NCBI RefSeq assembly: GCF_012027395.1
Contig: NZ_SNUJ01000001.1
Span: forward strand, 496,001-560,000
DNA from: Thermococcus sp. LS1
GTDB lineage: Archaea > Methanobacteriota_B > Thermococci > Thermococcales > Thermococcaceae
Reading direction: 5' to 3'
Length of the DNA stretch: 64,000 nucleotides
In this document: positions 1-64,000 of the stretch, piece after piece
Layout of the letters: each line of letters begins with the position of its first letter
How positions within the stretch are numbered: the first letter of the stretch is position 1
The notes under the pieces: model-generated
Seen by the model: only the letters and a program-made list of their open reading frames with translations
What the model was told of the DNA's origin: nothing
The model's database searches: none
Translations under genes and position numbers: made by a program

Positions 1-651
<651 letters not shown>

Positions 652-654
652 TCA

Positions 655-1728
655 TCACTCCATTATCACAACGACACCTTTCCACTTCTTCCCGAAGCAC
701 TCACTCGCAAGGACATGCTTTCCGGTGAGCTTTTCGAGGAGCTTTATTCCGCCGTCGCACTTCTTGAAGCCCGTCGCAATGCCGACGGTGAACCCCTCAA
801 TTTCCCGTATTCCAACCCGCTTCGTGTTGTCAAGCTTTTCCCTCAGCTCTTCGCCGTATTTCCAGAGTATCCTCCTTGGGTCGAGGAGCAGATCCTTCTC
901 GATGCCGTCAAGAACATCTTCGAAGTCCCAGACGAACTCTTGGCCTTTCTCCTCTTCCTTTCCGAAGAGGGTGAACCTTCCGGTCTGCCACTCGCGGAGG
1001 AGCCAGCGAGCCGTTTCCTCAAGGTCAACCTCGCCGCCCTTCCTGATTATGCCCTTGCGCTTTCCTATATCCCTAAGGATGTCTTCTTCGCTGGAAAAGT
1101 CTTTAATGCCAAACTTTCCCGTTAGCGCCTCCTTTCTCGTCTCCAGGATTCTGCCGATGAGCTTCAGTGCCGGCTTAACGGGTTCCTCTATCTTGTCTGC
1201 GGGAAAGCCCCCTTTGATAACGAGCTCGTCGAAGTCGTCTATGGGAACCACTCCGGGGCTGTCGAGGAGCCATATCTTTTTGCTCAGCCTTATGAGCTGT
1301 TTTCCCTTTGTGTAGCCAGGAATAGGGGCTGTTCCTACGGCCTTCTTGCCCTTCAGCGTGTTGATTATCGTGCTCTTGCCGACGTTAGGATAGCCTATGA
1401 GGGCCACCTTGACTTTATCCTGCTCGTCCAGCAGGCCCTTTGCGAGCTTTTTGATTTCCCTCCTTAAAATTCCTGTTCCCTTCCTCTCGCGGGCGGAGAT
1501 AAAAACGACCGGAATCTCGCTCTTTCTCTTATATTCCTCGGCCCACTCCTTGGGCACGAGGTCGGCCTTGTTCATGACTATAAGGAGCGGCTTTCCCTCC
1601 TCCTGAACGAGTCTCTCCAGTTTTCTGTTCCTCGTTCCTATAGGGTCTCGCGCGTCAACTACCTCGACGATGATATCAGCCTCGTCAATTACCTCTCTCA
1701 CAACTCGCCAAGCTTTTCTCTGCTTCAT
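655..1728 (-). CDS. Circularly permuted GTPase, YlqF/RbgA (COG1161) family
   Basis: This 357-residue protein has GTPase motifs in permuted order: NKAD (G4) at about residues 53-56, then GYPNVGKST (G1, P-loop) at 112-120, then DSPG (G3) at 156-159. G4 before G1 defines the YlqF/YjeQ class of ribosome-assembly GTPases. Bacterial relatives act in large-subunit maturation; the archaeal role is inferred by family. The C-terminal 150 residues are probably a helical RNA/ribosome-binding domain. The gene begins inside the 3' end of the TIGR04076 gene (44-base overlap) and is followed after 6 bases by the tRNA methyltransferase, so the three form a translation-related operon. Confidence 0.9.
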   Translation of the reverse strand: MKQRKAWRVVREVIDEADIIVEVVDARDPIGTRNRKLERLVQEEGKPLLIVMNKADLVPKEWAEEYKRKSEIPVVFISARERKGTGILRREIKKLAKGLLDEQDKVKVALIGYPNVGKSTIINTLKGKKAVGTAPIPGYTKGKQLIRLSKKIWLLDSPGVVPIDDFDELVIKGGFPADKIEEPVKPALKLIGRILETRKEALTGKFGIKDFSSEEDILRDIGKRKGIIRKGGEVDLEETARWLLREWQTGRFTLFGKEEEKGQEFVWDFEDVLDGIEKDLLLDPRRILWKYGEELREKLDNTKRVGIREIEGFTVGIATGFKKCDGGIKLLEKLTGKHVLASECFGKKWKGVVVIME

Positions 1729-2017
1729 CTCGCACCACCGTTATCTCGAAGATTACCGTCCCTCCGTCTGTGTAGGGCGGTCCAGGATCAAGGCACTGCA
1801 CGTAGGCTTTCTCTCCCATACCAAGCCCAAGTTCTTTTGGCTTAATACCCTTTCGCAGTGCAACTATGTACGGCAGTAGCGAGGCAAGAGCATGGGTGCA
1901 CAGTGCGTCTGTCTCCTCTAGGTTGATGGTTGGGCCATCAATCACTATTTTGTCCCCAAGGCGAAAAACGGGACATTTTCCCCGAATTTCAACTACTCTA
2001 ATCTCTAACCGCTCCAT
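1685..2017 (-). CDS. TIGR04076 family protein
   Basis: The 110-residue product starts at the ATG ending at 2017, preceded by GGTGGTGAT, rather than at longer upstream starts. Its features fit the TIGR04076 family: EIRGKCPVFRLGDKIVIDG near the N-terminus, a Cys in EETDALCTHALASLLPYIVAL, and a final Cys-containing strand (YVQCLDPGPPY). These short proteins have conserved cysteines and no established function. It is the first gene of the operon with the permuted GTPase and overlaps it by 44 bases. Confidence 0.8.
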   Translation of the reverse strand: MERLEIRVVEIRGKCPVFRLGDKIVIDGPTINLEETDALCTHALASLLPYIVALRKGIKPKELGLGMGEKAYVQCLDPGPPYTDGGTVIFEITVVRDEAEKSLASCERGN

Positions 2018-2108
2018 ATCACCACCGAAATCTAAATAAAGCTTGAGGTTCAAAAAACTATTTGATACGAGAAGCTGATTATGATAACAGTTGATGGTGG
2101 TGCTCAAC

Positions 2109-3539
2109 GTGTCCGAAGATATCGAGGCGAAAATTCGCCGTTTGAGGGAACTAGGTAAGGCCAGTGCGGAGCCTGACGCTCCTAAAGTGGCCAAACCCCC
2201 AGTCAAAAAGCCCCCTAAAAAACCTCGTCCAGTGGGGAGCATTAGGGAAAGAGAGAGAAGGAAGAGAATTCTTACTGGTGCTGCGATTCTCATCATTATC
2301 ATTCTTGTAATCTCTGTGGGAGCATATGTCTATCTCCAAAACCGTGCCGCAGAGCAGCTATCGCAGGCTAAGGCCAAAAAGCTGGCCGAGGTTAACCAGT
2401 ACTTCCAAGGAGAGATAATGAATAGTACCATTGGTCAGCAGGCTAAGCAGGAGCTCATAAATGAGATCAACTCTGCCCAGTCCGTTGATGAGGTCAACGC
2501 AATAGACGTTAAGGCTGCCTATGCAAAGGCTTGGCAGGAGTATCAGGCATACCTTGCGGAGCAGAAGCGTCTCGAGTACGAGAAGCAGCTTAACCAGGCC
2601 AAACAGGAGAAGATAAAGAGCATAGAGATGGAGTTTCAGCCGCTTCTCTCGATGCCTCTGCCCGACGACATCAAAAAGAAGGTCATTGACTCCATGAAGA
2701 GTCTTGAGGATCAGGTTGCGAGCGCAACCACGATAGAGGAGGTCAACTCTATCACAACCTCGCCGTACCTTCTCGAGCTCTGGAGGGACTATTACTACTA
2801 CCTCATCGACACTATACCAACTCAGAACGTTATACTGCAGAAGGGTGACCTCAAGAGAATCGTCACAAAGACTGAGGCTAAGTCTATTCTCGGAGGAATA
2901 ATGGATTACAAGGATCTTATCCAGTACAAAGTTTACAAGGTTGAGTTCGTTGACATTGCCCTCGTCCTCTCGAGGGACAAGATAAACGGAGCCTTCCTCG
3001 CTCCGGGGGACAAGATAATGATATTCGCCAAGAACGCCACCAATGCCCAGTTCAAGGAGATAGTGAACGAGGGCTACGTCCAGCTCGTCCTCCTACCGAC
3101 TGAGGCTGGAACCATATCGGTCAACGAGGCCCAGAGCCAGACCAGCTCTTCAAGCAGCTCATCCTCAACCCAGTACACCGAGGATCACACGACCACATAC
3201 ACGCCGGGAGACACTTCAATAACCAACGGCCAGGCCATCAGCGATATCTACACGAACACCCAGACGGCTACCCAGAGCGCCTCGGCGAGCTACACCTACA
3301 CCGTCGACCTCACTGAGATACTCAAGGCGATAGCAGCTGGAAAGATACAGGCCAGCGAGGATGTTAAAGAGCAGCTCAGGGCATACGGATGGGAGATAGT
3401 CGACCTGGAGAAGGAGTCGGGCATGCTCGTGCTCGATCCGAACACCCAGTTCCTCGTCATCGTTAGGGTTCCGTCGATCTTCGTACCAGACATACTCTCC
3501 AACCAGCAGTACCTCTACATAGCGAAGGTCGCGAGCTGA
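2109..3539 (+). CDS. DUF515 membrane protein of a pilus-like export operon
   Basis: I place the start at the GTG at 2109 because GGTGGTG sits 6 bases before it; TTG/ATG/GTG codons at 2091-2102 are in frame but lie on or before that site. The protein has a basic, Pro/Lys-rich cytoplasmic N-terminus, one membrane segment (GAAILIIIILVISVGAYVYL), and a Gln/Lys-rich coiled-coil stretch outside. A beta-rich region follows, with GAFLAPGDKIMIFAKN, and then a Ser/Thr-rich linker. It matches the archaeal DUF515 family, whose function is not established. The APGDKIMIF segment resembles the SAF-type region of CpaB/RcpC proteins of Tad pili, which is an inference. It heads an operon with a secreted protein, an ATPase and two TadC-like proteins. 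Confidence 0.75.
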   Translation: MSEDIEAKIRRLRELGKASAEPDAPKVAKPPVKKPPKKPRPVGSIRERERRKRILTGAAILIIIILVISVGAYVYLQNRAAEQLSQAKAKKLAEVNQYFQGEIMNSTIGQQAKQELINEINSAQSVDEVNAIDVKAAYAKAWQEYQAYLAEQKRLEYEKQLNQAKQEKIKSIEMEFQPLLSMPLPDDIKKKVIDSMKSLEDQVASATTIEEVNSITTSPYLLELWRDYYYYLIDTIPTQNVILQKGDLKRIVTKTEAKSILGGIMDYKDLIQYKVYKVEFVDIALVLSRDKINGAFLAPGDKIMIFAKNATNAQFKEIVNEGYVQLVLLPTEAGTISVNEAQSQTSSSSSSSSTQYTEDHTTTYTPGDTSITNGQAISDIYTNTQTATQSASASYTYTVDLTEILKAIAAGKIQASEDVKEQLRAYGWEIVDLEKESGMLVLDPNTQFLVIVRVPSIFVPDILSNQQYLYIAKVAS

Positions 3540-3549
3540 GGTGATTAAC

Positions 3550-4533
3550 ATGAAGCGCCTCGCAGTATCTCTCTTTATTCTTTTGTTAGCTTCGTCTCTA
3601 GTTAGTGCAGCGACCTATAGCCTTCCAGGGGACACCTACAACAATATCGGTATAATGGGGCAGGTAATGATAGACCTAAATGTCACCATAGTCAACACAG
3701 CTCCCTTCCCGAAGTTTATAGTGGTTAATCCGCGCTATGACTTCACAGTTTACAGGCTCGACAACAGTGAGGCGATGAAGGCATTTCTCCTTGGGGATAA
3801 TGTAATTCATAACCTCTCAAACATCCAGAGGACGACCCTTAACTATTACACTGGCTTTTGGATAATGCCCTATGAAACGGTTGTTGTGAACTTCAGGATA
3901 ACCTCTCACTACTCCTACATCATCCCAACCGTGGACTATCAAACTGCCTGTGGTGATCAGGCTAAGATAACCTCTGTTGAGTACAACGGAAGTCAGGTTA
4001 GCGGCGTTATAGAGGATCTTGATGAGATCTCGGTAATAAGCTGTGGGGTTATATATCCCCAGCTCATAAACACTCCCAAGGTCATATATCTGAGAAGTAT
4101 GTTTCCGATGGTTGATGGCCACATTAAAATCCTTAAGTACGACGGAACGGTCACATTCCGCCTCGCCAACGTTCCCAACGAAGGCGGACTTTTCAACACG
4201 TTCTTTGCAGCGTCGATACCCATCATCTTCGATGGTGCCGAGACCTACGACTTCGTACCTAACTACACCATGACCTACAGAGAGTATATGGAGGACTTCG
4301 TCTGGAGATACAAAGGTCTCACTCCACCACAGAAGACTCCTCAGCCGCAGCCGGCTCCATCTCTCCCTGGAATGTTCCAGCTCTCGAACACGCTGATAAG
4401 CGGTATCTCAGTAGGAACACCTGAAATCACTCCCCCGCGCCAGGCGGGATTCGACTTCCCGGTCTGGATAATCTTCATGGGGAGAAGTGTGGATATAACC
4501 TATCACGTTAGCTGGACGAACGAGGGGCGGTGA
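3550..4533 (+). CDS. Secreted protein of unknown function in the pilus-like operon
   Basis: The start is the ATG at 3550, preceded by GAGGTGATT overlapping the stop of the upstream gene. Residues 1-20 (MKRLAVSLFILLLASSLVSA) are a classical cleavable signal peptide. The rest (about 305 residues) is predicted beta-rich with two Cys (in YQTACGDQ and VISCGVIY) and a Pro-rich linker PPQKTPQPQPAPSLPG near residue 265. There is no C-terminal anchor and no class III prepilin motif, so it is not an obvious pilin. I recognise no family. Its place between the DUF515 protein and the secretion ATPase suggests an exported accessory or tip component. Confidence 0.75.
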   Translation: MKRLAVSLFILLLASSLVSAATYSLPGDTYNNIGIMGQVMIDLNVTIVNTAPFPKFIVVNPRYDFTVYRLDNSEAMKAFLLGDNVIHNLSNIQRTTLNYYTGFWIMPYETVVVNFRITSHYSYIIPTVDYQTACGDQAKITSVEYNGSQVSGVIEDLDEISVISCGVIYPQLINTPKVIYLRSMFPMVDGHIKILKYDGTVTFRLANVPNEGGLFNTFFAASIPIIFDGAETYDFVPNYTMTYREYMEDFVWRYKGLTPPQKTPQPQPAPSLPGMFQLSNTLISGISVGTPEITPPRQAGFDFPVWIIFMGRSVDITYHVSWTNEGR

Positions 4534-4539
4534 GAGTTG

Positions 4540-6399
4540 GTGTTAGATGAGAAGAAAAAGAAGAAAGAAGGCCTCTCATGGATAGATGAGATACTTAACG
4601 GAGAGGATGATCTCCTTGAGAACATGCTCAAGGATGAAAAGAAAAAAGAGAAAGAGGAGTCGCTTCCTTTTGTGGATGAGAAAGGTGGGATTGATCTAGA
4701 GGAGATTCTCAGCAGGCCCTCCCCTGAGGAAGCTCTGAAGAGCAGGCCCACTGGCGCTGATCTCCTTGGGGAGATACTCACCAAGGATACTCCGGAGAAA
4801 AAACCCAAACCGGTTGAAAAGCCAAAACCCAAGCCCCCCTCAACACTTCAGGACATACTTGGCTCATCCGCCCGTACAGAGGAGACAACCTATGCTGGAA
4901 GGGCTGAGGTCCTCGATGCCTACGGCAACGTCCGCATTCTCAAGGTTAAGGGAGAGCCAGTTCCGATATATGAGATCCGTCTTCCCAAACTCACCCGCGA
5001 TGAGGAGGAGCTCTTTAAGAGGGTCAAGGAGAGGGCAATAACAGAGCTTCAGATAGACCCCACGGCATTTCCAGACCCCGAAGAGCGCCGGCGGGTATTC
5101 ATGAACGCCATCAGGAAGATGATAAAGGAAGAGGCACCACACTTCTCGGAGGGCAGGATAGAGATACTCACGGAGATGATCGTCCAGTCAATGATAGGTT
5201 ACGGTAAGCTCGACCCGCTCGTCCGCGACGACAACCTCGAGGAGATTATGGTAATCGGAACCAAAAGACCCGTTTACGTCTGGCACAGGCGCTTTAACAT
5301 GTGTAAGACCAACATAATGTTCCCCGAAGACAGGGAGATACTCAACATAATCGAGCGCATAGCTAGGGAGGTCGGCAGGAGAATAGACCAGCAGAGTCCG
5401 CTTCTCGATGCCCGTCTGCCTGATGGAAGCCGTGTGAACGCCACTATACCTCCGATAAGTCTTGATGGACCCACCATAACCATCCGTAAGTTCAAGAAGG
5501 ATCCGCTCACGATTATAGACCTCATCAAGTACGGAACTATGAACACTGACATAGCAGCTCTGCTGTGGATATTCGTTGATGGCCTTGGAGTAAAGCCGGC
5601 CAACGTACTCGTCGCCGGTGGAACTGGCTCGGGTAAGACCACTACCCTGAATGCCATTGGAATGTTCATTCCCCCGAGCGAGCGTGTCATCACTATTGAG
5701 GATACCGCGGAGCTCCAGCTTCCAGTTGAACACTGGGTGCGTCTTGAAACGAGGCCCCCCAACCTTGAGGGTAAGGGAGAAATAACCATGGATGACCTCG
5801 TTAAGAACACCCTGCGTATGCGTCCTGATAGAATCATCGTTGGTGAGGTTCGTGGCCCAGAGGCAAGAACGATGTTCACTGCAATGAACACGGGTCACGA
5901 CGGATGTATGGGCACAATCCACGCTAACTCTGCTAGGGAAACTATAATCCGTCTCGAGAGTCCGCCGATGAACGTCCCCAAGATAATGATTCCGGCCCTT
6001 GACATCATCATAATGCAGGTCAGGTTCCACAGCAGGAAGAAGGGAACCATCAGAAGGATAACAGAGATAGCCGAGATTTCGGGTATAGAGGGGGAGAACA
6101 TCCAGCTGAACAAGTTATACAAGTATGATCCTGCTAAAGATGAGCTCGTTCCTACGGGTGTTCCGAGCAAGACCCTCAATGCACTCGCTCACCACACCGG
6201 AATGAGCATGGCAGAGCTGGAGCTGGAGAAAGAAAAGAGGAAAATAATCCTTGACTGGATGGTTGAACAGGGCATCAGGAGCATTGAGAAGGTTGGGTAC
6301 TACATAAGGCAGTTCTACGTCGATGAAGAAGCGTTACTCAAGAAGATTGAGGCCGAAAGCAGCATTGAGACCAGCAGACAGATTAGGAATCTGATCTAA
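4540..6399 (+). CDS. Type II/IV secretion (TadA/GspE/VirB11-like) ATPase
   Basis: The GTG at 4540 is favoured over the TTG at 4537 because GGTGA lies 6 bases ahead of it. The first ~120 residues are highly charged (KKKKKEG, KDEKKKEKEE) and Pro/Lys-rich, a disordered linker. The secretion ATPase core follows, with Walker A GGTGSGKT at about residues 360-367, DRIIVGEVRGPEA as Walker B, and TGHDGCMGTIHANSA as the His-box region. Proteins of this family power assembly or export of type IV pili and archaella. Two TadC-like membrane proteins follow within a few bases, completing a motor set. No prepilin or prepilin peptidase gene is visible nearby. Confidence 0.93.
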   Translation: MLDEKKKKKEGLSWIDEILNGEDDLLENMLKDEKKKEKEESLPFVDEKGGIDLEEILSRPSPEEALKSRPTGADLLGEILTKDTPEKKPKPVEKPKPKPPSTLQDILGSSARTEETTYAGRAEVLDAYGNVRILKVKGEPVPIYEIRLPKLTRDEEELFKRVKERAITELQIDPTAFPDPEERRRVFMNAIRKMIKEEAPHFSEGRIEILTEMIVQSMIGYGKLDPLVRDDNLEEIMVIGTKRPVYVWHRRFNMCKTNIMFPEDREILNIIERIAREVGRRIDQQSPLLDARLPDGSRVNATIPPISLDGPTITIRKFKKDPLTIIDLIKYGTMNTDIAALLWIFVDGLGVKPANVLVAGGTGSGKTTTLNAIGMFIPPSERVITIEDTAELQLPVEHWVRLETRPPNLEGKGEITMDDLVKNTLRMRPDRIIVGEVRGPEARTMFTAMNTGHDGCMGTIHANSARETIIRLESPPMNVPKIMIPALDIIIMQVRFHSRKKGTIRRITEIAEISGIEGENIQLNKLYKYDPAKDELVPTGVPSKTLNALAHHTGMSMAELELEKEKRKIILDWMVEQGIRSIEKVGYYIRQFYVDEEALLKKIEAESSIETSRQIRNLI

Positions 6400-6410
6400 G
6401 GGTGATAATC

Positions 6411-7475
6411 GTGAGCATCGTTAAGGCATTCACAGACTTTTTGGAGCGACTAGGTGGAAAAACCATTGAGGTAACTGAAAAGCCCCTTAGGAGAATTCCG
6501 AAAGGTAAGAGCGTCCAAGAAAGGCTGAGGGCCCTTAAGGAGCTCCAGAAAGAGATCGAAATGGAAAAGACAGAAGTGAAGAAGGAGAGAGAGATAGAAG
6601 AACTTCTCGAATGGAGAAAGCAGGAGATTCAGAAGCCCTTCTCAGAGAGGCTCGCTGAAACAATGCTCCGCTATTTTAGAGGCCCAATAGGGTCGCTCAC
6701 AAACTCCTTTAAAGGTCTCGATCAGGATCTATACAGGGCCAGCATTTTGATGCCCACGGATAAGTACGTTGCCCTCATGCTTAGTGTTGCAATATTCTCA
6801 GGTATCTTTGGGTTCCTTTTTGCGTACCTTATTTACATGCCAATAGATACGTCCATTCTAATTGGCATTCTTGGTTTCATTGGTGGCTTCATATACATGA
6901 GGCAGTACCCTAAAATGGTGTGGAAACGCAGGGTCGTCGATGTTGAGAGAGCGATGCCGTATGCGCTCAGACACATGGCCGCACTCCTAAGCGCGGGAGT
7001 TGGTATATCCGAGGCAATACTATCAGTTGCACGTGCCGATTATGGTGTCATCTCCGAGGAGTTTGAGCTTATACTCAGAGACATGAGGACAGGTTCCTCC
7101 TTTGAAGAGGCCCTAACGAAGTTCGACGAGAAGATGGGTTCAGAAAATGTGAGCAGGGTTGTTAAGCAGATCCTTAGAGCTGTGAAGTTTGGTGGAAACC
7201 TCTCGGAAGTTCTCTACAAGCTGGCAGAAGATTTTGCCTTTGAATACAGGATGAAGCTGATAGAGTACGTCCAGAGGGTCAATGGTATAGCTTTCATTTA
7301 CATGTTTATGACCATAGTCATGCCGACGATGTTCGTCGTCGGAATCCTGGCTGGGTCAGTAATGGCGCAGGCGCTCATAATGCCACCGGAGACCTTGGCG
7401 ATAATACTCTGGTTTGCATTCCCGGCGCTGTCTTTCATCATAGTCAACATGATTAAGAAGGGAGAGCCGAGGTGA
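6411..7475 (+). CDS. TadC/GspF-like (T2SF) pilus membrane protein, first copy
   Basis: The start is the GTG at 6411 after GGGTGAT, 11 bases beyond the ATPase stop. After a basic coiled-coil N-terminus, the protein has a hydrophobic pair (ALMLSVAIFSGIFGFLFAYLIY and IDTSILIGILGFIGGFIYM), then the cytoplasmic T2SF helical domain (ERAMPYALRHMAALLSAGVG, FEEALTKF), and two further C-terminal membrane segments. This is the platform protein that couples the ATPase to pilus assembly. A second TadC-like gene overlaps its end, as in archaeal adhesion pilus operons. Confidence 0.88.
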   Translation: MSIVKAFTDFLERLGGKTIEVTEKPLRRIPKGKSVQERLRALKELQKEIEMEKTEVKKEREIEELLEWRKQEIQKPFSERLAETMLRYFRGPIGSLTNSFKGLDQDLYRASILMPTDKYVALMLSVAIFSGIFGFLFAYLIYMPIDTSILIGILGFIGGFIYMRQYPKMVWKRRVVDVERAMPYALRHMAALLSAGVGISEAILSVARADYGVISEEFELILRDMRTGSSFEEALTKFDEKMGSENVSRVVKQILRAVKFGGNLSEVLYKLAEDFAFEYRMKLIEYVQRVNGIAFIYMFMTIVMPTMFVVGILAGSVMAQALIMPPETLAIILWFAFPALSFIIVNMIKKGEPR

Positions 7476-7480
7476 AGAAG

Positions 7481-8386
7481 ATGCCCAAGGGACTGTCATC
7501 ACTTTCAACACGGCTTGTTGAACGGCTCCTTCCAGAGAAGTGGTTGAAGCGCTATGAAGTTTTCATATACTCCGCTGGAATAAACTTCCTGGCTACCGAG
7601 TATCTCGTTGTGTCTTTCCTTATGGGACTAATTGGAGCCCTCGTGGTTGGCCTATTCCTTACTGGGCTCTATGCAATCGCTGCGTTCTTGGCGCTGTTCC
7701 TTGGGATGGCCTTTGGCTATCCCTACTGGAAAATAAACAAGCGCATTGAGGAAATGGAGAAGATGCTTCCAGATGCATTCTTCTATCTGGCGAGCTCCCT
7801 CAGGGCGGGCATATCCTTCTCTGAGGCACTTGAGGAGCTCACCACAGCCAAGTTTGGTGCATTGACAGAAGAGTTCAAGAAAACTGTCGCTGAGATAAAG
7901 AAGGGCCGTTCAACTGTCGAAGCCCTCAAAGCATTTGCCATAAGGAACAGGAAGTCCACTGTTATCTACAGATCCATGATGATTATCATCGAGGCCATTG
8001 AAAGGGGCGCCCCTATGAGCGATATCCTTGTCTTCGTTGGAAACGACGTCAGGGAGATACTCAGAATCAAACAGGAGCGTAAGGCCTCAACGGGCATGCA
8101 GGTGATGTTCTTTATAATAACAAGCGGTGTCATCGGACCGCTTATCCTTGGGATAGTATCTCAGGTCATGGGAGCTATGAGCACTGGAGAAATCACATTC
8201 CCAATAGACACTATAAAAACGATACTGCTAGGCTTCGTTGTCCTTCAGGCAATAGTCTCTGGCCTTGGAATTGGGGTTATAAGAGAAGGAAAGTTCTCAG
8301 CAGGCCTTAAATACAGCCTGCTGCTCGTGGTCATGGGTGTTGTGGTCTTCAAGGGAGCTTCAAGCTTCCAGCTCGGAGGCCTCTGA
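7481..8386 (+). CDS. TadC/GspF-like (T2SF) pilus membrane protein, second copy
   Basis: The ATG at 7481 follows GAGGTGA, which overlaps the stop of the first T2SF gene. The protein has paired N-terminal membrane helices (about residues 40-85), a T2SF cytoplasmic domain (EEMEKMLPDAFFYLASSLRA, FSEALEELT), and four or so C-terminal hydrophobic segments ending VMGVVVFKGASSF. With the preceding protein it likely forms a heteromeric platform for the ATPase. The last 27 bases overlap the end of the convergent FKBP gene. Confidence 0.88.
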   Translation: MPKGLSSLSTRLVERLLPEKWLKRYEVFIYSAGINFLATEYLVVSFLMGLIGALVVGLFLTGLYAIAAFLALFLGMAFGYPYWKINKRIEEMEKMLPDAFFYLASSLRAGISFSEALEELTTAKFGALTEEFKKTVAEIKKGRSTVEALKAFAIRNRKSTVIYRSMMIIIEAIERGAPMSDILVFVGNDVREILRIKQERKASTGMQVMFFIITSGVIGPLILGIVSQVMGAMSTGEITFPIDTIKTILLGFVVLQAIVSGLGIGVIREGKFSAGLKYSLLLVVMGVVVFKGASSFQLGGL

Positions 8387-8851
8387 TTCTTTAACCTTTT
8401 GTATGTCCACTATCTCGACCTCAAAGACAAGGGTCTTGCCTGCGAGCGGGTGGTTGAAGTCAAGGGTAACGTTCTCCGATCCAACCTTTGCTATCCTGGC
8501 TATTCCTGAGTCGGTCATTACGTACATGCCCTCGATGGGCTCTATGCCAGCGCTTGAGAAGTCGGCTATGGGCACCTCAATGATGAGTTCAGGGTTTGGC
8601 ATGCCATAGCCCTTTTCGGGTGGTATTGTGATGGTCTTCTTCTCACCAATCTCCATTCCGATAAGCGCCTCGTCAAGGCCGGGTATTATCTCACCAACGC
8701 CAACGTTAACTCCGAGGGGCCCGTATTCCCTCTCCTCCACGTATATCTCGTTCTCCTTTGCGATATCCTCGTAACTCGTGTCAAAAATTTCTCCATCTTC
8801 AAATCTTCCGATGTAGTTGAACACCACAAAATCTCCAACTTCTACTTTCAT
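8360..8851 (-). CDS. FKBP-type peptidyl-prolyl cis-trans isomerase (SlyD-like)
   Basis: The ATG at 8851 (MKVEVGDFVVFNYIG) is chosen; a TTG 15 bases upstream is in frame but less likely. The 163-residue protein has the FKBP fold split by the archaeal insert-in-flap domain: EDGEIFDTS, then GVGEIIPGLDEALIGMEIGE, then ITIPPEKGYG, with the flap domain and FNHPLAGKTLVFEVEIVDIQ at the end. Archaeal FKBPs act as folding catalysts and chaperones in the cytoplasm. A promoter with CCGTTATAAGGG lies about 50 bases upstream. The 3' end overlaps the convergent pilus gene by 27 bases. Confidence 0.93.
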   Translation of the reverse strand: MKVEVGDFVVFNYIGRFEDGEIFDTSYEDIAKENEIYVEEREYGPLGVNVGVGEIIPGLDEALIGMEIGEKKTITIPPEKGYGMPNPELIIEVPIADFSSAGIEPIEGMYVMTDSGIARIAKVGSENVTLDFNHPLAGKTLVFEVEIVDIQKVKESEASELEA

Positions 8852-8895
8852 TTCCTTCAACTCCAAAAGTGCTTCAGTGGGAGTGGACGCACGCC

Positions 8896-8950
8896 CTTAT
8901 AACGGTTTTGGTTGTACTTCTATTAACGAAGCGAGGTAATGTATATAAGG
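8896..8950. promoter_or_regulatory. Divergent archaeal TATA promoters (FKBP and small unknown protein)
   Basis: On the minus strand CGTTATAAGGG (8896-8905) lies about 50 bases before the FKBP start. On the plus strand TATATAAG (8943-8950) lies about 40 bases before the ATG at 8985, with GAGGTAT as its ribosome binding site. Both match the archaeal TATA consensus and spacing by eye. Confidence 0.6.
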
Positions 8951-8984
8951 AATAACAAATTAAATTCCAATTGAGGTATACGAA

Positions 8985-9278
8985 ATGGGATATCTTTCAG
9001 ATAGACTCCGAGAGGAGTATAAAGACCTCCAGATCAAGGAGGTTTACGCCACAAAGCTTGGGGACACGGATGTTGAGATTCTTGAAGTCTCGAAAGATGA
9101 GCAGAAGTTTATAGCCATGTTTCAGAGCCGGCCGCTTAGGAAGGGCATTTTTCAATGGTCCCTCATAATAACAAGCGCAAACAATACGAGAACCATCAAA
9201 GGTCTGGATCCAATGGACGGCATAAAACTTGCCCTTAAGTCGAGCATAGACGCCATGATAGCTGGGATGAAAGAGTGA
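8985..9278 (+). CDS. Small hypothetical protein, 97 residues
   Basis: The ATG at 8985 has GAGGTAT 5-11 bases before it and a strong TATATAAG box about 40 bases before it, so it is very probably a real monocistronic gene. The product begins MGYLSDRLREEYKDLQIKEV and has alternating strands and helices, ending in a helix (GIKLALKSSIDAMIAGMKE). There is no signal peptide, membrane segment or Cys cluster. I do not recognise the family. It faces the DUF2118 gene with only 39 bases between their stops. Confidence 0.7.
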   Translation: MGYLSDRLREEYKDLQIKEVYATKLGDTDVEILEVSKDEQKFIAMFQSRPLRKGIFQWSLIITSANNTRTIKGLDPMDGIKLALKSSIDAMIAGMKE

Positions 9279-9290
9279 ATCCCTACCAAC

Positions 9291-9306
9291 GTCTAAAAAT
9301 TTAGAC
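9291..9306. terminator. Palindrome between convergent genes
   Basis: GTCTAAA, two A bases, and TTTAGAC form a 7-bp perfect stem with a 2-base loop, in the 39-base gap between convergent stops at 9278 and 9318. It could serve as a bidirectional 3'-end signal, although archaeal termination normally needs only T-runs. Function is inferred. Confidence 0.35.
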
Positions 9307-9317
9307 AAAGGTGGGGA

Positions 9318-9812
9318 CTACTCTTCAGGCAGAATGTAGTAGACGTAGTGCGGTCTGTTGGTTATTTCGTCAATGAAGACAACCGTTCCTGTCTTAGGAG
9401 GCTTAAGGTAGTGGACTTCGCCCTTCTTTGTCGTTACCGCTGCGAAGACGTCGCCGGTTCTGACGCGGTTGCCCACGTTGGCTATGAGGGTCTTAGTGTA
9501 GCCCTCGACCGGGAGGAGGAGAAGCTCGTCGCCCTTCCTTAGGTATATTCTTGTCCTCCCGTCTGGGAGCACAAGGACGGCATCCACCTCCATCCTGCCC
9601 TCGAGCCTGTCCACGTAAAGGTAGAACCTGTCGTAGACTTCTTTGGCGAGGAACCTGGCTTTCTCGACGTCGATGAACTCTGGAATGCTCTCGCCCTTCC
9701 TCAGCCATACCTCAACGTTGTTCATGATGATGAGACAGTCCCTTGAAGCCTTGTTGTTTTCGATACACCCCTCCTTGGGGACTTCAACGTAAAGCTTTGG
9801 CATCTTCTCCAT
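9318..9812 (-). CDS. DUF2118 family protein
   Basis: The ATG at 9812 follows AGGTGAT, while the GTG at 9821 lies on that site. The product (164 residues) has an N-terminal beta region (LYVEVPKEGCIENNKASRDC), a middle part with acidic and basic strands, and a C-terminal biotinyl/lipoyl-like barrel segment (VGNRVRTGDVFAAVTTKKGE, KTGTVVFIDEI). This pattern fits archaeal DUF2118, whose function is unknown. No lysine in the usual biotinylation motif is apparent. Confidence 0.8.
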   Translation of the reverse strand: MEKMPKLYVEVPKEGCIENNKASRDCLIIMNNVEVWLRKGESIPEFIDVEKARFLAKEVYDRFYLYVDRLEGRMEVDAVLVLPDGRTRIYLRKGDELLLLPVEGYTKTLIANVGNRVRTGDVFAAVTTKKGEVHYLKPPKTGTVVFIDEITNRPHYVYYILPEE

Positions 9813-9881
9813 ACATATCACCTGACCTTTACCTAGGGGTAAAAGTTTTTAAACCTGCCTTCCATACTACACCCGATAAAA

Positions 9882-10721
9882 ATGTCCACCAGGGTAAAAT
9901 TTCTAGCCCTCTTTGGACTGCTATTTTCATTGATGACCTTCATGCTTAACTACAGCTCGGCCACTTCGGAAATTTCTCGGGGTAGTGAAGCTCAGTGGTC
10001 GGGTGTTTTGGGGGTTGTTCTTGCGTTTTTGATGTTGGTATTCGCGATTGAAGTCGTCCTGAGCTGGAAGGATCCATTCGCTGTTTTTAAGAGTGGTCCT
10101 GGAAAGCCCTTTATCTACTACGTAGTCTGGGCACTGGCCGGGATAGGGACTCTGGTTATCGGCAGATACATCAAGGAGATATCCAGGATCAGGATTCCAG
10201 TGAACAACACGACCACCCTCAATGGCTCGGCTGCCCCACCTGCCCCCATCTATTACAACAACACTACCACACTCACACCTGCTAGGGAGTCCCTCTCCTC
10301 TCAGTACGTCCTCTACCTCGTGCTCATTGCAGGGATCACTGTTTTTGTCTACACAACTGTGCTCATTTATAGGGATGCTCTCAAGAAGAGGGAGAGAAAA
10401 GAGATGAAGCTCAGGGCAGAGCTGTTCGATAAAAAGCTCGACGAACTCGGCCTTGACATGTTCAGCGACCCGAGGGAGGCTGTTGTTGGCATATACAAGA
10501 ACGCCGTCCTCTGGCTTGAGGTTCTGGGTATTCCTTACAGGGAGAGCTGGACTCACTGGGAGCACGCCGAGCGCGTTAGGTACATGCACGACGCCTTCGT
10601 CGAGCTCACGAGACTCTTCGAAAAGGCCAAGTACGCTCCGGAGAAGGTAACCTGGGACGATGCAAAAAGAGCGCTTGATGTTTACAGGAAGATGAGGGGT
10701 GGGCTGCGTGAGGCTCAATAA
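9882..10721 (+). CDS. Membrane protein with C-terminal DUF4129-like domain
   Basis: The ATG at 9882 lies about 33 bases after GTTTTTAAAC (9845-9854), so the transcript is probably leaderless or nearly so. The protein has membrane segments near residues 7-25, 43-60, 78-95 and 140-160, with an extracellular Asn/Thr-rich loop (NNTTTLNGSAAPPAP). A cytoplasmic C-terminal domain contains DPREAVVGIYKNAVLWLEVLG and a final helix ALDVYRKMRGGL, as in DUF4129 proteins. Such proteins sit beside MoxR ATPases and DUF58 proteins in many prokaryotes. It is the first gene of a five-gene operon. Confidence 0.75.
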   Translation: MSTRVKFLALFGLLFSLMTFMLNYSSATSEISRGSEAQWSGVLGVVLAFLMLVFAIEVVLSWKDPFAVFKSGPGKPFIYYVVWALAGIGTLVIGRYIKEISRIRIPVNNTTTLNGSAAPPAPIYYNNTTTLTPARESLSSQYVLYLVLIAGITVFVYTTVLIYRDALKKRERKEMKLRAELFDKKLDELGLDMFSDPREAVVGIYKNAVLWLEVLGIPYRESWTHWEHAERVRYMHDAFVELTRLFEKAKYAPEKVTWDDAKRALDVYRKMRGGLREAQ

Positions 10722-11160
10722 ATACCTTCTTCTCCTCGCGGCGGTTCCAGCGCTTGTGGCAGCAACTGCTGGCTCTTATATGGTCAGATGGCTATCTGTG
10801 CTTTTCCTTGGGGTATTGCTGGCGCTCTTCCTCTTTGGCGTTGAGCTTCAGGTTGCAAGACCGGAGTTCAAGAGGGCCAAGAAAGTTGAGAGGAAAACGG
10901 ACATCGAGAGAACCGTTGCCCTGATAGAGAAGGCCAAGAGCGGGAAGGTGGCGCGAACCCTCATAGAAGAGAAGATAATCGAGATATACGCCACCCTTTC
11001 AGAGGACTACAATCAGACATACCTGAATCTTAACTCTGACTCTAACGAGGCTCTCAGGATTCTCCGCTCTGAGGGCGACTTTCTCGATAATCTTGAGAAG
11101 GCTCTAGCGATTGTGGAGGCTGATCTAAATGAAGGTAGAAGAGGTAAGCCTGAAGGGTAA
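10708..11160 (+). CDS. Small membrane protein of the MoxR/DUF58 operon
   Basis: The GTG at 10708 is preferred because GGGGTGG precedes it by 6 bases; a GTG at 10699 is in frame. The product (150 residues) has two close hydrophobic segments ([20 protein letters not shown] and [20 protein letters not shown]) and then a charged helical cytoplasmic tail. It overlaps the DUF4129 gene by 14 bases and the MoxR gene by 32 bases, which implies translational coupling. I know no named family for it. Confidence 0.7.
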
Positions 11161-12082
11161 TCTGGTCTTGGAAGAGGTCAAGAAGGCCATAGTAGGAAAG
11201 GACGAGGTGCTCAAGTTAATCCTGACGACAATCTTAGCCGATGGCCACATACTGCTTGAGGATCTTCCGGGTCTCGCAAAGACCTTGATGGCGAAGAGCT
11301 TCGCCAAGGCTTTGGGTGTTGAATTCAAGCGCGTCCAGTTTACTCCAGATCTGCTTCCGAGTGACATTCTTGGCGTGAGCGTCTTCAACCAGAAAACGCT
11401 CGAGTTCGAGTTCAAGAAGGGGCCGATATTCACCAACATCCTCCTCGCTGACGAGATAAACCGTGCCCCTCCGAAGACCCAGAGTGCACTCCTCGAGGCG
11501 ATGCAGGAGAGACAGGTTACAGTGGAGGGTAAGACCTACGAGCTGCCCAAGCCCTTTATAGTTATAGCCACCCAGAACCCGATAGAGCAGGAGGGAACCT
11601 ACCCGCTTCCGGAGGCCCAGCTCGACAGGTTCTTGGTCAGGCTCCGCGTTGGCTACCCTAGCAGGGGGGAGGAAATAGAGATACTCCGCAGGAGGATGGC
11701 CAGAAAGAAGGAGGAGGTAGACATAAACTCCATCCTTACTCCCGAGGAAGTCGTGGAGATGCAGAGGGCAATCGAGGATGTCTACGTCAGCGACGCCATC
11801 CTTGAGTACATAACGGACATCGTCATCGCCACCCGGGAGGACAGAAAGGAGATAGAGGTCGGTGCCTCTCCGAGGGGAAGTCTCGCCCTCCTCAAGCTCT
11901 CCCGCGCCTATGCCGCACTCGAGGGCAGAGACTACGTGATTCCCGACGATGTTAAAGCGATAGCCGTTCCTGCCCTGAGCCACAGGCTCATCCTCAAGCG
12001 CGAGCTCTGGTACACCAAGGTCAGCCAGGAGAGCATCATGGAGAAACTCCTTGAGCGCGTTCCCGTTCCCAAGTTCGAGTGA
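11129..12082 (+). CDS. MoxR-family AAA+ ATPase
   Basis: This 317-residue MoxR ATPase has the P-loop region EDLPGLAKT (about residues 44-52), Walker B with LADEINRA (106-113), sensor 1 in [20 protein letters not shown], the arginine-finger region AQLDRFLVR, and the C-terminal lid. MoxR proteins act as chaperone-like ATPases that mature partner complexes, typically together with DUF58 and von Willebrand factor A proteins. The start ATG lies within the preceding gene and follows GGAGGCTGAT. The DUF58 gene follows 9 bases after its stop. Confidence 0.92.
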
Positions 12083-12091
12083 GGTGAAAGA

Positions 12092-13399
12092 GTGGCCGAG
12101 AGCGGTGAGGTCATACTCCGGACCCCCACGGACGTCAAGGGCAGGGAAGAGCCTGCAGGACTAGCTGGGAGAATGATGCCCACCGAGAAAGCCGAGGAGA
12201 TACTGATAGCCCTTTGGCTCATCGTCCTCTTTGCCTTTCTCTTGCTCCGCTGGGAGATGGTTTACCTCGTTCTTCCAATTCTCTGGCTGCTCTTCATAGC
12301 CGTTTTCTTCTTCAAGCCCAGCCTGAACGTTGAGATAGAGCGTATCATTCCCCATGATCGCTTTCTAGAGGGCACCGAAGTCGAGATCCGGCTCAGGATA
12401 AAGTCCCATGAGAGGATCCCGAGCCTTAAGCTTGTGGAGGACATACCGCCCGGCCTTGAGCTTGTCGAAGGGAGCAGGGAGCACGTGCTCTCCCTAAAGA
12501 AGGGCGAGGAGAGAACGCTTAGATATAAGGTCCGTATAAAGCGCGGAATCCACGAGTTCAACTGGGTCGAGCTCAGCTACCGTGACCCCTTTGGCTTCTT
12601 CAAGGTTGATAAGAAGATTGAGCTCTACACGGAAATCGTTGGCGTCCCCATAATCGAGGACGTCCCCACCCCATACTCCACCAGGGGAACTAAAATAACC
12701 GTTGGCCCGCTCCCCTCACCGAGGGTCGGTGAGGGCGTTGAGTTCCACGCAATAAGGGAGTACCAGCCTGGCGATCCGCTCAAGATAATAAACTGGAAGG
12801 CCACCGCAAGGACTGGGAAGATAATGGCCAACGAGTACGAGAGCGAGAGGAAGGTGGACGTCGTCTTCATCGTCGATTCCTCCTACACGGGAGAGCTCGT
12901 CTTTGACTATCTCGTCCGCGCTGCTGCCTCGCTCATGCTCGACGCCCTTAACAACGGCACGAGCTTCGGTTTGCTACTGGCTGAAGAAGTTCCCCTCTGG
13001 ATCAGGGCGGACTACGGAAAGAGGCACTTCTTCAAGTGCGTTGACTTTCTCAGCACGGCAAAGCCGGACAAGAACAACCTGATTGCCTACCAGGTTGAGC
13101 ATCTCATAAAGTCCCGCTTCCCGGCGAGGGCTCAGCTGCTATACTTCTCGCCCCTTCTGACGGAAGAGAGCAGGGAGGCGCTTAAAACCATGGCGAGGTA
13201 CGGCTACAACGTCGTTGTCATAAGTCCCGACCCATACACGGCCCTCGAGCCAAAGAGTAGGGAAGAGGAGCTCGCATTGAAGCTTCTCAGCCTTCAGAGA
13301 AAGGCCATGCTGAGGAAGATGGCAGCCTATGGAATAATAATCGACTGGGATGTCAGGAAGCCCCTCAAGTCAGCGATAGCAGAGGTGATGGGTGTATGA
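12092..13399 (+). CDS. DUF58 domain membrane protein
   Basis: The start is the GTG at 12092 after GAGGTGA. The protein has two adjacent membrane helices near residues 32-70, a beta-rich domain, and then the DUF58 signature EFHAIREYQPGDPLKIINWK followed by ATARTGKIMANEYESE. The next part is a von Willebrand A-like region (VDVVFIVDSSYTGE). DUF58 proteins are the usual partner of MoxR ATPases; the target of the pair is unknown. The stop overlaps the start of the next gene (ATGA). Confidence 0.88.
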   Translation: MAESGEVILRTPTDVKGREEPAGLAGRMMPTEKAEEILIALWLIVLFAFLLLRWEMVYLVLPILWLLFIAVFFFKPSLNVEIERIIPHDRFLEGTEVEIRLRIKSHERIPSLKLVEDIPPGLELVEGSREHVLSLKKGEERTLRYKVRIKRGIHEFNWVELSYRDPFGFFKVDKKIELYTEIVGVPIIEDVPTPYSTRGTKITVGPLPSPRVGEGVEFHAIREYQPGDPLKIINWKATARTGKIMANEYESERKVDVVFIVDSSYTGELVFDYLVRAAASLMLDALNNGTSFGLLLAEEVPLWIRADYGKRHFFKCVDFLSTAKPDKNNLIAYQVEHLIKSRFPARAQLLYFSPLLTEESREALKTMARYGYNVVVISPDPYTALEPKSREEELALKLLSLQRKAMLRKMAAYGIIIDWDVRKPLKSAIAEVMGV

Positions 13400-13821
13400 A
13401 GATAAAAAGGCGGCTCTTTTCAGTGATTCCATTGGCTCTCCTCTTTGCGCTGCTGGCGAGGATTGACGGTAGGACCCTCTTCCTAATCCCCCTTGGCCTT
13501 ATGGGAATCCAGTGGTACTTCATCGGCTCCCTCTTCCTCGTGACCATTGGAGCATTCCTCATCTACACACGCACCGGCGGACTTTACGGCCTCGCGATAA
13601 TGGCCCTAACTCTTCTGGCCATCGAGATGGGCTACCTCGACAGGGAGAGGGCTCCAAAGGAGCACTACTTCGTCGTCTTAGCTGCGGTAGTGCTGGCTTT
13701 TCCAACTTACCTCCTCATGGAGAGTATCTCCCCTGCCCTTCCGAGGCTCGAGGTTACTGCCTTGGCTGCTTTCCTGCTCATAGCCCTGTATGTCTTCACG
13801 AAGGCTGTTGCTGAGAGCTAA
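13396..13821 (+). CDS. Small polytopic membrane protein ending the MoxR operon
   Basis: The ATG overlaps the DUF58 stop by 4 bases. The 141-residue product is almost entirely hydrophobic with about five membrane segments and short basic loops (MKIKRR at the start). I recognise no family. Its last 4 bases overlap the end of the convergent sugar kinase gene. Operon position suggests it anchors or assists the MoxR/DUF58 complex. Confidence 0.7.
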   Translation: MKIKRRLFSVIPLALLFALLARIDGRTLFLIPLGLMGIQWYFIGSLFLVTIGAFLIYTRTGGLYGLAIMALTLLAIEMGYLDRERAPKEHYFVVLAAVVLAFPTYLLMESISPALPRLEVTALAAFLLIALYVFTKAVAES

Positions 13822-14651
13822 ACCTCTATGCTCCAGCTCCCCATCTTTTTGAGGATCTCGCGGGCTCTCTCGAGACCTGTTCTAACACACTCCTCGAGCG
13901 GTGCTCCCTTCGAGTATCCCGCCAGGAAGCCGCCCGCGAATGCATCTCCAGCCCCGGTCGGATCCACGATCTCCTCGGGGCTTATTGGGAGTGCCGGGAA
14001 CTCTTTGAAGGTTCCGTCGTAGATTAAAACTCCCCTCTCGCTCCTTGTGATGACCACCAGCTTCGCGCCCCAGTCGTGGAGAATCCTCGCGGCTTCCTCC
14101 GCGGTCTTGGCTTTCGTTATCGTTAACGCCTCCCTCTCGTTGGGGAAGATAACCTCAACGCGCGAGACTATCTCCTTCATAAGTTCGGTTTTCCTCTCGT
14201 AGTCTTCCATGTAGGTCGGGTTGAAGTCGAGACTTATCCTTTTCCCTTCGAGCCTTTTGATGGCTTTCAGCTGCTCCTCTGGGGGAATGGGGGCTATGTG
14301 GAAGAGTTCGGCTTTGAGGTATTCCTCGGGAATGGGCGTTTCCCCCATGGCCTGGGCAACTCCCATGTCAACGGGTGCATCCACGCTTCCATCCTCGTGG
14401 TATATCATGTAGATGTGTATCGTCCTTCCAGGGAGAACCTGAACGCCTCTAACGTCGAGGATCAATGAGAGCTTCTCCAGCCACTCCTTCGGGAAATCCT
14501 TCCCCACCTTGGTAACGAGGCCCACCTTAGCCCCTGCTAGGGCCGCGGAAGTCGCCACTGCCGTTGCGGCTCCTCCTGGAAGGAGTATCTCCTCCTTGCC
14601 TGGAAACCTGAGATGATCTATTGAGACATGACCGAGCACGACGAGGTCCAT
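13818..14651 (-). CDS. PfkB-family sugar or nucleoside kinase
   Basis: I prefer the ATG at 14651 (MDLVVLGHVSIDHL), which follows GGTGATGAGG; GTG and ATG codons just upstream are also in frame. The ribokinase-fold features are LLPGGAATAVATSAALAG near the N-terminus and the C-terminal DPTGAGDAFAGGFLAGY with its catalytic Asp and anion hole. The substrate cannot be told from sequence: relatives in Thermococcales phosphorylate nucleosides or ribose-1-phosphate. Its promoter carries an inverted repeat that brackets the TATA box. Confidence 0.88.
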   Translation of the reverse strand: MDLVVLGHVSIDHLRFPGKEEILLPGGAATAVATSAALAGAKVGLVTKVGKDFPKEWLEKLSLILDVRGVQVLPGRTIHIYMIYHEDGSVDAPVDMGVAQAMGETPIPEEYLKAELFHIAPIPPEEQLKAIKRLEGKRISLDFNPTYMEDYERKTELMKEIVSRVEVIFPNEREALTITKAKTAEEAARILHDWGAKLVVITRSERGVLIYDGTFKEFPALPISPEEIVDPTGAGDAFAGGFLAGYSKGAPLEECVRTGLERAREILKKMGSWSIEV

Positions 14652-14686
14652 CCTCATCACCGTCTTTTATTCTGGCCATCATTATG

Positions 14687-14712
14687 AACCGGTCTTTAAG
14701 CGATTTCCGGTT
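14687..14712 (-). promoter_or_regulatory. Inverted repeat flanking the TATA box of the PfkB gene
   Basis: AACCGG (14687-14692) and CCGGTT (14707-14712) are exact inverted 6-mers separated by 14 bases. On the minus strand the TATA-like GCTTAAAGA lies between them, about 45 bases before the kinase start. A dimeric repressor bound here would block TFB/TBP. That function is inferred. Confidence 0.45.
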
Positions 14713-14807
14713 GAGTAATCGATTTCTACCCCTCCGTTCAGATGCTCATCGAAAAGATTAAAAGAGCCTAATTCCAATGCTAAATCAAAGACAGTGGGGT
14801 GGTTGCC

Positions 14808-16307
14808 ATGGAGGAAGTCTTCCAGAACGAAACCATCAAGCAGATTCTCGCCAAGTACAGGCGCATCTGGGCCATTAGCCACGCCCAGAGCGTTCTCGGC
14901 TGGGACATGGAGGTTAACATGCCGAGGGAGGGCATACTCGAGCGCTCTGTTGCCCAGGGCGAGCTGAGTGTTCTCAGCCAGGAGTTCCTCCTCAAGCCTG
15001 AGTTCGTCGAGCTCGTAGAAAAGGCGAAGGGAATCGAAGACCTCAACGAGTACGAGCGCGGCGTCGTTCGCGTCCTCGACCGCTCAATCAGGATAAGCAA
15101 GTCTTTCCCACCCGAGTTCCTCAGGGAGATGAGTGAGGTAACGAGCCAGGCAACGAAAGCATGGGAAGAGGCTAAAAGAACCAACGACTACTCCAAGTTC
15201 GAGCCCTGGCTCGACAGAATCATAGACCTCGCCAAGAGGGCCGCCGACTACCTCGGCTACGAGGACGAGCCCTACGATGCCCTGCTCGACCTCTTTGAGG
15301 AGGGGACAACCACAAGAGACGTCGAAAGGATGTTCAAAAAGCTGGAGAAGGAGCTCAAGCCGCTCCTCGAAAAGATAATGGATGAGGGAAAGGTCCCGCA
15401 GAGCCACCCGCTCGAAAAGGAGAAGTACGAGAGGGAGCAGATGGAGCGCGTTAACCTCTGGATTCTGGAGAAGTTCGGCTTTCCGCTCGGTGTCCGCTCG
15501 AGGCTTGACGTCTCGGCCCATCCGTTCACCACGGAGTTTGGCATAAGGGACGTCAGGATAACGACCAGATACGAGGGCTACGACTTTAGGAGGACCATAC
15601 TGAGCACTGTCCACGAGTTCGGTCATGCCCTCTACGAGCTCCAGCAGGATGAGCGCTTCATGTTCAGCCCAATCGCTGGAGGCGTCTCCCTTGGAATCCA
15701 TGAGAGCCAGAGCAGGTTCTGGGAGAACGTAATCGGAAGGAGCAAGGAGTTCGCCGAGCTGATTCACCCAGTGCTCAAGGAAAACCTGCCGTTCATGGCC
15801 AACTACACGCCCGAGGATGTTTACCTCTACTTCAACATGGTCAGGCCGGACTTCATCAGGACAGAGTCCGATGTTGTAACCTACAACTTCCACATACTCC
15901 TTCGCTTCAAGCTTGAGAGGATGATGCTCAACGAGGGCGTCAAGGCGAAAGATCTCCCTGAGCTCTGGAACGAGGAGATGGAGAGGCTCCTCGGCATAAG
16001 GCCCAAGACCTACGCCGAGGGAATACTCCAGGACATCCACTGGGCCCACGGCACTGTCGGCTACTTCCCGACTTACAGCATCGGAACGCTCCTTTCAGCG
16101 CAGATATACTACCACATGAAGAGGGACATTCCGGACTTCGAGGAGAAGGTTGCCAGAGCCGAGTTCGAGCCCATCAAGGCCTGGCTGAGGGAAAAGATAC
16201 ACCGCTGGGGCAGCATCTACCCACCGAAGGAGCTCTTAAAGAAGGCCATCGGCGAGGAGCTGAACCCGGAGTACTTCGTCCGCTGGGTGAAGGAGAGGTA
16301 TCTGTGA
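14808..16307 (+). CDS. Thermostable carboxypeptidase, M32 (Taq) family
   Basis: The ATG at 14808 follows GGGGTGGT; it gives 499 residues, the length I recall for the Pyrococcus enzyme. The zinc site HEFGH begins at residue 269, the expected place, and downstream GIHESQSRFWEN supplies the third ligand and the conserved HES(Q/G) motif. M32 enzymes are cytoplasmic metallo-carboxypeptidases with broad specificity. An AT-rich stretch with TTAAAAG about 50 bases before the start is the probable promoter. Confidence 0.95.
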   Translation: MEEVFQNETIKQILAKYRRIWAISHAQSVLGWDMEVNMPREGILERSVAQGELSVLSQEFLLKPEFVELVEKAKGIEDLNEYERGVVRVLDRSIRISKSFPPEFLREMSEVTSQATKAWEEAKRTNDYSKFEPWLDRIIDLAKRAADYLGYEDEPYDALLDLFEEGTTTRDVERMFKKLEKELKPLLEKIMDEGKVPQSHPLEKEKYEREQMERVNLWILEKFGFPLGVRSRLDVSAHPFTTEFGIRDVRITTRYEGYDFRRTILSTVHEFGHALYELQQDERFMFSPIAGGVSLGIHESQSRFWENVIGRSKEFAELIHPVLKENLPFMANYTPEDVYLYFNMVRPDFIRTESDVVTYNFHILLRFKLERMMLNEGVKAKDLPELWNEEMERLLGIRPKTYAEGILQDIHWAHGTVGYFPTYSIGTLLSAQIYYHMKRDIPDFEEKVARAEFEPIKAWLREKIHRWGSIYPPKELLKKAIGEELNPEYFVRWVKERYL

Positions 16308-16331
16308 TTTCTTTTTTCTTCACCGGCAACT

Positions 16332-17831
16332 TCATTTTCTACCCATTTTGGCGCCGATGAGCACGCCGATCAAAAGCCCTATCGCAAAAACCGCCGGCAA
16401 CTTCCATGAAACTTTGGATGAGGGGCTTGGTTTCTCTTCCACTGGCCTTGGTTTGTTACTCTCCCATCTTTCACTATAGAGGCTCAGCGCTATCAGCGCG
16501 TAGGCATCCCCATCGAAGGTCATGGCCTCTTTCGGAGTCGCCAGTTCGAGGAACCTCAACGCGTCATCTATATTTTCTCCCTTCTCACCGGCAAGGTGGA
16601 GCCATATCAGCGCTATCGCCGTCGAGTAGACGTCGTGGTTCCAGGAGCCGTCAAGATGGGGCTCTTCAATCACCGCGTAGTTCTCTCCATCCTTGAACTG
16701 AAAGACGCCTCTTTCGGTGTATCCAGTTCCGACGAAGAGTATGTAGTTCCTCGGAAGCTCTGGATAGAGCCTCATTCTTCCCTTGAAGAAGCCGGATTCG
16801 TTGTCAAAAAGAGATTTCTCCGAGCGTATCAGAAACTTGCTTCCAAGACTTGGACTGACGTTTATCTCAGCCCTTCTTCCGGTTCCTTTCCAGGTTTCGA
16901 CGGTCTCCCAGCCGTTTATGGTGTGGACCATCTCCTCCACGGTGTAGTTTGTAACTCCCTTAAAGCTCAGTCTCAGCGTCGCGTTCCCGACGTACTGTGT
17001 CCTCTTGAACAGGGAAGCCATGAACTCAAGCGTCTCCTTTGGCGGTGTCATGTTCTCCTCCCTGAGGAAGAGCAATGGGAGAACGATGCTCTCATAAGGC
17101 GCCCTCAGGTCGCAGTAGGGCATCGGAAAGATGAATCTTGTGAAGAAATTGTCCAAATAAGGATTCACGAGCCTCTCCGGCGTCAGCCTCTCCTCCAGCC
17201 ATTCCCACTCCCGGGAGACGTTGTAGTCGAGCCTAGAAAGCGCTGCAACTGCGTAGGTCGTCGCCACGATGCTGGGAGACTCGTTGAGTTTATGCAGCCC
17301 CATCTTCTCCCAAAACATGTGGACAGTGCCCGTCCAGTGGTTCTCGCTCTCGTTCTTCAGGAGAAATTGAGCCGCCTTCTCTATCTCTTTGGAATCGGGA
17401 TTTTCACCTGCCTCAAGGAGCGCAAGAACCGCCAGCCCGGTTCCGGCGGCCTTTGAAGTCTCCCAGTAGAACCACTCCGAGTCCGGTTGGGGATAGTCGT
17501 TGGTTATTATTGCCGGAAAAGAACCGTCTTCACTCTGCTTCGATTTTATCCACCCGACGAGCTGCCGAAACTCCGTCGAGTTCCTCGGGTAGCCGCTCCG
17601 CGCGAGGGCTATTATTTTGAGGCATGCCAAGTAAAAGGTCTCGTTCTCCCTGAAGCCTTCCCATCCGGAGACGCTTCCGGTATTCCATGCATGGTTCAGG
17701 GTTCGGAGCTGGTATTCGTTTATGTAATACTCTGACTCTCTACCTGTTAATGCACTGACTCTTTGTGATGGAAACAACATGGATGAAGTAATAAAAAGTA
17801 TAAAAAACGAGATAAGTAATTTTCGGATCAT
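16332..17831 (-). CDS. Secreted membrane-anchored protein with prenyltransferase/squalene-cyclase-like toroid repeats
   Basis: The 499-residue protein starts with a signal peptide (MIRKLLISFFILFITSSMLF) and ends with a membrane anchor (LPAVFAIGLLIGVLIGAKMG) and a basic tail, so it is anchored on the outer face. The body contains repeated helical units with KSKQSEDGSF, SKAAGTGLAVLALLEAGE and DVYSTAIALIWLHLAGEKGE, as in alpha/alpha toroids of the squalene-cyclase/alpha-macroglobulin type. No DxDD catalytic motif is visible, so a binding role is more likely than cyclase activity. Its start overlaps the stop of the upstream gene (ATGA). Confidence 0.7.
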   Translation of the reverse strand: MIRKLLISFFILFITSSMLFPSQRVSALTGRESEYYINEYQLRTLNHAWNTGSVSGWEGFRENETFYLACLKIIALARSGYPRNSTEFRQLVGWIKSKQSEDGSFPAIITNDYPQPDSEWFYWETSKAAGTGLAVLALLEAGENPDSKEIEKAAQFLLKNESENHWTGTVHMFWEKMGLHKLNESPSIVATTYAVAALSRLDYNVSREWEWLEERLTPERLVNPYLDNFFTRFIFPMPYCDLRAPYESIVLPLLFLREENMTPPKETLEFMASLFKRTQYVGNATLRLSFKGVTNYTVEEMVHTINGWETVETWKGTGRRAEINVSPSLGSKFLIRSEKSLFDNESGFFKGRMRLYPELPRNYILFVGTGYTERGVFQFKDGENYAVIEEPHLDGSWNHDVYSTAIALIWLHLAGEKGENIDDALRFLELATPKEAMTFDGDAYALIALSLYSERWESNKPRPVEEKPSPSSKVSWKLPAVFAIGLLIGVLIGAKMGRK

Positions 17832-18763
17832 ACTTTCTTAATACCTCCAAAATTGTTCTTTAAAGACTGGTATTCCCAAAAAATTACTCCATCAAAATAC
17901 TCAAGAGCATCATACACGACCTGTTGCAGTTCGCTATAATACCTATAAGTCCCAGGATATGTTGAAAGCAGTATGAAAAGCTCCTTCTTTGTCCCGTTTG
18001 TTGAGTACCCATCGTAGCTGTCGTTCTTTGTTGCTAGGTTATACATCCACCATATGTAGTCCTCTCTGGGAATATAATATAACATCATTGCACTGAATCC
18101 TAGTGGTGCGGTGAGGCCTTTCCCATCATCATATGCTTGGCCGACATTCCATGCTTGGCAACATGTTGTTTGAGATGAATTTCTTGGCGGATGCATAACT
18201 GCACCGAACTCAGAACTGTTCATGCCTGTATTAGTGGAGAGATAATTAACTATTCTAAATGTTGCCTGAGTTACGTTGTAGATGTGATTTTGCCAAGTAG
18301 AAGTGCTGCAGTTCGGACAGTAAGCACCACCCTGGGGGTACCTAATGTGATCAAATAGAATCCTGCCGCGTTCCCAAGACAGCCTGTTGATGTAGTTTGA
18401 AAGATTATCGAGCAGAGATTTATATCTCCCATCAAAGTTTATTCCGTTTTTGTAGATTAAATATGGGTCGATCCATCCTTCTACATTCTCCCCAGTAGTA
18501 CATGCAGGGGCAGTATATGATCCGTAATATGGCCCAAATGCATCAACAATGAATCCTGTATTCATAACATAATCTTCAAACGCTGAAAAATATTCCTGGA
18601 ATCTATCTTTTTCATCAAATCCAGAATTGTAACTTAAAAACACTCCATCAACATCCCAGCTTAAAATGGTGTTTCTGACTATTACGGGGTCTTCCGTTTG
18701 GTATGGGTTTTGCGGAGTTTCGATTATTACGTACACTTTTTTAGAACTTGGTATGGATATCAT
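17828..18763 (-). CDS. Putative glycoside-hydrolase-like protein (GHL10/DUF4015-like)
   Basis: The likely start is the ATG at 18763 after GGTGGT; an in-frame ATG at 18775 is possible. The protein (311 residues) contains VDGVFLSYNSGFDEKDRF and RGRILFDHIRYPQGG, like the (D)xIRYP strand motif of TIM-barrel glycoside-hydrolase-like families, plus several Cys pairs (CPNCS, QTTCCQ) and many N-glycosylation sequons. These suggest an extracytoplasmic protein, yet no full signal peptide is encoded: the hydrophobic stretch continues upstream of the start without an initiator. The gene is clearly AT-rich compared with its neighbours. It is coupled to the toroid-protein gene. Confidence 0.6.
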   Translation of the reverse strand: MISIPSSKKVYVIIETPQNPYQTEDPVIVRNTILSWDVDGVFLSYNSGFDEKDRFQEYFSAFEDYVMNTGFIVDAFGPYYGSYTAPACTTGENVEGWIDPYLIYKNGINFDGRYKSLLDNLSNYINRLSWERGRILFDHIRYPQGGAYCPNCSTSTWQNHIYNVTQATFRIVNYLSTNTGMNSSEFGAVMHPPRNSSQTTCCQAWNVGQAYDDGKGLTAPLGFSAMMLYYIPREDYIWWMYNLATKNDSYDGYSTNGTKKELFILLSTYPGTYRYYSELQQVVYDALEYFDGVIFWEYQSLKNNFGGIKKV

Positions 18764-18796
18764 CACAACCACCATTGTTATTCCAATGTTGTTAAC

Positions 18797-18805
18797 TTTA
18801 TAAAA
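18797..18805 (-). promoter_or_regulatory. TATA box for the GH-like/toroid gene pair
   Basis: TTTTATAAA on the minus strand lies about 25 bases upstream of the ATG at 18775 and 38 bases upstream of the ATG at 18763, inside a very AT-rich 75-base gap. The distances fit an archaeal promoter for the two-gene operon. Confidence 0.55.
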
Positions 18806-18838
18806 TTTTCTATTTTCCGTTCTTATTGAGTAGTATCC

Positions 18839-19174
18839 TCATATCCACCCAACAGGCTCTACTTCTATCGCCGCAACACCGTACTTCTTCTCCTTATCCT
18901 CGCTGTAGAACTTTCTGTAAACCTTCACACCTTCCTCGATGCTCTCTACCCCTGGTAAGACGTTCTCAAGACCCTCCTTCTCCAGCATCTCTCTGAAGGA
19001 GGAGTAGACTCTGATGTCCTTCACGACCACCATGAGCTTGTTCTCGAAGATTATCGTATCGCCCGGCTTTATCCCCTGCCTCTTCTCGTCGTAGAGCCTT
19101 CCCTCGACCTTCTTCCTGCCCTCGGCTATCGCCTTGAGGTACTCCTCCTGAAGACCCATTCTCCACGTTACCAT
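18839..19174 (-). CDS. ASCH-domain protein
   Basis: This 111-residue protein begins at the ATG after GGTGGGA. It shows the ASCH pattern: LQEEYLKAIAEGRKKVEGRL (the conserved G-K-K-x-x-E-x-R), then IKPGDTIIFEN and a beta-barrel end with YGVAAIEVEPVG. ASCH domains are PUA-like and bind RNA or modified nucleosides; some are nucleases or amidohydrolases. It starts 9 bases after the stop of the flavoprotein gene and is probably cotranscribed. Confidence 0.85.
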   Translation of the reverse strand: MVTWRMGLQEEYLKAIAEGRKKVEGRLYDEKRQGIKPGDTIIFENKLMVVVKDIRVYSSFREMLEKEGLENVLPGVESIEEGVKVYRKFYSEDKEKKYGVAAIEVEPVGWI

Positions 19175-19183
19175 ACTCCCACC

Positions 19184-20296
19184 TCACACGAGGTACCTGA
19201 CGATGCTCGGGCTTATCCTCAGGAGCTTCGCAAGGAGCTTTGGCCTTCTAAGTATGGCTTTGGTGGTCTTAACATGGTCATCGAAGTCAGCTTGACTCTC
19301 TATTACCTCCCTTGCCTCCTCACTTCCGAGAACCTCAAAAATCTTTTCGATGTCGTCCTGACTCAGGCCCCTGAAGACTTTCCTGAAGCGAAGCCCGAAG
19401 GATATCTGTCTCTTTATGTTCTTGCACAGCTTTTCGTATTCCTCGGGCCTGCCTTCGAGAAGGGCGCTTCTAAGGGCGTGGGCGCAGATCATCCCGAAGA
19501 CTATTCCTCCCGCCGTCGTGGGCTTTATCTGAAGTGCCGCATCGCCTATAAGCGCCACATTCCCCCTTATCCAGGGCTTTCTCACGCCAAAACCGACGCT
19601 TCCGGCCTTGAACTCGACCACAGCGTTCGGCTTGAGCATCCTGATCTTGAGGAACCTGTAGAGTGCTTCAAGGCTTCCGAAGGTTCCGACTCTGGCCAGA
19701 CTCTCGTTTACCGGCGCCACCCAGAAGAAGAACTCCTCGTTGATGTCCTTGTTCACCCATACCTCTACGAAGTCAGGCTTGAACTCACCAACGACCTCGA
19801 CCTCGTAGCCGCTCAGGAACTCTGCCTTTGTCTGAGCTCCAATGGCTTTTGCCACGGTGCTGCTCACGCCGTCGGCGCCAACGTAGAAGCCAGCTTCGAT
19901 CTCAAACCTCTCGCCGAACCTCTGAAGAACTGCCCTTCCGTTCTTGAAGCCTAAGAAAGTTGTGCTCATGTAATAGTCGGCTCCCCTCCTAACGGCTCTC
20001 TCGGCGAGGCTCTTCTCAAGGATTTTCCTGTCGACAAGGTAAGCCTGCGGTGATTTTCTCTCAATCTCGAAGCTCTGTATTCTGGAGTAGAAGACTGCTC
20101 CCCTAAGCTTGTTGAGGATGGCCTCCTCCGGAAGACCGAGCCTCTCGAAGTTCTCGGCCCCTATTATCCCGGTGCAGGCCTTTCCCCCGAAGGAGCCCTT
20201 CTTCTCCACCACCGCTACTTTGAAGTCCCTAGCGAGCAGGTTAGCGAGATAATTGCCAACGGGTCCGCCACCGATTATAAGAACGTCGTACCTCAT
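19184..20296 (-). CDS. Geranylgeranyl-reductase-family FAD flavoprotein
   Basis: The start is the ATG at 20296 after GGGGTGAGA. The N-terminus has the FAD-binding IIGGGPVGNYLANLL, and the middle has YVGADGVSSTVAKAIG and the GD motif in RGNVALIGDAALQIKPTTAGG, which are hallmarks of the geranylgeranyl reductase/p-hydroxybenzoate hydroxylase fold. Members hydrogenate isoprenoid chains of archaeal lipids or quinones. The substrate is not determined by sequence; a second flavoprotein at 54698 belongs to a different group. The divergent pcp gene shares the short upstream region. Confidence 0.8.
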   Translation of the reverse strand: MRYDVLIIGGGPVGNYLANLLARDFKVAVVEKKGSFGGKACTGIIGAENFERLGLPEEAILNKLRGAVFYSRIQSFEIERKSPQAYLVDRKILEKSLAERAVRRGADYYMSTTFLGFKNGRAVLQRFGERFEIEAGFYVGADGVSSTVAKAIGAQTKAEFLSGYEVEVVGEFKPDFVEVWVNKDINEEFFFWVAPVNESLARVGTFGSLEALYRFLKIRMLKPNAVVEFKAGSVGFGVRKPWIRGNVALIGDAALQIKPTTAGGIVFGMICAHALRSALLEGRPEEYEKLCKNIKRQISFGLRFRKVFRGLSQDDIEKIFEVLGSEEAREVIESQADFDDHVKTTKAILRRPKLLAKLLRISPSIVRYLV

Positions 20297-20357
20297 TCTC
20301 ACCCCTCAAGCTGAGTGTGTTTTTAAACCTAAAAACCTAACCTTTTCGGTGGTCATC

Positions 20358-20960
20358 ATGAAGGTGCTGATTACTGGTTTCGAGCCCTTTGGTGGGGAGG
20401 AAATAAATCCCTCGTGGGAGGCAGTCAGGAGGCTGCCGGACGAGATCGCCGGTGCGGAGCTGATAAAGCGCCAGCTTCCAGTAACCTTCAGGGGCGTGAG
20501 GGAGCTCCTGCCGAGGCTCATAGTGGAGACAAAGCCGGATCTGGTCATTCTGACCGGGCAGGCCGGCGGGAGACCGAACATCACGGTGGAGCGCGTTGCC
20601 ATAAACGTAATGGACTCGACGATGCCCGATAACGAGGGTTTTGTCCCAGAGGACGAGCCGATTTTTGAGGGGGCACCGGATGCATACTTTGCCACACTTC
20701 CAATAAAGGCCATCGTGAAGGCTTTGAGGGAAGCAAAGATACCCGCGGCCGTTTCAAACACCGCCGGAACCTACGTCTGCAACACGGCTATGTACACTGC
20801 CCTCCATACGATAGCCGTCGCGGGAATGGAAACCAAAGCCGGCTTCATCCACGTGCCTTTCATCCATGAGCAGGCCCTCGACAAGCCGAGGCCTTCAATG
20901 GCCTTAGAAACGGTAGTGAAGGCCTATGAGGTTATCACTAAAACCTCGCTGAAAGCCTGA
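20358..20960 (+). CDS. pcp: Pyrrolidone-carboxylate peptidase (pyroglutamyl peptidase I)
   Basis: The ATG at 20358 (MKVLITGFEPFGGEEINPSW) follows GGTGGTCATC and yields 200 residues, typical for C15 peptidases. The catalytic triad is visible: Glu in VERVAINVMD, Cys141 in NTAGTYVCNTAMY, and His in GFIHVPFIHEQ. The enzyme removes N-terminal pyroglutamate from peptides in the cytoplasm. A TATA-like TTTTTAAACC lies about 35 bases upstream. Confidence 0.96.
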   Translation: MKVLITGFEPFGGEEINPSWEAVRRLPDEIAGAELIKRQLPVTFRGVRELLPRLIVETKPDLVILTGQAGGRPNITVERVAINVMDSTMPDNEGFVPEDEPIFEGAPDAYFATLPIKAIVKALREAKIPAAVSNTAGTYVCNTAMYTALHTIAVAGMETKAGFIHVPFIHEQALDKPRPSMALETVVKAYEVITKTSLKA

Positions 20961-21001
20961 TAACCTTTTTAAGGCCCTTCTCTAACTTTTTACAAAACCC
21001 C

Positions 21002-23005
21002 TTGAGGGTGGTGCCTATTCTAATCCTCGGAATTGACATAATAAGCGAGCACCCAAAGAGGTTTGCCGTCGTGAGCTGGTTCAACGGCAGACTAGAGAGA
21101 AAGGGTGAGTTCACTCTATACCGCTTAATCCGTTTCATCCAGAGCAAGAGACCGGATATAGTTGCCATGGACAGCGTTACCGAGCTGGGTGACGACCTGA
21201 GAAAGTTCCTCCGGGCGCTACCCAGCGGGACGAAGCTCGTCCAGGTGACCGGGAGACCCGGGGAACAGCGCTCTCTCTGGGGCCTCGCGAGGGAGCAGGG
21301 GATAAGGATAACCGACAAGTTCGACCCCTACGAAGAAGCTAAAGTCTGCGCTCTCCTAGCTTCGAAAGGAATAGGTTATGAAGTTCTGGCCTTCGAGGAT
21401 GAGGTCATAATCAAGGTAACACGCGGTAGGAGTCATGGGAAAGGCGGCTGGAGCCAGGACCGCTATAGGAAGCGCGTCCACAACCTGGTTAGAGACAAGG
21501 TTAGGGAGATAGAGGACAGGCTGAGGAGGGCCGACGTTCCCTTTGATTTAGAAGTTGAAGAGAAGGACTACGGCCTGGCGAAGGGCGAGTTTAAGGTCTA
21601 CGCGAGCAGGGAAGAGCTGGCTGGCTTAATAAGACCCATGCGCGGCGGCGACGTCGAGGTTAGGATTTACCCCGTCGAGAGAGCCGAGCTGGGTTTTGCT
21701 CCGCTGAAGAGCGAGAGAGCCATAGAGGAGCGCAGAAGCATAATAGTCGGCATAGATCCGGGAATAACCGTTGGAATAGCGGCTATCGATTTAAGTGGAA
21801 ACATAGTGGCGCTCCACAGCGAGAGGAACATGCCCGTTGGCGAGGTCTTCCGCTTCATAAGCGACGTCGGTCATCCGGTGATAGTGGCAACCGACGTTAA
21901 TCCAGCCCCGGGTTTCGTTGAGAAAATAGCTCGATCCTTCAAGGCCCAGCTCTTCGTCCCGAGGGAGAGCCTCCGCGTGGAGGAGAAAAACGAGCTTTTG
22001 AGAAACCTTGGTGTAAGCGTTGAGGACGATCACCAGCGCGACGCCTTGGCTGCAGCCTACAAGGCCTACCTTCGCCTGAAGCCCAAGCTGGAGCATGTAG
22101 AGGCGAAGCTGAGGGAAGCCGGGCTGATCAAAAAAGCGGATGAGGTCAAGGCCCTTGTGATTCAGGGCTACAACCTCGGCGAGGCTATGCAGCGCGTAAC
22201 CCTCCGTGAGAGGCCGAAGAGGGAAGAGGAGAAGCCTGAGGAAAAGCCGAGCGTTGATCTTGGACCCTATCTCAGGAGAATTCGCGAGCTTGAAAAGAGG
22301 ATTGAGTTCCTTGAGAGGGAAAACGCTGAGCTGAGGGAAATCATAAAGGAGCAGAGGAAGACGATAGGGCGGCTCGAGCGCAGGCTTGTTGACTATGACG
22401 AGGAGGTCAGAAGGAAGGTTCTCCGCGAGAGGGAGCTTGAGGCTAAGGTCAAGCGCATAGAGAGGCTTGAGAGGGAACTTAGAGAGGCCAAGGCGATAAT
22501 TGAAAGGCTGAGCAGGGATTTGGCTCAAGTTAAGCGGATGAACGTCGTTGAGATACGGGGAAGTGCAGTTCCGCTCAGGGTCATGGAGGTTCTCAGCTGG
22601 CGCGAGCTCGAGAGGCTTGAGAGGGAGATAGGCATAAGGAGGGGTGACGTCCTCTTCGTGGTTAATCCCGCTGGAGCTGGAAAAGCCATAGCGGAGTCTC
22701 TGGTCGAAAAGAAAATCCGTGCGCTGATAACCGAGAAGCCCCTGCCTCAAGCCGTCGCTGAGATTCTCAGAGAAGCTCACGTACCATTTTTCACCTCTGA
22801 AGAGCTGGACGTCAAAAGGGTTGACGAGTTTGCCGTCGTGGAGAGGGAAACACTGGAGAAGGCCATCGAGGAACTCTTGGCGAAGTGGGAGGAGGAAGAC
22901 CGCGAGAGGGAAACTGAAAAGTTCCTCCGCCTTATCGAGGAATACCGCATTGAGAGGGCCAAAGAGCTGATGAGAAAAGCTGAGGACGAGTCTAAATCCT
23001 ACTGA
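21002..23005 (+). CDS. DUF460 RNase H/RuvC-like protein with coiled coil
   Basis: The start is TTG 21002 or one of the in-frame GTG codons at 21008/21011; CCTTTTTAAGG at 20962-20972 is the likely TATA box. There are two RNase H-like halves: LILGIDIISEHPKRFAVVSW, and IIVGIDPGITVGIAAIDL with VIVATDVNPAPGF and EDDHQRDALAAAYKAY, resembling the acidic residues of RuvC/YqgF nucleases. Next come a long coiled coil (about residues 410-520) and an alpha/beta domain at the C-terminus. Archaeal DUF460 proteins are predicted nucleases without an established role. The last 14 bases overlap the convergent regulator gene. Confidence 0.82.
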   Translation: MRVVPILILGIDIISEHPKRFAVVSWFNGRLERKGEFTLYRLIRFIQSKRPDIVAMDSVTELGDDLRKFLRALPSGTKLVQVTGRPGEQRSLWGLAREQGIRITDKFDPYEEAKVCALLASKGIGYEVLAFEDEVIIKVTRGRSHGKGGWSQDRYRKRVHNLVRDKVREIEDRLRRADVPFDLEVEEKDYGLAKGEFKVYASREELAGLIRPMRGGDVEVRIYPVERAELGFAPLKSERAIEERRSIIVGIDPGITVGIAAIDLSGNIVALHSERNMPVGEVFRFISDVGHPVIVATDVNPAPGFVEKIARSFKAQLFVPRESLRVEEKNELLRNLGVSVEDDHQRDALAAAYKAYLRLKPKLEHVEAKLREAGLIKKADEVKALVIQGYNLGEAMQRVTLRERPKREEEKPEEKPSVDLGPYLRRIRELEKRIEFLERENAELREIIKEQRKTIGRLERRLVDYDEEVRRKVLRERELEAKVKRIERLERELREAKAIIERLSRDLAQVKRMNVVEIRGSAVPLRVMEVLSWRELERLEREIGIRRGDVLFVVNPAGAGKAIAESLVEKKIRALITEKPLPQAVAEILREAHVPFFTSEELDVKRVDEFAVVERETLEKAIEELLAKWEEEDRERETEKFLRLIEEYRIERAKELMRKAEDESKSY

Positions 23006-23288
23006 GGATCTTCTTCAACGTCGCTAGGTACTCTGTTATTTCCTTTGCTCCTTTTTCCGTTATTTTAACTGCAGTTCTAGGTCTATCGGCGATTACCTTG
23101 TAGATATCAACGTAGCCGGCTTTTTCAAGAGCCTTTAAATGTGAGTCAAGGTTTCCGGGCGTTACCTCGAGGACTTCGAGCAGATCTCGGAACAAGACCT
23201 TTTCTCTGGGCAGAAGAAAGAGCATAATGCCTAGCCTGATCGGATTTCCAAGGACGTGGTTCTTCGTCAGCTCCCGCAGGGGCTCCAT
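22992..23288 (-). CDS. Winged-helix transcriptional regulator
   Basis: The 98-residue protein starts at the ATG following GGTGATAAA. It reads as a compact winged helix: GNPIRLGIMLFLLPREK (helix 1), VLFRDLLEVLEVTPGNLDSH (helix-turn-helix), LKALEKAGYVDI and a wing with PRTAVKITEKGAKEI. It resembles the HTH_34/ArsR-like group that pairs with membrane proteins. It lies 9 bases after a membrane-protein gene, so it probably controls that operon, perhaps through the palindrome at 23955. Confidence 0.85.
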   Translation of the reverse strand: MEPLRELTKNHVLGNPIRLGIMLFLLPREKVLFRDLLEVLEVTPGNLDSHLKALEKAGYVDIYKVIADRPRTAVKITEKGAKEITEYLATLKKILSRI

Positions 23289-23297
23289 TTTATCACC

Positions 23298-23900
23298 CTA
23301 CTCGATGGCCTTGAAGGCGTTGTGGATGTAGATGAGTATCGTGACCGCGAAGCCTAAAGCCACGACGAAGCCGGCCAGAATCATGGCTCCGTTCTCCATG
23401 TTCCAGACGATGGGAATGTGTATTCCCGGAATGAGGAATGCGGGAATCATCTCCTTCTCGCCTCTCATGACGAGGGCGAACATCCCTGCAATCGATATAG
23501 TTATGAAGCTCAGGAAACCGACGGCAAGCCTCGCTTCAGCGTTAACTGCTATTGACGTCTGGGGAATTGCTATCCAGCCTATTGCTATCCCGAGAATCCA
23601 CGAGAAGGCAATGAGCATTCCCTCCCTTTTTGAGGACTCCATCTCTCTGCCGGTTGCCTTTGCTATCTTGACGAACCTCTTCCACACCCTTCCTGTGAAC
23701 GTTATCGCCACGATAAAGGCAATCGGCCAGTAGACAAGGTTGAACTGCCATGGTACATCAAGGAGTGCCAGGATGTCGTAGTAGAGGAGCATTATTGCCA
23801 GCCATACCGCGAAGTTCAGGGCACCGTACATCTTTCCGGCGGCGATCAGCTTTCGCTCTACCTTCTCAAGCACACTCTTAAGCTCCCGAACCTCTTCCAT
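23298..23900 (-). CDS. Five-helix membrane protein paired with a winged-helix regulator
   Basis: The ATG at 23900 follows GAGGTGAT. The product (200 residues) has a short charged N-terminus (MEEVRELKSVLEKVERK) and about five or six membrane segments, ending in a basic tail. I recognise no named family. Two-gene operons of this kind (multi-helix membrane protein plus small HTH protein) are common in archaea and are suspected stress or signalling modules; that is an inference. Confidence 0.7.
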   Translation of the reverse strand: MEEVRELKSVLEKVERKLIAAGKMYGALNFAVWLAIMLLYYDILALLDVPWQFNLVYWPIAFIVAITFTGRVWKRFVKIAKATGREMESSKREGMLIAFSWILGIAIGWIAIPQTSIAVNAEARLAVGFLSFITISIAGMFALVMRGEKEMIPAFLIPGIHIPIVWNMENGAMILAGFVVALGFAVTILIYIHNAFKAIE

Positions 23901-23934
23901 ATCCATCACCTCGATTAGAACTAGGTGGTGAAAC

Positions 23935-23967
23935 TATTTATAACCGGTTGAAACTCTGAAATTCAGA
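23935..23967 (-). promoter_or_regulatory. Promoter and palindrome upstream of the membrane-protein/regulator pair
   Basis: On the minus strand AACCGG followed by TTATAAATAG (23935-23949) gives a BRE and TATA box about 40 bases before the start. Just upstream, TCTGAAATTCAGA (23955-23967) is a 13-bp palindrome with an odd centre. It is a plausible operator for the regulator encoded in the same operon. Confidence 0.5.
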
Positions 23968-24006
23968 AAAACAACTAAAAGTTCTCCACACAAATTTGGG
24001 TGGTAT

Positions 24007-24984
24007 TTAGTCCTGTTCCATCCTGAAGGTCAGCCCCTTCTCCCTAGCCTTTCTCTCTACCTGTAACCTGAACTGGCAGGCCTTGCATATATCGCCTGTT
24101 GTCGGCTGACCACATATCTTGCAGCGATTAAGCTCGCTCGTCTTCTTCGTGTAGGTCTTCGCTATGAGCGGGAAGAGCTTGTCGTAGCTCCTGAGAATCT
24201 GGTACTTCGTTCCCGGATGCTTCTCCTCCATCTCGTTAAGCCAGTCCCTTATCTCGGCGCGGAAGGCTTCAACAGCGTAGGGGCACTCGCTCAAATCGAC
24301 TTCAATCTCGTTCAGCACCGCGTAGAGTATTATCTCCTTCTCGGGAATCTCGCGGAGGGGCTTTATCCTTGGAACCAGCTCGGGGTGAATCTCCTCGTAG
24401 TAAGGTCCTGTCCTTCCGAGGCGGGCGATATCTCCTCTGAGAATGTTCATTATGAACATCTGAACCTCATCGTCGAGGTTGTGGCCTACAGCCAGCTTAT
24501 CGGCCTCCACATCTTTGGCCGCGTAGTTGAGGAGCCATCTCCTCCAAACTCCGCAGTAGGAGCAGGCACCCACTCTTTCACCTTTCTCAAAGCTTCCCAT
24601 TATCTCAACTGTCTCGTCGAGGGTGAAGCCTATGTACTCCTTGAAGGAATAGATTCTATGCTCTATTCCGAGCTTCTTGGCGTTTCTCTTGGCTATCTCC
24701 ACGCTCGGTGGACGGTAGCCGGCTATTCCCTCGTCTATCGTTACCGCTACCAGCTCGAAGGGGAACTTTTTCTGGAGCTTAGCAAGGAGGTGGAGCAGAA
24801 CGACGCTATCCTTCCCGCCGCTCACACCAACGGCTATCCTCTCGCCCTTCTCAATAAGGCGGTACCTCTTAACAGTCTCCTTGAACTTCTTCTCCACCAT
24901 CTCGTTGAAGTGCCTCTTACAGTAGTATCTCCCGGTGTAGCGTGCATGATAGACGGCTGGTCTCCCACATTTAGAGCATCTCAT
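24007..24984 (-). CDS. TtuA/NcsA-family tRNA 2-thiolation protein, copy 1
   Basis: The 325-residue protein has an N-terminal zinc-binding module (CSKCG near residues 3-6 and CKRH at 22-25), the PP-loop SGGKDS (55-60), three Cys placed for an Fe-S cluster (C141 and C144 in GACSYCG, C234 in LSECPYA), and a C-terminal Cys cluster (CKICG..CKAC). The family adenylates uridine in tRNA and inserts sulfur: U54 in TtuA or U34 in Ncs6-type enzymes. Which position this copy modifies is undecided, because a paralog lies at 53739. Confidence 0.9.
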   Translation of the reverse strand: MRCSKCGRPAVYHARYTGRYYCKRHFNEMVEKKFKETVKRYRLIEKGERIAVGVSGGKDSVVLLHLLAKLQKKFPFELVAVTIDEGIAGYRPPSVEIAKRNAKKLGIEHRIYSFKEYIGFTLDETVEIMGSFEKGERVGACSYCGVWRRWLLNYAAKDVEADKLAVGHNLDDEVQMFIMNILRGDIARLGRTGPYYEEIHPELVPRIKPLREIPEKEIILYAVLNEIEVDLSECPYAVEAFRAEIRDWLNEMEEKHPGTKYQILRSYDKLFPLIAKTYTKKTSELNRCKICGQPTTGDICKACQFRLQVERKAREKGLTFRMEQD

Positions 24985-25089
24985 GCTATCCCCAAGTGGG
25001 TAATCTCGCGAGCTTAAAAAAATTCACATTGGAGGATATTCTATCGAAATATTAATATTGTTTAAATTAAAAAAAGTATTGGTGGGAAA

Positions 25090-25818
25090 ATGCTGAGCAC
25101 CGGTATAGAGAAGTTTGACAAACTCATAGGTGGTGGGCTTTTAGAAGATTCCGTCTTGTTGATTGTTTATGATACGTATTCTATCGGATGGGCCCTGGGT
25201 GCTAAAATTCTAAAAAATAGGATGGACATGGGCGATTTTGGGGTAATAATAAATACTGTCCTCCCTCTTTCTGCTCTCAACATGGAGCTAAACTTTGCTG
25301 GTATCGATATATATCATGAGGGAGAACGCGAAAATTTGGGTGTTATTGATATCTTTGCATCATATAACCAGTTAAGATACCCTCATCGTTACGTGCGTAC
25401 CTTACCAAATTCGGATGTATCTACCTTCATTCCAAAGTATGTTGCGGCTTACAGGCAGCTGCTCAGGGAATATGTAAAAGACAGAAGGCCGGTGGGTTTA
25501 GTAGTAACATCTGACGGATTTGGATTTCTAATGGGGGAACGTACTTCAATCCGCCTAAATCAGAAAATTTTTGCATTAAAAGAAACCGCGAGAATAACTG
25601 AAAACAGGAAGAGACCAATAAATATCTGGTTGCTAAACAAAGATCGTGTGTCAAAACGATACATGTCTTGGCTGGCATTGTACAGTCAGTATATTGTCGA
25701 GTTTCGTTCTGGTGACCTGAAATACGAAGAGATGATCATAAGAAAATCTCCACTACCTGACTTTGAGCCGGGAGCTTATAAATTCCGGATAAAAGGAGGT
25801 AAAATAAGGATATCTTAG
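25090..25818 (+). CDS. Degenerate RadA/KaiC-like protein lacking a Walker A motif
   Basis: The ATG follows TTGGTGGGA. The 242-residue product opens like KaiC/RadA domains (MLSTGIEKFDKLIGGGLLED), but where the P-loop GxxxxGKT should be it reads VYDTYSIGWALG, so ATP binding is probably lost. Downstream parts still look like a RecA fold (VGLVVTSDGFGFLMG as the Walker B strand region). The gene is AT-rich, has an AT-rich promoter (TTTAAATT near 25058) and abuts the convergent protease gene. It may be a regulatory or structural relative; I assign no function. Confidence 0.6.
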   Translation: MLSTGIEKFDKLIGGGLLEDSVLLIVYDTYSIGWALGAKILKNRMDMGDFGVIINTVLPLSALNMELNFAGIDIYHEGERENLGVIDIFASYNQLRYPHRYVRTLPNSDVSTFIPKYVAAYRQLLREYVKDRRPVGLVVTSDGFGFLMGERTSIRLNQKIFALKETARITENRKRPINIWLLNKDRVSKRYMSWLALYSQYIVEFRSGDLKYEEMIIRKSPLPDFEPGAYKFRIKGGKIRIS

Positions 25819-26954
25819 CCCATAATGCCCCTTAAGGCTGGCCACAGGTTCAGCGCCAGGAGGAACAACCCGACTCCTATCGTGAAGTATCTTACGGGCT
25901 TGGCCACATTTTCCGGCAGATACGTCTTGACTACATCATCGAGCATCCTGCCGCCGTCCAATGGAACGAGTGGGAAAAGGTTCATGAGGCCGATTCCAAG
26001 GTTGAGCACGTATATCCAGTAGAACGTGAAGAACAGCGGAAAGATTATGTCCTCGTGTCCTACCTTTGAGACATAGTGTGGTGCTGGATAAATACCAATA
26101 TAACCTCTTTCCGGGTTATCTGGGTGCGCTCCGAGCTTCAGCTGGAGGTTTATTTCATTCCCGTCCCTCAATACTGTGATTGTCAGCACCTGGCCTGGCT
26201 TAGTCGTGTTCATGAAATTAATGAACTGCTCCATGTCCTTGATCTGCTGACCGTCCATTGCGATTATTACATCCCCCTGCTGGAGAACACCGTAAGCGGG
26301 ACCGTCTTCAAGGACTCCAGAGACGAGTATTCCTGCCGGCTGGAGAACCGGGGTTATTGCGAAGTTGATTATGAGAACTGCTATCAGAGCCGTCACTATG
26401 TTGGCGAGCGAGCCTGCGCCGTAAACCCTCAGCCTCGTTCTCAGTGGGGCTTTCTCAAGGGCCTCCTCGTCGGGCTCAACAAAGGCACCGGGGATTACGG
26501 CGAGAAGAACCAAACCGACTGACTTGAGGGGCAGATTTTCAGCCCTTGCGACTACTCCGTGACTCAGCTCGTGGACGACCATGACAACTACAAGGGCTAT
26601 CAGGCCGTATGAGAGGGGAATCGTAATGCCGGGTATCACAAGCTGGACTCCGGCCTGCTCGCCTCCGGTCTGTATCGTATTCATCGCGGTCTTTAGAAGG
26701 GCGTAGAAGACATAGGCCATGCCAAGGAAGCCGAGGGCTATTCCTATATCTCCATAAACCCTCCAGAAGCGCTTCCATCTATGGGCGAGATTGTCTATGA
26801 AGCCTAACAGTTTCTTTGTTCGCCACATGGCTATGAAAAGGTCAACAGCCAAGCCCTCTTCATTCTCTTCGTCGTATTTTCTCCCGAAGAGGGCGTAGAG
26901 CACAGCCCAAAATGCTAGGATGCCAATGATTATCATGATGAGCGTGCTGTTCAT
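25815..26954 (-). CDS. Site-2-type membrane metalloprotease (M50) with PDZ domain
   Basis: I chose the ATG at 26954 after AGGTGACTCAA. The zinc motif HELSH (residues 128-132) lies in a membrane segment, and the second metal site is LFPLVPLDGGRML near the C-terminus. Between them is a PDZ domain (VLEDGPAYGVLQQGDVIIAM, LTITVLRDGNEINL). Site-2 proteases cleave membrane-embedded substrates in signalling or quality control. The gene is monocistronic and converges on the KaiC-like gene with a 4-base overlap. Confidence 0.92.
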   Translation of the reverse strand: MNSTLIMIIIGILAFWAVLYALFGRKYDEENEEGLAVDLFIAMWRTKKLLGFIDNLAHRWKRFWRVYGDIGIALGFLGMAYVFYALLKTAMNTIQTGGEQAGVQLVIPGITIPLSYGLIALVVVMVVHELSHGVVARAENLPLKSVGLVLLAVIPGAFVEPDEEALEKAPLRTRLRVYGAGSLANIVTALIAVLIINFAITPVLQPAGILVSGVLEDGPAYGVLQQGDVIIAMDGQQIKDMEQFINFMNTTKPGQVLTITVLRDGNEINLQLKLGAHPDNPERGYIGIYPAPHYVSKVGHEDIIFPLFFTFYWIYVLNLGIGLMNLFPLVPLDGGRMLDDVVKTYLPENVAKPVRYFTIGVGLFLLALNLWPALRGIMG

Positions 26955-27005
26955 TTGAGTCACCTAATAAAGCGTTTTCGAGCTGAGTTTAAAAAGTAAT
27001 CGCAC

Positions 27006-27890
27006 TCACAGTCTGCCCAGGAACTTCAGGATGTATATCTTTGTTCTCACATCGAAAATAGAGCCGAGAACATCTTGGAGATTGCCCGTCATCGTGGGGT
27101 TAAGCTTGAAGGCCCTGAGTACATCCTTTCCACCCGTTCTGTCACCGCTGAACAGCTTTAGAATGCCTATCTGGAGAAGGTGGTAGCTCAAAACTTGAGG
27201 GTCATGCCTTATGTCCCCATGCGCCTCTATCATTCTGTACCTGCCGGCCAGATATTTGGCAAAGGAGAACTGGCCAGTGTGTATAGAGTAGTTCACGAGC
27301 GGCTTGTCGATAGCCTCGAAGAGACATATTCTCGACATCCTGAGCCACATATCCCAGTCCTCGCACGTTGGGAAGCTCATTCTGAATAGACCCGCCCGTT
27401 TGAAGCACTCCCTTCTCACCATAATCGTTGACGTTCCCGTTATGTTGTCCTTCAGCAGGTGACGGTAAACGTTACCCCTAGCCTTTGGCTTTTTGGTTCC
27501 AAGGATTTTGTTTCTCTCGAGATAGTAGTAGTTGAAGGCAGTGTATATGAGGCCGTAGGTGGAAGGTATGCTCCTAAAAAGCTCCATCTGGAGTTCGAGC
27601 TTTTCCGGAAGCCACTGATCATCGTCATCCAGAAAGGCTATGTACTCTCCCCGCGCTTTCTTAACGCCGAGGTTCCTCGCGTCGGCTATCCCCTTTCCTC
27701 TCTGCGGAATGTAGCGAAGCCTTCCATCCCCGTACGAGCGTACGAGTTCCCTCGTTGAATTGCTTCGCGCACCGTCTATTACGAGAACTTCGAAGTCGTC
27801 GAATCCCTGGCTTAGAACGCTTTCAATAGCCCGCGTTAAGAGCTTGTTTCGGTTATATGTGGGGATAACGATGGAAACAGCTGGCCTCAC
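27006..27890 (-). CDS. Family-2 glycosyltransferase (GT-A fold)
   Basis: The GTG start overlaps the stop of the upstream phosphodiesterase-like gene. The N-terminus VSIVIPTYNRNKLLTRAIES and the metal-binding stretch FLDDDDQWLPEK are typical of GT2 enzymes, which use nucleotide-sugars to extend glycans at the membrane. The C-terminal third is variable. It is the last of five minus-strand genes in which glycosyltransferases alternate with alkaline-phosphatase-superfamily enzymes. Confidence 0.9.
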   Translation of the reverse strand: MRPAVSIVIPTYNRNKLLTRAIESVLSQGFDDFEVLVIDGARSNSTRELVRSYGDGRLRYIPQRGKGIADARNLGVKKARGEYIAFLDDDDQWLPEKLELQMELFRSIPSTYGLIYTAFNYYYLERNKILGTKKPKARGNVYRHLLKDNITGTSTIMVRRECFKRAGLFRMSFPTCEDWDMWLRMSRICLFEAIDKPLVNYSIHTGQFSFAKYLAGRYRMIEAHGDIRHDPQVLSYHLLQIGILKLFSGDRTGGKDVLRAFKLNPTMTGNLQDVLGSIFDVRTKIYILKFLGRL

Positions 27891-29167
27891 TTGGCCACCC
27901 CCTTGCCTGCGAAGAGGCTTAGGTGTTTGACTATGAGCTTTTTGGCGATATTCCTGAACTCTTCTTCGTTTTCCGCGTTTATTTCTTCAAAGCACCAGTC
28001 CTCAACGTTGAAGACAGCCGTGCCATCCCTGTGGTAGAGCTTCAGCCTGTACTTCTCAAGCTCTTGGACGAGCTCCTTTTTATCCTTCGCCAGATTTGGA
28101 TACGGATAGTGAGTGCCAAAACTCTCTGCTATGGCGTACTCTGATGTAAGACTGAACTCCTTGCCTTGAATAGTGCTTAAAATTAGGGATTTTATCCTTG
28201 CAAGGCTGATGTATCCGTTTTCCTTCTCGGGGGGTTCTTCATTGGGCAATCTGATGAGAAGAGGAACTCTTAAAAGCTCGTCATGGAGAAAAACGCCGTG
28301 CCCGAGCTTTCCCCCATATTCCCCGAGCAACTGGCCGTGGTCGCTGGTCACTATGGTTATGGAGTTCTCGAGTATCCCCTTTTCCTGAAGGATACCGAGC
28401 ATCTCCACGAGTCTTTTTTCAAGGTATTTAACCTGTTCTGGATACCCTTTCCTCCACTTCTCCACCAGCTCGGGCTCTTCCCCGAGGAGTCTGTTGACTA
28501 CGGGGGCATCTGTGAACCCTTCAAAGAGGGAGTAGGGCTCGTGGACTTCCATCAGGTTGATGAAGATGTAGGATGGAGCCTTAAAGTTGAGTTCCCTGAG
28601 GAGTTCGTTCGTAACTTTTGCACCCTTGTCCTTTGGCCACCCTTCACCATACCTGCTTAGAATTCTCCAGAGGACTTTGAAGGGCAGGACGAACTTCTTC
28701 TCCTTCATCAGGGCTTTGACAAGTTCCAGCCCATTTTTGGGCTGATACTTTTTGAGCACCCTGTTAAGCTCCTCTCTGTCCCGATCCTCGATGAGGGGCT
28801 TTAGCGTGTCGTGGAATTCGGAAAAGCCCTTTATCCCAAAGTCTGGCCCGATAAAGAAGTTTGCAGTGAAGAGGTATGTCGTATATCCGAGGGAAGCTAA
28901 AACCTCATGCAGGTACGTCCCATCCTCCCTGAACCTCACATCGGGCACTTTCCTCTTCTTGCCCTCGTGCACCCCATGATATATAGGGTACAGACCGGTA
29001 AACATCGATGCATGACTCGGGATAGTCCATGGTGAGGGAGCTATTGCGTTCTCGTATCCTGTGAATCCGAACTCCCTAACCAATTTATCCTCTATCCCAT
29101 TGGAGTAGTCCTTTCTGAGGGTATCAAGGACTATTATGATTACATGGGGTTTATCCACGGAGGCCAC
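27887..29167 (-). CDS. Alkaline-phosphatase-superfamily (sulfatase-like) enzyme in a glycan cluster
   Basis: GTG 29167 or the in-frame GTG 29158 starts the gene. The metal-binding Asp is in VIIIVLDTLRKDY, the nucleophile region is SPWTIPSHASMFTGLYP, and SDHGQLLGEYGGKLGHG supplies the C-terminal metal ligands. True sulfatases have Cys/Ser-x-Pro-Ser-Arg, which matures to formylglycine. Here the position is Thr in TIPSH, so phosphodiesterase or phosphotransferase chemistry is more likely than sulfatase activity. No signal peptide or membrane helix is present. A close paralog is at 33080. Confidence 0.82.
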   Translation of the reverse strand: MASVDKPHVIIIVLDTLRKDYSNGIEDKLVREFGFTGYENAIAPSPWTIPSHASMFTGLYPIYHGVHEGKKRKVPDVRFREDGTYLHEVLASLGYTTYLFTANFFIGPDFGIKGFSEFHDTLKPLIEDRDREELNRVLKKYQPKNGLELVKALMKEKKFVLPFKVLWRILSRYGEGWPKDKGAKVTNELLRELNFKAPSYIFINLMEVHEPYSLFEGFTDAPVVNRLLGEEPELVEKWRKGYPEQVKYLEKRLVEMLGILQEKGILENSITIVTSDHGQLLGEYGGKLGHGVFLHDELLRVPLLIRLPNEEPPEKENGYISLARIKSLILSTIQGKEFSLTSEYAIAESFGTHYPYPNLAKDKKELVQELEKYRLKLYHRDGTAVFNVEDWCFEEINAENEEEFRNIAKKLIVKHLSLFAGKGVAK

Positions 29168-30101
29168 TCTCCTTAACGGGGACCTCTCGCGCGGCGGTCT
29201 TTATCCTCTTCAGCTTCTCGAGATTGCTCATGAAGGAAAGGTCGCGCCTTATCATCTTCCGGAGGTCTCCGTTCTCAATTCTCCTCTCCCCAGCTTTAAA
29301 CGCTTTTAGGTATCCAGCTATGAGACCGTAGGCTTTTACTGGATTCTCCAGCATGAGAAAAGCTGCCCTTGCGAGTATAGAGGTAAACGCGGCGCCGAGC
29401 TTGTAGTTTGACCACCCGAGCATCTCGTAACCTCTCAAAAAGCCGAATCTGCCCTCTGTTTCCCTGAGCTGAACTGCGATTGCATCCACTACCTGTCCCG
29501 TCTCCCATCCAAGGAACCTCGCGAGGTAATGGGATATCGTGTCCGGACTCGGGCCCCTTCTGTATCCTCCGACCTCTCTAAAGCACTCCCTTCTGAAAAG
29601 CCTTGGGCTTCCTTTTGGTCTCTTTGGGTCGGTGCCCTCCCATACCAAGCGGCCGTTCCTGATGTAGTACCCTCCCCCGCTCACTATTCCGAGTCTGTTG
29701 TTTTTGTGGAACGCGTCAATCAGCTTTTCAAAAAACCTTCTCTCGAGGATGAAGTCCGCGTCGAGAACTCCGATGTAGCCAAAGACTGTTCCTCGCTCCA
29801 TGGCCATTTTGAGTGCATGTCTGAATCCCTTTCTAACGACAACGGAATACCTGTATCTGAGGTCATAGCCGGTGACTTTGTCCTTGAGGTGGAGGACTTC
29901 AATCCAGTTGAACTCTCTTGAGAGCTCTTCCGCTATCTCCCCCGTCCTGTCCGTGCTGTTGTCATTCACAATAAGCCACAGCTTTGGCTTAACGCTTTGG
30001 TTGATGACGCTCTTGGCTAACAGGGGCAGATTTTTTTCCTCGTTTTTTGCGGGAGTTACGATGATGTATCCATTTGTTCGGGAGCTTCTCAGTTTTTTCA
30101 C
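29151..30101 (-). CDS. Family-2 glycosyltransferase
   Basis: The GTG start overlaps the preceding stop. GYIIVTPAKNEEKNLPLLAK begins the GT-A domain, VNDNSTDRTGEIAEE is the nucleotide-binding segment, and GVLDADFILERRFF contains the DxD metal site. EGTDPKRPKGSPRLFRRECF and the helical C-terminus continue the family pattern. It has no clear membrane anchor. Its 3' end overlaps the sulfatase-like gene by 17 bases. Confidence 0.88.
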   Translation of the reverse strand: MKKLRSSRTNGYIIVTPAKNEEKNLPLLAKSVINQSVKPKLWLIVNDNSTDRTGEIAEELSREFNWIEVLHLKDKVTGYDLRYRYSVVVRKGFRHALKMAMERGTVFGYIGVLDADFILERRFFEKLIDAFHKNNRLGIVSGGGYYIRNGRLVWEGTDPKRPKGSPRLFRRECFREVGGYRRGPSPDTISHYLARFLGWETGQVVDAIAVQLRETEGRFGFLRGYEMLGWSNYKLGAAFTSILARAAFLMLENPVKAYGLIAGYLKAFKAGERRIENGDLRKMIRRDLSFMSNLEKLKRIKTAAREVPVKESGLRG

Positions 30102-30964
30102 TTCCTCCCCTCCGCCTTCTCAACGACCAGCTTAAACAAATCTTGGGGCTTCTCTATAAGTTCCCCAGTATTGCTGCTGAAAAAGCCGTGGTCGGAGTGG
30201 TCTCCACCGCGCGGGTCGCCGGGAATTGGCTCCATTCCATGGTCAGAAATTATGTAGAGCACATCACCTTCGTCCAGCTTCTCTGAGACCTCTTTGACAA
30301 GCTTGTTCACATCAAAGTAGAGGTTCATCAGCTTTAGCTTTTTCCTGATGTAGAAGTGGGAAATCTCGTCGAGGAAGGGTGTATACCAGAAAATGAGCTC
30401 GTAGTTCCCATCAAGCGCCTCAAAGAGAGCCCTTCTATCCTGCTCGTAAGTCCTCATTGCGTATTCCACGAGGGGTTTGAGGTTCCCCCTTATGGCTTCT
30501 CTCATAGCGGCTTTTGTCTCCGGATTCGACACGTTTCTTCCGTAGGATGGGACGCCATTCGTCCAGGTCTTGTCGAAGTAGTCGAAGATGGTCTTATACT
30601 TCCGTGTCCTGAGCAGGTAGTCGTAGGTCTGTTCAAAAGGGTTGGGAGCCAGCAGGTTTCCAATCTTCCGCCTGAGGTTCTTCGGCAGTATCTTAGCCCC
30701 AATTTTAACATAAATAGGCTTTTTAACGTCCTTCGCAATGGCCGTCTCCTGGGCTATGAACTTCTGCCTCTTGACGAAGGGTTCCTCTATTTCAGGAACC
30801 TTTCTGCCGGTGAGCATGGAGGCCCATATTGGAGGAGTGACTATGACCTTGAAGTCTGAAAGATCCGTCTTGGTATAGGCCCTTTGTTTGAGGTGCTTGA
30901 GATTCCACTCTTCAACGAGGTTGTATTCGAGCCCGTCTATCCCGAGTATGACTATCCTTCCCAT
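30098..30964 (-). CDS. Type I phosphodiesterase/nucleotide pyrophosphatase-like protein
   Basis: The 288-residue protein starts MGRIVILGIDGLEYNLVEEW with the first metal-ligand Asp. The nucleophile region is VTPPIWASMLTG, with a Thr, and the second metal site is IISDHGMEPIPGDPRGGDHS. The NPP-like fold hydrolyses or transfers phosphoesters. It lies 2 bases after a glycosyltransferase and overlaps the next one, so it probably acts on a nucleotide-sugar or lipid-linked glycan in the cytoplasm. It has no signal peptide. Confidence 0.8.
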   Translation of the reverse strand: MGRIVILGIDGLEYNLVEEWNLKHLKQRAYTKTDLSDFKVIVTPPIWASMLTGRKVPEIEEPFVKRQKFIAQETAIAKDVKKPIYVKIGAKILPKNLRRKIGNLLAPNPFEQTYDYLLRTRKYKTIFDYFDKTWTNGVPSYGRNVSNPETKAAMREAIRGNLKPLVEYAMRTYEQDRRALFEALDGNYELIFWYTPFLDEISHFYIRKKLKLMNLYFDVNKLVKEVSEKLDEGDVLYIISDHGMEPIPGDPRGGDHSDHGFFSSNTGELIEKPQDLFKLVVEKAEGRK

Positions 30965-30966
30965 CG

Positions 30967-31968
30967 TCAGTTCCCCCGGTTTACCCAGAAGTTTACCTCT
31001 CCCTTCTTAATCCTGTTTCGGTTTGAGAGGGCAAGCCACATGGCTTCGATCATGTAGATGATCTTGAGAGCTTTCTCCTTCTTGAAGCCGGAAGTCACGA
31101 AGAGTATGGAGTGAAGCAGGAGGTCTCCAATCCTGCCAAGAACGTAGATGGTCTTGTTTCTAGCGTTCTGCTCGAAGAGCTTGTAGAACAGATAGAGATG
31201 ATAGACCTGCCTCATGGTTTCGAACTGCTTTGATGGGAGCCTTCCCGCCGGAGCCTCCTGATGCACCAGCCTTGCGTGGGGAGTCTGGTAGAGCGAACCC
31301 GGAAAGAGCTTGTGAACTCTGTATGAGAAGTCCTTGTCCTCCCCTATTGCGTACCTCTTGAGGTGCTCGTCGAATTCGAGACTTTTAAAGACTTCTCTCC
31401 GGTAGGACATGTTCGTTCCGCTGAAGCTCTCTCGCCTTATCACCCGGGTAACACGGTAGGGGAGAACCTCAAAGAGTGAGGGGAGTTGTTTGTGAACATC
31501 GACCTCGTAGTAGCCGCGCTGGAGGAGCCACCAGAGGAACTTCAGAAAACCGAACCTGATGAGCGGGTTGTTTGGGTTTATCCTGTTGGTTATAAAACCC
31601 TGAACACCCATGGCGTTTGGGTATTCCTTATACACCTTGATGAGGTTCTCTATGTAGTCTCTCTCAAGAACGACGTCGTCGTCGAGGAAGAGGAGTATCT
31701 CTCCCTTTCCGAGCTTTGCTCCCGTGTTCCTGGCATGGGGCAGGCTGGCACCCGGGAGGGGAATATGCTTCACGGCGATTCCGGCGTCTCGCATTTTCTT
31801 GAAGATGTCATCGAACTCCTCCTTCACCTTCTCCCACGAACCATCGAAGCTGCCGTTGAGGACGATGATCTCCGTAGGGTGGACTGTCTGTTCAATTATG
31901 GACTCGAGGCACTCTTTGAACTCTCTGGGACGTTTGTAGAGTGTTGATATGATAACTGATACGGACAT
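30967..31968 (-). CDS. Family-2 glycosyltransferase, first gene of the glycan operon
   Basis: The ATG at 31968 (MSVSVIISTLYKRPREFKEC) follows AGTGAT; ATG 31974 and TTG 31983 are in frame. Features are SVIISTLYKRP, EIIVLNGSFDGSW, HARNTGAKLGKGEILLFLDD with DDVVLE as metal site, and the GT2 acceptor region AIGEDKDFSYRVH. The promoter TTTTTAAATC lies about 40 bases upstream (32003-32012), divergent from the sulfotransferase promoter. Confidence 0.9.
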   Translation of the reverse strand: MSVSVIISTLYKRPREFKECLESIIEQTVHPTEIIVLNGSFDGSWEKVKEEFDDIFKKMRDAGIAVKHIPLPGASLPHARNTGAKLGKGEILLFLDDDVVLERDYIENLIKVYKEYPNAMGVQGFITNRINPNNPLIRFGFLKFLWWLLQRGYYEVDVHKQLPSLFEVLPYRVTRVIRRESFSGTNMSYRREVFKSLEFDEHLKRYAIGEDKDFSYRVHKLFPGSLYQTPHARLVHQEAPAGRLPSKQFETMRQVYHLYLFYKLFEQNARNKTIYVLGRIGDLLLHSILFVTSGFKKEKALKIIYMIEAMWLALSNRNRIKKGEVNFWVNRGN

Positions 31969-32002
31969 GGACATCACTATCAAAATGAGAACCCTGGAAC
32001 GA

Positions 32003-32042
32003 TTTAAAAAGATAGCTAAGCGGATGTCGCAAACTATTTAAG
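32003..32042. promoter_or_regulatory. Divergent promoters between glycan operon and sulfotransferase
   Basis: Minus strand: CTTTTTAAATCG at 32003-32013, about 40 bases before the glycosyltransferase start. Plus strand: ACTATTTAAGC at 32033-32042, about 50 bases before the sulfotransferase ATG, which has GGGAG upstream of it. Both are TATA-like by eye. Confidence 0.5.
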
Positions 32043-32090
32043 CAGCCCCCGTTAACGCATGTTTCGAGTGTCATCGGAGGGAGAAAACTG

Positions 32091-33083
32091 ATGGGACCGC
32101 TCTCGTTCCTTGCTTCTAGAACCAATTATACCCTCGATTTAATCACCGCGCGCCTACACGATTTTAGAATCGAGGACACCATAGTAATCTCTGGAACTCC
32201 CCGTTCTGGCTCCACGTGGCTCATGGAGCTTCTGGAGTCCATTCCAGAATACAAATCCGTCTTCGAGCCATTTCACCCCTCATGGTATCCCGAGTTCAGG
32301 AAGCTTGGCATACCCTACGACCCCTACGTTCCCACACAGGAGGACTACCCGAAGCTGAGGGCATATTTGGAGAAGGTTTTTACCTGCCGTGTCCACGCCC
32401 GCTTTCCCTACATGCAGTACCTTAGATTGGGGACCATAATCCGCCGTTTCAAGGCATCCAAGCTCGTTGTTAAGTTTGTCAGGGCAAACACAATGCTTCC
32501 ATGGATAGCAAATACATTCAATCTGCGGGCTACCTACTTCATAATCAGACATCCCTGCGCCACGATAGCCTCCCAGCTCGCCACGGGCTTCTTCTCGAAG
32601 ATAACCGTAGAGCAGCTCCTGAACGAGGTCAACAAGGTTCCAGAGCTTGCGGAGAATGAGGAGCTTGTCACGCGTCTGAGAGGGATCAATTCCGAGATAG
32701 AGCGTCTGGCCGCCATCTGGGCCTTTGAAAACTACATTCCTCTGGCCTCTAAGAAGCCGTATCCATGGTACACTGTGATTTATGAGCGTCTCGTTGTGAA
32801 TCCGGAGGGGGAGCTGAAGGCAATTTTTGGATACATCGGAGAGGAAGTGCCAGAGGGGGCCATAAAGCGGATAAAAACGCCCAGCAAAGTAACCAGGAAG
32901 ACCTACGGAAGGGACTACATAGGCACCCTCAGGCAGCTGATAAAGTGGCGCGAAAAACTTAGCGAGAGGCAGGTTGAGGACATCCTGAAGGTAGTCTCGT
33001 GGTTTGGCATGGACTTCTACACGGAGGAGCCGGAGCCGGACTACGATGCTCTCATGAAATGGGAATCTTCTGGGGGTAGATGA
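32091..33083 (+). CDS. PAPS-dependent sulfotransferase
   Basis: This 330-residue protein has the 5'-phosphosulfate-binding loop GTPRSGSTWLMELL (from residue 35) and the 3'-phosphate-binding region with FVRANTMLPW and TYFIIRHPCATIASQL. Those two motifs define cytosolic or Golgi-type sulfotransferases. The enzyme would transfer sulfate from PAPS to a hydroxyl, likely on a glycan given the surrounding glycosyltransferases and the sulfate-activation operon nearby. The acceptor is not known. Its stop overlaps the start of the next gene. Confidence 0.9.
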   Translation: MGPLSFLASRTNYTLDLITARLHDFRIEDTIVISGTPRSGSTWLMELLESIPEYKSVFEPFHPSWYPEFRKLGIPYDPYVPTQEDYPKLRAYLEKVFTCRVHARFPYMQYLRLGTIIRRFKASKLVVKFVRANTMLPWIANTFNLRATYFIIRHPCATIASQLATGFFSKITVEQLLNEVNKVPELAENEELVTRLRGINSEIERLAAIWAFENYIPLASKKPYPWYTVIYERLVVNPEGELKAIFGYIGEEVPEGAIKRIKTPSKVTRKTYGRDYIGTLRQLIKWREKLSERQVEDILKVVSWFGMDFYTEEPEPDYDALMKWESSGGR

Positions 33084-34423
33084 ATATGGATTCATCTCAT
33101 GTTATTTTTATCATGCTTGATACACTTCGAAAAGATTATGGGAAGGTTATTGAGGATTCTCTATCTCAACTTGGATTTGTTTCTTATGACTGGGCGATAA
33201 CACCCGCCCCGTGGACACTTCCAGCTCATGCATCAATATTCAGTGGCCTTTATCCTGCGCTTCATGGTGCTCATGAGACTAGAGATAAGAAGAATTTTGA
33301 AGTGAGATTTAAAGGTCCAAATTCGTTACTCCAGTCTCTGGATGAAATGGGATATAAAACACACCTTCTGAGTGCTAATATGTTTATTCGGCCCGAGTTT
33401 GGATTTTCAGATTTTTATGAATTTTATGATATCTATCCCTCGCGTCCTTTCTCTCTTCTCTCTAGGGATGAAAAGTTATATCTTCAGAAGCTCATGAGTG
33501 ATGTTAACGGAGATACTATCAAGGTTATCTGGCGTTTATTTCATAACAGCAAATATAAGCTCCTGCTTAAAATTCCTCCAAACTTAATACTATCCCGGCT
33601 CCATAGGTACTACAAAATGAGTGTCCAAGGGTGGCCAATAGAGAAAGGTTCTAGAAAGGCTGTTAAATTAATTAAATCTTTTAAATTTGATGACCCGACT
33701 TTTGTTTTTATGAATCTTATGGAAGTCCATCAACCTCTATTTGTCAATAAATCTTTTTCATACTATCTGAATCTACGGGAAAGAGCCATAGACGACCGCA
33801 CTGCTCAGGAGTGGCACAAAAAATACTATAAAGCAACCAGATATCTTGAGAGGCAGCTTAACCAGCTGTTTTCGATTCTAAAGGACAAGGGGATATTTGA
33901 CGAAGCCTTCATCATCGTGCTCAGTGATCATGGTGAACTCATCGGGGAGCGTGGGAAGATACTCCATGGGACGTTCCTCTATGATGAACTCCTTAGGGTC
34001 CCCCTGATGATAAAGTATCCCTCCTCATGGGATGTAGAGATAGAAAAGCGCGAAGGCTACGTAAGCCTGACCTCCTTGGCATCCTTCCTAATAGGGCTTC
34101 TCAAGGGTCAAGTTCACTCGGATGGAGAGCTGTACTCAGAGACGGTTTTCGCTGAATCGTACGGTGTGTCAAATCCCATAGATCCTTCCCTACTTTCAGA
34201 GGCTGAGAAGATTCGCTACTCAGAACTCAACAGATACCGGATAGCAGTGTATCACAGAGGTTTTAAAGGGGTGTTTAACATCGCTGACTGGAGATTTGAG
34301 GAAGTAGTCTCTTACAAGGGCGATATCGAACCTACCGAGGCAGACATTAAGAATCTAAAGAAGGAAGTCGTTAGGTTCCTGAAGATGTCAACCTCTGCAA
34401 AGATTCCAAGAATCAAACTCTAA
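33080..34423 (+). CDS. Alkaline-phosphatase-superfamily (sulfatase-like) enzyme, paralog of the 27887 gene
   Basis: It starts at the ATG overlapping the sulfotransferase stop, or at the ATG two codons later. FIMLDTLRKDYG, the nucleophile region TPAPWTLPAHASIFSGLYP and VLSDHGELIGERG match the paralog at 27887 closely. The nucleophile position is Thr (TLPAH), not the Cys/Ser of sulfatases. The gene is mosaic in composition: roughly its first 780 bases are AT-rich while the remainder has the usual GC content. Its end overlaps the convergent flippase gene by 11 bases. Confidence 0.82.
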   Translation: MNMDSSHVIFIMLDTLRKDYGKVIEDSLSQLGFVSYDWAITPAPWTLPAHASIFSGLYPALHGAHETRDKKNFEVRFKGPNSLLQSLDEMGYKTHLLSANMFIRPEFGFSDFYEFYDIYPSRPFSLLSRDEKLYLQKLMSDVNGDTIKVIWRLFHNSKYKLLLKIPPNLILSRLHRYYKMSVQGWPIEKGSRKAVKLIKSFKFDDPTFVFMNLMEVHQPLFVNKSFSYYLNLRERAIDDRTAQEWHKKYYKATRYLERQLNQLFSILKDKGIFDEAFIIVLSDHGELIGERGKILHGTFLYDELLRVPLMIKYPSSWDVEIEKREGYVSLTSLASFLIGLLKGQVHSDGELYSETVFAESYGVSNPIDPSLLSEAEKIRYSELNRYRIAVYHRGFKGVFNIADWRFEEVVSYKGDIEPTEADIKNLKKEVVRFLKMSTSAKIPRIKL

Positions 34424-35948
34424 TGAATCGTTCCAATATTTTCCTAAGCCACTTGAGGTTGATTCCAAGCTTTTTCTCTACCGCTGCTAGGAGCTCGATG
34501 TCCTCCTTCTCGACGCTCCTGAGGACTAGTATCAGCGCGAAATAAACAACAAAGAAGACCAGCAGAACACCCAGCGCGGCCCATATGCTGGAGACGGATA
34601 CGTTGGCGAGTTTGAGAATGACGATAATACCAATTCCAACAAGGAGTTGCTTGAGGTAGCTCCCGCTGAATGGGTGTATTCCTGTCTTCTTGTAGAGCCA
34701 TGAGGTGCGGAATATGTTCGCGATGATATACGAAACGGCAGTTGCCGTTGCCGCGCCCTCTATTCCATAGATTGGTATAAGGAGGACGTTGAGAACCACG
34801 TTGGCGACTGATGCGAAGAAGTTGCCGATGAGGTTGGCGTTCGTCTCCCCGATCACGGTAAGGCTCATTCCGTTGAGGCCCAACAGAGTGTGGAACATAA
34901 AGCCTGCCGCCAGAATCTGGAGCGTTAATGCGGCCTCCGCATACTTGGAGCCGAAGAACGTTGTTATGGTGACCTCTGGGAACATGAATATGAGTGCAAA
35001 GAGCGGAAACGTGAGCAGGAAGACCCATCTCGTCATTATCCTATATATTCTCTCCATCTCCTGGAGCTTCCTCTGGGCGAAGAATATCGTCGCTATCGGG
35101 ATATAGAGGAAGCCCGCGGAGTTGAGGAATATTGGGAGGAGCCTTGCTATAGGTGCGGCTGCGTTGTAAAGTCCGACCACGTCCGAGTTGAGGTAATAGC
35201 CGAGCATTAGAGTGTCCGTCCAATTCATGATGTAACCCAAGATTCCGGTGAGCATGAGGGGGAACGAGAACAGGACGAGCTCCTTTGCCAGCTTCGGTTT
35301 GAAGATCAGCCTCCGCGGTAGAATCTTGAGCTTAATTGTCTCGAGGGTGAGGGCCAGAAAGCTGGCCGCCTGGGAAAGGACGTAGGCCGCGAAGATTCCA
35401 GAGAGGCCCCATCCCATAAAAAGGGCCAGCACTGTGAGGAGAAGGAAAATCAGGGGCATGAGTAGATTTTGATAGTAGAACTTCTCCCTTACCCTTCCAA
35501 ATCCTCTGGAGATAGCAACGAGGATCGTTAGCAGTGCCCAGAATGGCAGGGAAAGCGCCGCTATTCTGAGGGTGGATGAAAGAAGGCTCTCGTTGAACAG
35601 GGGGGAGAGATACGGTGCTGAAAGCACCATGATGATTGTCAGAATCGTTGAGGTTACGGTAACCATTATAAACGCGGTGGAAACGAGTTCAGGAACCCTC
35701 TGCGGCTCGTTTTTCCTGTATCTGGAGAGCTCCCTCGGGAGGCCGTTAGCGAAGCCGAGGAGGGCAAGGGTTATGCCTATGTTAAGAATCGTCAGGGTGA
35801 GTGAGAACACTCCATACTGGCTCCTATCAAGGGACCTTGCTATCAGAGCCCTCGTCAGAAAGCCCAGTAGCATCGAGAGTACGGTCCCCGCGAACACTAT
35901 CCCTGTGCCCCTGGCTATTCTCTGCAGTGCCCAGTTGACTTCGTCCAA
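34413..35948 (-). CDS. Polysaccharide flippase (Wzx/MATE-like, MOP superfamily)
   Basis: TTG 35948 is chosen because AGGTGAGGAA precedes it; a GTG at 35957 overlaps the upstream stop. The product has about 14 membrane segments and the PST/RfbX pattern (GTGIVFAGTVLSMLLGFLTRAL, LLGFANGLPRELSRYR near the N-terminus). Such proteins flip lipid-linked oligosaccharides across the membrane. It is the last gene of the sulfate-activation operon, which ties sulfate activation to export of a glycan. Confidence 0.88.
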   Translation of the reverse strand: MDEVNWALQRIARGTGIVFAGTVLSMLLGFLTRALIARSLDRSQYGVFSLTLTILNIGITLALLGFANGLPRELSRYRKNEPQRVPELVSTAFIMVTVTSTILTIIMVLSAPYLSPLFNESLLSSTLRIAALSLPFWALLTILVAISRGFGRVREKFYYQNLLMPLIFLLLTVLALFMGWGLSGIFAAYVLSQAASFLALTLETIKLKILPRRLIFKPKLAKELVLFSFPLMLTGILGYIMNWTDTLMLGYYLNSDVVGLYNAAAPIARLLPIFLNSAGFLYIPIATIFFAQRKLQEMERIYRIMTRWVFLLTFPLFALIFMFPEVTITTFFGSKYAEAALTLQILAAGFMFHTLLGLNGMSLTVIGETNANLIGNFFASVANVVLNVLLIPIYGIEGAATATAVSYIIANIFRTSWLYKKTGIHPFSGSYLKQLLVGIGIIVILKLANVSVSSIWAALGVLLVFFVVYFALILVLRSVEKEDIELLAAVEKKLGINLKWLRKILERFIRV

Positions 35949-35953
35949 ATTCC

Positions 35954-36697
35954 TCACCTGTTGAGGATGGTGAAGACGCCTATCAGCAGGATTATGATGT
36001 TTATCGCCCTTTTAAGCTTCTCCCTGTCTGCCATCGTGTTCACGTGAGTTCCAAAATAAACGCCGGGCAGAGTACCGAGGATCAGCGCAGCCGCGAGGTG
36101 GTAATCCACGCTTCCTAGGAAGGCATAGTTGAGGAAGCTGAAGGTCGAGAGGGCTAACCCGTAGACTATCGTAACGCCGACAACTTCTTTCGGGTCGAGC
36201 CTTGCCACGTTCATCAGCGTAAAGCTCACTATGACGCCAGCTCCGACGGAGGTGAACTGCACGGTAAGTCCAACGATGAAGCCTAGGAGATAAACGTAAG
36301 CCCACCTCGGCTTTATCGGAACGTGGAGCTCACCCTTGAGAAGGCTCAGAACTGCGCTGATGACCAGAATAAGGCCGAGGAGAAGTGTGAGGTAGTCGTT
36401 GAGGATCTCCTTGTTTATCTCCCTGAGTATCAGTCCACCAAGGGCTATCGCGGGCAGGCTTCCTGCGAAAAGCCTCAGTGATACGTCATACCTTATCCTG
36501 CCCCTCCTGTGGTGGAAGAAGACACCAAAAATCCGCGTTACGGTGGCGTAGAGCAGGTCTGTGCCTACCGCTATAAGCGGCTCCACGCCGAGGAAGATAA
36601 GGGAGGGGGTCATTAGAGCTCCCCCACCTACGCCGGTTAACCCGACGAGGAAGCCCACGAGGAGGCCCAGACCGACGAAGATTATCAGCTCCTCCAT
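35954..36697 (-). CDS. TauE/SafE-family membrane transporter
   Basis: The 247-residue protein has 7-8 membrane segments with the two TauE repeat motifs: GFLVGLTGVGGGALMTPSL near the N-terminus and GFIVGLTVQFTSVGAGVIVS in the second half. The family moves sulfite, sulfonates, sulfoacetate or related anions. In this operon sulfate uptake is the plausible role, by inference. It starts 18 bases after APS kinase, with GGGGAGGGG before the ATG. Confidence 0.85.
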   Translation of the reverse strand: MEELIIFVGLGLLVGFLVGLTGVGGGALMTPSLIFLGVEPLIAVGTDLLYATVTRIFGVFFHHRRGRIRYDVSLRLFAGSLPAIALGGLILREINKEILNDYLTLLLGLILVISAVLSLLKGELHVPIKPRWAYVYLLGFIVGLTVQFTSVGAGVIVSFTLMNVARLDPKEVVGVTIVYGLALSTFSFLNYAFLGSVDYHLAAALILGTLPGVYFGTHVNTMADREKLKRAINIIILLIGVFTILNR

Positions 36698-36715
36698 GCC
36701 CCTCCCCCGTGGGCG

Positions 36716-37261
36716 TCACGGCAGGTACCCAAGCTCCCTGGCCTTCTGAATAACGAGTTCAACTTCTTCCTCAGGCGTCATCTTCGAGCTGTCCACCTTT
36801 ACCTCCGGGTTCTCGGGTTCTTCGTAAACGCCATCGTAGCCGGTGAGACCCTTTATCTCGCCGCGCAGGGCTTTTGCATAGAGCCCCTTCGGGTCGCGCT
36901 GTATTCTGACCTCCAGCGGGGCGTAGACGTAGACCTCTATGAAGTTTCCTATCTCCTTCCTTGCGTGCTCTCTAACTGCCCTATACGGAGAGATCAACGA
37001 GACTATCGCTATAACGCCGTTTCTTGAGAGGAGCTTGGCCATATGGATGACGATTCTGTTGTGCATCTCCCTCGCTTCCTTAGAAAAGCCGAGCTCCGGA
37101 TAGAGCGTCTTCCTTATCGTATCGCCGTCGAGTATTTCCACGCGGTAGCCCATTTCTCTGAGTTTCTTGGCAAGTTTGACAGCTAGAGTAGTCTTTCCGG
37201 CACCGCTCGGCCCCGTGAGCCAGATCGTAAAGCCCTTCTCTAGGTTCCTTAACTCGGACAT
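36716..37261 (-). CDS. cysC: Adenylylsulfate (APS) kinase
   Basis: The 181-residue enzyme has the P-loop GPSGAGKTTLAVKLAKKL (from residue 17), the APS-binding LDGDTIRKTLYPELGFSKEA, IAIVSLISPYRAVREHARKE and the lid region with DPKGLYAKALRGEIKGLTGY. It phosphorylates APS to PAPS. The gene stands three genes downstream of ATP sulfurylase in the same operon. PAPS here would supply the sulfotransferase at 32091 because no PAPS reductase is in the window. Confidence 0.95.
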   Translation of the reverse strand: MSELRNLEKGFTIWLTGPSGAGKTTLAVKLAKKLREMGYRVEILDGDTIRKTLYPELGFSKEAREMHNRIVIHMAKLLSRNGVIAIVSLISPYRAVREHARKEIGNFIEVYVYAPLEVRIQRDPKGLYAKALRGEIKGLTGYDGVYEEPENPEVKVDSSKMTPEEEVELVIQKARELGYLP

Positions 37262-37300
37262 TTCAACTCTCCCCCATTTCAGTGGTCAAAATTTGGGAAC

Positions 37301-38731
37301 TCAGAGGATACTCCTCCCATGCATTCCCGCCAGCGGCTCCTCTATTCCAAAGAGCCTGAGCACCGTCGGCGCGAAGTCGTAGATGGTCAGCTGGGTGTGC
37401 TTTGACTCGTCCATGCCCGGCAGGTACATGGAAAACACTCCAAGCTCCGAGTGGTTCGCATCGTCAGGCCCGGTGTCGTTCTCAGGTAAATAGTTGCTCG
37501 GGTGGCCGAGGGTCCCTGCTGCTCTCCAGTTGAGGTTGTCGAAGTAGACCATAATGTCAGGCTTGCTTCCCTTTGCGACGGGGTAGATGTCCTCAGGGTA
37601 GAAGACCTTCGTGTCCCACTTCTCGCCGTTCGGGCCGCGTATGGACTTTATCATCTCCGCAACCTCATCGCGGACGCTTTCGAACTTTGATAGGGGTATT
37701 CTGCCCTCCTTCTCCCTTCCGAGGACGTTGAGGAAGACACGCGAGTAGTAGCCGCCCCATCCCCAGGCCGTGCTCTCCTTCCAGTCCACGTCCAGCTGCT
37801 CGAAGCGGATTACCTTACCGCTGTGGATAACCTCCGGGTTCCTGACCTTCAGCAGGCCCTCTTCGATGAGCCACTGGTTGACGGCGAAGTTGCCGTGCAT
37901 GCCTTTTATGCCGTGGTCGGAAACTATAAAGACGGCCGTCTCGTCGAGGTCTATGAGCTTGAGCGTCTCGCCTATCTCCTTATCCAGTAGCTTGTAGTAG
38001 TCTGGAATGACGTTCTCGTATTTGTTTCCCTTCCCAGGGTAGAGGTGGTGGTTCTCGTCGAAGTAACGCCAGAAGGCGTGGTGAAGCCTGTCGAGGCCTA
38101 TCTCGACGAAGTGGAAATAGTCCCACTCCTTCTCCTGAAGGAGGTAGCGGATAACCTCGAAGCGCTTCTCCGTCATCTCCCAGATGCCTTCCTTGACCTC
38201 GTCCTTGGCCTCTTTCCTGAAGGGGACGTCGAAGATGTACTCACCGACGAGCCTCTCTATCTCGCCTTTCAGCTCCTTCGGGTATGTGTAATCAACGCTC
38301 GCATCTGGTGTTATGAAGCAGCTAACTAGATGGCCCTTTATCGGCTTTGGCGGGTATGTTGGGGGGACACCAACGATTATCGACCTCTTCCCGCGCTCGC
38401 CGAGGTAGTCCCACACGGTCGGCTCCTTGACTTTCTTGCTGTGGGCTATCCAGTAGTCGGTGTAGCTGTAGCCCGTCCTGTGCCTGAAGCCGTAGAGACC
38501 GAGCTCGCCGGCAGTTTTGCCCGTGACCATGACCATCCACATGGGGATCGTGATCGCCGGGATACCCGTCTTCATGGGGCCGTAAATTGAGCGCTCAAGG
38601 AGCCTCCTGACGTTGGGCATGTCGTCAAGAAAGCGCCCGAAGAGGAGCTCCGGCGGGGCCGAGTCAAGGCCTATCACAAAGACCTTCTTGGTCTCCGTCA
38701 TACCCTCCCTAATCTTCTTCTCAAACTCCAT
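37301..38731 (-). CDS. Type I phosphodiesterase/nucleotide pyrophosphatase-like enzyme of the sulfate operon
   Basis: The ATG at 38731 follows GGGGTGAGAAGT. Metal and nucleophile regions are VIGLDSAPPELLFGRF, PAITIPMWMVMVTGKTAGEL (Thr nucleophile), VEIGLDRLHHAFWRY and IVSDHGIKGMHGNFAVNQ. It is a large cytoplasmic alkaline-phosphatase-superfamily protein with a C-terminal segment ending LFGIEEPLAGMHGRS. It lies directly between the DHH and APS kinase genes, 5 and 39 bases away. It may act on a nucleotide or sulfated/phosphorylated glycan intermediate; the substrate is unknown. Confidence 0.85.
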   Translation of the reverse strand: MEFEKKIREGMTETKKVFVIGLDSAPPELLFGRFLDDMPNVRRLLERSIYGPMKTGIPAITIPMWMVMVTGKTAGELGLYGFRHRTGYSYTDYWIAHSKKVKEPTVWDYLGERGKRSIIVGVPPTYPPKPIKGHLVSCFITPDASVDYTYPKELKGEIERLVGEYIFDVPFRKEAKDEVKEGIWEMTEKRFEVIRYLLQEKEWDYFHFVEIGLDRLHHAFWRYFDENHHLYPGKGNKYENVIPDYYKLLDKEIGETLKLIDLDETAVFIVSDHGIKGMHGNFAVNQWLIEEGLLKVRNPEVIHSGKVIRFEQLDVDWKESTAWGWGGYYSRVFLNVLGREKEGRIPLSKFESVRDEVAEMIKSIRGPNGEKWDTKVFYPEDIYPVAKGSKPDIMVYFDNLNWRAAGTLGHPSNYLPENDTGPDDANHSELGVFSMYLPGMDESKHTQLTIYDFAPTVLRLFGIEEPLAGMHGRSIL

Positions 38732-38736
38732 ACTTC

Positions 38737-39672
38737 TCACCCCAGGTATTCCTCAACGATTTTGAGCGCGTCTTCGATTTTATCCCTCTCACATACGCAA
38801 CCGAGGACTTCCCTCTTGCCCCCGGCATTCGTTCCGAGGACGCGGAGCCTCTCAATGACTTCTGCCATGTTTATCCTTTCGGCTTCCTCCTTCGAGACCC
38901 TGAAGTAGAGCTGAGCCTTCCCGTGGAAGTTCTTATTGACAACGACGGCACCTCTAAAGCCCATTTCCCAGACGAGCCTCCGTGCAACCTTGGAGATTAT
39001 GTTAAACGGACTCTCGAACTCGACTATCGCGAAGCCGTTCCTCTCAGCCACGCTTGAGAGGGCTTCCTCTATTGTGCGTCTTATCTCATCCGCTCGCTTC
39101 ACCCACGGCTCATATTCAAGGAGCTCTTTAGTTTCTTGACTGAGCAGAACTGCAACGGCATCTTCAACGGCTTCTCTGTCCACGGCTATGTAGTTCGAGT
39201 CCATCAGCTCGACGAGCCTTAAAGCTTCCTCCCGTGATAGGCCTTCCCTGTCGAGGAGCTCATTAACGCGAGGAATCTCAAAAGCCCTCTCTCCGATGTC
39301 GCCGACTACGCCAAGGGCGCTCCAGGCGTTCCAGAGGCCGAAGTACTCGGAAACCACCAGCGAGGCGGATGGATAATATTCACCGTCGAGTGAGGGGTTA
39401 ATCTGCTTGACCTTCGGGTTCCTTATCCTCGGCTGCGTGTGATGGTCTATGAAGAGTGTTTCGACGTTTACCTTCTCCACCTCACCCGGAACGTTGAAGT
39501 CCATCACGTAGAGCTTTTCAGCCCCTTCTATTGCCTTCCAGATCCTCTCATCGAAGCGGAACTCGCCTATTGGTGCTGTCATATTTGTGAATTCTTCTAA
39601 ACAGAGTGCTCTGACGAGCAAAGCTGCTGAAGTTATTCCGTCCGTGTCCCAGTGATGAACTATTAGATGCAC
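38737..39672 (-). CDS. DHH-family phosphoesterase
   Basis: Motif I is VHHWDTDGITSAALLVRAL, motif III is TLFIDHHTQP (the DHH motif), SALGVVGDIGER follows, and the C-terminal DHHA1 domain has TNAGGKREVLGC. DHH proteins include RecJ nucleases, cyclic-dinucleotide phosphodiesterases and pAp phosphatases. Being in an operon with ATP sulfurylase and APS kinase, it could hydrolyse the PAP left after sulfotransfer. That is an inference from context only. Confidence 0.85.
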   Translation of the reverse strand: MHLIVHHWDTDGITSAALLVRALCLEEFTNMTAPIGEFRFDERIWKAIEGAEKLYVMDFNVPGEVEKVNVETLFIDHHTQPRIRNPKVKQINPSLDGEYYPSASLVVSEYFGLWNAWSALGVVGDIGERAFEIPRVNELLDREGLSREEALRLVELMDSNYIAVDREAVEDAVAVLLSQETKELLEYEPWVKRADEIRRTIEEALSSVAERNGFAIVEFESPFNIISKVARRLVWEMGFRGAVVVNKNFHGKAQLYFRVSKEEAERINMAEVIERLRVLGTNAGGKREVLGCVCERDKIEDALKIVEEYLG

Positions 39673-39701
39673 CTAACTCACCCCGCAAAAATAAAAGGAG
39701 C

Positions 39702-40841
39702 TCACTCCACGAAGGGCTTCTCAAAGCTCCTTATGACCTCGTAAACCTCGGGCCTCATCATGTATTCTGGCGGCTGCTCGCCGGCCATTATCATCTTCCT
39801 GAGCTTGGTGCCGCTGATTCTGACGTGGAACTCCTCCGGGTGCGGGCATATCTTGGCGTTAACCATTCCGCCGCACTTCCTGCAGTAGAAGGCTTCCCTG
39901 ATGAACATCGGCGTTATGCCGAGGTCGGGGAAGTTGTCAAACATGTCCCAGGCCTCGTAGGGCCCGTAGTAGTCGCCGACACCCGCGTGGTCGCGTCCAA
40001 CAATGAAGTGCGTTGCACCGAAGTTCTTTCTCATTATTGCGTGGTGTATGGCCTCTCTTGGGCCTGCGTAGCGCATCTCATAGCGCACTGTCGCCAGAGT
40101 TGCGGCGTTCTTCGGGTAGTAATGCTCAAACAGAACCTCGTAGGCCTTTATTATGACCTCGTCCCTGTAATCTCCTTTCTTCTTCTTTCCAAGGACGGGA
40201 TTTATGAAGAGGCCGTCGACGAATGTGAGTGCTGCCTTCTGGACGTACTCATGGCCAAGGTGCGGCACGTTCCTCGTCTGGAACGCAACGATGGTCTTCC
40301 AGCCACGCTCCTTGAAGAGGATCCTCGTCTCGACGGGTCTGAGGGTGTACTTGGCGAAGGGGTTTGGAACTTCATTGAGGAGCTCTATCTCACCACCGAC
40401 GAGGTATTCGCCCATGGAATAAACCTTGGCAACGCCCGGATGATTTGGATCGGTGGTCTTGAAGACTTTCTGGGCAAACTCTCTCTTGTCGTAGGTGTAT
40501 ATTTCCTCAACGTGCATCCTTGCAATAGGTATGTCTTCGTAGTAGAGCAAAACCGCGTCTCCCTCGTCAAAGGTCTTCTCCATAACGTCGAGCACTATCG
40601 GAATAGTCCAAGGGGTATCATCGCTCAGACGCATGTGGTCGAGTACACTTTGGAAATCATCGCTTGTGAGAAAGCCTTTCAGGGGAGAATAGACACCATG
40701 GGCGATGTTCTCGAGGTCTATCGCCCTTCCGTGGTCGATCTTAACGGAGGGATACTCCTTCTGCTCGCTCAGAATTCTCTCGCGGGTTCTCTCCGCGACG
40801 AGCCTTCTGACTAACTTGCCTCCGTGGGGCTTCGAGACCAT
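39702..40841 (-). CDS. sat: ATP sulfurylase (sulfate adenylyltransferase)
   Basis: This 379-residue Sat protein has the N-terminal region AIDLENIAHGVYSPLKGFLT, the substrate motifs AFQTRNVPHLGHEYVQKAAL (QxRN and HxxH) and HFIVGRDHAGVGDYYGPYEA. It then has a zinc-like Cys cluster (CRKCGGMVNAKIC), and ends in the IRSFEKPF segment. It makes APS from ATP and sulfate. The ATG follows GAGGTGGTAGC. It is the second gene of the operon, 25 bases after the RHH regulator. Confidence 0.96.
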   Translation of the reverse strand: MVSKPHGGKLVRRLVAERTRERILSEQKEYPSVKIDHGRAIDLENIAHGVYSPLKGFLTSDDFQSVLDHMRLSDDTPWTIPIVLDVMEKTFDEGDAVLLYYEDIPIARMHVEEIYTYDKREFAQKVFKTTDPNHPGVAKVYSMGEYLVGGEIELLNEVPNPFAKYTLRPVETRILFKERGWKTIVAFQTRNVPHLGHEYVQKAALTFVDGLFINPVLGKKKKGDYRDEVIIKAYEVLFEHYYPKNAATLATVRYEMRYAGPREAIHHAIMRKNFGATHFIVGRDHAGVGDYYGPYEAWDMFDNFPDLGITPMFIREAFYCRKCGGMVNAKICPHPEEFHVRISGTKLRKMIMAGEQPPEYMMRPEVYEVIRSFEKPFVE

Positions 40842-40866
40842 GCTACCACCTCAAAAATTTAGGGAA

Positions 40867-41094
40867 TCAGTCGAGGTAGCCCAGAGCCCTGAGCCTCTCT
40901 TTGACCTTCTCCTCTTCTTCCTCTGTGAAGACTTCTTCCTTCTCCTCCTCTTCGAGGCTCGCCAGAACCTCGCGGAGGACGTAGGTAACGTAGTCTGAGA
41001 CGGAAGTGAATCCGGTGCCCTCTATCCTCTTCTTAATCTTGTCGTAGAGGGGCTTTGGTATGGAAACGGTTGTGTACTTCTTTTCGTCAGCCAT
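40867..41094 (-). CDS. Ribbon-helix-helix (CopG/MetJ-like) regulator of the sulfate operon
   Basis: The ATG at 41094 (MADEKKYTTVSIPKPLYDK) follows GGAGGTGT. The 75-residue product begins with the beta-strand KYTTVSIPKPLYDKIKK, then two helices (TGFTSVSDYVTYVLREVLAS) as in RHH DNA-binding proteins, and ends in a very acidic tail (EEEEKEEVFTEEEEEKVKER) with RALGYLD. It is the first gene of a seven-gene operon that includes sat and cysC. Its promoter is covered by four 10-bp phased repeats, so autorepression is likely. Confidence 0.88.
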   Translation of the reverse strand: MADEKKYTTVSIPKPLYDKIKKRIEGTGFTSVSDYVTYVLREVLASLEEEEKEEVFTEEEEEKVKERLRALGYLD

Positions 41095-41110
41095 CCGATA
41101 CACCTCCAGC

Positions 41111-41160
41111 CTTTAATGATATTTAATGACATTTAATTAAATTTCATTAAGGCGTATAAG
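41111..41160 (-). promoter_or_regulatory. Four 10-bp phased repeats plus TATA box: probable RHH operator and operon promoter
   Basis: Plus-strand bases 41111-41150 read as four consecutive 10-mers close to ATTTAATGAN. The first three share TTTAAT exactly and the fourth has TTTCAT. CTTATACGC (minus strand, 41152-41160) is the TATA box, so the repeats cover the expected transcription start of the RHH-sat operon, about 25 bases downstream. A 10-bp period puts each site on the same helix face, as expected for cooperative RHH dimers. Binding is not shown here. Confidence 0.65.
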
Positions 41161-41206
41161 GCTTTCGGTGAGGGAGGGGTATCTTTAAAACCCTCCGGAC
41201 GTATGT

Positions 41207-41271
41207 TATGCTGCGATGATGATTGATGGGCGAACCGAGTGGTGAGGAAGGAAAGGTGATCGCTGAGCATA
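41207..41271 (+). ncRNA. Box C/D sRNA (dual guide), first of a tandem pair
   Basis: C box GATGATGA (41215-41222) is followed by a 12-base guide, D' CCGA (41235-41238), C' GTGGTGA (41239-41245), a 17-base segment, and D box CTGA (41263-41266). Terminal TATGC (41207-41211) pairs exactly with GCATA (41267-41271). The TATA box CTTTAAAAC (41183-41191) is about 25 bases upstream. The D' guide (41223-41234) complements, with one G-U, the archaeal 23S A-loop-side sequence UUCGCCCAUUAA as I recall it. The D guide target is not clear to me. Confidence 0.75.
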
Positions 41272-41300
41272 CCTTTTTAAGGCCCATCCTCCCACTTTTT

Positions 41301-41360
41301 CTGGGATGATGATTTCAGCCTTGCCTGAGGCTTGTGATGAGGGAGTGACGGACTGACCGT
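41301..41360 (+). ncRNA. Box C/D sRNA (dual guide), second of a tandem pair
   Basis: All four boxes are canonical: C GATGATGA (41305-41312), D' CTGA (41325-41328), C' GTGATGA (41334-41340), D CTGA (41353-41356), with two exact 12-base guides. TTTTTAAGG (41274-41282) is the TATA box about 25 bases before the 5' end. The D' guide (41313-41324) is a perfect complement of GCAAGGCUGAAA, the conserved archaeal 16S segment near E. coli position 900. The D guide (41341-41352) complements CCGUCACUCC of helix 44 near 1406 (10 of 12). The rRNA sequences are from memory. Confidence 0.88.
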
Positions 41361-41436
41361 TGACCTTATTTTTATGGCAGTTTAATTAGGAGGCCCGAAT
41401 AAAATTGGAAAACCTAATAAAGTTTGGCGGAAATTC

Positions 41437-41475
41437 TATGCACGGTAACGTTTAAGTATTGTGTGCATATGCACA
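41437..41475 (+). promoter_or_regulatory. Promoter and 14-bp palindrome upstream of the CDF transporter
   Basis: TGTGCATATGCACA (41462-41475) is a perfect 14-bp palindrome covering the expected transcription start, about 20-25 bases after the TATA-like GTTTAAGT (41450-41457). A lone half-site TATGCAC (41437-41443) lies just upstream of the TATA box. The arrangement fits a metal-responsive repressor controlling the CDF gene; the regulator is not identified. Confidence 0.5.
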
Positions 41476-41490
41476 AAAATAGGTGATACG

Positions 41491-42351
41491 ATGAGGGATG
41501 TCTATAAGCCCATCTGGGTTAGCATCGTCGGCAACGTCCTGTTAGCGCTCATCAAAATCATCGTGGGTCTCTGGTACTCCAGTATAGCACTTATATCGGA
41601 CGGCGTTCACTCGCTCTCGGACGTTGTAACGAGCGTTATTGGCTACTTCGGCATAAGGATATCCTCAAAGCCACCGGACGAGAGTCACCCCTTTGGTCAT
41701 TCCCGCTTTGAACCCTTGGTGGCGTTTCTCATCGGTGAAGGCCTTGTTATAGTTGCCTATGAGATTGGTAGGGAGGCTTTTTTTAGAATGCTTTACGGAA
41801 GCATTGTGGAGGTAAATTCCATTATGCTTGCCATCACGATTCTTTCAATCCTTGCGAAGGAGGCCATGGCGCGCTATTCCCTCCACGTCGGCAAGAAGCT
41901 CAACAGCCAGATTTTAATAGCCGATGCCTACCACCACAGGAGCGACGCGCTGAGCAGCGTCGCAGTCTTCATTGGACTGGGAACTCAAAAGCTGGGCTTC
42001 GAATATGGTGATGCCCTGGCTGGTCTGGTGGTTGCGGTTTTCCTAGTTAAGGTTTCCTTTGATATCATTCTTGAGAATATCGGCTACCTCACAGGTCAGG
42101 CGCCCCCCTTCGAGCTCTGCGAAGAGATAAAGCGCAGAGCGCTGAGCGTTCCTAACGTCCTTGGTGTTCACGATTTGAGGGCGCACTACGTTGGGAGCAG
42201 GCTCCACGTCGAGCTGCACATAGAAGTCCCGCCCGAGCTTTCCCTGAAGGAGGCGCACGACGTAAGCGAGGAGGTCAAGAGAAGGATTGAGGAGATTCCA
42301 GAGGTCGATAGGGTCTTCGTGCATGTGGACATAAAGGGGGTTACAAAATAG
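41491..42351 (+). CDS. Cation diffusion facilitator (CDF) family metal transporter
   Basis: The ATG at 41491 follows AGGTGATACG; the in-frame GTG at 41461 would overlap the palindrome and is rejected. The product (286 residues) has six membrane segments, the signature SDGVHSLSDVVTSVIGYFGI with metal-site Asp residues, the second site YHHRSDALSSVAVFIG, and a C-terminal cytoplasmic domain with LHVELHIEVPPELSLKEAHD. CDF proteins export Zn, Mn, Co, Fe or Ni ions in exchange for protons. Metal choice is not predictable from this. Confidence 0.92.
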   Translation: MRDVYKPIWVSIVGNVLLALIKIIVGLWYSSIALISDGVHSLSDVVTSVIGYFGIRISSKPPDESHPFGHSRFEPLVAFLIGEGLVIVAYEIGREAFFRMLYGSIVEVNSIMLAITILSILAKEAMARYSLHVGKKLNSQILIADAYHHRSDALSSVAVFIGLGTQKLGFEYGDALAGLVVAVFLVKVSFDIILENIGYLTGQAPPFELCEEIKRRALSVPNVLGVHDLRAHYVGSRLHVELHIEVPPELSLKEAHDVSEEVKRRIEEIPEVDRVFVHVDIKGVTK

Positions 42352-42384
42352 CTGACAAATAAGAAAGAGAAAAGGATTAGTGGA

Positions 42385-43963
42385 TTATTGCCCTGTTAAA
42401 TCGTCTGAAGTGGGGCATATCCCCGTTCTTGGGTCGCATGGTGGAAGGCTTCCACTGCTATGGATATAAATATCTCCGTACATACCTGCCAGACTGTACT
42501 TGTTGTCCTTATATTGGAACTTGACTTTACTTGAATAGAAAGTTCCGTCCACATACTGGTTTTTGTACTCCTCTTTTAGTTGCAAGTTAAGATGAATTAG
42601 CGAGAACTCCGTGCTGTCAGTATTGAACCCAACTCCCATCGCCATGATGAACGGTGCAATTTCAAGGTTGTTGTAGTCAAGGGTTCCGAGTACCGCCGCC
42701 GACGCTGAGAAGAGGGGAATCGTGTTGGTGGACGACACGAAATCCACGTCGAGTTTTGTCAATCCCCCTGCTGGCTCTCGTGGGTCGTTGGCTCCCAGTA
42801 GCTGTGGACGAACCACATTGTCCTCTCTCCAATACCTCCATATTGGCTTGGCCACCCATGTTCCACGAACTTCTGTAGGCTCATGTCCTCTTCATCGGGC
42901 TTCCCAAGGATTACGTAGGCAACGTCGTCGAGTTTTTGGTAAACGAGACCGTCCCACCAGTAAAGCCTGTATTTTGCCAGCACGACGGTGCCCTTGATGC
43001 CTGCCCCTATTACCGAGGGATTGGAAATCTCCGAGCCCCAAATTGTGATGTGTGATTCCGGAATCGTAAGGTCTTCTGTGTTGATACTATAAGAAGTTCC
43101 TATTATCTCCGCTTCTGTAGAGGAGCTGCTACCTCCTTTTTGTACGGCCGCGGCTGCAGAGAAGATTAGTTCCAGGCTCTGGGTGGTCCTCTGCCGATAC
43201 ATTGTAGTTATGGTAATCCCGTTTATCTTGCTTGTGTCACCAGTGACTTGGAGGGCAACTAGGGGTATTATCGTGTTGGATTTTGAGACTATGGTTTTCT
43301 CCAACTTCCATACCAGGCAAACTTGGTAGCATGACCCAGTCCACGGATCACATTTCCAGTAGCACTGATCATAGTCAAAGCTTGGCGGCCAGTTTTCTGT
43401 GGTTGCTGAAATATTGTTGCCCTTAATCTTTTGGAGTTCTATTGATTTGAGCTTCTCCTCTATCTGGTTTTTGGTGTAGAGAATTTTAGAGCTCCCTCTG
43501 GGTAGCTTCACCTGAATGCTCCTCTTGTCGAGCACTTCTCCCACATTAATCGGCACGGCTTTTATGAAGTATTGCACGTTGTTGTTTTCATCTCGGAGGG
43601 TTCCCAAGAGCAGAAGTGATGCCGACACCGCTCTGGAATCGAGCTTGGCACTTTTCAAGTAAGAACCCCAGAGTTTCATTGCTTTAGTGAGCTGGCTGTA
43701 GCTTATTTTTATCTTATCCTGTCCTGAGAAAGTTCCAAGTTCCATCAGAGAACCGTTTGGAAGAAGGATTGACGCCGTAACTATTCCGTATCCCTTCTCC
43801 GGAAGCTCAATCTCAAGGCTGGGGTCGAGTATGAAGTTCCGCTTGTATTCAACCTTTGCTCCAAGGTACTCCTTGGAGTCTATTGGGATGTTATATACTG
43901 CAGCTCCCGAGGCTATGCTTCCCAAGAATAAAACTACTATTAGTACTATAATAGTTTTTTCAT
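42385..43963 (-). pseudogene. Secreted protein gene broken by two homopolymer frameshifts
   Basis: Read as one gene, it starts at the ATG at 43963 after GAGGTGAT, but ATGAAAAAACT has six A (43955-43960) and hits a stop at codon 5. With a seventh A the frame continues into a signal peptide (TIIVLIVVLFLGSIASGA) and a 400-residue exported protein. A second break lies in a G5 run near 42770, where one added G joins this frame to the C-terminal 140 residues (GGLTKLDVDFVSSTNTIPLF). The exported part has many Cys near the middle (CYWKCDPWTGSCYQVC). Product unrecognised. A TATA-like GTTTTTAAG lies near 44000. Sequencing error is the alternative. Confidence 0.6.
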
Positions 43964-44136
43964 AGCATCACCTCAATATTACAATTCGGAATCGTTCTTA
44001 AAAACTTTTTGATAGTATAAAAAGAGAAGTGCCTAATACGAAAACAATAACTTCCGATTTTAGTACTTCCACTACAACATCAACCCTCTTGTGGTCTTCT
44101 TGTATCCTTGTGTCCAAGATTAATGTTTACACTAAA

Positions 44137-45300
44137 TCATAGCTTGATAGAATGAACCGTTACCTCCCTCAAATCCCTCAGAAACTCCTCTAGGTGCTCC
44201 CTCTTCACGTGGGGCATCATGACTATTCTTATGTAACCGCGGTGGGCGCTGATTCCCCAGCCACGTCTCTTCAGCTCCTTCTCGACCTCCTCAAGGTTCC
44301 TCGTTCCGAAGGAGACTATGTTGAGCATAGGCTCCCTTATCAGGTAAACCCCCGGTATCTTCTTTATCTCGACCGCGAACCACCTGCTCAGCTCCATCGC
44401 GCGCTTCACTACCTCTTTGTAGCCCTCGAAGCCGAGGTGCTTTATCATGGCCCACGCAGCCAGAGCGTTTGCTCCAGGCCGTGTTCCGGTTATCGTTGCC
44501 TGCCATACTTTGCCTCCCGCCAAGTAGGGGGCGGGAACGCTTATGGCCTCCAGGAACTTCTTCTTCCTGAATATTATTCCACCTGCCGGGATGGGCACCA
44601 TACCCATCTTATGGGGGTCTATGGTTATGCTCTGAACGCCTTTAAGCCTGAAGTCGAAGTCGGGTAGGTCATAACCCAGCTCCTTTGCAAAGGGTATGAC
44701 GAAGCCTCCAAAAGCTGCATCAACGTGCAGAGGGAGGCCGTAGTCGAGGGCCAGGTCACTCAGGGCGGGGATGTCGTCAACGACACCTAGACCAGTGGTT
44801 CCGGCTATACCAACGATGCCTATCGTGTTGTCCGTTATCTTTCTTTCGACGTCATTGACATCGACGGAGTAGTCCTCTTTAAGCTCGGCCCAGACAAGCT
44901 TGACGCCGAGCATCTCGCTCGCCTTGAGGAAGGAGAAGTGGGCGCTCCTTGGGATGATAAGCTCCGGCTTTTCGACGTCGGAGAGGTTGCGGAAGGCTCT
45001 AACGGCCAAGATGTTTGCCTCGGTTCCTCCGGAGACTATGTTCCCGTAACCACGTTCAAGGGCCAGAAGATTCGAGAGCATCTGGATGGCTTCTTCCTCA
45101 ATCTTCTGACTGCCGACGTGAAGGCCGGGGTCGCCGAGGTTTCTGTCGATGTAGAGGGAGATTACCTTCCGAGCGAAGGGATGGGGATATGTGCACATTG
45201 AACCTAAAATCCGTCCGGAATCGAAGGTTAAATCCTCCGCCGTTTTCTCCTCCAGCTCTGCTAAAACTTCTTCCTCGCTCGCGCCTTTCCTCGGGAACAT
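44137..45300 (-). CDS. mfnA: PLP-dependent L-aspartate/L-tyrosine decarboxylase, MfnA family
   Basis: The 387-residue enzyme has GGTEANILAVRAFRN (PLP binding), LHVDAAFGGF and the Schiff-base lysine in ITIDPHKMGMVPIPAGG. In Thermococcus, MfnA acts as aspartate decarboxylase making beta-alanine for coenzyme A; in methanogens homologs use tyrosine. The start ATG follows GGTGAGACC. It lies downstream of an antiporter gene, and 173 bases separate its 3' end from the broken secreted gene. Confidence 0.92.
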   Translation of the reverse strand: MFPRKGASEEEVLAELEEKTAEDLTFDSGRILGSMCTYPHPFARKVISLYIDRNLGDPGLHVGSQKIEEEAIQMLSNLLALERGYGNIVSGGTEANILAVRAFRNLSDVEKPELIIPRSAHFSFLKASEMLGVKLVWAELKEDYSVDVNDVERKITDNTIGIVGIAGTTGLGVVDDIPALSDLALDYGLPLHVDAAFGGFVIPFAKELGYDLPDFDFRLKGVQSITIDPHKMGMVPIPAGGIIFRKKKFLEAISVPAPYLAGGKVWQATITGTRPGANALAAWAMIKHLGFEGYKEVVKRAMELSRWFAVEIKKIPGVYLIREPMLNIVSFGTRNLEEVEKELKRRGWGISAHRGYIRIVMMPHVKREHLEEFLRDLREVTVHSIKL

Positions 45301-45337
45301 GGTCTCACCAGCCTGGCACTACTCCACACCCTTCAAT

Positions 45338-46513
45338 TTAAGCTTTTGCCCTTTTGATGTAGGTCTTAAAGAACAGCGGCGTCGTTAAGGCTGTCATCAT
45401 GGAGACGACTATGACGCTCGCGAAAATGGTCTGATCGATGAGCCCTGTGTTGAGGCCGAAGGTGAGTATCGCCAGCTCCAGGCTTCCCCTGCCACCCATG
45501 CCTATGCCAACGAGGATTGAATCCTTCCAGCTCAGGCCGAAGAGCCTGCTCCCCAGCCCACAGCCGAGAAGCTTCCCAAGCACTGCCGCGAGGTAGAGGG
45601 TTCCTATCAGGGCAAGGCTTATTCTAGCCAGCGGTGGGTTGAACATCAGTCCGACGTAGATGAAGAACAGCGGAATGAAGAACTCCGTAAGAACGACCTG
45701 GAGGTCTTCGATGAGTTCGTTGAGCTTTATCCTAGTCACAACGAGAGGATCTTTTCTCTCACGCAGTCTGCTTATCGTCAGTCCCGCAAGGTAGGCGCCG
45801 ATTATCTGGTTGAGACCGACCTTTTCAGCTATTATCGCCAAGGCGAAGGTTAGTATTAGCGTGAAGGTGAAGAAGACATTTAGGTTCTTGACTATTGAGT
45901 AGAACCAGCGAGAGCGTTTGAAGACGAACTCCGAGATTAATAGGGTAGCTCCTATGAAAAGGAATATCTTGACGGTCAGTATTCCCAGGGAGAGCGCGTC
46001 AATGCTTCCTTTGGCCATTGCGGTGATTATACCTATCAGGTAAACCGCCAGTATGTCGTCAACGAATGCAGCTCCCATGAGAATGGATGAAATCTCTCTT
46101 TTAACGCGCTCCTTAACGAGGACGCCGCTCGTTACCTCTATTGCGGTGTTTCCGAGGGTAACGCCGACGAAGATAGCCGCCGAAGTGCCTTTGCCGAAGA
46201 ACTCCACCGTGGTAAAGCCAAGAATAAACGAGAAAGCCACTCCGAGGACGGCAACTATCACGACTTTTTTCGTGTTTTGGGCTATGGCCGAAAAGTTGCT
46301 GGTGAGCCCCATGTAGAGCATCATCATTATGAGCCCGAACTCGGCTAGAACGCTGAGCTGCTCGGTTGGTTCGATGACTCCAAGAACGAAGGGTCCCAGC
46401 ACGACTCCTGTGAGCACGTGGGCGATAATCGGGTGTATCTCGACCCTCTCGAAGAGCCACTCGATGCTCTTGGCAGTCACGAGCAGAATCGCGAGCGCCG
46501 CTAGGAAGTCCAC
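45338..46513 (-). CDS. Monovalent cation:proton antiporter (CPA2/KefB-like)
   Basis: GTG 46513 follows GAGGGGATGAC. The 391-residue protein has 12-13 membrane segments and the paired-Asp region GAAFVDDILAVYLIGIITAM in the core helix, plus GLTISRLRERKD and LGIGMGGRGSLELAILTFGL near the C-terminus. It lacks regulatory RCK domains. It exchanges Na+ or K+ for H+. It follows a DUF131 gene by one base. Confidence 0.9.
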   Translation of the reverse strand: MDFLAALAILLVTAKSIEWLFERVEIHPIIAHVLTGVVLGPFVLGVIEPTEQLSVLAEFGLIMMMLYMGLTSNFSAIAQNTKKVVIVAVLGVAFSFILGFTTVEFFGKGTSAAIFVGVTLGNTAIEVTSGVLVKERVKREISSILMGAAFVDDILAVYLIGIITAMAKGSIDALSLGILTVKIFLFIGATLLISEFVFKRSRWFYSIVKNLNVFFTFTLILTFALAIIAEKVGLNQIIGAYLAGLTISRLRERKDPLVVTRIKLNELIEDLQVVLTEFFIPLFFIYVGLMFNPPLARISLALIGTLYLAAVLGKLLGCGLGSRLFGLSWKDSILVGIGMGGRGSLELAILTFGLNTGLIDQTIFASVIVVSMMTALTTPLFFKTYIKRAKA

Positions 46514-46514
46514 G

Positions 46515-46763
46515 TCATCCCCTCCTCGCGAGCAGAGCCCCTATTATCCAGAGTGCCATCATAATTATCGCGAGAACCATCGCCAGCGTTGCACCTCGAC
46601 CGGTGCCGAAGACTATCGGGATGGGGCCTATCATTATCACTCCGCCGCTTTCGACTTCTGCCTCTCCGCCCATGGCCGAGAAGAGGGTTCCAATGAAGAC
46701 TAGGAGGAATCCGAGGAATATCATTCCCATGCCGAGTGCTATGAGCAGGGTTCCTTTGTCCAT
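46515..46763 (-). CDS. Small membrane protein, TIGR00304/DUF131 family
   Basis: The 82-residue product has two membrane helices (LLIALGMGMIFLGFLLVFIG and ATLAMVLAIIMMALWIIGAL) around a Gly-rich loop (GGVIMIGPIPIVFGTGRGA), which matches the TIGR00304/DUF131 pattern. Its function is unknown. GGTTTAAAAGAGG (46785-46796, minus strand) lies about 25 bases before the ATG, so the transcript is probably leaderless. It is cotranscribed with the antiporter gene. Confidence 0.8.
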   Translation of the reverse strand: MDKGTLLIALGMGMIFLGFLLVFIGTLFSAMGGEAEVESGGVIMIGPIPIVFGTGRGATLAMVLAIIMMALWIIGALLARRG

Positions 46764-46846
46764 ACATTATGAGCTTTCTTTTCCTCTTTTAAACCTTAAC
46801 CCAGAGGAACCCAAAGGGTTAAAACACTCCCATCAAATCCTCTAAC

Positions 46847-47545
46847 ATGCTTGTGCTCGTTGACCTCGACGATACCCTCTGCAACACCTGGGATGCCGGA
46901 AAGTACACGCTCCTCCGTCTTATACCCTTCCTTCTCAGAAGGAGGAAGTTCAAGTCTTTCTTCTACATAATCACTGCCCGCTATAGGGAGCTCGAGCAGT
47001 CGCGGGAGTTCCACATGATGGATCTTGACAAAATCGTTGAGAAGCTTCTCGGAAAAGTTTACGCCAAGATAACCCCTGAGGAGTTTGAGGAGATAATGGA
47101 CCTCGTTGATAGAGTCTTCTTCTCGAACCTTAAGCTCTATCCTGACGCCCTTCCGTTCCTTCAGGGACTCAAGGAAATGGGGGCAAAGATAGTGCTCATA
47201 ACGGACTCCTCGAGCTACTGGCAGAGGAAGAAGCTTGAGTATCTCGGGATAAAGGACTACTTCGATGCGCTTATAATCAGCGGCGAGACCGGCCACAGCA
47301 AGCTCGACCCTCACAACTTCCGCCTGGCAAGGAGCATGTTTCCCCACGAAGAGGAGATCTATATGGTCGGTGACAGGGACGACACTGATATGAGGGGCGG
47401 CAAAGATATTGGGGCTACAACCATCCTCGTGAAGCGGGGTTATTTCAAGGGAAGACGCCCAAAACACGCCGACTACATTGTCAATGATCTGCTGGAGGCC
47501 TTGGAGGTGATTAAAAATGAGCATGAAAAGCGAGCTAAAGCGTAA
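46847..47545 (+). CDS. HAD-superfamily hydrolase
   Basis: The 232-residue protein begins MLVLVDLDDTLCNTW with the catalytic DxD(D)T motif. IVLITDSSSY is motif II, and HSKLDPHNFRLA with YMVGDRDDTDMRGGKDIGAT gives motifs III/IV. A helical cap occupies residues 20-90. It is a phosphatase of unknown substrate. GGGTTAAAAC about 25-30 bases before the ATG suggests a leaderless mRNA. The 3' end overlaps the next gene by 29 bases. Confidence 0.9.
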   Translation: MLVLVDLDDTLCNTWDAGKYTLLRLIPFLLRRRKFKSFFYIITARYRELEQSREFHMMDLDKIVEKLLGKVYAKITPEEFEEIMDLVDRVFFSNLKLYPDALPFLQGLKEMGAKIVLITDSSSYWQRKKLEYLGIKDYFDALIISGETGHSKLDPHNFRLARSMFPHEEEIYMVGDRDDTDMRGGKDIGATTILVKRGYFKGRRPKHADYIVNDLLEALEVIKNEHEKRAKA

Positions 47546-48146
47546 GTCCCTTCACATCGTGGGATTGTCGGTTCCAGTCTCGTACCTCATCTTTGGGAGA
47601 GATGTAACGCTTACTCTTATCGGGTTGGCCTTCTTCATCTTCGTGGTTCTGGAACCCTTCAGGATAATCGAAGCTTTGAGGGATAAAATCAAGGAAAAAC
47701 TCCGGCTCTACGTTTACGACGACGTCATCGAGCGCGTGGAGATGCTGGAAAAGCAGATAGACGAGATAACCCGCGAGCACGAGCGCTACCGTGTTGCGGC
47801 CCACATATACTTTGCAGCGGCAGCATTCATCGTGGTGTACTTCTTTCCTGGGGAAATAGCCATTGGAGCAATTGCCGTTGCTACCATTGGTGATGCCCTT
47901 GCGGCCATAATCGGGAAGTCGTTCGGAAGACACCGCTTTAAGAATGGCAAAAGTGTTGAGGGGAGTCTGGCTTACTTCATTTCAGGCCTGCTGATCCTGT
48001 GGCCTCTTGTGGGGCTTCCCTTAGCAGTCCTCGGTTCACTTGCAGGTATGCTGGCCGAGTTCTACAACCTTCCGCCAGATGACAACTTCTCGAACCAGCT
48101 GGTGATAGCGACGGTGCTGTATTTGGCCGATATTCTCGTCCTTTGA
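47517..48146 (+). CDS. Diacylglycerol/dolichol-kinase-like membrane enzyme
   Basis: The ATG follows GGAGGTGATTAAAA inside the HAD gene. The 209-residue protein has six or so membrane segments and the CTP-dependent polyprenol kinase motif GDALAAIIGKSFGRHRFKNG with KSVEGSLAYF. Relatives phosphorylate dolichol or diacylglycerol, a step that supplies carriers for glycan assembly. Substrate and nucleotide preference are not shown by sequence. The gene is translationally coupled to the HAD gene. Confidence 0.82.
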   Translation: MSMKSELKRKSLHIVGLSVPVSYLIFGRDVTLTLIGLAFFIFVVLEPFRIIEALRDKIKEKLRLYVYDDVIERVEMLEKQIDEITREHERYRVAAHIYFAAAAFIVVYFFPGEIAIGAIAVATIGDALAAIIGKSFGRHRFKNGKSVEGSLAYFISGLLILWPLVGLPLAVLGSLAGMLAEFYNLPPDDNFSNQLVIATVLYLADILVL

Positions 48147-48186
48147 AGCTCCAAATGGATAAAGAAGAACAGAAAAGGGGAGAGGC

Positions 48187-51100
48187 TCACTCTATCGTAA
48201 CCTTTGCGAAGGTGGTGAAGTTATCTACGTCGGTCCACTCCTCTCCCGGCGCTCTGTCGTGAATGCTCGGGTCGTCTGGGAGGCTGTCAACTGCTGAGTC
48301 TCCAGCTCCCTGACCGGTCACGTAGGCGACGATGTATATCTCAGACGACTTTCCTCCGAGGGCCTTCCACGGAATGGCTATCTCGAGAGTCTGTAGTCCG
48401 TTCTCAGCGCCACCGGTGTAGGCGTAGAAGCCGGTCCACTTGAGATCGTTGTATATCCAGGAGCTTCCGTTCCAGAGGACGAGCTGGGCGCTGGTTATGT
48501 TGCTTGTTCCGGGATCGCCGAAGAACTCACCGTTCCAGAAGAAGTAGAGCTGTGCGTCTATGCCCCTGCTGAAGCTCATCTTCTTGGCCCATGAGTCCTG
48601 ACCGGTCGTGTAGCCACCGTCCTTGTAGTCCAGTGAGATGCCGTAGGCAACTCTCCATGAAGCCTTGTTCTCCGTGGTGAGTGCTATGTAGAGGAACTGG
48701 TCATCGTAGTCAACGTAGAGCGCCTTGAGGTTTGCACCATCCTGGCCGAAGCCGGTGGTGTCCTCAGCAACTGGCTCGACGCTCCAGTCGTCGAGGTTGC
48801 CGTCTATGGTCTTGGTGAGGTTCTTGGCGAGCTCTTCCATCTCTCTCTGCTTCTCCAGCTCGCCGCTCTTTGCCTTTTCGAGCATGGCCTCGAGGTCCCT
48901 CACCATTTTCTTGAGGCCCGTGTAAGAGCGGTATATCTTGAGCGAGGCGCTGAAGGCGTAGTTCGGCAGGTCTATCGTGGACTTGCCCTCATTGTAAAGC
49001 TTCAACAGGTCCATCAGCTCGGAATCGTACTGCTCGAGCTTCTTCCGCATGTCGTCCGTTAGCGGCATGTTCCTGAGCTCGCTGGCGAGCTCCTGGTAGC
49101 GGGCGTAGTCCTTCTCGAAGTTTCTTATGCCGTAGAACTTGTTGATCATGACGAAGGTGTTCTGGTACTGGATGAGCCTCTGCACCTTGACACTAACAAG
49201 GCCAGCGCTCTCGATGATGTTGTCCATGGTTACGCGGACGTAGTAGTCCGGAATGTTGTCCACCAGCTCCTGGGTGGTGGTTGGCTCAATGGTAATGGTG
49301 TCAACGATATCGCTGTTACCGTCGTTGGCGAATGGGTCTCCGAAGTTCCAGACGGCCGGGCCATAGCTGAAGCCGGTGGCAACCTGGAAGTTGAAGTTCC
49401 TCGCACCCTCAAAGACGCTCAGGGGAACTCTCACTTCGACGGTGTTCTTGGTGAGGTCAACTCCAACGAGAGCCCCGTCCACGGGGATAACGTTTCCTTC
49501 GGGGTCAACGAAGTAGAGCAGTGATGTGACGCTGTTGCCGGCTGAAGCCACGGCCTGCTCCTGGCCAACGTATTCGCTTCCGCCAAGGTTCACCGCCATC
49601 TGAATGTCCCACGCTATGACAGTGTTGGTGTCCATCTCACCGGCGAACCAGTATGCGCCGCCGTCCTTGTAGTCTATCGGAACCGCTATGAAGGTCGCGC
49701 CGTTGTCCCCTATCTTGATGTTGCTCATATCCGCGAACTTGAAGAGGAAGTAAACGTACCTATCGTCTTTGGTTACGCCAACCTCTGTGAGATCGGCGTG
49801 CGATGAGCTTCCTCCCGGCAGGTATGGGTCCTTATCATGCCTCTGGTCATCGACGGGGTCGCTCCAGATGAAGAATCCATTCTGGACGGTGTATGAATTG
49901 GGTTCAAGGGTAACTGCCAACCAGTCGTTGGGGTTTCCGTCAACGTCGATGTTGCCGACCCACACAACGTCAACATTCATAACGAACTCGTTGTTGTCCT
50001 CGTTGGCTTCGGCTATGGTGTTCTCCTCGTCAACGACGGCCCTTATGGTGTAAGTTCCGGTAGCGTTGGGCGTCCAGTTGAAGAGGAACCACTTCTCCTC
50101 TCCTGCTCCGAGGTCGGCCGTCCAGTTGGTGTAGAGGTTGCCGTCGATGTAGACCTTGACCGTTGCTCCAGTCACGGGCAGGGAGCCCTCGTTCTTGACC
50201 GTAACATTGTAGTTGCCCACCCTGTTGAGGCCAACCACGCCGGGTCCGGTGATGCTGACGGTCAGGTCCGGCATGAGGAACCACTCGCCGACGAGCAGGT
50301 TTGTGAAGGTGTCGGTGTCGCCCCATTCGTTCCCGATGTTGGTGTAGTCTATTGCCGGGTCAACGGGGAGGGAATCAACCGCGCTTCCACCACTTCCAGT
50401 AACCCAGGCCATTATTGCGAACTTTGAGCGCTTTCCTCCGAGGGCGCTCCATGGTATTGCTATCTCAAGCGTCTGGAGACCAGTGGAAGTGTCCCCTGTG
50501 TAAGCGAAGCTTCCACCAACGCCGCTTATGCTGTTGTAAGTCCAACCACTTCCAGTCCATGTGTTAAAGTTGTCAGTACCCATTCCAGTGTTCCAGCCCC
50601 ACCAGAAGTAGATTTCGTAATCAATCGCGTACCCGGCTCCAAACTCCACGCTCCTACCCCAGGAGTCCCCACCAGTAGTGTATCCGTTTCCGGTTCCTGG
50701 ATCAACGTCAATGCCAATACCATAAGCAACATCCCAGCTTGCAGTATTGTTGGTCTTAATGGCTATGTAGAGGTAGGTGTCATCCCAGGAAACGTACATC
50801 CTGTCAAGATTGGCTCCGGCTTGGCCGTTGTCCTGGCCAATGACTACGAGGTCCGACGGGCCCCAGTCGCTGAGGTTGCCGTCTATGGTCTTGGGGGCGA
50901 CGTAGATTTCGGCGAGGTTGGTGAATGTATCGGCATCTCCCCATTCGTTCCCGATGTTGGTGTAGTCTATCGCAGGATCCACCGGGAGGCTGTCAACTGC
51001 CGAACCGCCGCTTCCAGTCACCCAGGCGATAATTGCTACCTTGTCCGGCTTTCCTCCGAGTGCCGTCCAAGGCACCTTGATTTCAAGGGTTTGTAATCCA

Positions 51101-51600
51101 GTGGAAGTGTCCCCTGTGTAAGCGAAGCTTCCACCAACGCCGCTTATGCTGTTGTAAGTCCAACCACTTCCAGTCCATGTGTTAAAGTTGTCTGTGCCCA
51201 TTCCGGTGTCCCAGCCCCACCAGAAGTAAATCTCATAATCAACGGCATAACCGTTTCCGAAGCTTATGCTCCTGCCCCAGGAATCGCTGGTTCCAGTGTA
51301 TCCGTTTCCGGTTCCTGGATCAACGTCAATGCCAATACCATAAGCAACACTCCAGCTCTGGGTGTTGCCTGTTGTTATTGCTATGTAGAGGTAGTTATCG
51401 TCCCAGGCAATGTACATCCTGCTCAAATTTGCACCTGCCAGCCCATTGTCCCACCCGACGGTTATGAGGTCCGATGACGTCCAGTCGCTTAAGTCTCCGT
51501 CGATTATCTTGGTTCCGTACATAGCGCTTACCATTTTAGTCGCTGGAACTAAACTTAAAAAAAGCAAAACTACCATTAAAATTCCAAGGCCTTTCCTCAT
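48187..51600 (-). CDS. Large secreted carbohydrate-binding/S-layer-associated protein with repeated modules
   Basis: The ATG at 51600 follows AGAGGTGAATCCT. A signal peptide (MRKGLGILMVVLLFLSLVPA) is followed by three similar modules of about 200 residues that begin KIIDGDLSDW, KTIDGNLSDW and KTIDGNLDDW. They resemble the C-terminal modules of glucodextranase/amylopullulanase-type proteins. Between modules 2 and 3 are a CARDB-like domain (GPGVVGLNRVGNYNVTVKNE), another DOMON-like region and a coiled coil. Modules 1 and 2 are nearly identical in DNA. No catalytic domain is evident. It is divergent from 4-alpha-glucanotransferase with TrmBL1-like sites between. Confidence 0.82.
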   Translation of the reverse strand: MRKGLGILMVVLLFLSLVPATKMVSAMYGTKIIDGDLSDWTSSDLITVGWDNGLAGANLSRMYIAWDDNYLYIAITTGNTQSWSVAYGIGIDVDPGTGNGYTGTSDSWGRSISFGNGYAVDYEIYFWWGWDTGMGTDNFNTWTGSGWTYNSISGVGGSFAYTGDTSTGLQTLEIKVPWTALGGKPDKVAIIAWVTGSGGSAVDSLPVDPAIDYTNIGNEWGDADTFTNLAEIYVAPKTIDGNLSDWGPSDLVVIGQDNGQAGANLDRMYVSWDDTYLYIAIKTNNTASWDVAYGIGIDVDPGTGNGYTTGGDSWGRSVEFGAGYAIDYEIYFWWGWNTGMGTDNFNTWTGSGWTYNSISGVGGSFAYTGDTSTGLQTLEIAIPWSALGGKRSKFAIMAWVTGSGGSAVDSLPVDPAIDYTNIGNEWGDTDTFTNLLVGEWFLMPDLTVSITGPGVVGLNRVGNYNVTVKNEGSLPVTGATVKVYIDGNLYTNWTADLGAGEEKWFLFNWTPNATGTYTIRAVVDEENTIAEANEDNNEFVMNVDVVWVGNIDVDGNPNDWLAVTLEPNSYTVQNGFFIWSDPVDDQRHDKDPYLPGGSSSHADLTEVGVTKDDRYVYFLFKFADMSNIKIGDNGATFIAVPIDYKDGGAYWFAGEMDTNTVIAWDIQMAVNLGGSEYVGQEQAVASAGNSVTSLLYFVDPEGNVIPVDGALVGVDLTKNTVEVRVPLSVFEGARNFNFQVATGFSYGPAVWNFGDPFANDGNSDIVDTITIEPTTTQELVDNIPDYYVRVTMDNIIESAGLVSVKVQRLIQYQNTFVMINKFYGIRNFEKDYARYQELASELRNMPLTDDMRKKLEQYDSELMDLLKLYNEGKSTIDLPNYAFSASLKIYRSYTGLKKMVRDLEAMLEKAKSGELEKQREMEELAKNLTKTIDGNLDDWSVEPVAEDTTGFGQDGANLKALYVDYDDQFLYIALTTENKASWRVAYGISLDYKDGGYTTGQDSWAKKMSFSRGIDAQLYFFWNGEFFGDPGTSNITSAQLVLWNGSSWIYNDLKWTGFYAYTGGAENGLQTLEIAIPWKALGGKSSEIYIVAYVTGQGAGDSAVDSLPDDPSIHDRAPGEEWTDVDNFTTFAKVTIE
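50481..51349 (-). repeat. Near-identical 618-base direct repeat in the secreted protein gene
   Basis: Bases 50481-50574 and 51099-51192 are identical (94 of 94). The region around 50679-50731 matches 51297-51349 at the same 618-base offset, which is 206 codons, one module. Flanking parts differ more. Such DNA-level identity shows a recent duplication or ongoing gene conversion between modules 1 and 2. Confidence 0.9.
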
Positions 51601-51603
51601 AGG

Positions 51604-51690
51604 ATTCACCTCTGGTGATACCTGTTCACTATTGATGATACCTGTGCATAAAATATTTATATACCTTTTCCAATATCACCGGTAGTGATA
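51604..51690. promoter_or_regulatory. Shared promoter with TrmBL1/Tgr-type operator(s)
   Basis: TATCAC-CGGTA-GTGATA at 51674-51690 is an exact match to the Thermococcales glycolytic motif, a perfect inverted repeat bound by TrmBL1/Tgr. It lies just after TTTATATA (51656-51663), over the expected start site of the 4-alpha-glucanotransferase, the repression position. Two weaker versions lie at 51604-51620 and 51624-51640 on the side of the secreted gene. The first overlaps that gene's ribosome binding site and may be accidental. Confidence 0.82.
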
Positions 51691-51710
51691 ACAGTTTTGG
51701 GGGTGCATCG

Positions 51711-53669
51711 ATGGTCAATTTCATCTTTGGAATACACAACCATCAGCCTCTTGGCAACTTTGGATGGGTGTTTGAGGATGCTTACAACCGTTCTTACCGT
51801 CCTTTCATGGAGATTCTGGAGGAATACCCCAACATGAAGGTCGCGGTTCACATAAGCGGGCCTCTGCTGGAGTGGCTTGATGAGAACAAGCCTGACTACA
51901 TCGACCTCCTCCGCTCTCTGGTGAGTAAGGGTCAGCTTGAAATAGTCGTGGCAGGTTTTTATGAACCAGTCCTTGCTGCCATCCCAAAAGAAGACCGTAT
52001 AGAGCAGATCAGGCTTTTGAAGGACTTTGCCAAAAAGCTGGGCTACGATGCCAAGGGTGTCTGGCTCACCGAGCGTGTCTGGCAGCCGGAGCTGGTTAAG
52101 AGTCTCCGCGAGGCAGGGATAGATTACGTCATAGTTGACGACTACCACTTCATGAGCGCGGGTCTGTCAAAGGAAGAACTTTTCTGGCCCTACTACACCG
52201 AGGACGGTGGTGAGGTTATAGCAGTCTTTCCGATAGACGAGAAGCTTCGCTACCTCATCCCATTCAGGCCGGTAGAGAAAACGCTGGAGTACCTTCACAG
52301 CCTTGATGACGGCGATGAGAGCAAGGTTGCGGTCTTCCACGACGACGGCGAGAAGTTCGGCGTCTGGCCTGGAACCTACGATTGGGTATATAAGAAGGGC
52401 TGGCTCAAGGAGTTCTTCGACAGGGTTTCGAGCGACGAGAGGATAAACCTCATGCTATACTCGGAGTACCTCCAGCGCTTCAGGCCTAAGGGCCTTGTTT
52501 ACCTCCCAATCGCTTCATACTTCGAGATGAGCGAGTGGTCACTGCCAGCTAAGCAGGCAAAGCTCTTCGTGGAGTTCGTTGAGAAGCTGAAGGAGCACGG
52601 CCAGTTCGAGAAGTACCGCGTCTTCGTCCGCGGCGGCATCTGGAAGAACTTCTTCTTCAAGTATCCTGAGAGCAACTACATGCACAAGCGCATGCTGATG
52701 GTGAGCGGACTCGTTAGGGACAACCCTGAGGCGAGGCACTTCATCCTTAAAGCCCAGTGCAACGACGCTTACTGGCACGGCATCTTTGGTGGTGTTTACC
52801 TCCCCCATCTGAGGAGGACCATCTGGAAGAACATCATTAAGGCGAACAGCTACGTTTCCACTGGAAGTTTCGTCAGAGATATAGACTTCGATGGCCGTGA
52901 GGAGGTCTTCATTGAGAGTGAGAACTTCTTCGCCGTATTCAAGCCCGCCTACGGTGGGGCGCTCTTTGAGCTCAGCTCCAAGAGGAAAGCGGTGAACTAC
53001 AACGACGTTTTGGCGAGGAGATGGGAGCACTACCACGAGGTCCCGGAGGCAGCAACCCATGAGGAAGGGGATGGTGAAGGAGTTGCCAGCATTCACGAGA
53101 TTGGAAAGAAAATACCTGAGGAGATAAGGCGCGAGCTTGCCTACGACAGTCACCCAAGGGCTATCCTCCAGGATCATTTCCTGTCCCCTGAAACGGGCCT
53201 CGACGACTACCGACTCGCGCGCTATGAGGAGCTCGGTGACTTTCTGACCGGCGCATATGACTACAGCCCCCTCGAGGGCGGCATAACCCTCTGGAGGGAC
53301 GGGAGCGTTTCAGGAAAACCGGCGCGCGTGGAGAAATCCCTTCGCCTGACTGATGATGGCTTTATCGTGGACTACACTGTCAAGAGCGAGGCTAAGGTGC
53401 TCTTCGGCGTTGAGCTGAACCTAGCGGTTCACAGCGTCATGGAGAAGCCAGATGAATTCGAAGCCACGGAGATAGAAGTGAACGATCCATACGGCATCGG
53501 AAAGGTGGAAATAAAGCTAGACAGAAAAGCTAAAGTCTGGAAGTTCCCGATAAAGACCCTTTCCCAGAGCGAGGCCGGCTGGGACTTCATCCAGCAGGGT
53601 GTCAGCTATACGGTGCTCTTCCCGGTTGATGGAGAGCTGAAGTTCAGACTCCGCTTCAGGGAGTTGTGA
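51711..53669 (+). CDS. 4-alpha-glucanotransferase, GH57
   Basis: The 652-residue protein begins MVNFIFGIHNHQPLGNFGWV, typical of GH57. The catalytic nucleophile is Glu121 in KGVWLTERVWQPE and the acid/base is probably Asp212 in VFHDDGEKFGVWPG, close to the positions known for the T. litoralis enzyme (123/214). It disproportionates maltooligosaccharides and glycogen in the cytoplasm. GGGGTG precedes the ATG. Regulation by TrmBL1 is indicated by the operator at 51674. Confidence 0.95.
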   Translation: MVNFIFGIHNHQPLGNFGWVFEDAYNRSYRPFMEILEEYPNMKVAVHISGPLLEWLDENKPDYIDLLRSLVSKGQLEIVVAGFYEPVLAAIPKEDRIEQIRLLKDFAKKLGYDAKGVWLTERVWQPELVKSLREAGIDYVIVDDYHFMSAGLSKEELFWPYYTEDGGEVIAVFPIDEKLRYLIPFRPVEKTLEYLHSLDDGDESKVAVFHDDGEKFGVWPGTYDWVYKKGWLKEFFDRVSSDERINLMLYSEYLQRFRPKGLVYLPIASYFEMSEWSLPAKQAKLFVEFVEKLKEHGQFEKYRVFVRGGIWKNFFFKYPESNYMHKRMLMVSGLVRDNPEARHFILKAQCNDAYWHGIFGGVYLPHLRRTIWKNIIKANSYVSTGSFVRDIDFDGREEVFIESENFFAVFKPAYGGALFELSSKRKAVNYNDVLARRWEHYHEVPEAATHEEGDGEGVASIHEIGKKIPEEIRRELAYDSHPRAILQDHFLSPETGLDDYRLARYEELGDFLTGAYDYSPLEGGITLWRDGSVSGKPARVEKSLRLTDDGFIVDYTVKSEAKVLFGVELNLAVHSVMEKPDEFEATEIEVNDPYGIGKVEIKLDRKAKVWKFPIKTLSQSEAGWDFIQQGVSYTVLFPVDGELKFRLRFREL

Positions 53670-53671
53670 GA

Positions 53672-53732
53672 GGCCTCAGCTAGGGAGGCCCTCATCACCC
53701 ATCAGGGCCCGAAAGGCTCACCTCATCGGCCC
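53672..53732 (-). ncRNA. Probable box C/D sRNA between 4-alpha-glucanotransferase and TtuA
   Basis: On the minus strand: C box CCGATGA (53723-53729, weak in its first bases), a 17-base guide, D' CTGA (53702-53705), C' GTGATGA (53692-53698), an exact 12-base guide (53680-53691), and D CTGA (53676-53679). GGCC flanks both ends and can pair. No TATA box is clear, so it may be processed from the ttuA transcript, whose stop is only a few bases upstream. A GGCCTC/GAGGCC hairpin here is the alternative terminator reading. Confidence 0.5.
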
Positions 53733-53738
53733 TTGCCG

Positions 53739-54656
53739 TTAATCTTTTCTTACCCTGAAGTCCAGCGGCTCCTCAAGGCGCCAGAAGCGGCAGAAGGAAC
53801 ATACCTCACCGCTCGACGGCATGCCGCAGACTTTGCACTCCCTCAGCTCTACCTCTTCAAGCTCGGCCTCGAAGATGTGCTTCTTCCTCAGGTAGCCCTT
53901 CACGAAGTTTATCTTGGTTCCCGGTCTCTTCTCCTCCATCTCGTTGAGGACTTCCTTGAACTCAAGTGTTGTTGCTCCGCGAGCGTGCGGGCACTCCTCG
54001 ATATGATACTCTATGCCGTTGGCAAGTGCATAGGCAACAACTTCTCTCTCGGTGAGCTCGTAGAGGGGCTTAATTTTCTTCACGAATTTGCCCTCGCCGG
54101 GGGTTAGCGGTCCCTGTTTGGCCAGATACTGCGTATTCCAGTGCATCAAGTTGGAGAATATGAAGCTCGCCTCGTCGTCGAGGTTATGGCCGGTGGCGAC
54201 TGCATCGAAGCCGTTGTCGTAGGCGAACTTGTTGAAGATATAGCGCTTCGTTAAGCCACAGTATGAGCATGTGGGTCTTCTCGTCTTTACTTCGCCAATT
54301 CCGTGGCCCAGGAGCTCCTTAACGCGGACTATGTGGAGCGGAACTCCCAAAGCCTCGCACTGCTTCTTTGAATATTCTTCGCTCTTCTCCGAGTACTCCC
54401 CTATGCCGAGGTTTATGTGGAGGCACTCTATATCGTAGCCAAGCTTCTTGAGGACGTAAGCAGTAACGGCTGAATCCTTTCCCCCGCTCACAACGACTAG
54501 AACTCTCTCGTCGGGCTTCAGCAGCTTGTATCTCTCTATTGTGCGCTTAACCTTCCTCTCGAAGTATTCCATGAAGTGCTCAGGGCAGAGGTACATTCTT
54601 GGGTAGTGAAGCTTAATGAAAGCTGGTTTCTCGCAGAACTTGCATCTCATAGGCAT
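53739..54656 (-). CDS. TtuA/NcsA-family tRNA 2-thiolation protein, copy 2
   Basis: The 305-residue protein has an N-terminal Cys module (CKFC and CPEH), the PP-loop SGGKDS (57-62), Fe-S cysteines (C130 and C133 in TCSYCG, C222 in EECPHARG), and a C-terminal zinc cluster (CKVCG..CSFC). It is a paralog of the 24007 gene with different flanking motifs; one is likely the U54 enzyme and the other the U34 enzyme. The ATG follows GGTGAGAGAGA. Confidence 0.9.
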   Translation of the reverse strand: MPMRCKFCEKPAFIKLHYPRMYLCPEHFMEYFERKVKRTIERYKLLKPDERVLVVVSGGKDSAVTAYVLKKLGYDIECLHINLGIGEYSEKSEEYSKKQCEALGVPLHIVRVKELLGHGIGEVKTRRPTCSYCGLTKRYIFNKFAYDNGFDAVATGHNLDDEASFIFSNLMHWNTQYLAKQGPLTPGEGKFVKKIKPLYELTEREVVAYALANGIEYHIEECPHARGATTLEFKEVLNEMEEKRPGTKINFVKGYLRKKHIFEAELEEVELRECKVCGMPSSGEVCSFCRFWRLEEPLDFRVRKD

Positions 54657-54697
54657 TCTCTCTCACCAAAGGCTGAAAAGAGGAAGAGGTTAAAAAG

Positions 54698-56152
54698 CTA
54701 ATCCTCCATAGTCTCTATCATGTGCCTCCAGTTACCGGGCTTCCTGAAGTCCTTCTCCGTGTAGAGGCCCTCCTTCTTGAGTATGCCCCTCGCGGCCAGA
54801 AGACCCGTCGCGGCGGCATTGACTATGTCCCTACTGAGGCCCGCACCATCTCCAGCGGCGAAGATTCCCTCTATACTTGTTTCGAGGTTCTCATCAACCT
54901 CGGCGCGCATGGCGTAGTACTTGATCTCAGGTGCATAGAGCAAAGTATGATCACTGGCGACCCCGGGCAGAACCTTGTCGAGCTTCTCCAGGCCTTCTAA
55001 GATGTTGGTGACGACCCTGTGCGGTAGGGCCATCGCGATGTCTCCTGGAGTAACGTGCTTGAGTGTTGGCTCGACGTCGCTTCTCTTTATCCTGCTCCAT
55101 GTGCTCCTCCTTCCACGCCTTAAATCGCCAAGCCTCTGGAGGAGGGGCTTTCCTCCGCCTATAGTTGTGGCTAACTGCGCTATACTCTTTCCGTAGGCGG
55201 TGGTATCCTCGACCGGCTCTGTGAGTTCAATCCTGCTCAGGAAGGCGAAGTTAGTGTTGTTGCTCTTCTTCTCGTGCATGGAGTGTCCGTTTACTCCAAC
55301 GTAGCCGTCGTAGCGCTCTTCGACGACGAAGCCGTTCGGGTTGGTGCAGAAGGTTCTCACGAAGTCGTCGTAGGTGTCTGTATAGATGTGAAACTTAGGG
55401 TCGTGGTTTATGCTCGTTATGGGCTCCATCACTATGGCAGGAACCTCGACACGGACGCCTACATCGATGGGTCCGTGCTTCGCTTTGAGGCCTATCTTCT
55501 TGGCCACGTCGTGGAACCAGTCCGCTCCTCCCCTTCCGGGGGCGACGATAATATAACGGGTGTTTATGGTGAAGATGTCCTTCCCGCGCCTGACTTTCAC
55601 CCATCCCTGGCCGAACTCCAGAGCTTTCGTCCAGAGAAGGAACTCAACGCCCTTGTCCTCGAGGTGCTTTTTTATGTCACCGATGACTTCGGGCGTTCTG
55701 TCCGAGCCGATGTGCCTTTGGATGATGGGGATGAACTTGACGCCGGCCTGAGCGGCCCTCTGCTCCCAGTACTTTACCTGCTCAGGGTCGCCTTTGAACA
55801 GGTTTTTTGGGGCTTTATGTTTCAGAAAAATCTGGTCAACCTCCCAGACGAGCTGCCAAGCGTAGTTCTCGTCGTTTGTGAGCTCCCTTAGGTCGCCGCC
55901 TATGTCCGGACGGAGATTGATGGTGCCGTCGCTCAGTCCTCCCGCACCGCCAACGCCGCTCATTATGTGGCAGGGCTGGCAGCCAATGCAGTAGCCGAGC
56001 TCGTACATGGGACAGACACGCTGGTTGATGTCTCCACCCTCGTCTATTATCAGAATCCTAAAATCGCTCTTCTCTGCCAGTTCGTAGGCTGCGAAAAGAC
56101 CTGCCGGACCGGCTCCGATGATCACAACGTCGTACATCTTTCCAGAAACCAT
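54698..56152 (-). CDS. FAD-dependent oxidoreductase (NAD(P)/FAD fold)
   Basis: The likely start is the ATG at 56152 (MVSGKMYDVVIIGAGPAGLF); MYDVV at 56137 is also possible. Features are the dinucleotide-binding GAGPAGLFAAYELAEKSDF, a Cys-rich loop INQRVCPMYELGYCIGCQPC, VGGAGGLSDGTINLRPDIGG, and the C-terminal IEGIFAAGDGAGLSRDIVNA. This matches the COG2509-type FAD dehydrogenase group, with unknown substrate. AGTTTTTAAGAG (56183-56194, minus strand) is the probable TATA box. Confidence 0.82.
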   Translation of the reverse strand: MVSGKMYDVVIIGAGPAGLFAAYELAEKSDFRILIIDEGGDINQRVCPMYELGYCIGCQPCHIMSGVGGAGGLSDGTINLRPDIGGDLRELTNDENYAWQLVWEVDQIFLKHKAPKNLFKGDPEQVKYWEQRAAQAGVKFIPIIQRHIGSDRTPEVIGDIKKHLEDKGVEFLLWTKALEFGQGWVKVRRGKDIFTINTRYIIVAPGRGGADWFHDVAKKIGLKAKHGPIDVGVRVEVPAIVMEPITSINHDPKFHIYTDTYDDFVRTFCTNPNGFVVEERYDGYVGVNGHSMHEKKSNNTNFAFLSRIELTEPVEDTTAYGKSIAQLATTIGGGKPLLQRLGDLRRGRRSTWSRIKRSDVEPTLKHVTPGDIAMALPHRVVTNILEGLEKLDKVLPGVASDHTLLYAPEIKYYAMRAEVDENLETSIEGIFAAGDGAGLSRDIVNAAATGLLAARGILKKEGLYTEKDFRKPGNWRHMIETMED

Positions 56153-56309
56153 ATTTCCCTTGTTGAGGTTTGGGGCCAATCTCTTAAAAACTTTTTGGCA
56201 AGTTTTTGGTTAATTTCACCAAATTATTGGGCAATTTTTGACATTTAAATTTTAAATACTTTCCCGAAACCTTTAAACAGAATTGAGTAGTACAACTTTC
56301 AGTGGGAGC

Positions 56310-56855
56310 ATGGCCGGAGAGAAATCGGATAAAGCCAAGGCAAATAAGATAAAGATAATCCACAGCAAGAGAAAGCTTCTCCAGCTCCGGAGAAAGGAGG
56401 AGCTGAGCCACAACATTCGCTACATCTCCAAGGTCCCCGTCGAGATAGTCATGGACAGGGACTTTCTTGTTGTTCATCCTGACGATCCGCTCTCCGAGCT
56501 CATCCAGAACCTTCGAGACGAGGAGAGTTCTGCTGTTGTCGTTGATGATGAAGGGAAGCTGATGGGCTTTGTAACTATGAAAGACCTGCTTCATTTCTTT
56601 GAACCCCCAAGGAGATATTCCATAGTAGGAATCGGCCTCCTGAAGAAGTACTCCATAAGCAGGGCATCCCGCGTTAGAGACATAATGGTAAGAAAGCCCA
56701 TAACGATTCACATCGATGACAACCTGGGGAAGGCCATAAAGATAATGATTGAAACCGGGAAGCATCATCTCCCGGTAGTTGACGAGAACGGCCACGTTCA
56801 TGGCGTGCTTGAAGTTAAGGACATAATCCGCCTCATCCGCATAGTTTCGGCTTGA
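56310..56855 (+). CDS. CBS-domain pair protein
   Basis: The ATG at 56310 follows GTGGGAG; the TTG at 56283 is rejected. A basic N-terminus precedes two CBS domains: ISKVPVEIVMDRDFLVVHPD with AVVVDDEGKLMGFVTMKDLL, and RVRDIMVRKPITIHIDD with HLPVVDENGHVHGVLEVKDI. CBS pairs bind adenine nucleotides or similar ligands. The gene precedes two antiporter genes by about 30 bases and may sense nucleotide state for them. Confidence 0.88.
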   Translation: MAGEKSDKAKANKIKIIHSKRKLLQLRRKEELSHNIRYISKVPVEIVMDRDFLVVHPDDPLSELIQNLRDEESSAVVVDDEGKLMGFVTMKDLLHFFEPPRRYSIVGIGLLKKYSISRASRVRDIMVRKPITIHIDDNLGKAIKIMIETGKHHLPVVDENGHVHGVLEVKDIIRLIRIVSA

Positions 56856-56886
56856 GATCACTTAAAACTACACAGGGATGGTAATC

Positions 56887-58029
56887 ATGGACGTCTTCCT
56901 AGAGCTGGCACTGATACTCATAGTTGCGAAGCTCTTTGGGTATCTGACGGTTCGCATTGGCTTTCCAGCAGCCCTCGGGCAGCTCCTTGGAGGAATCCTT
57001 ATTGGTCCCTCCATACTTGACATAGTTTCCTACGATGAAGGCGTGAAGCTCGTGGCCGAACTCGGTGTCGTCATGCTCCTCTTTCTGGCTGGGCTTGAGA
57101 CGGACATAGAGGAGTTCAAGCACGTTGGTGTTTCGGCCTTCATAGTTGCAGTCCTTGGGGTTGTTATACCCTTCGTACTCGGCTATGTTGGCGCTCTGGC
57201 GTGGGGATACTCCAACATACAGGCCCTCTTCCTCGGTGGAATCCTCACCGCCACCAGCGTGGGCCTTACCACCAGCATACTCATGGAAATGAAGAAACTG
57301 AGGAGCAGGGTGGGAACGACCATTCTCGCCGCTGCCGTAGTTGACGACGTGCTTGGCATAATAATTCTGACGGTTCTCGTGGCCATGAACACGAAGGGAA
57401 GCGTTTACCCGATGGATGTGCTCATAATCCTTGGTGAGGTTACATTGTTCTTTATTTTGGGCCTTCTCCTTGGCAGTCCCGCTATAAAGGAAGCTCTCCG
57501 CGCGTCGGAGAGAATAAATCTCCCCGAGACGGTCTCGGCCTTTGCGATAGCCATAATGCTCTTCTTTGCCTACATCGCCGAGCAGTTCCAGCTGGCGGGC
57601 ATAACTGGCGCTTATCTCGCCGGCCTCCTCATAGCCGGGAGTGCAGAGGCCAGAGAAATAACGAGCAAAACGCTGACCATAGGCTATTCCCTCTTTATTC
57701 CCGTTTTCCTTGTGAGCATAGGCGTTGAGACCGACATCCACGTTCTGGGCCACATCGGGCTTTTTGCCGGAGTATATGCACTCCTTGCAATAGCAGGTAA
57801 GGTAGTGGGCTGCGGTATCGGCGGTCTGCTTACGAAGTTCAAGCCGCGGGAAGCTCTTCAGATAGGCGTCGGCATGGTTCCCAGGATGGAGGTTGCGCTC
57901 ATAATGGCCAACATAGGCCTCCGCGAGGAAGTGTTTGACAGAGGGACTTTCTCCATCCCCGTAAGCATGGTCATCATAACGACGCTGGTAACGCCCTTCC
58001 TCCTGAAGTGGGCATTTTCGAGGGAGTGA
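56887..58029 (+). CDS. Cation:proton antiporter (CPA2/KefB-like), first of a tandem pair
   Basis: The ATG at 56887 (MDVFLELALILIVAKLFGYL) follows GGGATGGTAATC. It has 12-13 membrane segments and the conserved Asp pair in AAAVVDDVLGIIILTVLVAM, an early GGILIGPSIL motif, and IAEQFQLAGITGAYLAGLLI. It has no RCK domain. The next antiporter gene starts 1 base after its stop, and the two may form a heteromer. Confidence 0.9.
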   Translation: MDVFLELALILIVAKLFGYLTVRIGFPAALGQLLGGILIGPSILDIVSYDEGVKLVAELGVVMLLFLAGLETDIEEFKHVGVSAFIVAVLGVVIPFVLGYVGALAWGYSNIQALFLGGILTATSVGLTTSILMEMKKLRSRVGTTILAAAVVDDVLGIIILTVLVAMNTKGSVYPMDVLIILGEVTLFFILGLLLGSPAIKEALRASERINLPETVSAFAIAIMLFFAYIAEQFQLAGITGAYLAGLLIAGSAEAREITSKTLTIGYSLFIPVFLVSIGVETDIHVLGHIGLFAGVYALLAIAGKVVGCGIGGLLTKFKPREALQIGVGMVPRMEVALIMANIGLREEVFDRGTFSIPVSMVIITTLVTPFLLKWAFSRE

Positions 58030-58030
58030 T

Positions 58031-59155
58031 ATGGAGATACTGCTCCTCATAGCCCTGATGCTTGCAACGGCTAAATTGATGGGTTACATCTTTGAGCGCG
58101 CTGGCCAGCCGGTTGTGCTGGGCCAGATATTCGGGGGGCTTTTGATCGGCATCTTCTTCGATACCAACCCAGTTATAGGGCAGTTCTCGAATCTGGGGGT
58201 CCTGCTCCTCCTCTTCATAGCCGGCCTCGAGAGCGAGCTCGAGGAGTTCAAGCGCGTCGGGAAGCAGAGCGTTATGGTTGCTGGCCTGGGTGTGTTTATA
58301 GCCTTCGTCTTTGGCTTCTCAGTTGCTTACCTGTTCGTTCCTCTTCACGAGGCGGTTCTCTATGGGGCGATGATGACACCCACGAGCGTCAGCATAACCG
58401 TCAAGGTGCTCATGGAGCTGAGGAGACTGAACACAAAGGAAGGGACGACGATTCTCGCTGCCGCCGTCGTCGATGATGTGCTGGGAATCCTTATCCTGAC
58501 GATCGCGATCTCAATGATAAAGGGCGGTGAGGTGAACTACACCAGCCTTGCAGAAGTCTTGATATCTGTGTCCCTCCTTCTGTTCTTCTTCCTTTACTTC
58601 GGGCCTGGACTGGCGGATAGGGCTTTTAGGTTCATCTCGAGGATAGACCTGCCGGAATCAGAGACAGCCTTTGCCCTAGTTTTTCTGATAGCGTTTGCAT
58701 ACCTTGCCGAGCACCTCAACCTCGCCTCCATCCTTGGGGCATATCTTACAGGCCTCGCCCTGGGTCAGAGTGCCAAGAAAAAGGCGGTAATGGAGCACGT
58801 GAACGTTATCGGATACTCCCTTTTCATCCCCCTGTTCTTCGTCGAGGTAGGGATGAGGATTGAGCTGGGCTACATCCTCCACGCAGGTCTCTTTGCGGTT
58901 CTGTACACCGCTGCGGCCATATTGAGCAAGGTACTCGGATGCGGAGCGGGAGCAAGACTTGCCGGCTTTGACTGGAATTCCTCCGTCAGGATAGGCGTCG
59001 GCATGATACCCAGGCTGGGTGTCGAGCTGGCCATGCTGGCGGTTGCAATGGCAAGTGGGATCATAGGGCCCGATGCACTGACCGTTGCAATCCTAATGGT
59101 CTTCGTCACGACGATAATAACTCCGCCCCTGCTAAAGTGGCTCTATTCGAGGTAG
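58031..59155 (+). CDS. Cation:proton antiporter (CPA2/KefB-like), second of a tandem pair
   Basis: The ATG follows GGGAGTGAT, spanning the stop of the previous antiporter gene. The 374-residue protein shares the layout: FGGLLIGIFFDT early, AAAVVDDVLGILILTIAISM in the middle, and LGAYLTGLALGQSAKKKAVM. Divergence from its neighbour is moderate, so it is an old duplication. It ends 140 bases before the marC gene, in a gap with a short tandem repeat. Confidence 0.9.
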   Translation: MEILLLIALMLATAKLMGYIFERAGQPVVLGQIFGGLLIGIFFDTNPVIGQFSNLGVLLLLFIAGLESELEEFKRVGKQSVMVAGLGVFIAFVFGFSVAYLFVPLHEAVLYGAMMTPTSVSITVKVLMELRRLNTKEGTTILAAAVVDDVLGILILTIAISMIKGGEVNYTSLAEVLISVSLLLFFFLYFGPGLADRAFRFISRIDLPESETAFALVFLIAFAYLAEHLNLASILGAYLTGLALGQSAKKKAVMEHVNVIGYSLFIPLFFVEVGMRIELGYILHAGLFAVLYTAAAILSKVLGCGAGARLAGFDWNSSVRIGVGMIPRLGVELAMLAVAMASGIIGPDALTVAILMVFVTTIITPPLLKWLYSR

Positions 59156-59200
59156 CTCAGCCAACCGAGTGCTCTTCATCCTCCAGTCAGTGCCGGTTGC

Positions 59201-59237
59201 TCGAAGAGAGCGTAGCGGTTCGAAGAGAGCGCAGCGC
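59201..59237. repeat. Short tandem repeat in the antiporter-marC gap
   Basis: Two copies of TCGAAGAGAGCG(T/C)AGCG, 19 bases apart (59201 and 59220), differ at one position. The 140-base gap otherwise holds only the marC promoter GATTTATAAAAT (59265-59276). Its role is unknown. Confidence 0.5.
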
Positions 59238-59295
59238 ATCATCGCATGCACACTTTAGGGCATAGATTTATAAAATCCTTGCCGGAGGAAAGGCT

Positions 59296-59913
59296 ATGAG
59301 TGAGTTCACGGCGATACTGAGTTCGGCCCTCTTCATGCTCATCATGATAGACCCGAGCGATAAGGTACTCCTGGTTAGTCTGCTGCGTGAAGACTTCCAC
59401 ATAGAGGATATAAGAGCCCTAATCATTAGGGCCAACCTCATAGGATTTCTTCTCCTCCTCCTATTCGCGGTTTCCGGCCAAATAATCCTCCAGGAGATTT
59501 TCCACATAGACCTCAACGCCCTCCGTGTCGCTGGAGGCTTTGTTCTCTTCAAGATAGGTCTTGAGGCCCTTGAGAGCGGTGGAATGATAACCCTCAAAAA
59601 GGAGAAAAACATCCTTGCTCTGGCTGCCGTACCTGTGGCTACCCCGTTGATAGCCGGCCCGGCGGCAATAACAACGGCAATAACCCTCACAGCCGAGAAG
59701 GGAATCTACCACGCCACCGCTGCTATATTCATTGCTATACTCCTTACAGCCCTCGTGATGTTCCTTACCCTATACGTTATCAAGAACATCAGCAAAACAA
59801 CGCTCGGTGTCTTCATCAGGATAATCGGTATGTTCACGATGGCCATTGGAGCGCAGATGATGGTTCAGGGAGTTGTTGGCATATATCTGCTCATGACTTC
59901 GGTTTCGCCATAA
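59296..59913 (+). CDS. MarC/NAAT-family membrane protein
   Basis: The ATG follows GGAGGAAAGGCT; the TATA box TTTATAAAA lies about 25 bases upstream. The 205-residue protein has six membrane segments, with [15 protein letters not shown] in the first half and the conserved [19 protein letters not shown] in the second. MarC-like proteins are transporters in some archaea (neutral amino acids in Thermococcus); other roles are unproven. Confidence 0.88.
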
Positions 59914-59948
59914 CGAAAAATTTTTTGGGCTAACCTTTTAACCGTTCT

Positions 59949-59996
59949 GGTTATCCGCTATTTGTGGGACTTTTGAACCACTCGTAGCGGATAACC
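59949..59996 (-). repeat. 12-bp perfect inverted repeat spanning the tnpB stop
   Basis: GGTTATCCGCTA (59949-59960) and TAGCGGATAACC (59985-59996) are perfect inverted copies. An inner GTGG/CCAC pair (59964-59967 and 59978-59981) extends the hairpin. The repeat covers the last tnpB codons and stop, where the right end and omega-RNA scaffold of TnpB systems normally lie. Base positions were checked directly. Confidence 0.85.
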
Positions 59997-61132
59997 TTCC
60001 CTCCTCCCATCTTCATCGTGGAGCTTTCGGGGGGAACGGAGACTCCCCACATCTTCAGGGCGCGAAGAGAAATATTCCAACTTCCGACAACGTCCCTGTC
60101 AGCCTCGAACCCACACTTCTCACACTTCAAAACCCTGTGCCCATTCGGGCTTAGTTTACCCCCACATATCGGGCACAGGGACGAAGTGAAAGCGGGATTT
60201 ACGAAAACAACTGTTAACCCCTTCAGCTTCGCCTTGTATTCAATAATGCTCTGAAGTTTGCGAAAACTCCACCTGTGAAGCCGCCCATTAATCTCGGCAG
60301 TAAACCTAATCGAATCTCTGATTTCGGTTAAATCCTCTAAGGCAATCCCTCCATACTTCTCCGCAATCTCGACAATCCTGTTGGCCAGCCTGTGATACAA
60401 ATCGTTAAGCCTGTTCCTCTCACGCTCGCCATATTTTTTCAGTAGCTCTCTTCTTCTCTTGCCAGTCTTCAGCTTTTTCTTAATCCTGTTCCGTTTTAAG
60501 AAATAGCTCGTCCTAACTTCACGTTCATGGGTAATAATTTGCACGAATTCACCGCTTGGAAGACTGAGAGTAACGTTGTTCTCATTTAAGTCCACGCCAA
60601 CAAAGGTCAAAGGCGCTTTTATTTCGACTTCTTTTGAAAAAACTACATTTATGAAGACCCCTTTCGGCGTTCTAATTAACCAAGCCTGTCCAATCTTCCA
60701 GCCTTTGAACTTCTCATGGTACTTTGCGGGATGAATTTCTAGTGTTAACCTACCTTTGGGAGTTGAGAGCTTTAGTACTCCTGTCTCAAGGCCAATCTTA
60801 AACAGATGGCCATCTAGCATTATGGTTTCCTTTTTGAAGACAGGTTTACTTTTAGCTGTACCCTTTCTCTTCCTCTTGCGGTAGCTTTTGAAGATGGCCG
60901 TGGCCATTTGACAGGCTGTATAAAGATAGTGGCTTGGAAGTTCGGGATACTCTCTGCGGAGACTTTTGTAGGTCTCTTTTTTTAGCCGGTAAAAGCTTGT
61001 GATGTTGTTCTCATAGGCGTAAGTGATAAGATAGTTTACAATTTCACGATATGTGGTGAATAAATCATTCAATTCCTCGGGAACCGTTTTTATATTGAAT
61101 TTCGCAGTTAGTTTAATAATCTCTAATGACAT
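59951..61132 (-). CDS. tnpB: TnpB RNA-guided nuclease (IS605 OrfB), apparently intact
   Basis: This 393-residue protein has the full RuvC set: Asp181 in FVGVDLNENN, Glu266 in GGIALEDLTE and the DRD at 345-347 in FEADRDVVGSWNI. A zinc ribbon (C320, C323, C337, C340) sits between the last two. The N-terminal WED/REC-like part starts MSLEIIKLTAKFNIKTVPEE. TnpB proteins are RNA-guided DNA nucleases using an RNA from the element's right end. The start ATG follows AGGGAG. No catalytic residue is missing. Confidence 0.93.
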   Translation of the reverse strand: MSLEIIKLTAKFNIKTVPEELNDLFTTYREIVNYLITYAYENNITSFYRLKKETYKSLRREYPELPSHYLYTACQMATAIFKSYRKRKRKGTAKSKPVFKKETIMLDGHLFKIGLETGVLKLSTPKGRLTLEIHPAKYHEKFKGWKIGQAWLIRTPKGVFINVVFSKEVEIKAPLTFVGVDLNENNVTLSLPSGEFVQIITHEREVRTSYFLKRNRIKKKLKTGKRRRELLKKYGERERNRLNDLYHRLANRIVEIAEKYGGIALEDLTEIRDSIRFTAEINGRLHRWSFRKLQSIIEYKAKLKGLTVVFVNPAFTSSLCPICGGKLSPNGHRVLKCEKCGFEADRDVVGSWNISLRALKMWGVSVPPESSTMKMGGGKVIRYEWFKSPTNSG

Positions 61133-61196
61133 TTATTACTCCCTAAAAAGGTGTTTATTCTGAGGTGCTACTTAAATGTTTTGTTTATGGACGATA

Positions 61197-61208
61197 CCTA
61201 TAAATACA
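61197..61208 (+). promoter_or_regulatory. TATA box of hisS
   Basis: CCTATAAATACA lies about 37 bases before the ATG at 61241. The leader carries AAAGGAGGGT as a strong ribosome binding site. Confidence 0.6.
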
Positions 61209-61240
61209 GCTCTCTTCTCTCCAGGAAAGGAGGGTCGAAA

Positions 61241-62554
61241 ATGAATGTTAGACTCGAGAAGGTAAAGGGAACGCGAGACCTCCTGCCAGAGGAGATGGCG
61301 AAGAGGAGATGGGTCTTCGAGAGAATAAGGGACGTCTTCGAGCGCTACAACTTTCACGAGATACTCACACCGACTTTCGAATACACCGCTCTCTTTCAGC
61401 TGAGGAGCGGTGAGGAGGTCGTGGAGCAGCTCTACGCCTTCGAGGACAAGGGCGGCAGGAACCTCTCACTGAGGCCTGACATGACGTCGAGCGTAGCGCG
61501 CTTATTCGTCAACCAGTTCCAGAACGCACCAAAGCCGGTGAAGTGGTACTACATCGCCAACATGTTCAGGTACGAAGAACCCCAGAGCGGCCGCTATAGG
61601 GAGTTCTGGCAGGCTGGAGTCGAGCTCATCGGTAGCGACAAGGTCGAGGCCGACGCTGAGGTCATAGCCCTCCTCGTCGAGAGCTACCTCGCGACAGGCC
61701 TCAGGGAGTTCACCGTTAACATCGGCGACCGCATTCTGCTCGACGAGTTCGCGAAGATGCTCGGCGTTAGTGATGACATTGGTTTGATGAGGCTCATCGA
61801 CAAGAAGGACAAGATGAGCAGGGAAGACTTCATAGGGTCCCTGAGAGAGTTCGGTCTAAGCGACGAAGGCATCGAGAAGGTTCTGGCGCTGATAGAGATA
61901 AAAGGAAAGCCTGACGAGGTTCTCCCGAAGGCGGAGGAGCTCTTCACGAGCGAGAAGGCGAGGGAGGAAATAAAGCGCCTCTACGAGCTTGTGGACCTCC
62001 TCAAGGCTTACGGCGTCTACGACTTCATACTCATAGATCTTGGCATAGCCAGGGGCTTCGACTACTACACGAGCGTCGTCTTTGAGGCGATAGCGCCGAA
62101 CGACCTCGGGATAGGCTCGATAGGTGGCGGCGGCCGCTACGACAACCTCATAGAGGTCTTCGGCGGAAAGCCAACTCCAGCGACGGGCTTTGCCATCGGA
62201 ATAGAGCGCCTCATCCCAATCCTTGAGTGGAAGGGCCTAATTCCAGAGCCGAAGCTCAGGCCAGACGTCTACGTGATTCCAATCGGGAAAGAGCTTGAGT
62301 TCAGGGCAAAGGCCATTGAAATAGCTCAGAGCCTTAGGAAGAAAGGCATCACGGCCGACTACGACCTCATGGGCAGGAAGCTCAAGAAGGCTCTGGACTA
62401 CGCAGGAAGGCTCGGCGTGCCCTACGTCATCTTAGTCGGCAAGAAGGATCTGGCTGAGGGTAAGGTCACGATAAGGGACATGGAGAGTGGTGAACAGATA
62501 GCCGTTAAAATTGAAAGGGTCTCGGAAGAGCTCTCGCGGCTTCTTGGGGGGTAA
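61241..62554 (+). CDS. hisS: Histidyl-tRNA synthetase
   Basis: The ATG at 61241 (MNVRLEKVKGTRDLLPEEMA) follows GGAGGGTCGAAA; an upstream in-frame start at 61151 would lie before the TATA box and is rejected. Class II motifs are RPDMTSSVARLF (motif 2 side), FRYEEPQSGRYREFWQAGVE, GIARGFDYYTSVVFEA and the GIERLIP motif 3. The anticodon-binding domain is C-terminal. The product is 437 residues, usual for the family. Confidence 0.96.
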   Translation: MNVRLEKVKGTRDLLPEEMAKRRWVFERIRDVFERYNFHEILTPTFEYTALFQLRSGEEVVEQLYAFEDKGGRNLSLRPDMTSSVARLFVNQFQNAPKPVKWYYIANMFRYEEPQSGRYREFWQAGVELIGSDKVEADAEVIALLVESYLATGLREFTVNIGDRILLDEFAKMLGVSDDIGLMRLIDKKDKMSREDFIGSLREFGLSDEGIEKVLALIEIKGKPDEVLPKAEELFTSEKAREEIKRLYELVDLLKAYGVYDFILIDLGIARGFDYYTSVVFEAIAPNDLGIGSIGGGGRYDNLIEVFGGKPTPATGFAIGIERLIPILEWKGLIPEPKLRPDVYVIPIGKELEFRAKAIEIAQSLRKKGITADYDLMGRKLKKALDYAGRLGVPYVILVGKKDLAEGKVTIRDMESGEQIAVKIERVSEELSRLLGG

Positions 62555-62558
62555 ACCC

Positions 62559-62675
62559 TCACCTCCTCTTTACCTCGAATTTATTCGCCTTTCTTTTCAT
62601 TCTCCACTCTTCGAGCTTTCTGACGAAGGGGCAGCGGGAGCGCCACTTCCAGTAGGCCCTCTTCAGCGACTCCAT
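62559..62675 (-). CDS. Unlisted small basic protein, 38 residues
   Basis: The frame reads MESLKRAYWKWRSRCPFVRK and then LEEWRMKRKANKFEVKRR, then TGA. GGTGA lies 5 bases before the ATG at 62675, and a TATA-like CTTTAAATTC about 37 bases before it. Seventeen or so of 38 residues are Lys/Arg and three are Trp. It converges on hisS with a 4-base gap. It is too short to be sure of, but start signals and the promoter are all in place. Confidence 0.45.
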   Translation of the reverse strand: MESLKRAYWKWRSRCPFVRKLEEWRMKRKANKFEVKRR

Positions 62676-62717
62676 CATCTTCACCACGAAAAATGTTGGG
62701 GGAGTGAATTTAAAGCC

Positions 62718-63465
62718 TTAGCGGATGCTCCAGAAGTAGTTAATCAGGCTCTGGGCGAGATCTTCGGAGACTATCTTGATGCTGACCTCGTGGTTCCAGT
62801 AGAGGGCGCTCTCGCTCCAGTTGTGACTCCCGAGGAAGACTATTTTCCCGTCTATCACCACCACCTTAGCGTGAAGCGTCGTTTCGAGCGAGTCAAAAGA
62901 AACGTCCACGCCGTTGGCCTTCAGGTAATCGTAGGCGGCCTGATTGATGTCCGGGGAGTCCTCGAGGAGGACATGAACGTTGACTCCCCTCTTTTCGGCC
63001 TCCGCCAGGGCTCTTATGAGGTCGTTTGCCCAGTCGAAGCTGTCCGCGGGGTCGTACTTCATGGAGAACATCATTACGTAGATGCTCTCACCGGCGTTGT
63101 TTATGGCGTTGAGAACCTCATAGTAGTATTCATTATCGAGGAGTATTTCAAAACCTGCCCCGTTTCCAAGAGCCTGCTGAATCAGACAGGTATTTAGCCT
63201 TCAACGAGCTGAGTTCTTCCTCCTTCTCGGCCAGTGTGGAGTTGAGCTCGGAGAGCTTTGAGACGCACAAGCTAAGATTCCCGGTCAGCTCGGTGACGTT
63301 GATTTCAGGCTCTATCACTTTCACCTCGGTATGGGTTTCGGTTACGGTTTCGGTGAGCGTGTGATTCTGGATTTCAGTTACGGTGGTTGTCACGGTTTGA
63401 GTTCCACCCAGACAGCCCGCTGATAGAACAGTTATGATGAGCAGAAATGCCAGAATTTTCTTCAC
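62718..63465 (-). pseudogene. Phospholipase D-like secreted lipoprotein, frameshifted
   Basis: The GTG at 63465 (VKKILAFLLIITVLSAGCLG) after GGTGGT starts a lipoprotein with a lipobox ending at Cys. A coiled segment follows. Near 63185-63195 the frame breaks: removing one C in the CC of TACCTG would join it to the PLD domain, which continues through VLNAINNAGESIYVMMFSMK to the catalytic HxK-like LHAKVVVIDGKIVFLGSHNW. One HKD motif is present, as in Nuc-type PLD nucleases. The break may be real or a sequencing error. Confidence 0.6.
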
Positions 63466-63549
63466 GTGTACCACCATCCGGTATTGTACATCCAATAGGA
63501 ATTTAACCTTAACGCAGGGCAACCGTTAAAACCATGAACGGCCAAAGTT

Positions 63550-63608
63550 ATTGGGATGATGAGTCTGGAGCCCCCTGATTGATGAGGAGGTTTCGCGGGG
63601 CTGACCGC
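63550..63608 (+). ncRNA. Box C/D sRNA (dual guide) abutting a coding region
   Basis: C GATGATGA (63555-63562), a 12-base guide, D' CTGA (63575-63578), C' TGATGA (63580-63585), a 15-base segment, D CTGA (63601-63604). The TATA box CCGTTAAAACC (63523-63533) stands about 25 bases before the 5' end. Only 5 bases separate the D box from the next ATG (63610). I do not recognise the guide targets. Confidence 0.8.
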
Positions 63609-63609
63609 T

Positions 63610-63906
63610 ATGATAAAGCGCTGGCTGTGTAAGGACCTTTACGATGAGATTGAGAGGCTCGAGCGTTCCATTATTGAACTGGAGGAGCAGATAGTCGAGC
63701 TCCGAATGCAGCTCAACATGAAGGTCGATGAGGCTAATAGGCTCGCCATAGAGAACACCAGTCTGAGGCACAAGGTTGAGATGATGGAACGCCGCGAGAA
63801 ACGCCTCAAGGAGTTCCTTGCAAAGCTCAAAGTCCCTCTCGTTATCGTTGATGAGGAGCAGTTTGAGGACGTGGACGTTGACCTCGAGGCTGATTTGAAA
63901 GACTAA
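63610..63906 (+). CDS. Small coiled-coil protein
   Basis: The 98-residue product (MIKRWLCKDLYDEIERLERS) is a continuous coiled coil to about residue 75, followed by a short beta/acidic tail (VPLVIVDEEQFEDVDVDLEA). No ribosome binding site is clear because the box C/D sRNA lies directly before the ATG. It may be translated from the same primary transcript as the sRNA. No family recognised. Confidence 0.65.
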   Translation: MIKRWLCKDLYDEIERLERSIIELEEQIVELRMQLNMKVDEANRLAIENTSLRHKVEMMERREKRLKEFLAKLKVPLVIVDEEQFEDVDVDLEADLKD

Positions 63907-63964
63907 CAAAAACCTTAATTAGGCTCCGACTCTTTTTACTTCAGCTTAAAAAGAGGTGATGCTC

Positions 63965-64000
63965 ATGAGCATGGACATGACCACGCGCATGTTTAAAGAG
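63965..64000 (+). CDS. alaS: Alanyl-tRNA synthetase, N-terminal codons only (cut by the window)
   Basis: The ATG at 63965 follows GAGGTGATGCTC and reads MSMDMTTRMFKE before the window ends. Archaeal AlaRS begins with a TRMFxEEGWIRK segment, so the twelve residues fit alaS. The identification rests on this short match. Confidence 0.6.
   Translation, partial: MSMDMTTRMFKE

Follow-up and report, generated by a model that had tools for sequence, protein, structure and literature searches.

The locus lies in a window of 64 kb, by which we mean the whole stretch of DNA analyzed, from a 2.0-Mb Thermococcaceae genome (G000). Six minus-strand genes are packed tightly here, running from 41094 down to 35954, and they begin with a small RHH protein gene followed by sat, the gene for ATP sulfurylase (Table 1). 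From the RHH gene to the TauE gene, the intergenic gaps are, in order, 25 bp, 29 bp, an overlap, 39 bp, and 18 bp; because these gaps are small, the arrangement suggests that the RHH-sat-DHH-PDE-apsK-TauE string forms one transcript. The RHH gene starts with an ATG at 41094, and a GTG at 41103 is an unlikely start, lying inside the Shine-Dalgarno sequence. A cation-efflux (CDF) gene diverges from the string, starting from about 41491.

Table 1. Coordinates of the genes and promoter features of the RHH-sat string within the window
Feature	Position	Strand	Basis or remark
BRE/TATA element AAAGCCTTATACG	41153..41165	-	Predicted; sequence match and conserved geometry
Candidate operator array, four 10-bp units	41110..41149	-	Sequence and conservation
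Predicted transcription start	41129..41132	-	TATA center plus about 25 nt; inside the array
Shine-Dalgarno sequence GGAGGTG of the RHH gene	41107-41101	-	Conserved
RHH protein gene, 75 aa (MADEKKYTTVSIPKPLYDKI...RALGYLD)	40867..41094	-	Candidate regulator
sat, ATP sulfurylase	39702..40841	-	Domains PUA_2 and ATP-sulfurylase
DHH phosphoesterase, PAP phosphatase homologue	38737..39672	-	Homologue characterized in PMC8268124
Type I phosphodiesterase/nucleotide pyrophosphatase (PDE)	37301..38740	-	
apsK, APS kinase	36716..37261	-	
TauE/SafE family permease	35954..36697	-	Last gene of the string

Four consecutive 10-mers stand in front of the RHH gene, read on the plus strand as CCTTTAATGA (41110-41119), TATTTAATGA (41120-41129), CATTTAATTA (41130-41139), and AATTTCATTA (41140-41149). 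Three of them are near ATTTAATGAN, and the fourth is more diverged. Within them, the hexamers TAATGA, TAATGA, TAATTA, and TCATTA start at 41114, 41124, 41134, and 41144, an exact 10-bp step, and these cores (41114-41119, 41124-41129, 41134-41139, and 41144-41149) are all TAATTA-like (TMATTA/TAATKA). An earlier note on this DNA had claimed four 10-bp repeats between the TATA box and the RHH gene; the repeats are real, and the order is indeed TATA, array, Shine-Dalgarno sequence, ATG. The span it gave, 41111-41160, is offset by one base and also takes in the TATA box. When hexamers with at most one mismatch to TAATTA were chained in 10-bp steps, this four-unit array was the longest chain across the 64 kb. 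With other steps (7-9 and 11-13 bp), the longest chain in the window was 1-2 units, and 60 windows simulated with an order-2 Markov model gave a maximum of three units, reached once. A genome-wide regulon is unsupported, as the array was seen once in G000, with no match elsewhere, and the extra matches in AT-rich distant genomes often came at about the control frequency.

The TATA box itself reads TTATAC on the minus strand (41159-41154), and its center, at about 41156, is 62 nt 5' of the ATG. Because TATA boxes in T. onnurineus sit at -30 to -20 (PMC5316973), transcription is predicted from the sequence to start near 41130, within the array, which would give a 5' untranslated region of about 36 nt. 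The array spans about -19 to +17 relative to this predicted start and adjoins the TATA box without overlapping it. Its location over the predicted start is compatible with repression.

The 75-aa protein is likely a member of the RHH (CopG/MetJ/Arc) superfamily. Its best Pfam match is RHH_1, below threshold (17.2 versus 20.5 bits); among its relatives, 10 of 54 match RHH_1 at an E value of ≤0.01 (best, 2.6e-4), and 23 match CheR_N weakly. The AlphaFold monomer model (pLDDT 84) has an extended N terminus, helices at residues 14-24 and 32-53, and then a third, C-terminal helix after these two RHH helices, the intermolecular ribbon being beyond a monomer model. Many of the top Foldseek matches are RHH proteins, although weak ones (E > 0.1), and the solved sequence closest to the family profile is the RHH part of NikR (2bj1; E = 0.023). 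An acidic helix closes the protein at residue 75. The C-terminal tail EEEEEKVKERLRALGYLD (window 40870-40930) hardly varies between the two types of RHH strand compared below or from one archaeal phylum to another; in many cases the RHH protein is better conserved than sat (e.g., 95% versus 80% in the Geoglobus locus L211). Two narrower assignments were rejected. Membership in NikR fails on the lack of a C-terminal nickel-binding domain and on NCBIfam NikR scores of 17.8 and 12.4 bits against cutoffs of 119 and 83 bits, respectively. An antitoxin of a type II toxin-antitoxin system would call for a toxin gene, and none is adjacent: the next gene is sat, both in the window, where no gene intervenes, and in nearly all loci, with apsK, PDE, or DHH as the first sulfate gene detected after RHH in a few.

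Across the 94 genomes of the family, the RHH gene was found in 60 and sat in 62, and each full-length sat gene examined lies directly 3' of an RHH gene. Operons whose RHH protein has a TTVSIP-type N-terminal strand carry the consensus TTAATTAAATGTMATTAAATATMATTAA immediately 5' of the Shine-Dalgarno sequence, mostly in three units and sometimes in two or four. Most array columns hold 1-2 bits of information, versus about 0.1 bit in the adjoining upstream spacer between the TATA box and the array. In almost every Thermococcaceae promoter, the first unit lies 7 or 17-18 bp from the TATA center, and many of the 7-bp cases have an extra unit, so that gains and losses of units preserve helical phase with the promoter. 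A scan of the 94 genomes with a 28-mer (up to three mismatches) matched 44 of them, every one RHH positive, and none of the 34 genomes without RHH; the matches lie at the RHH promoter, with exceptions at sites in G083 and G084. As a control, the reversed pattern gave no matches in the same 94 genomes. The earlier note had proposed to look for the motif before orthologous operons and held that absence in all relatives would speak against it; before RHH-sat operons, the motif is strongly conserved. One match in G085 (C220:1046), outside any sat or RHH context, was discarded as apparent chance. Separately, decayed sat or RHH remnants were seen at L152, L153, L155, and L156 (G069, G021, G039, and G009). 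These remnants in four genomes suggest that the RHH-sat operon was lost or relocated repeatedly.

Beyond the family, we scanned GTDB genomes with the RHH family, so that the loci discussed here were selected by their RHH gene. Such loci occur in Archaeoglobi (Geoglobus), a Methanocaldococcaceae MAG, Thermoplasmatota, DHVE2, and Altiarchaeales, and further ones occur in Diapherotrites, Theionarchaea, Asgard/Hermodarchaeota, Bathyarchaeota, and Nitrososphaeria MAGs. In nearly all of them, sat follows about 230-280 nt 3' of the RHH start, and phased TAATTA-like hexamers precede that start. The unit common to these genomes is the hexamer, usually in 2-5 copies, and the same-face 10-bp spacing that the earlier note had pointed to keeps its phase across distant archaea. 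In a set of 42 promoters dereplicated below 65% identity, 58 hexamer pairs stood 10 bp apart, against 2.6 ± 1.7 in shuffles (maximum, 9), and further peaks appeared at 20 and 30 bp. There was also an excess at 4, 6, and 14-16 bp, which comes at least in part from overlapping near-matches inside TAATTAAATA-like units. Chains of at least two units were present in 34 of the 42 promoters versus 20 of 5494 other 70-nt tiles, and chains of at least three units in 14 of 42 versus 0 of 5494. When tiles equally or more AT-rich were taken, the counts were 4/246 for two-unit chains and 0/246 for three-unit chains. Chance AT-richness is rejected by the shuffles, the AT-matched tiles, and the reversed-pattern control. 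Because mis-binning can make MAG labels wrong and the sat tree departs from neat taxonomic order, joint gene transfer may explain part of the breadth across phyla.

Array presence tracks the type of the RHH DNA-contact strand. Twelve Thermococcaceae operons encode an RHH protein with a changed N-terminal strand (10 VEVKIP-like, 1 VTISIP, and 1 VTIEIP) and a C-terminal half nearly identical to that of the TTVSIP type. Chains of at least two units were found in none of these 12 versus 92 of the 101 TTVSIP-type (class A) operons, and most of the 9 class A loci that miss this simple chain criterion have a visible, degenerate array; the Hermodarchaeota loci L242 and L243 are unlike the rest. From the alignment with Arc and CopG, we take the outward strand residues of the array-bearing type to be Y/F/H, T/S, and S; in the main array-less type, these positions would hold a hydrophobic residue, E/A, and K. 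In one locus (L047), the predicted contact residues Y, T, and S are all present, yet there is no array. No TAATTA array was present in L051-L060, where a VEVKIP-type RHH gene precedes sat, and none was found at the front of the rearranged cluster of G008 or at the divergent promoter of G004; no shared replacement motif was obvious by eye in the upstream regions of changed-strand operons. The sat tree places the changed type within the TTVSIP type and requires at least four changes, two of which well-supported branches make unavoidable; an independent-pairs test has only 2 supported contrasts, too few for significance.

The array also occurs at a few other positions. In G083 and G084, a TauE-type gene and a preceding short open reading frame (ORF) lie upstream of the RHH gene with their own TATA box and phased array, and the RHH gene has a second TATA box and array. 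A 244-aa TauE-type permease gene is found upstream of RHH in L042, L043, and L045, with close copies only in G082-G084, and in L043 and L045 it carries an array copy and a short upstream ORF. Because the TauE promoter of L043 and the RHH promoter of L039 can be aligned over 125 bp, the permease gene was probably inserted behind an old RHH promoter, and the array at the TauE promoter may be an inherited position and not an independent recruitment. In the Methanocaldococcaceae MAG locus (L252), a second array of three units with its own TATA-like stretch occupies the RHH-sat interval (L252:431-466), where it precedes a sat-specific start. The order of TATA, array, and start codon is kept in both the TauE cases of G083 and G084 and the L252 case.

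Several known RHH systems offer points of comparison. MetJ is an RHH repressor of sulfur-related biosynthesis that binds tandem short operator units as cooperative dimers. It differs in its 8-bp met boxes, its S-adenosylmethionine corepressor, and its extra helices, and no such effector region was recognized here. NikR, whose RHH part is the closest solved match, has a C-terminal metal-binding domain that is absent here, and the context here is sulfate activation, not nickel. The omega protein of pSM19035, of the MetJ/Arc family, resembles the pair proposed here in being a small RHH dimer with a short-repeat array as its operator at promoters; it places one dimer per heptad and polymerizes on the repeats (PMC4803016). 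However, its repeat is a 7-bp NATCACN heptad, a description that a TAATTA-like hexamer every 10 bp does not fit, and it controls bacterial plasmid copy-number, partition, and toxin-antitoxin genes rather than archaeal sulfate activation. F55 of SSV1, an archaeal viral RHH protein, likewise has tandem repeats over the TSS/BRE and its own promoter among its targets, although its repeats are of the ATAGATAG type, unlike the array here, and serve viral lysogeny genes (PMC5569661). For autorepression, omega and F55 serve as working precedents.

A regulator at the head of such a cluster has been suggested before. In P. yayanosii, the putative CopG PYCH_17520 is the first gene of a copG-sat-DHH-PDE-apsK cluster, and one sentence names it a potential regulator of the pathway; the part of that paper considered here describes no operator or binding for it (PMC8268124). 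We found no description of the operator of a sat-cluster CopG regulator in the open-access literature. Already known, then, are the CopG suggestion and RHH arrays as a kind; as far as that literature goes, the deeply conserved candidate operator would be a new one. Neither a sulfotransferase nor a complete reduction route was identified in P. yayanosii (PMC8268124), and the end use of sulfate activation in Thermococcales is unsettled. In T. onnurineus, the main text on the primary transcriptome mentions neither ATP sulfurylase nor two locus tags tried (PMC5316973), and the proteome under sulfur leaves the regulation unsettled, because PAP phosphatase and ATP sulfurylase change in opposite directions (PMC4463584).

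Taken together, we judge it quite probable, from sequence comparison, that the array is the operator of an autorepressor encoded by the first gene, with RHH dimers stacked at each helical turn over the start. The repeats are very probably the sites by which the RHH protein would shut off the operon, itself included; in class A Thermococcaceae, as in distant archaea, the candidate operator lies in the candidate regulator's own promoter. Each dimer would read one near-palindromic TAATTA hexamer, with its two-stranded beta-ribbon inserted in the major groove. Dimers 10 bp apart would share a helix face and touch each other, and because of this contact they would fill the array cooperatively. A filled array would block the recruitment or escape of RNA polymerase, and RHH-sat-DHH-PDE-apsK(-TauE), RHH included, would be kept at a set level until a signal weakens binding; APS, PAPS, PAP, or a protein docking on the C-terminal tail are candidates for that signal. 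Binding, dimer stoichiometry, cooperativity, repression, the single transcript, and the operon-wide effect are all what we infer from this arrangement.

It is also important to consider that the array could be the operator of another regulator whose gene lies elsewhere, such as one that responds to sulfur or redox state, with RHH as a passenger or partner. Start-site binding is common among archaeal regulators, and we infer the direct link between RHH and the DNA. We nevertheless regard this as unlikely, as the array is essentially confined to one promoter per genome, never occurs in family genomes without RHH, and does not accompany the changed RHH strands; moreover, RHH is the one DNA-binding gene always beside the array in diverse archaea, in loci that were themselves selected by RHH. 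Somewhat less likely again, the RHH protein could bind the array but mainly activate, or tune in both directions by concentration, as the archaeal viral RHH protein AvtR both activates and represses (PMC5569661); against this, the units cover the predicted start downstream of the TATA box, where a bound protein would be expected to block polymerase and not to recruit it. A role as an RNA element of the 5' untranslated region, or simply as AT-rich DNA that melts first, with no sequence-specific protein involved, is very improbable: the array is predicted to be partly transcribed and an A/T-rich element occurs near -10 in promoters of T. onnurineus (PMC5316973), but the specific letters and the 10-bp phase exceed those of the equally AT-rich tiles, units reach upstream of the predicted start, and changed-strand operons manage without an array.

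Returning to the RHH autorepressor, we put forward a wider reading tentatively, at somewhat less than even odds. One dedicated operator code, a TAATTA-like hexamer at each helical turn, may have stayed together with its RHH reader at the sulfate-activation operon in several archaeal phyla, through vertical descent or through joint transfer. Some Thermococcaceae lineages may have rewritten or lost this code via the beta-strand while the tail was kept, which would imply that the tail senses or docks a conserved pathway component. Few archaeal regulons offer a candidate regulator, a candidate operator, and natural variation in both. Here, a 40-bp site and a 75-aa protein make a compact pair that distant archaea share, and natural variants of the strand exist in which the site has been lost; with this pair, both the reading of TAATTA by an RHH ribbon at high temperature and the control of sulfate activation in archaea become testable.

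Two further features of the window were recorded upstream of the RHH string. The overlapping minus-strand ORFs at 42759-43925 and 42385-42855 resemble a single exported-protein gene split by a frameshift (window 42385-43925). Directly before the divergent CDF gene is a perfect palindrome, TGTGCATATGCACA (41462-41475). At least eight related loci have it, identical or nearly so, in the corresponding position, and it probably serves a separate regulator, perhaps a metal-responsive one, as operator.
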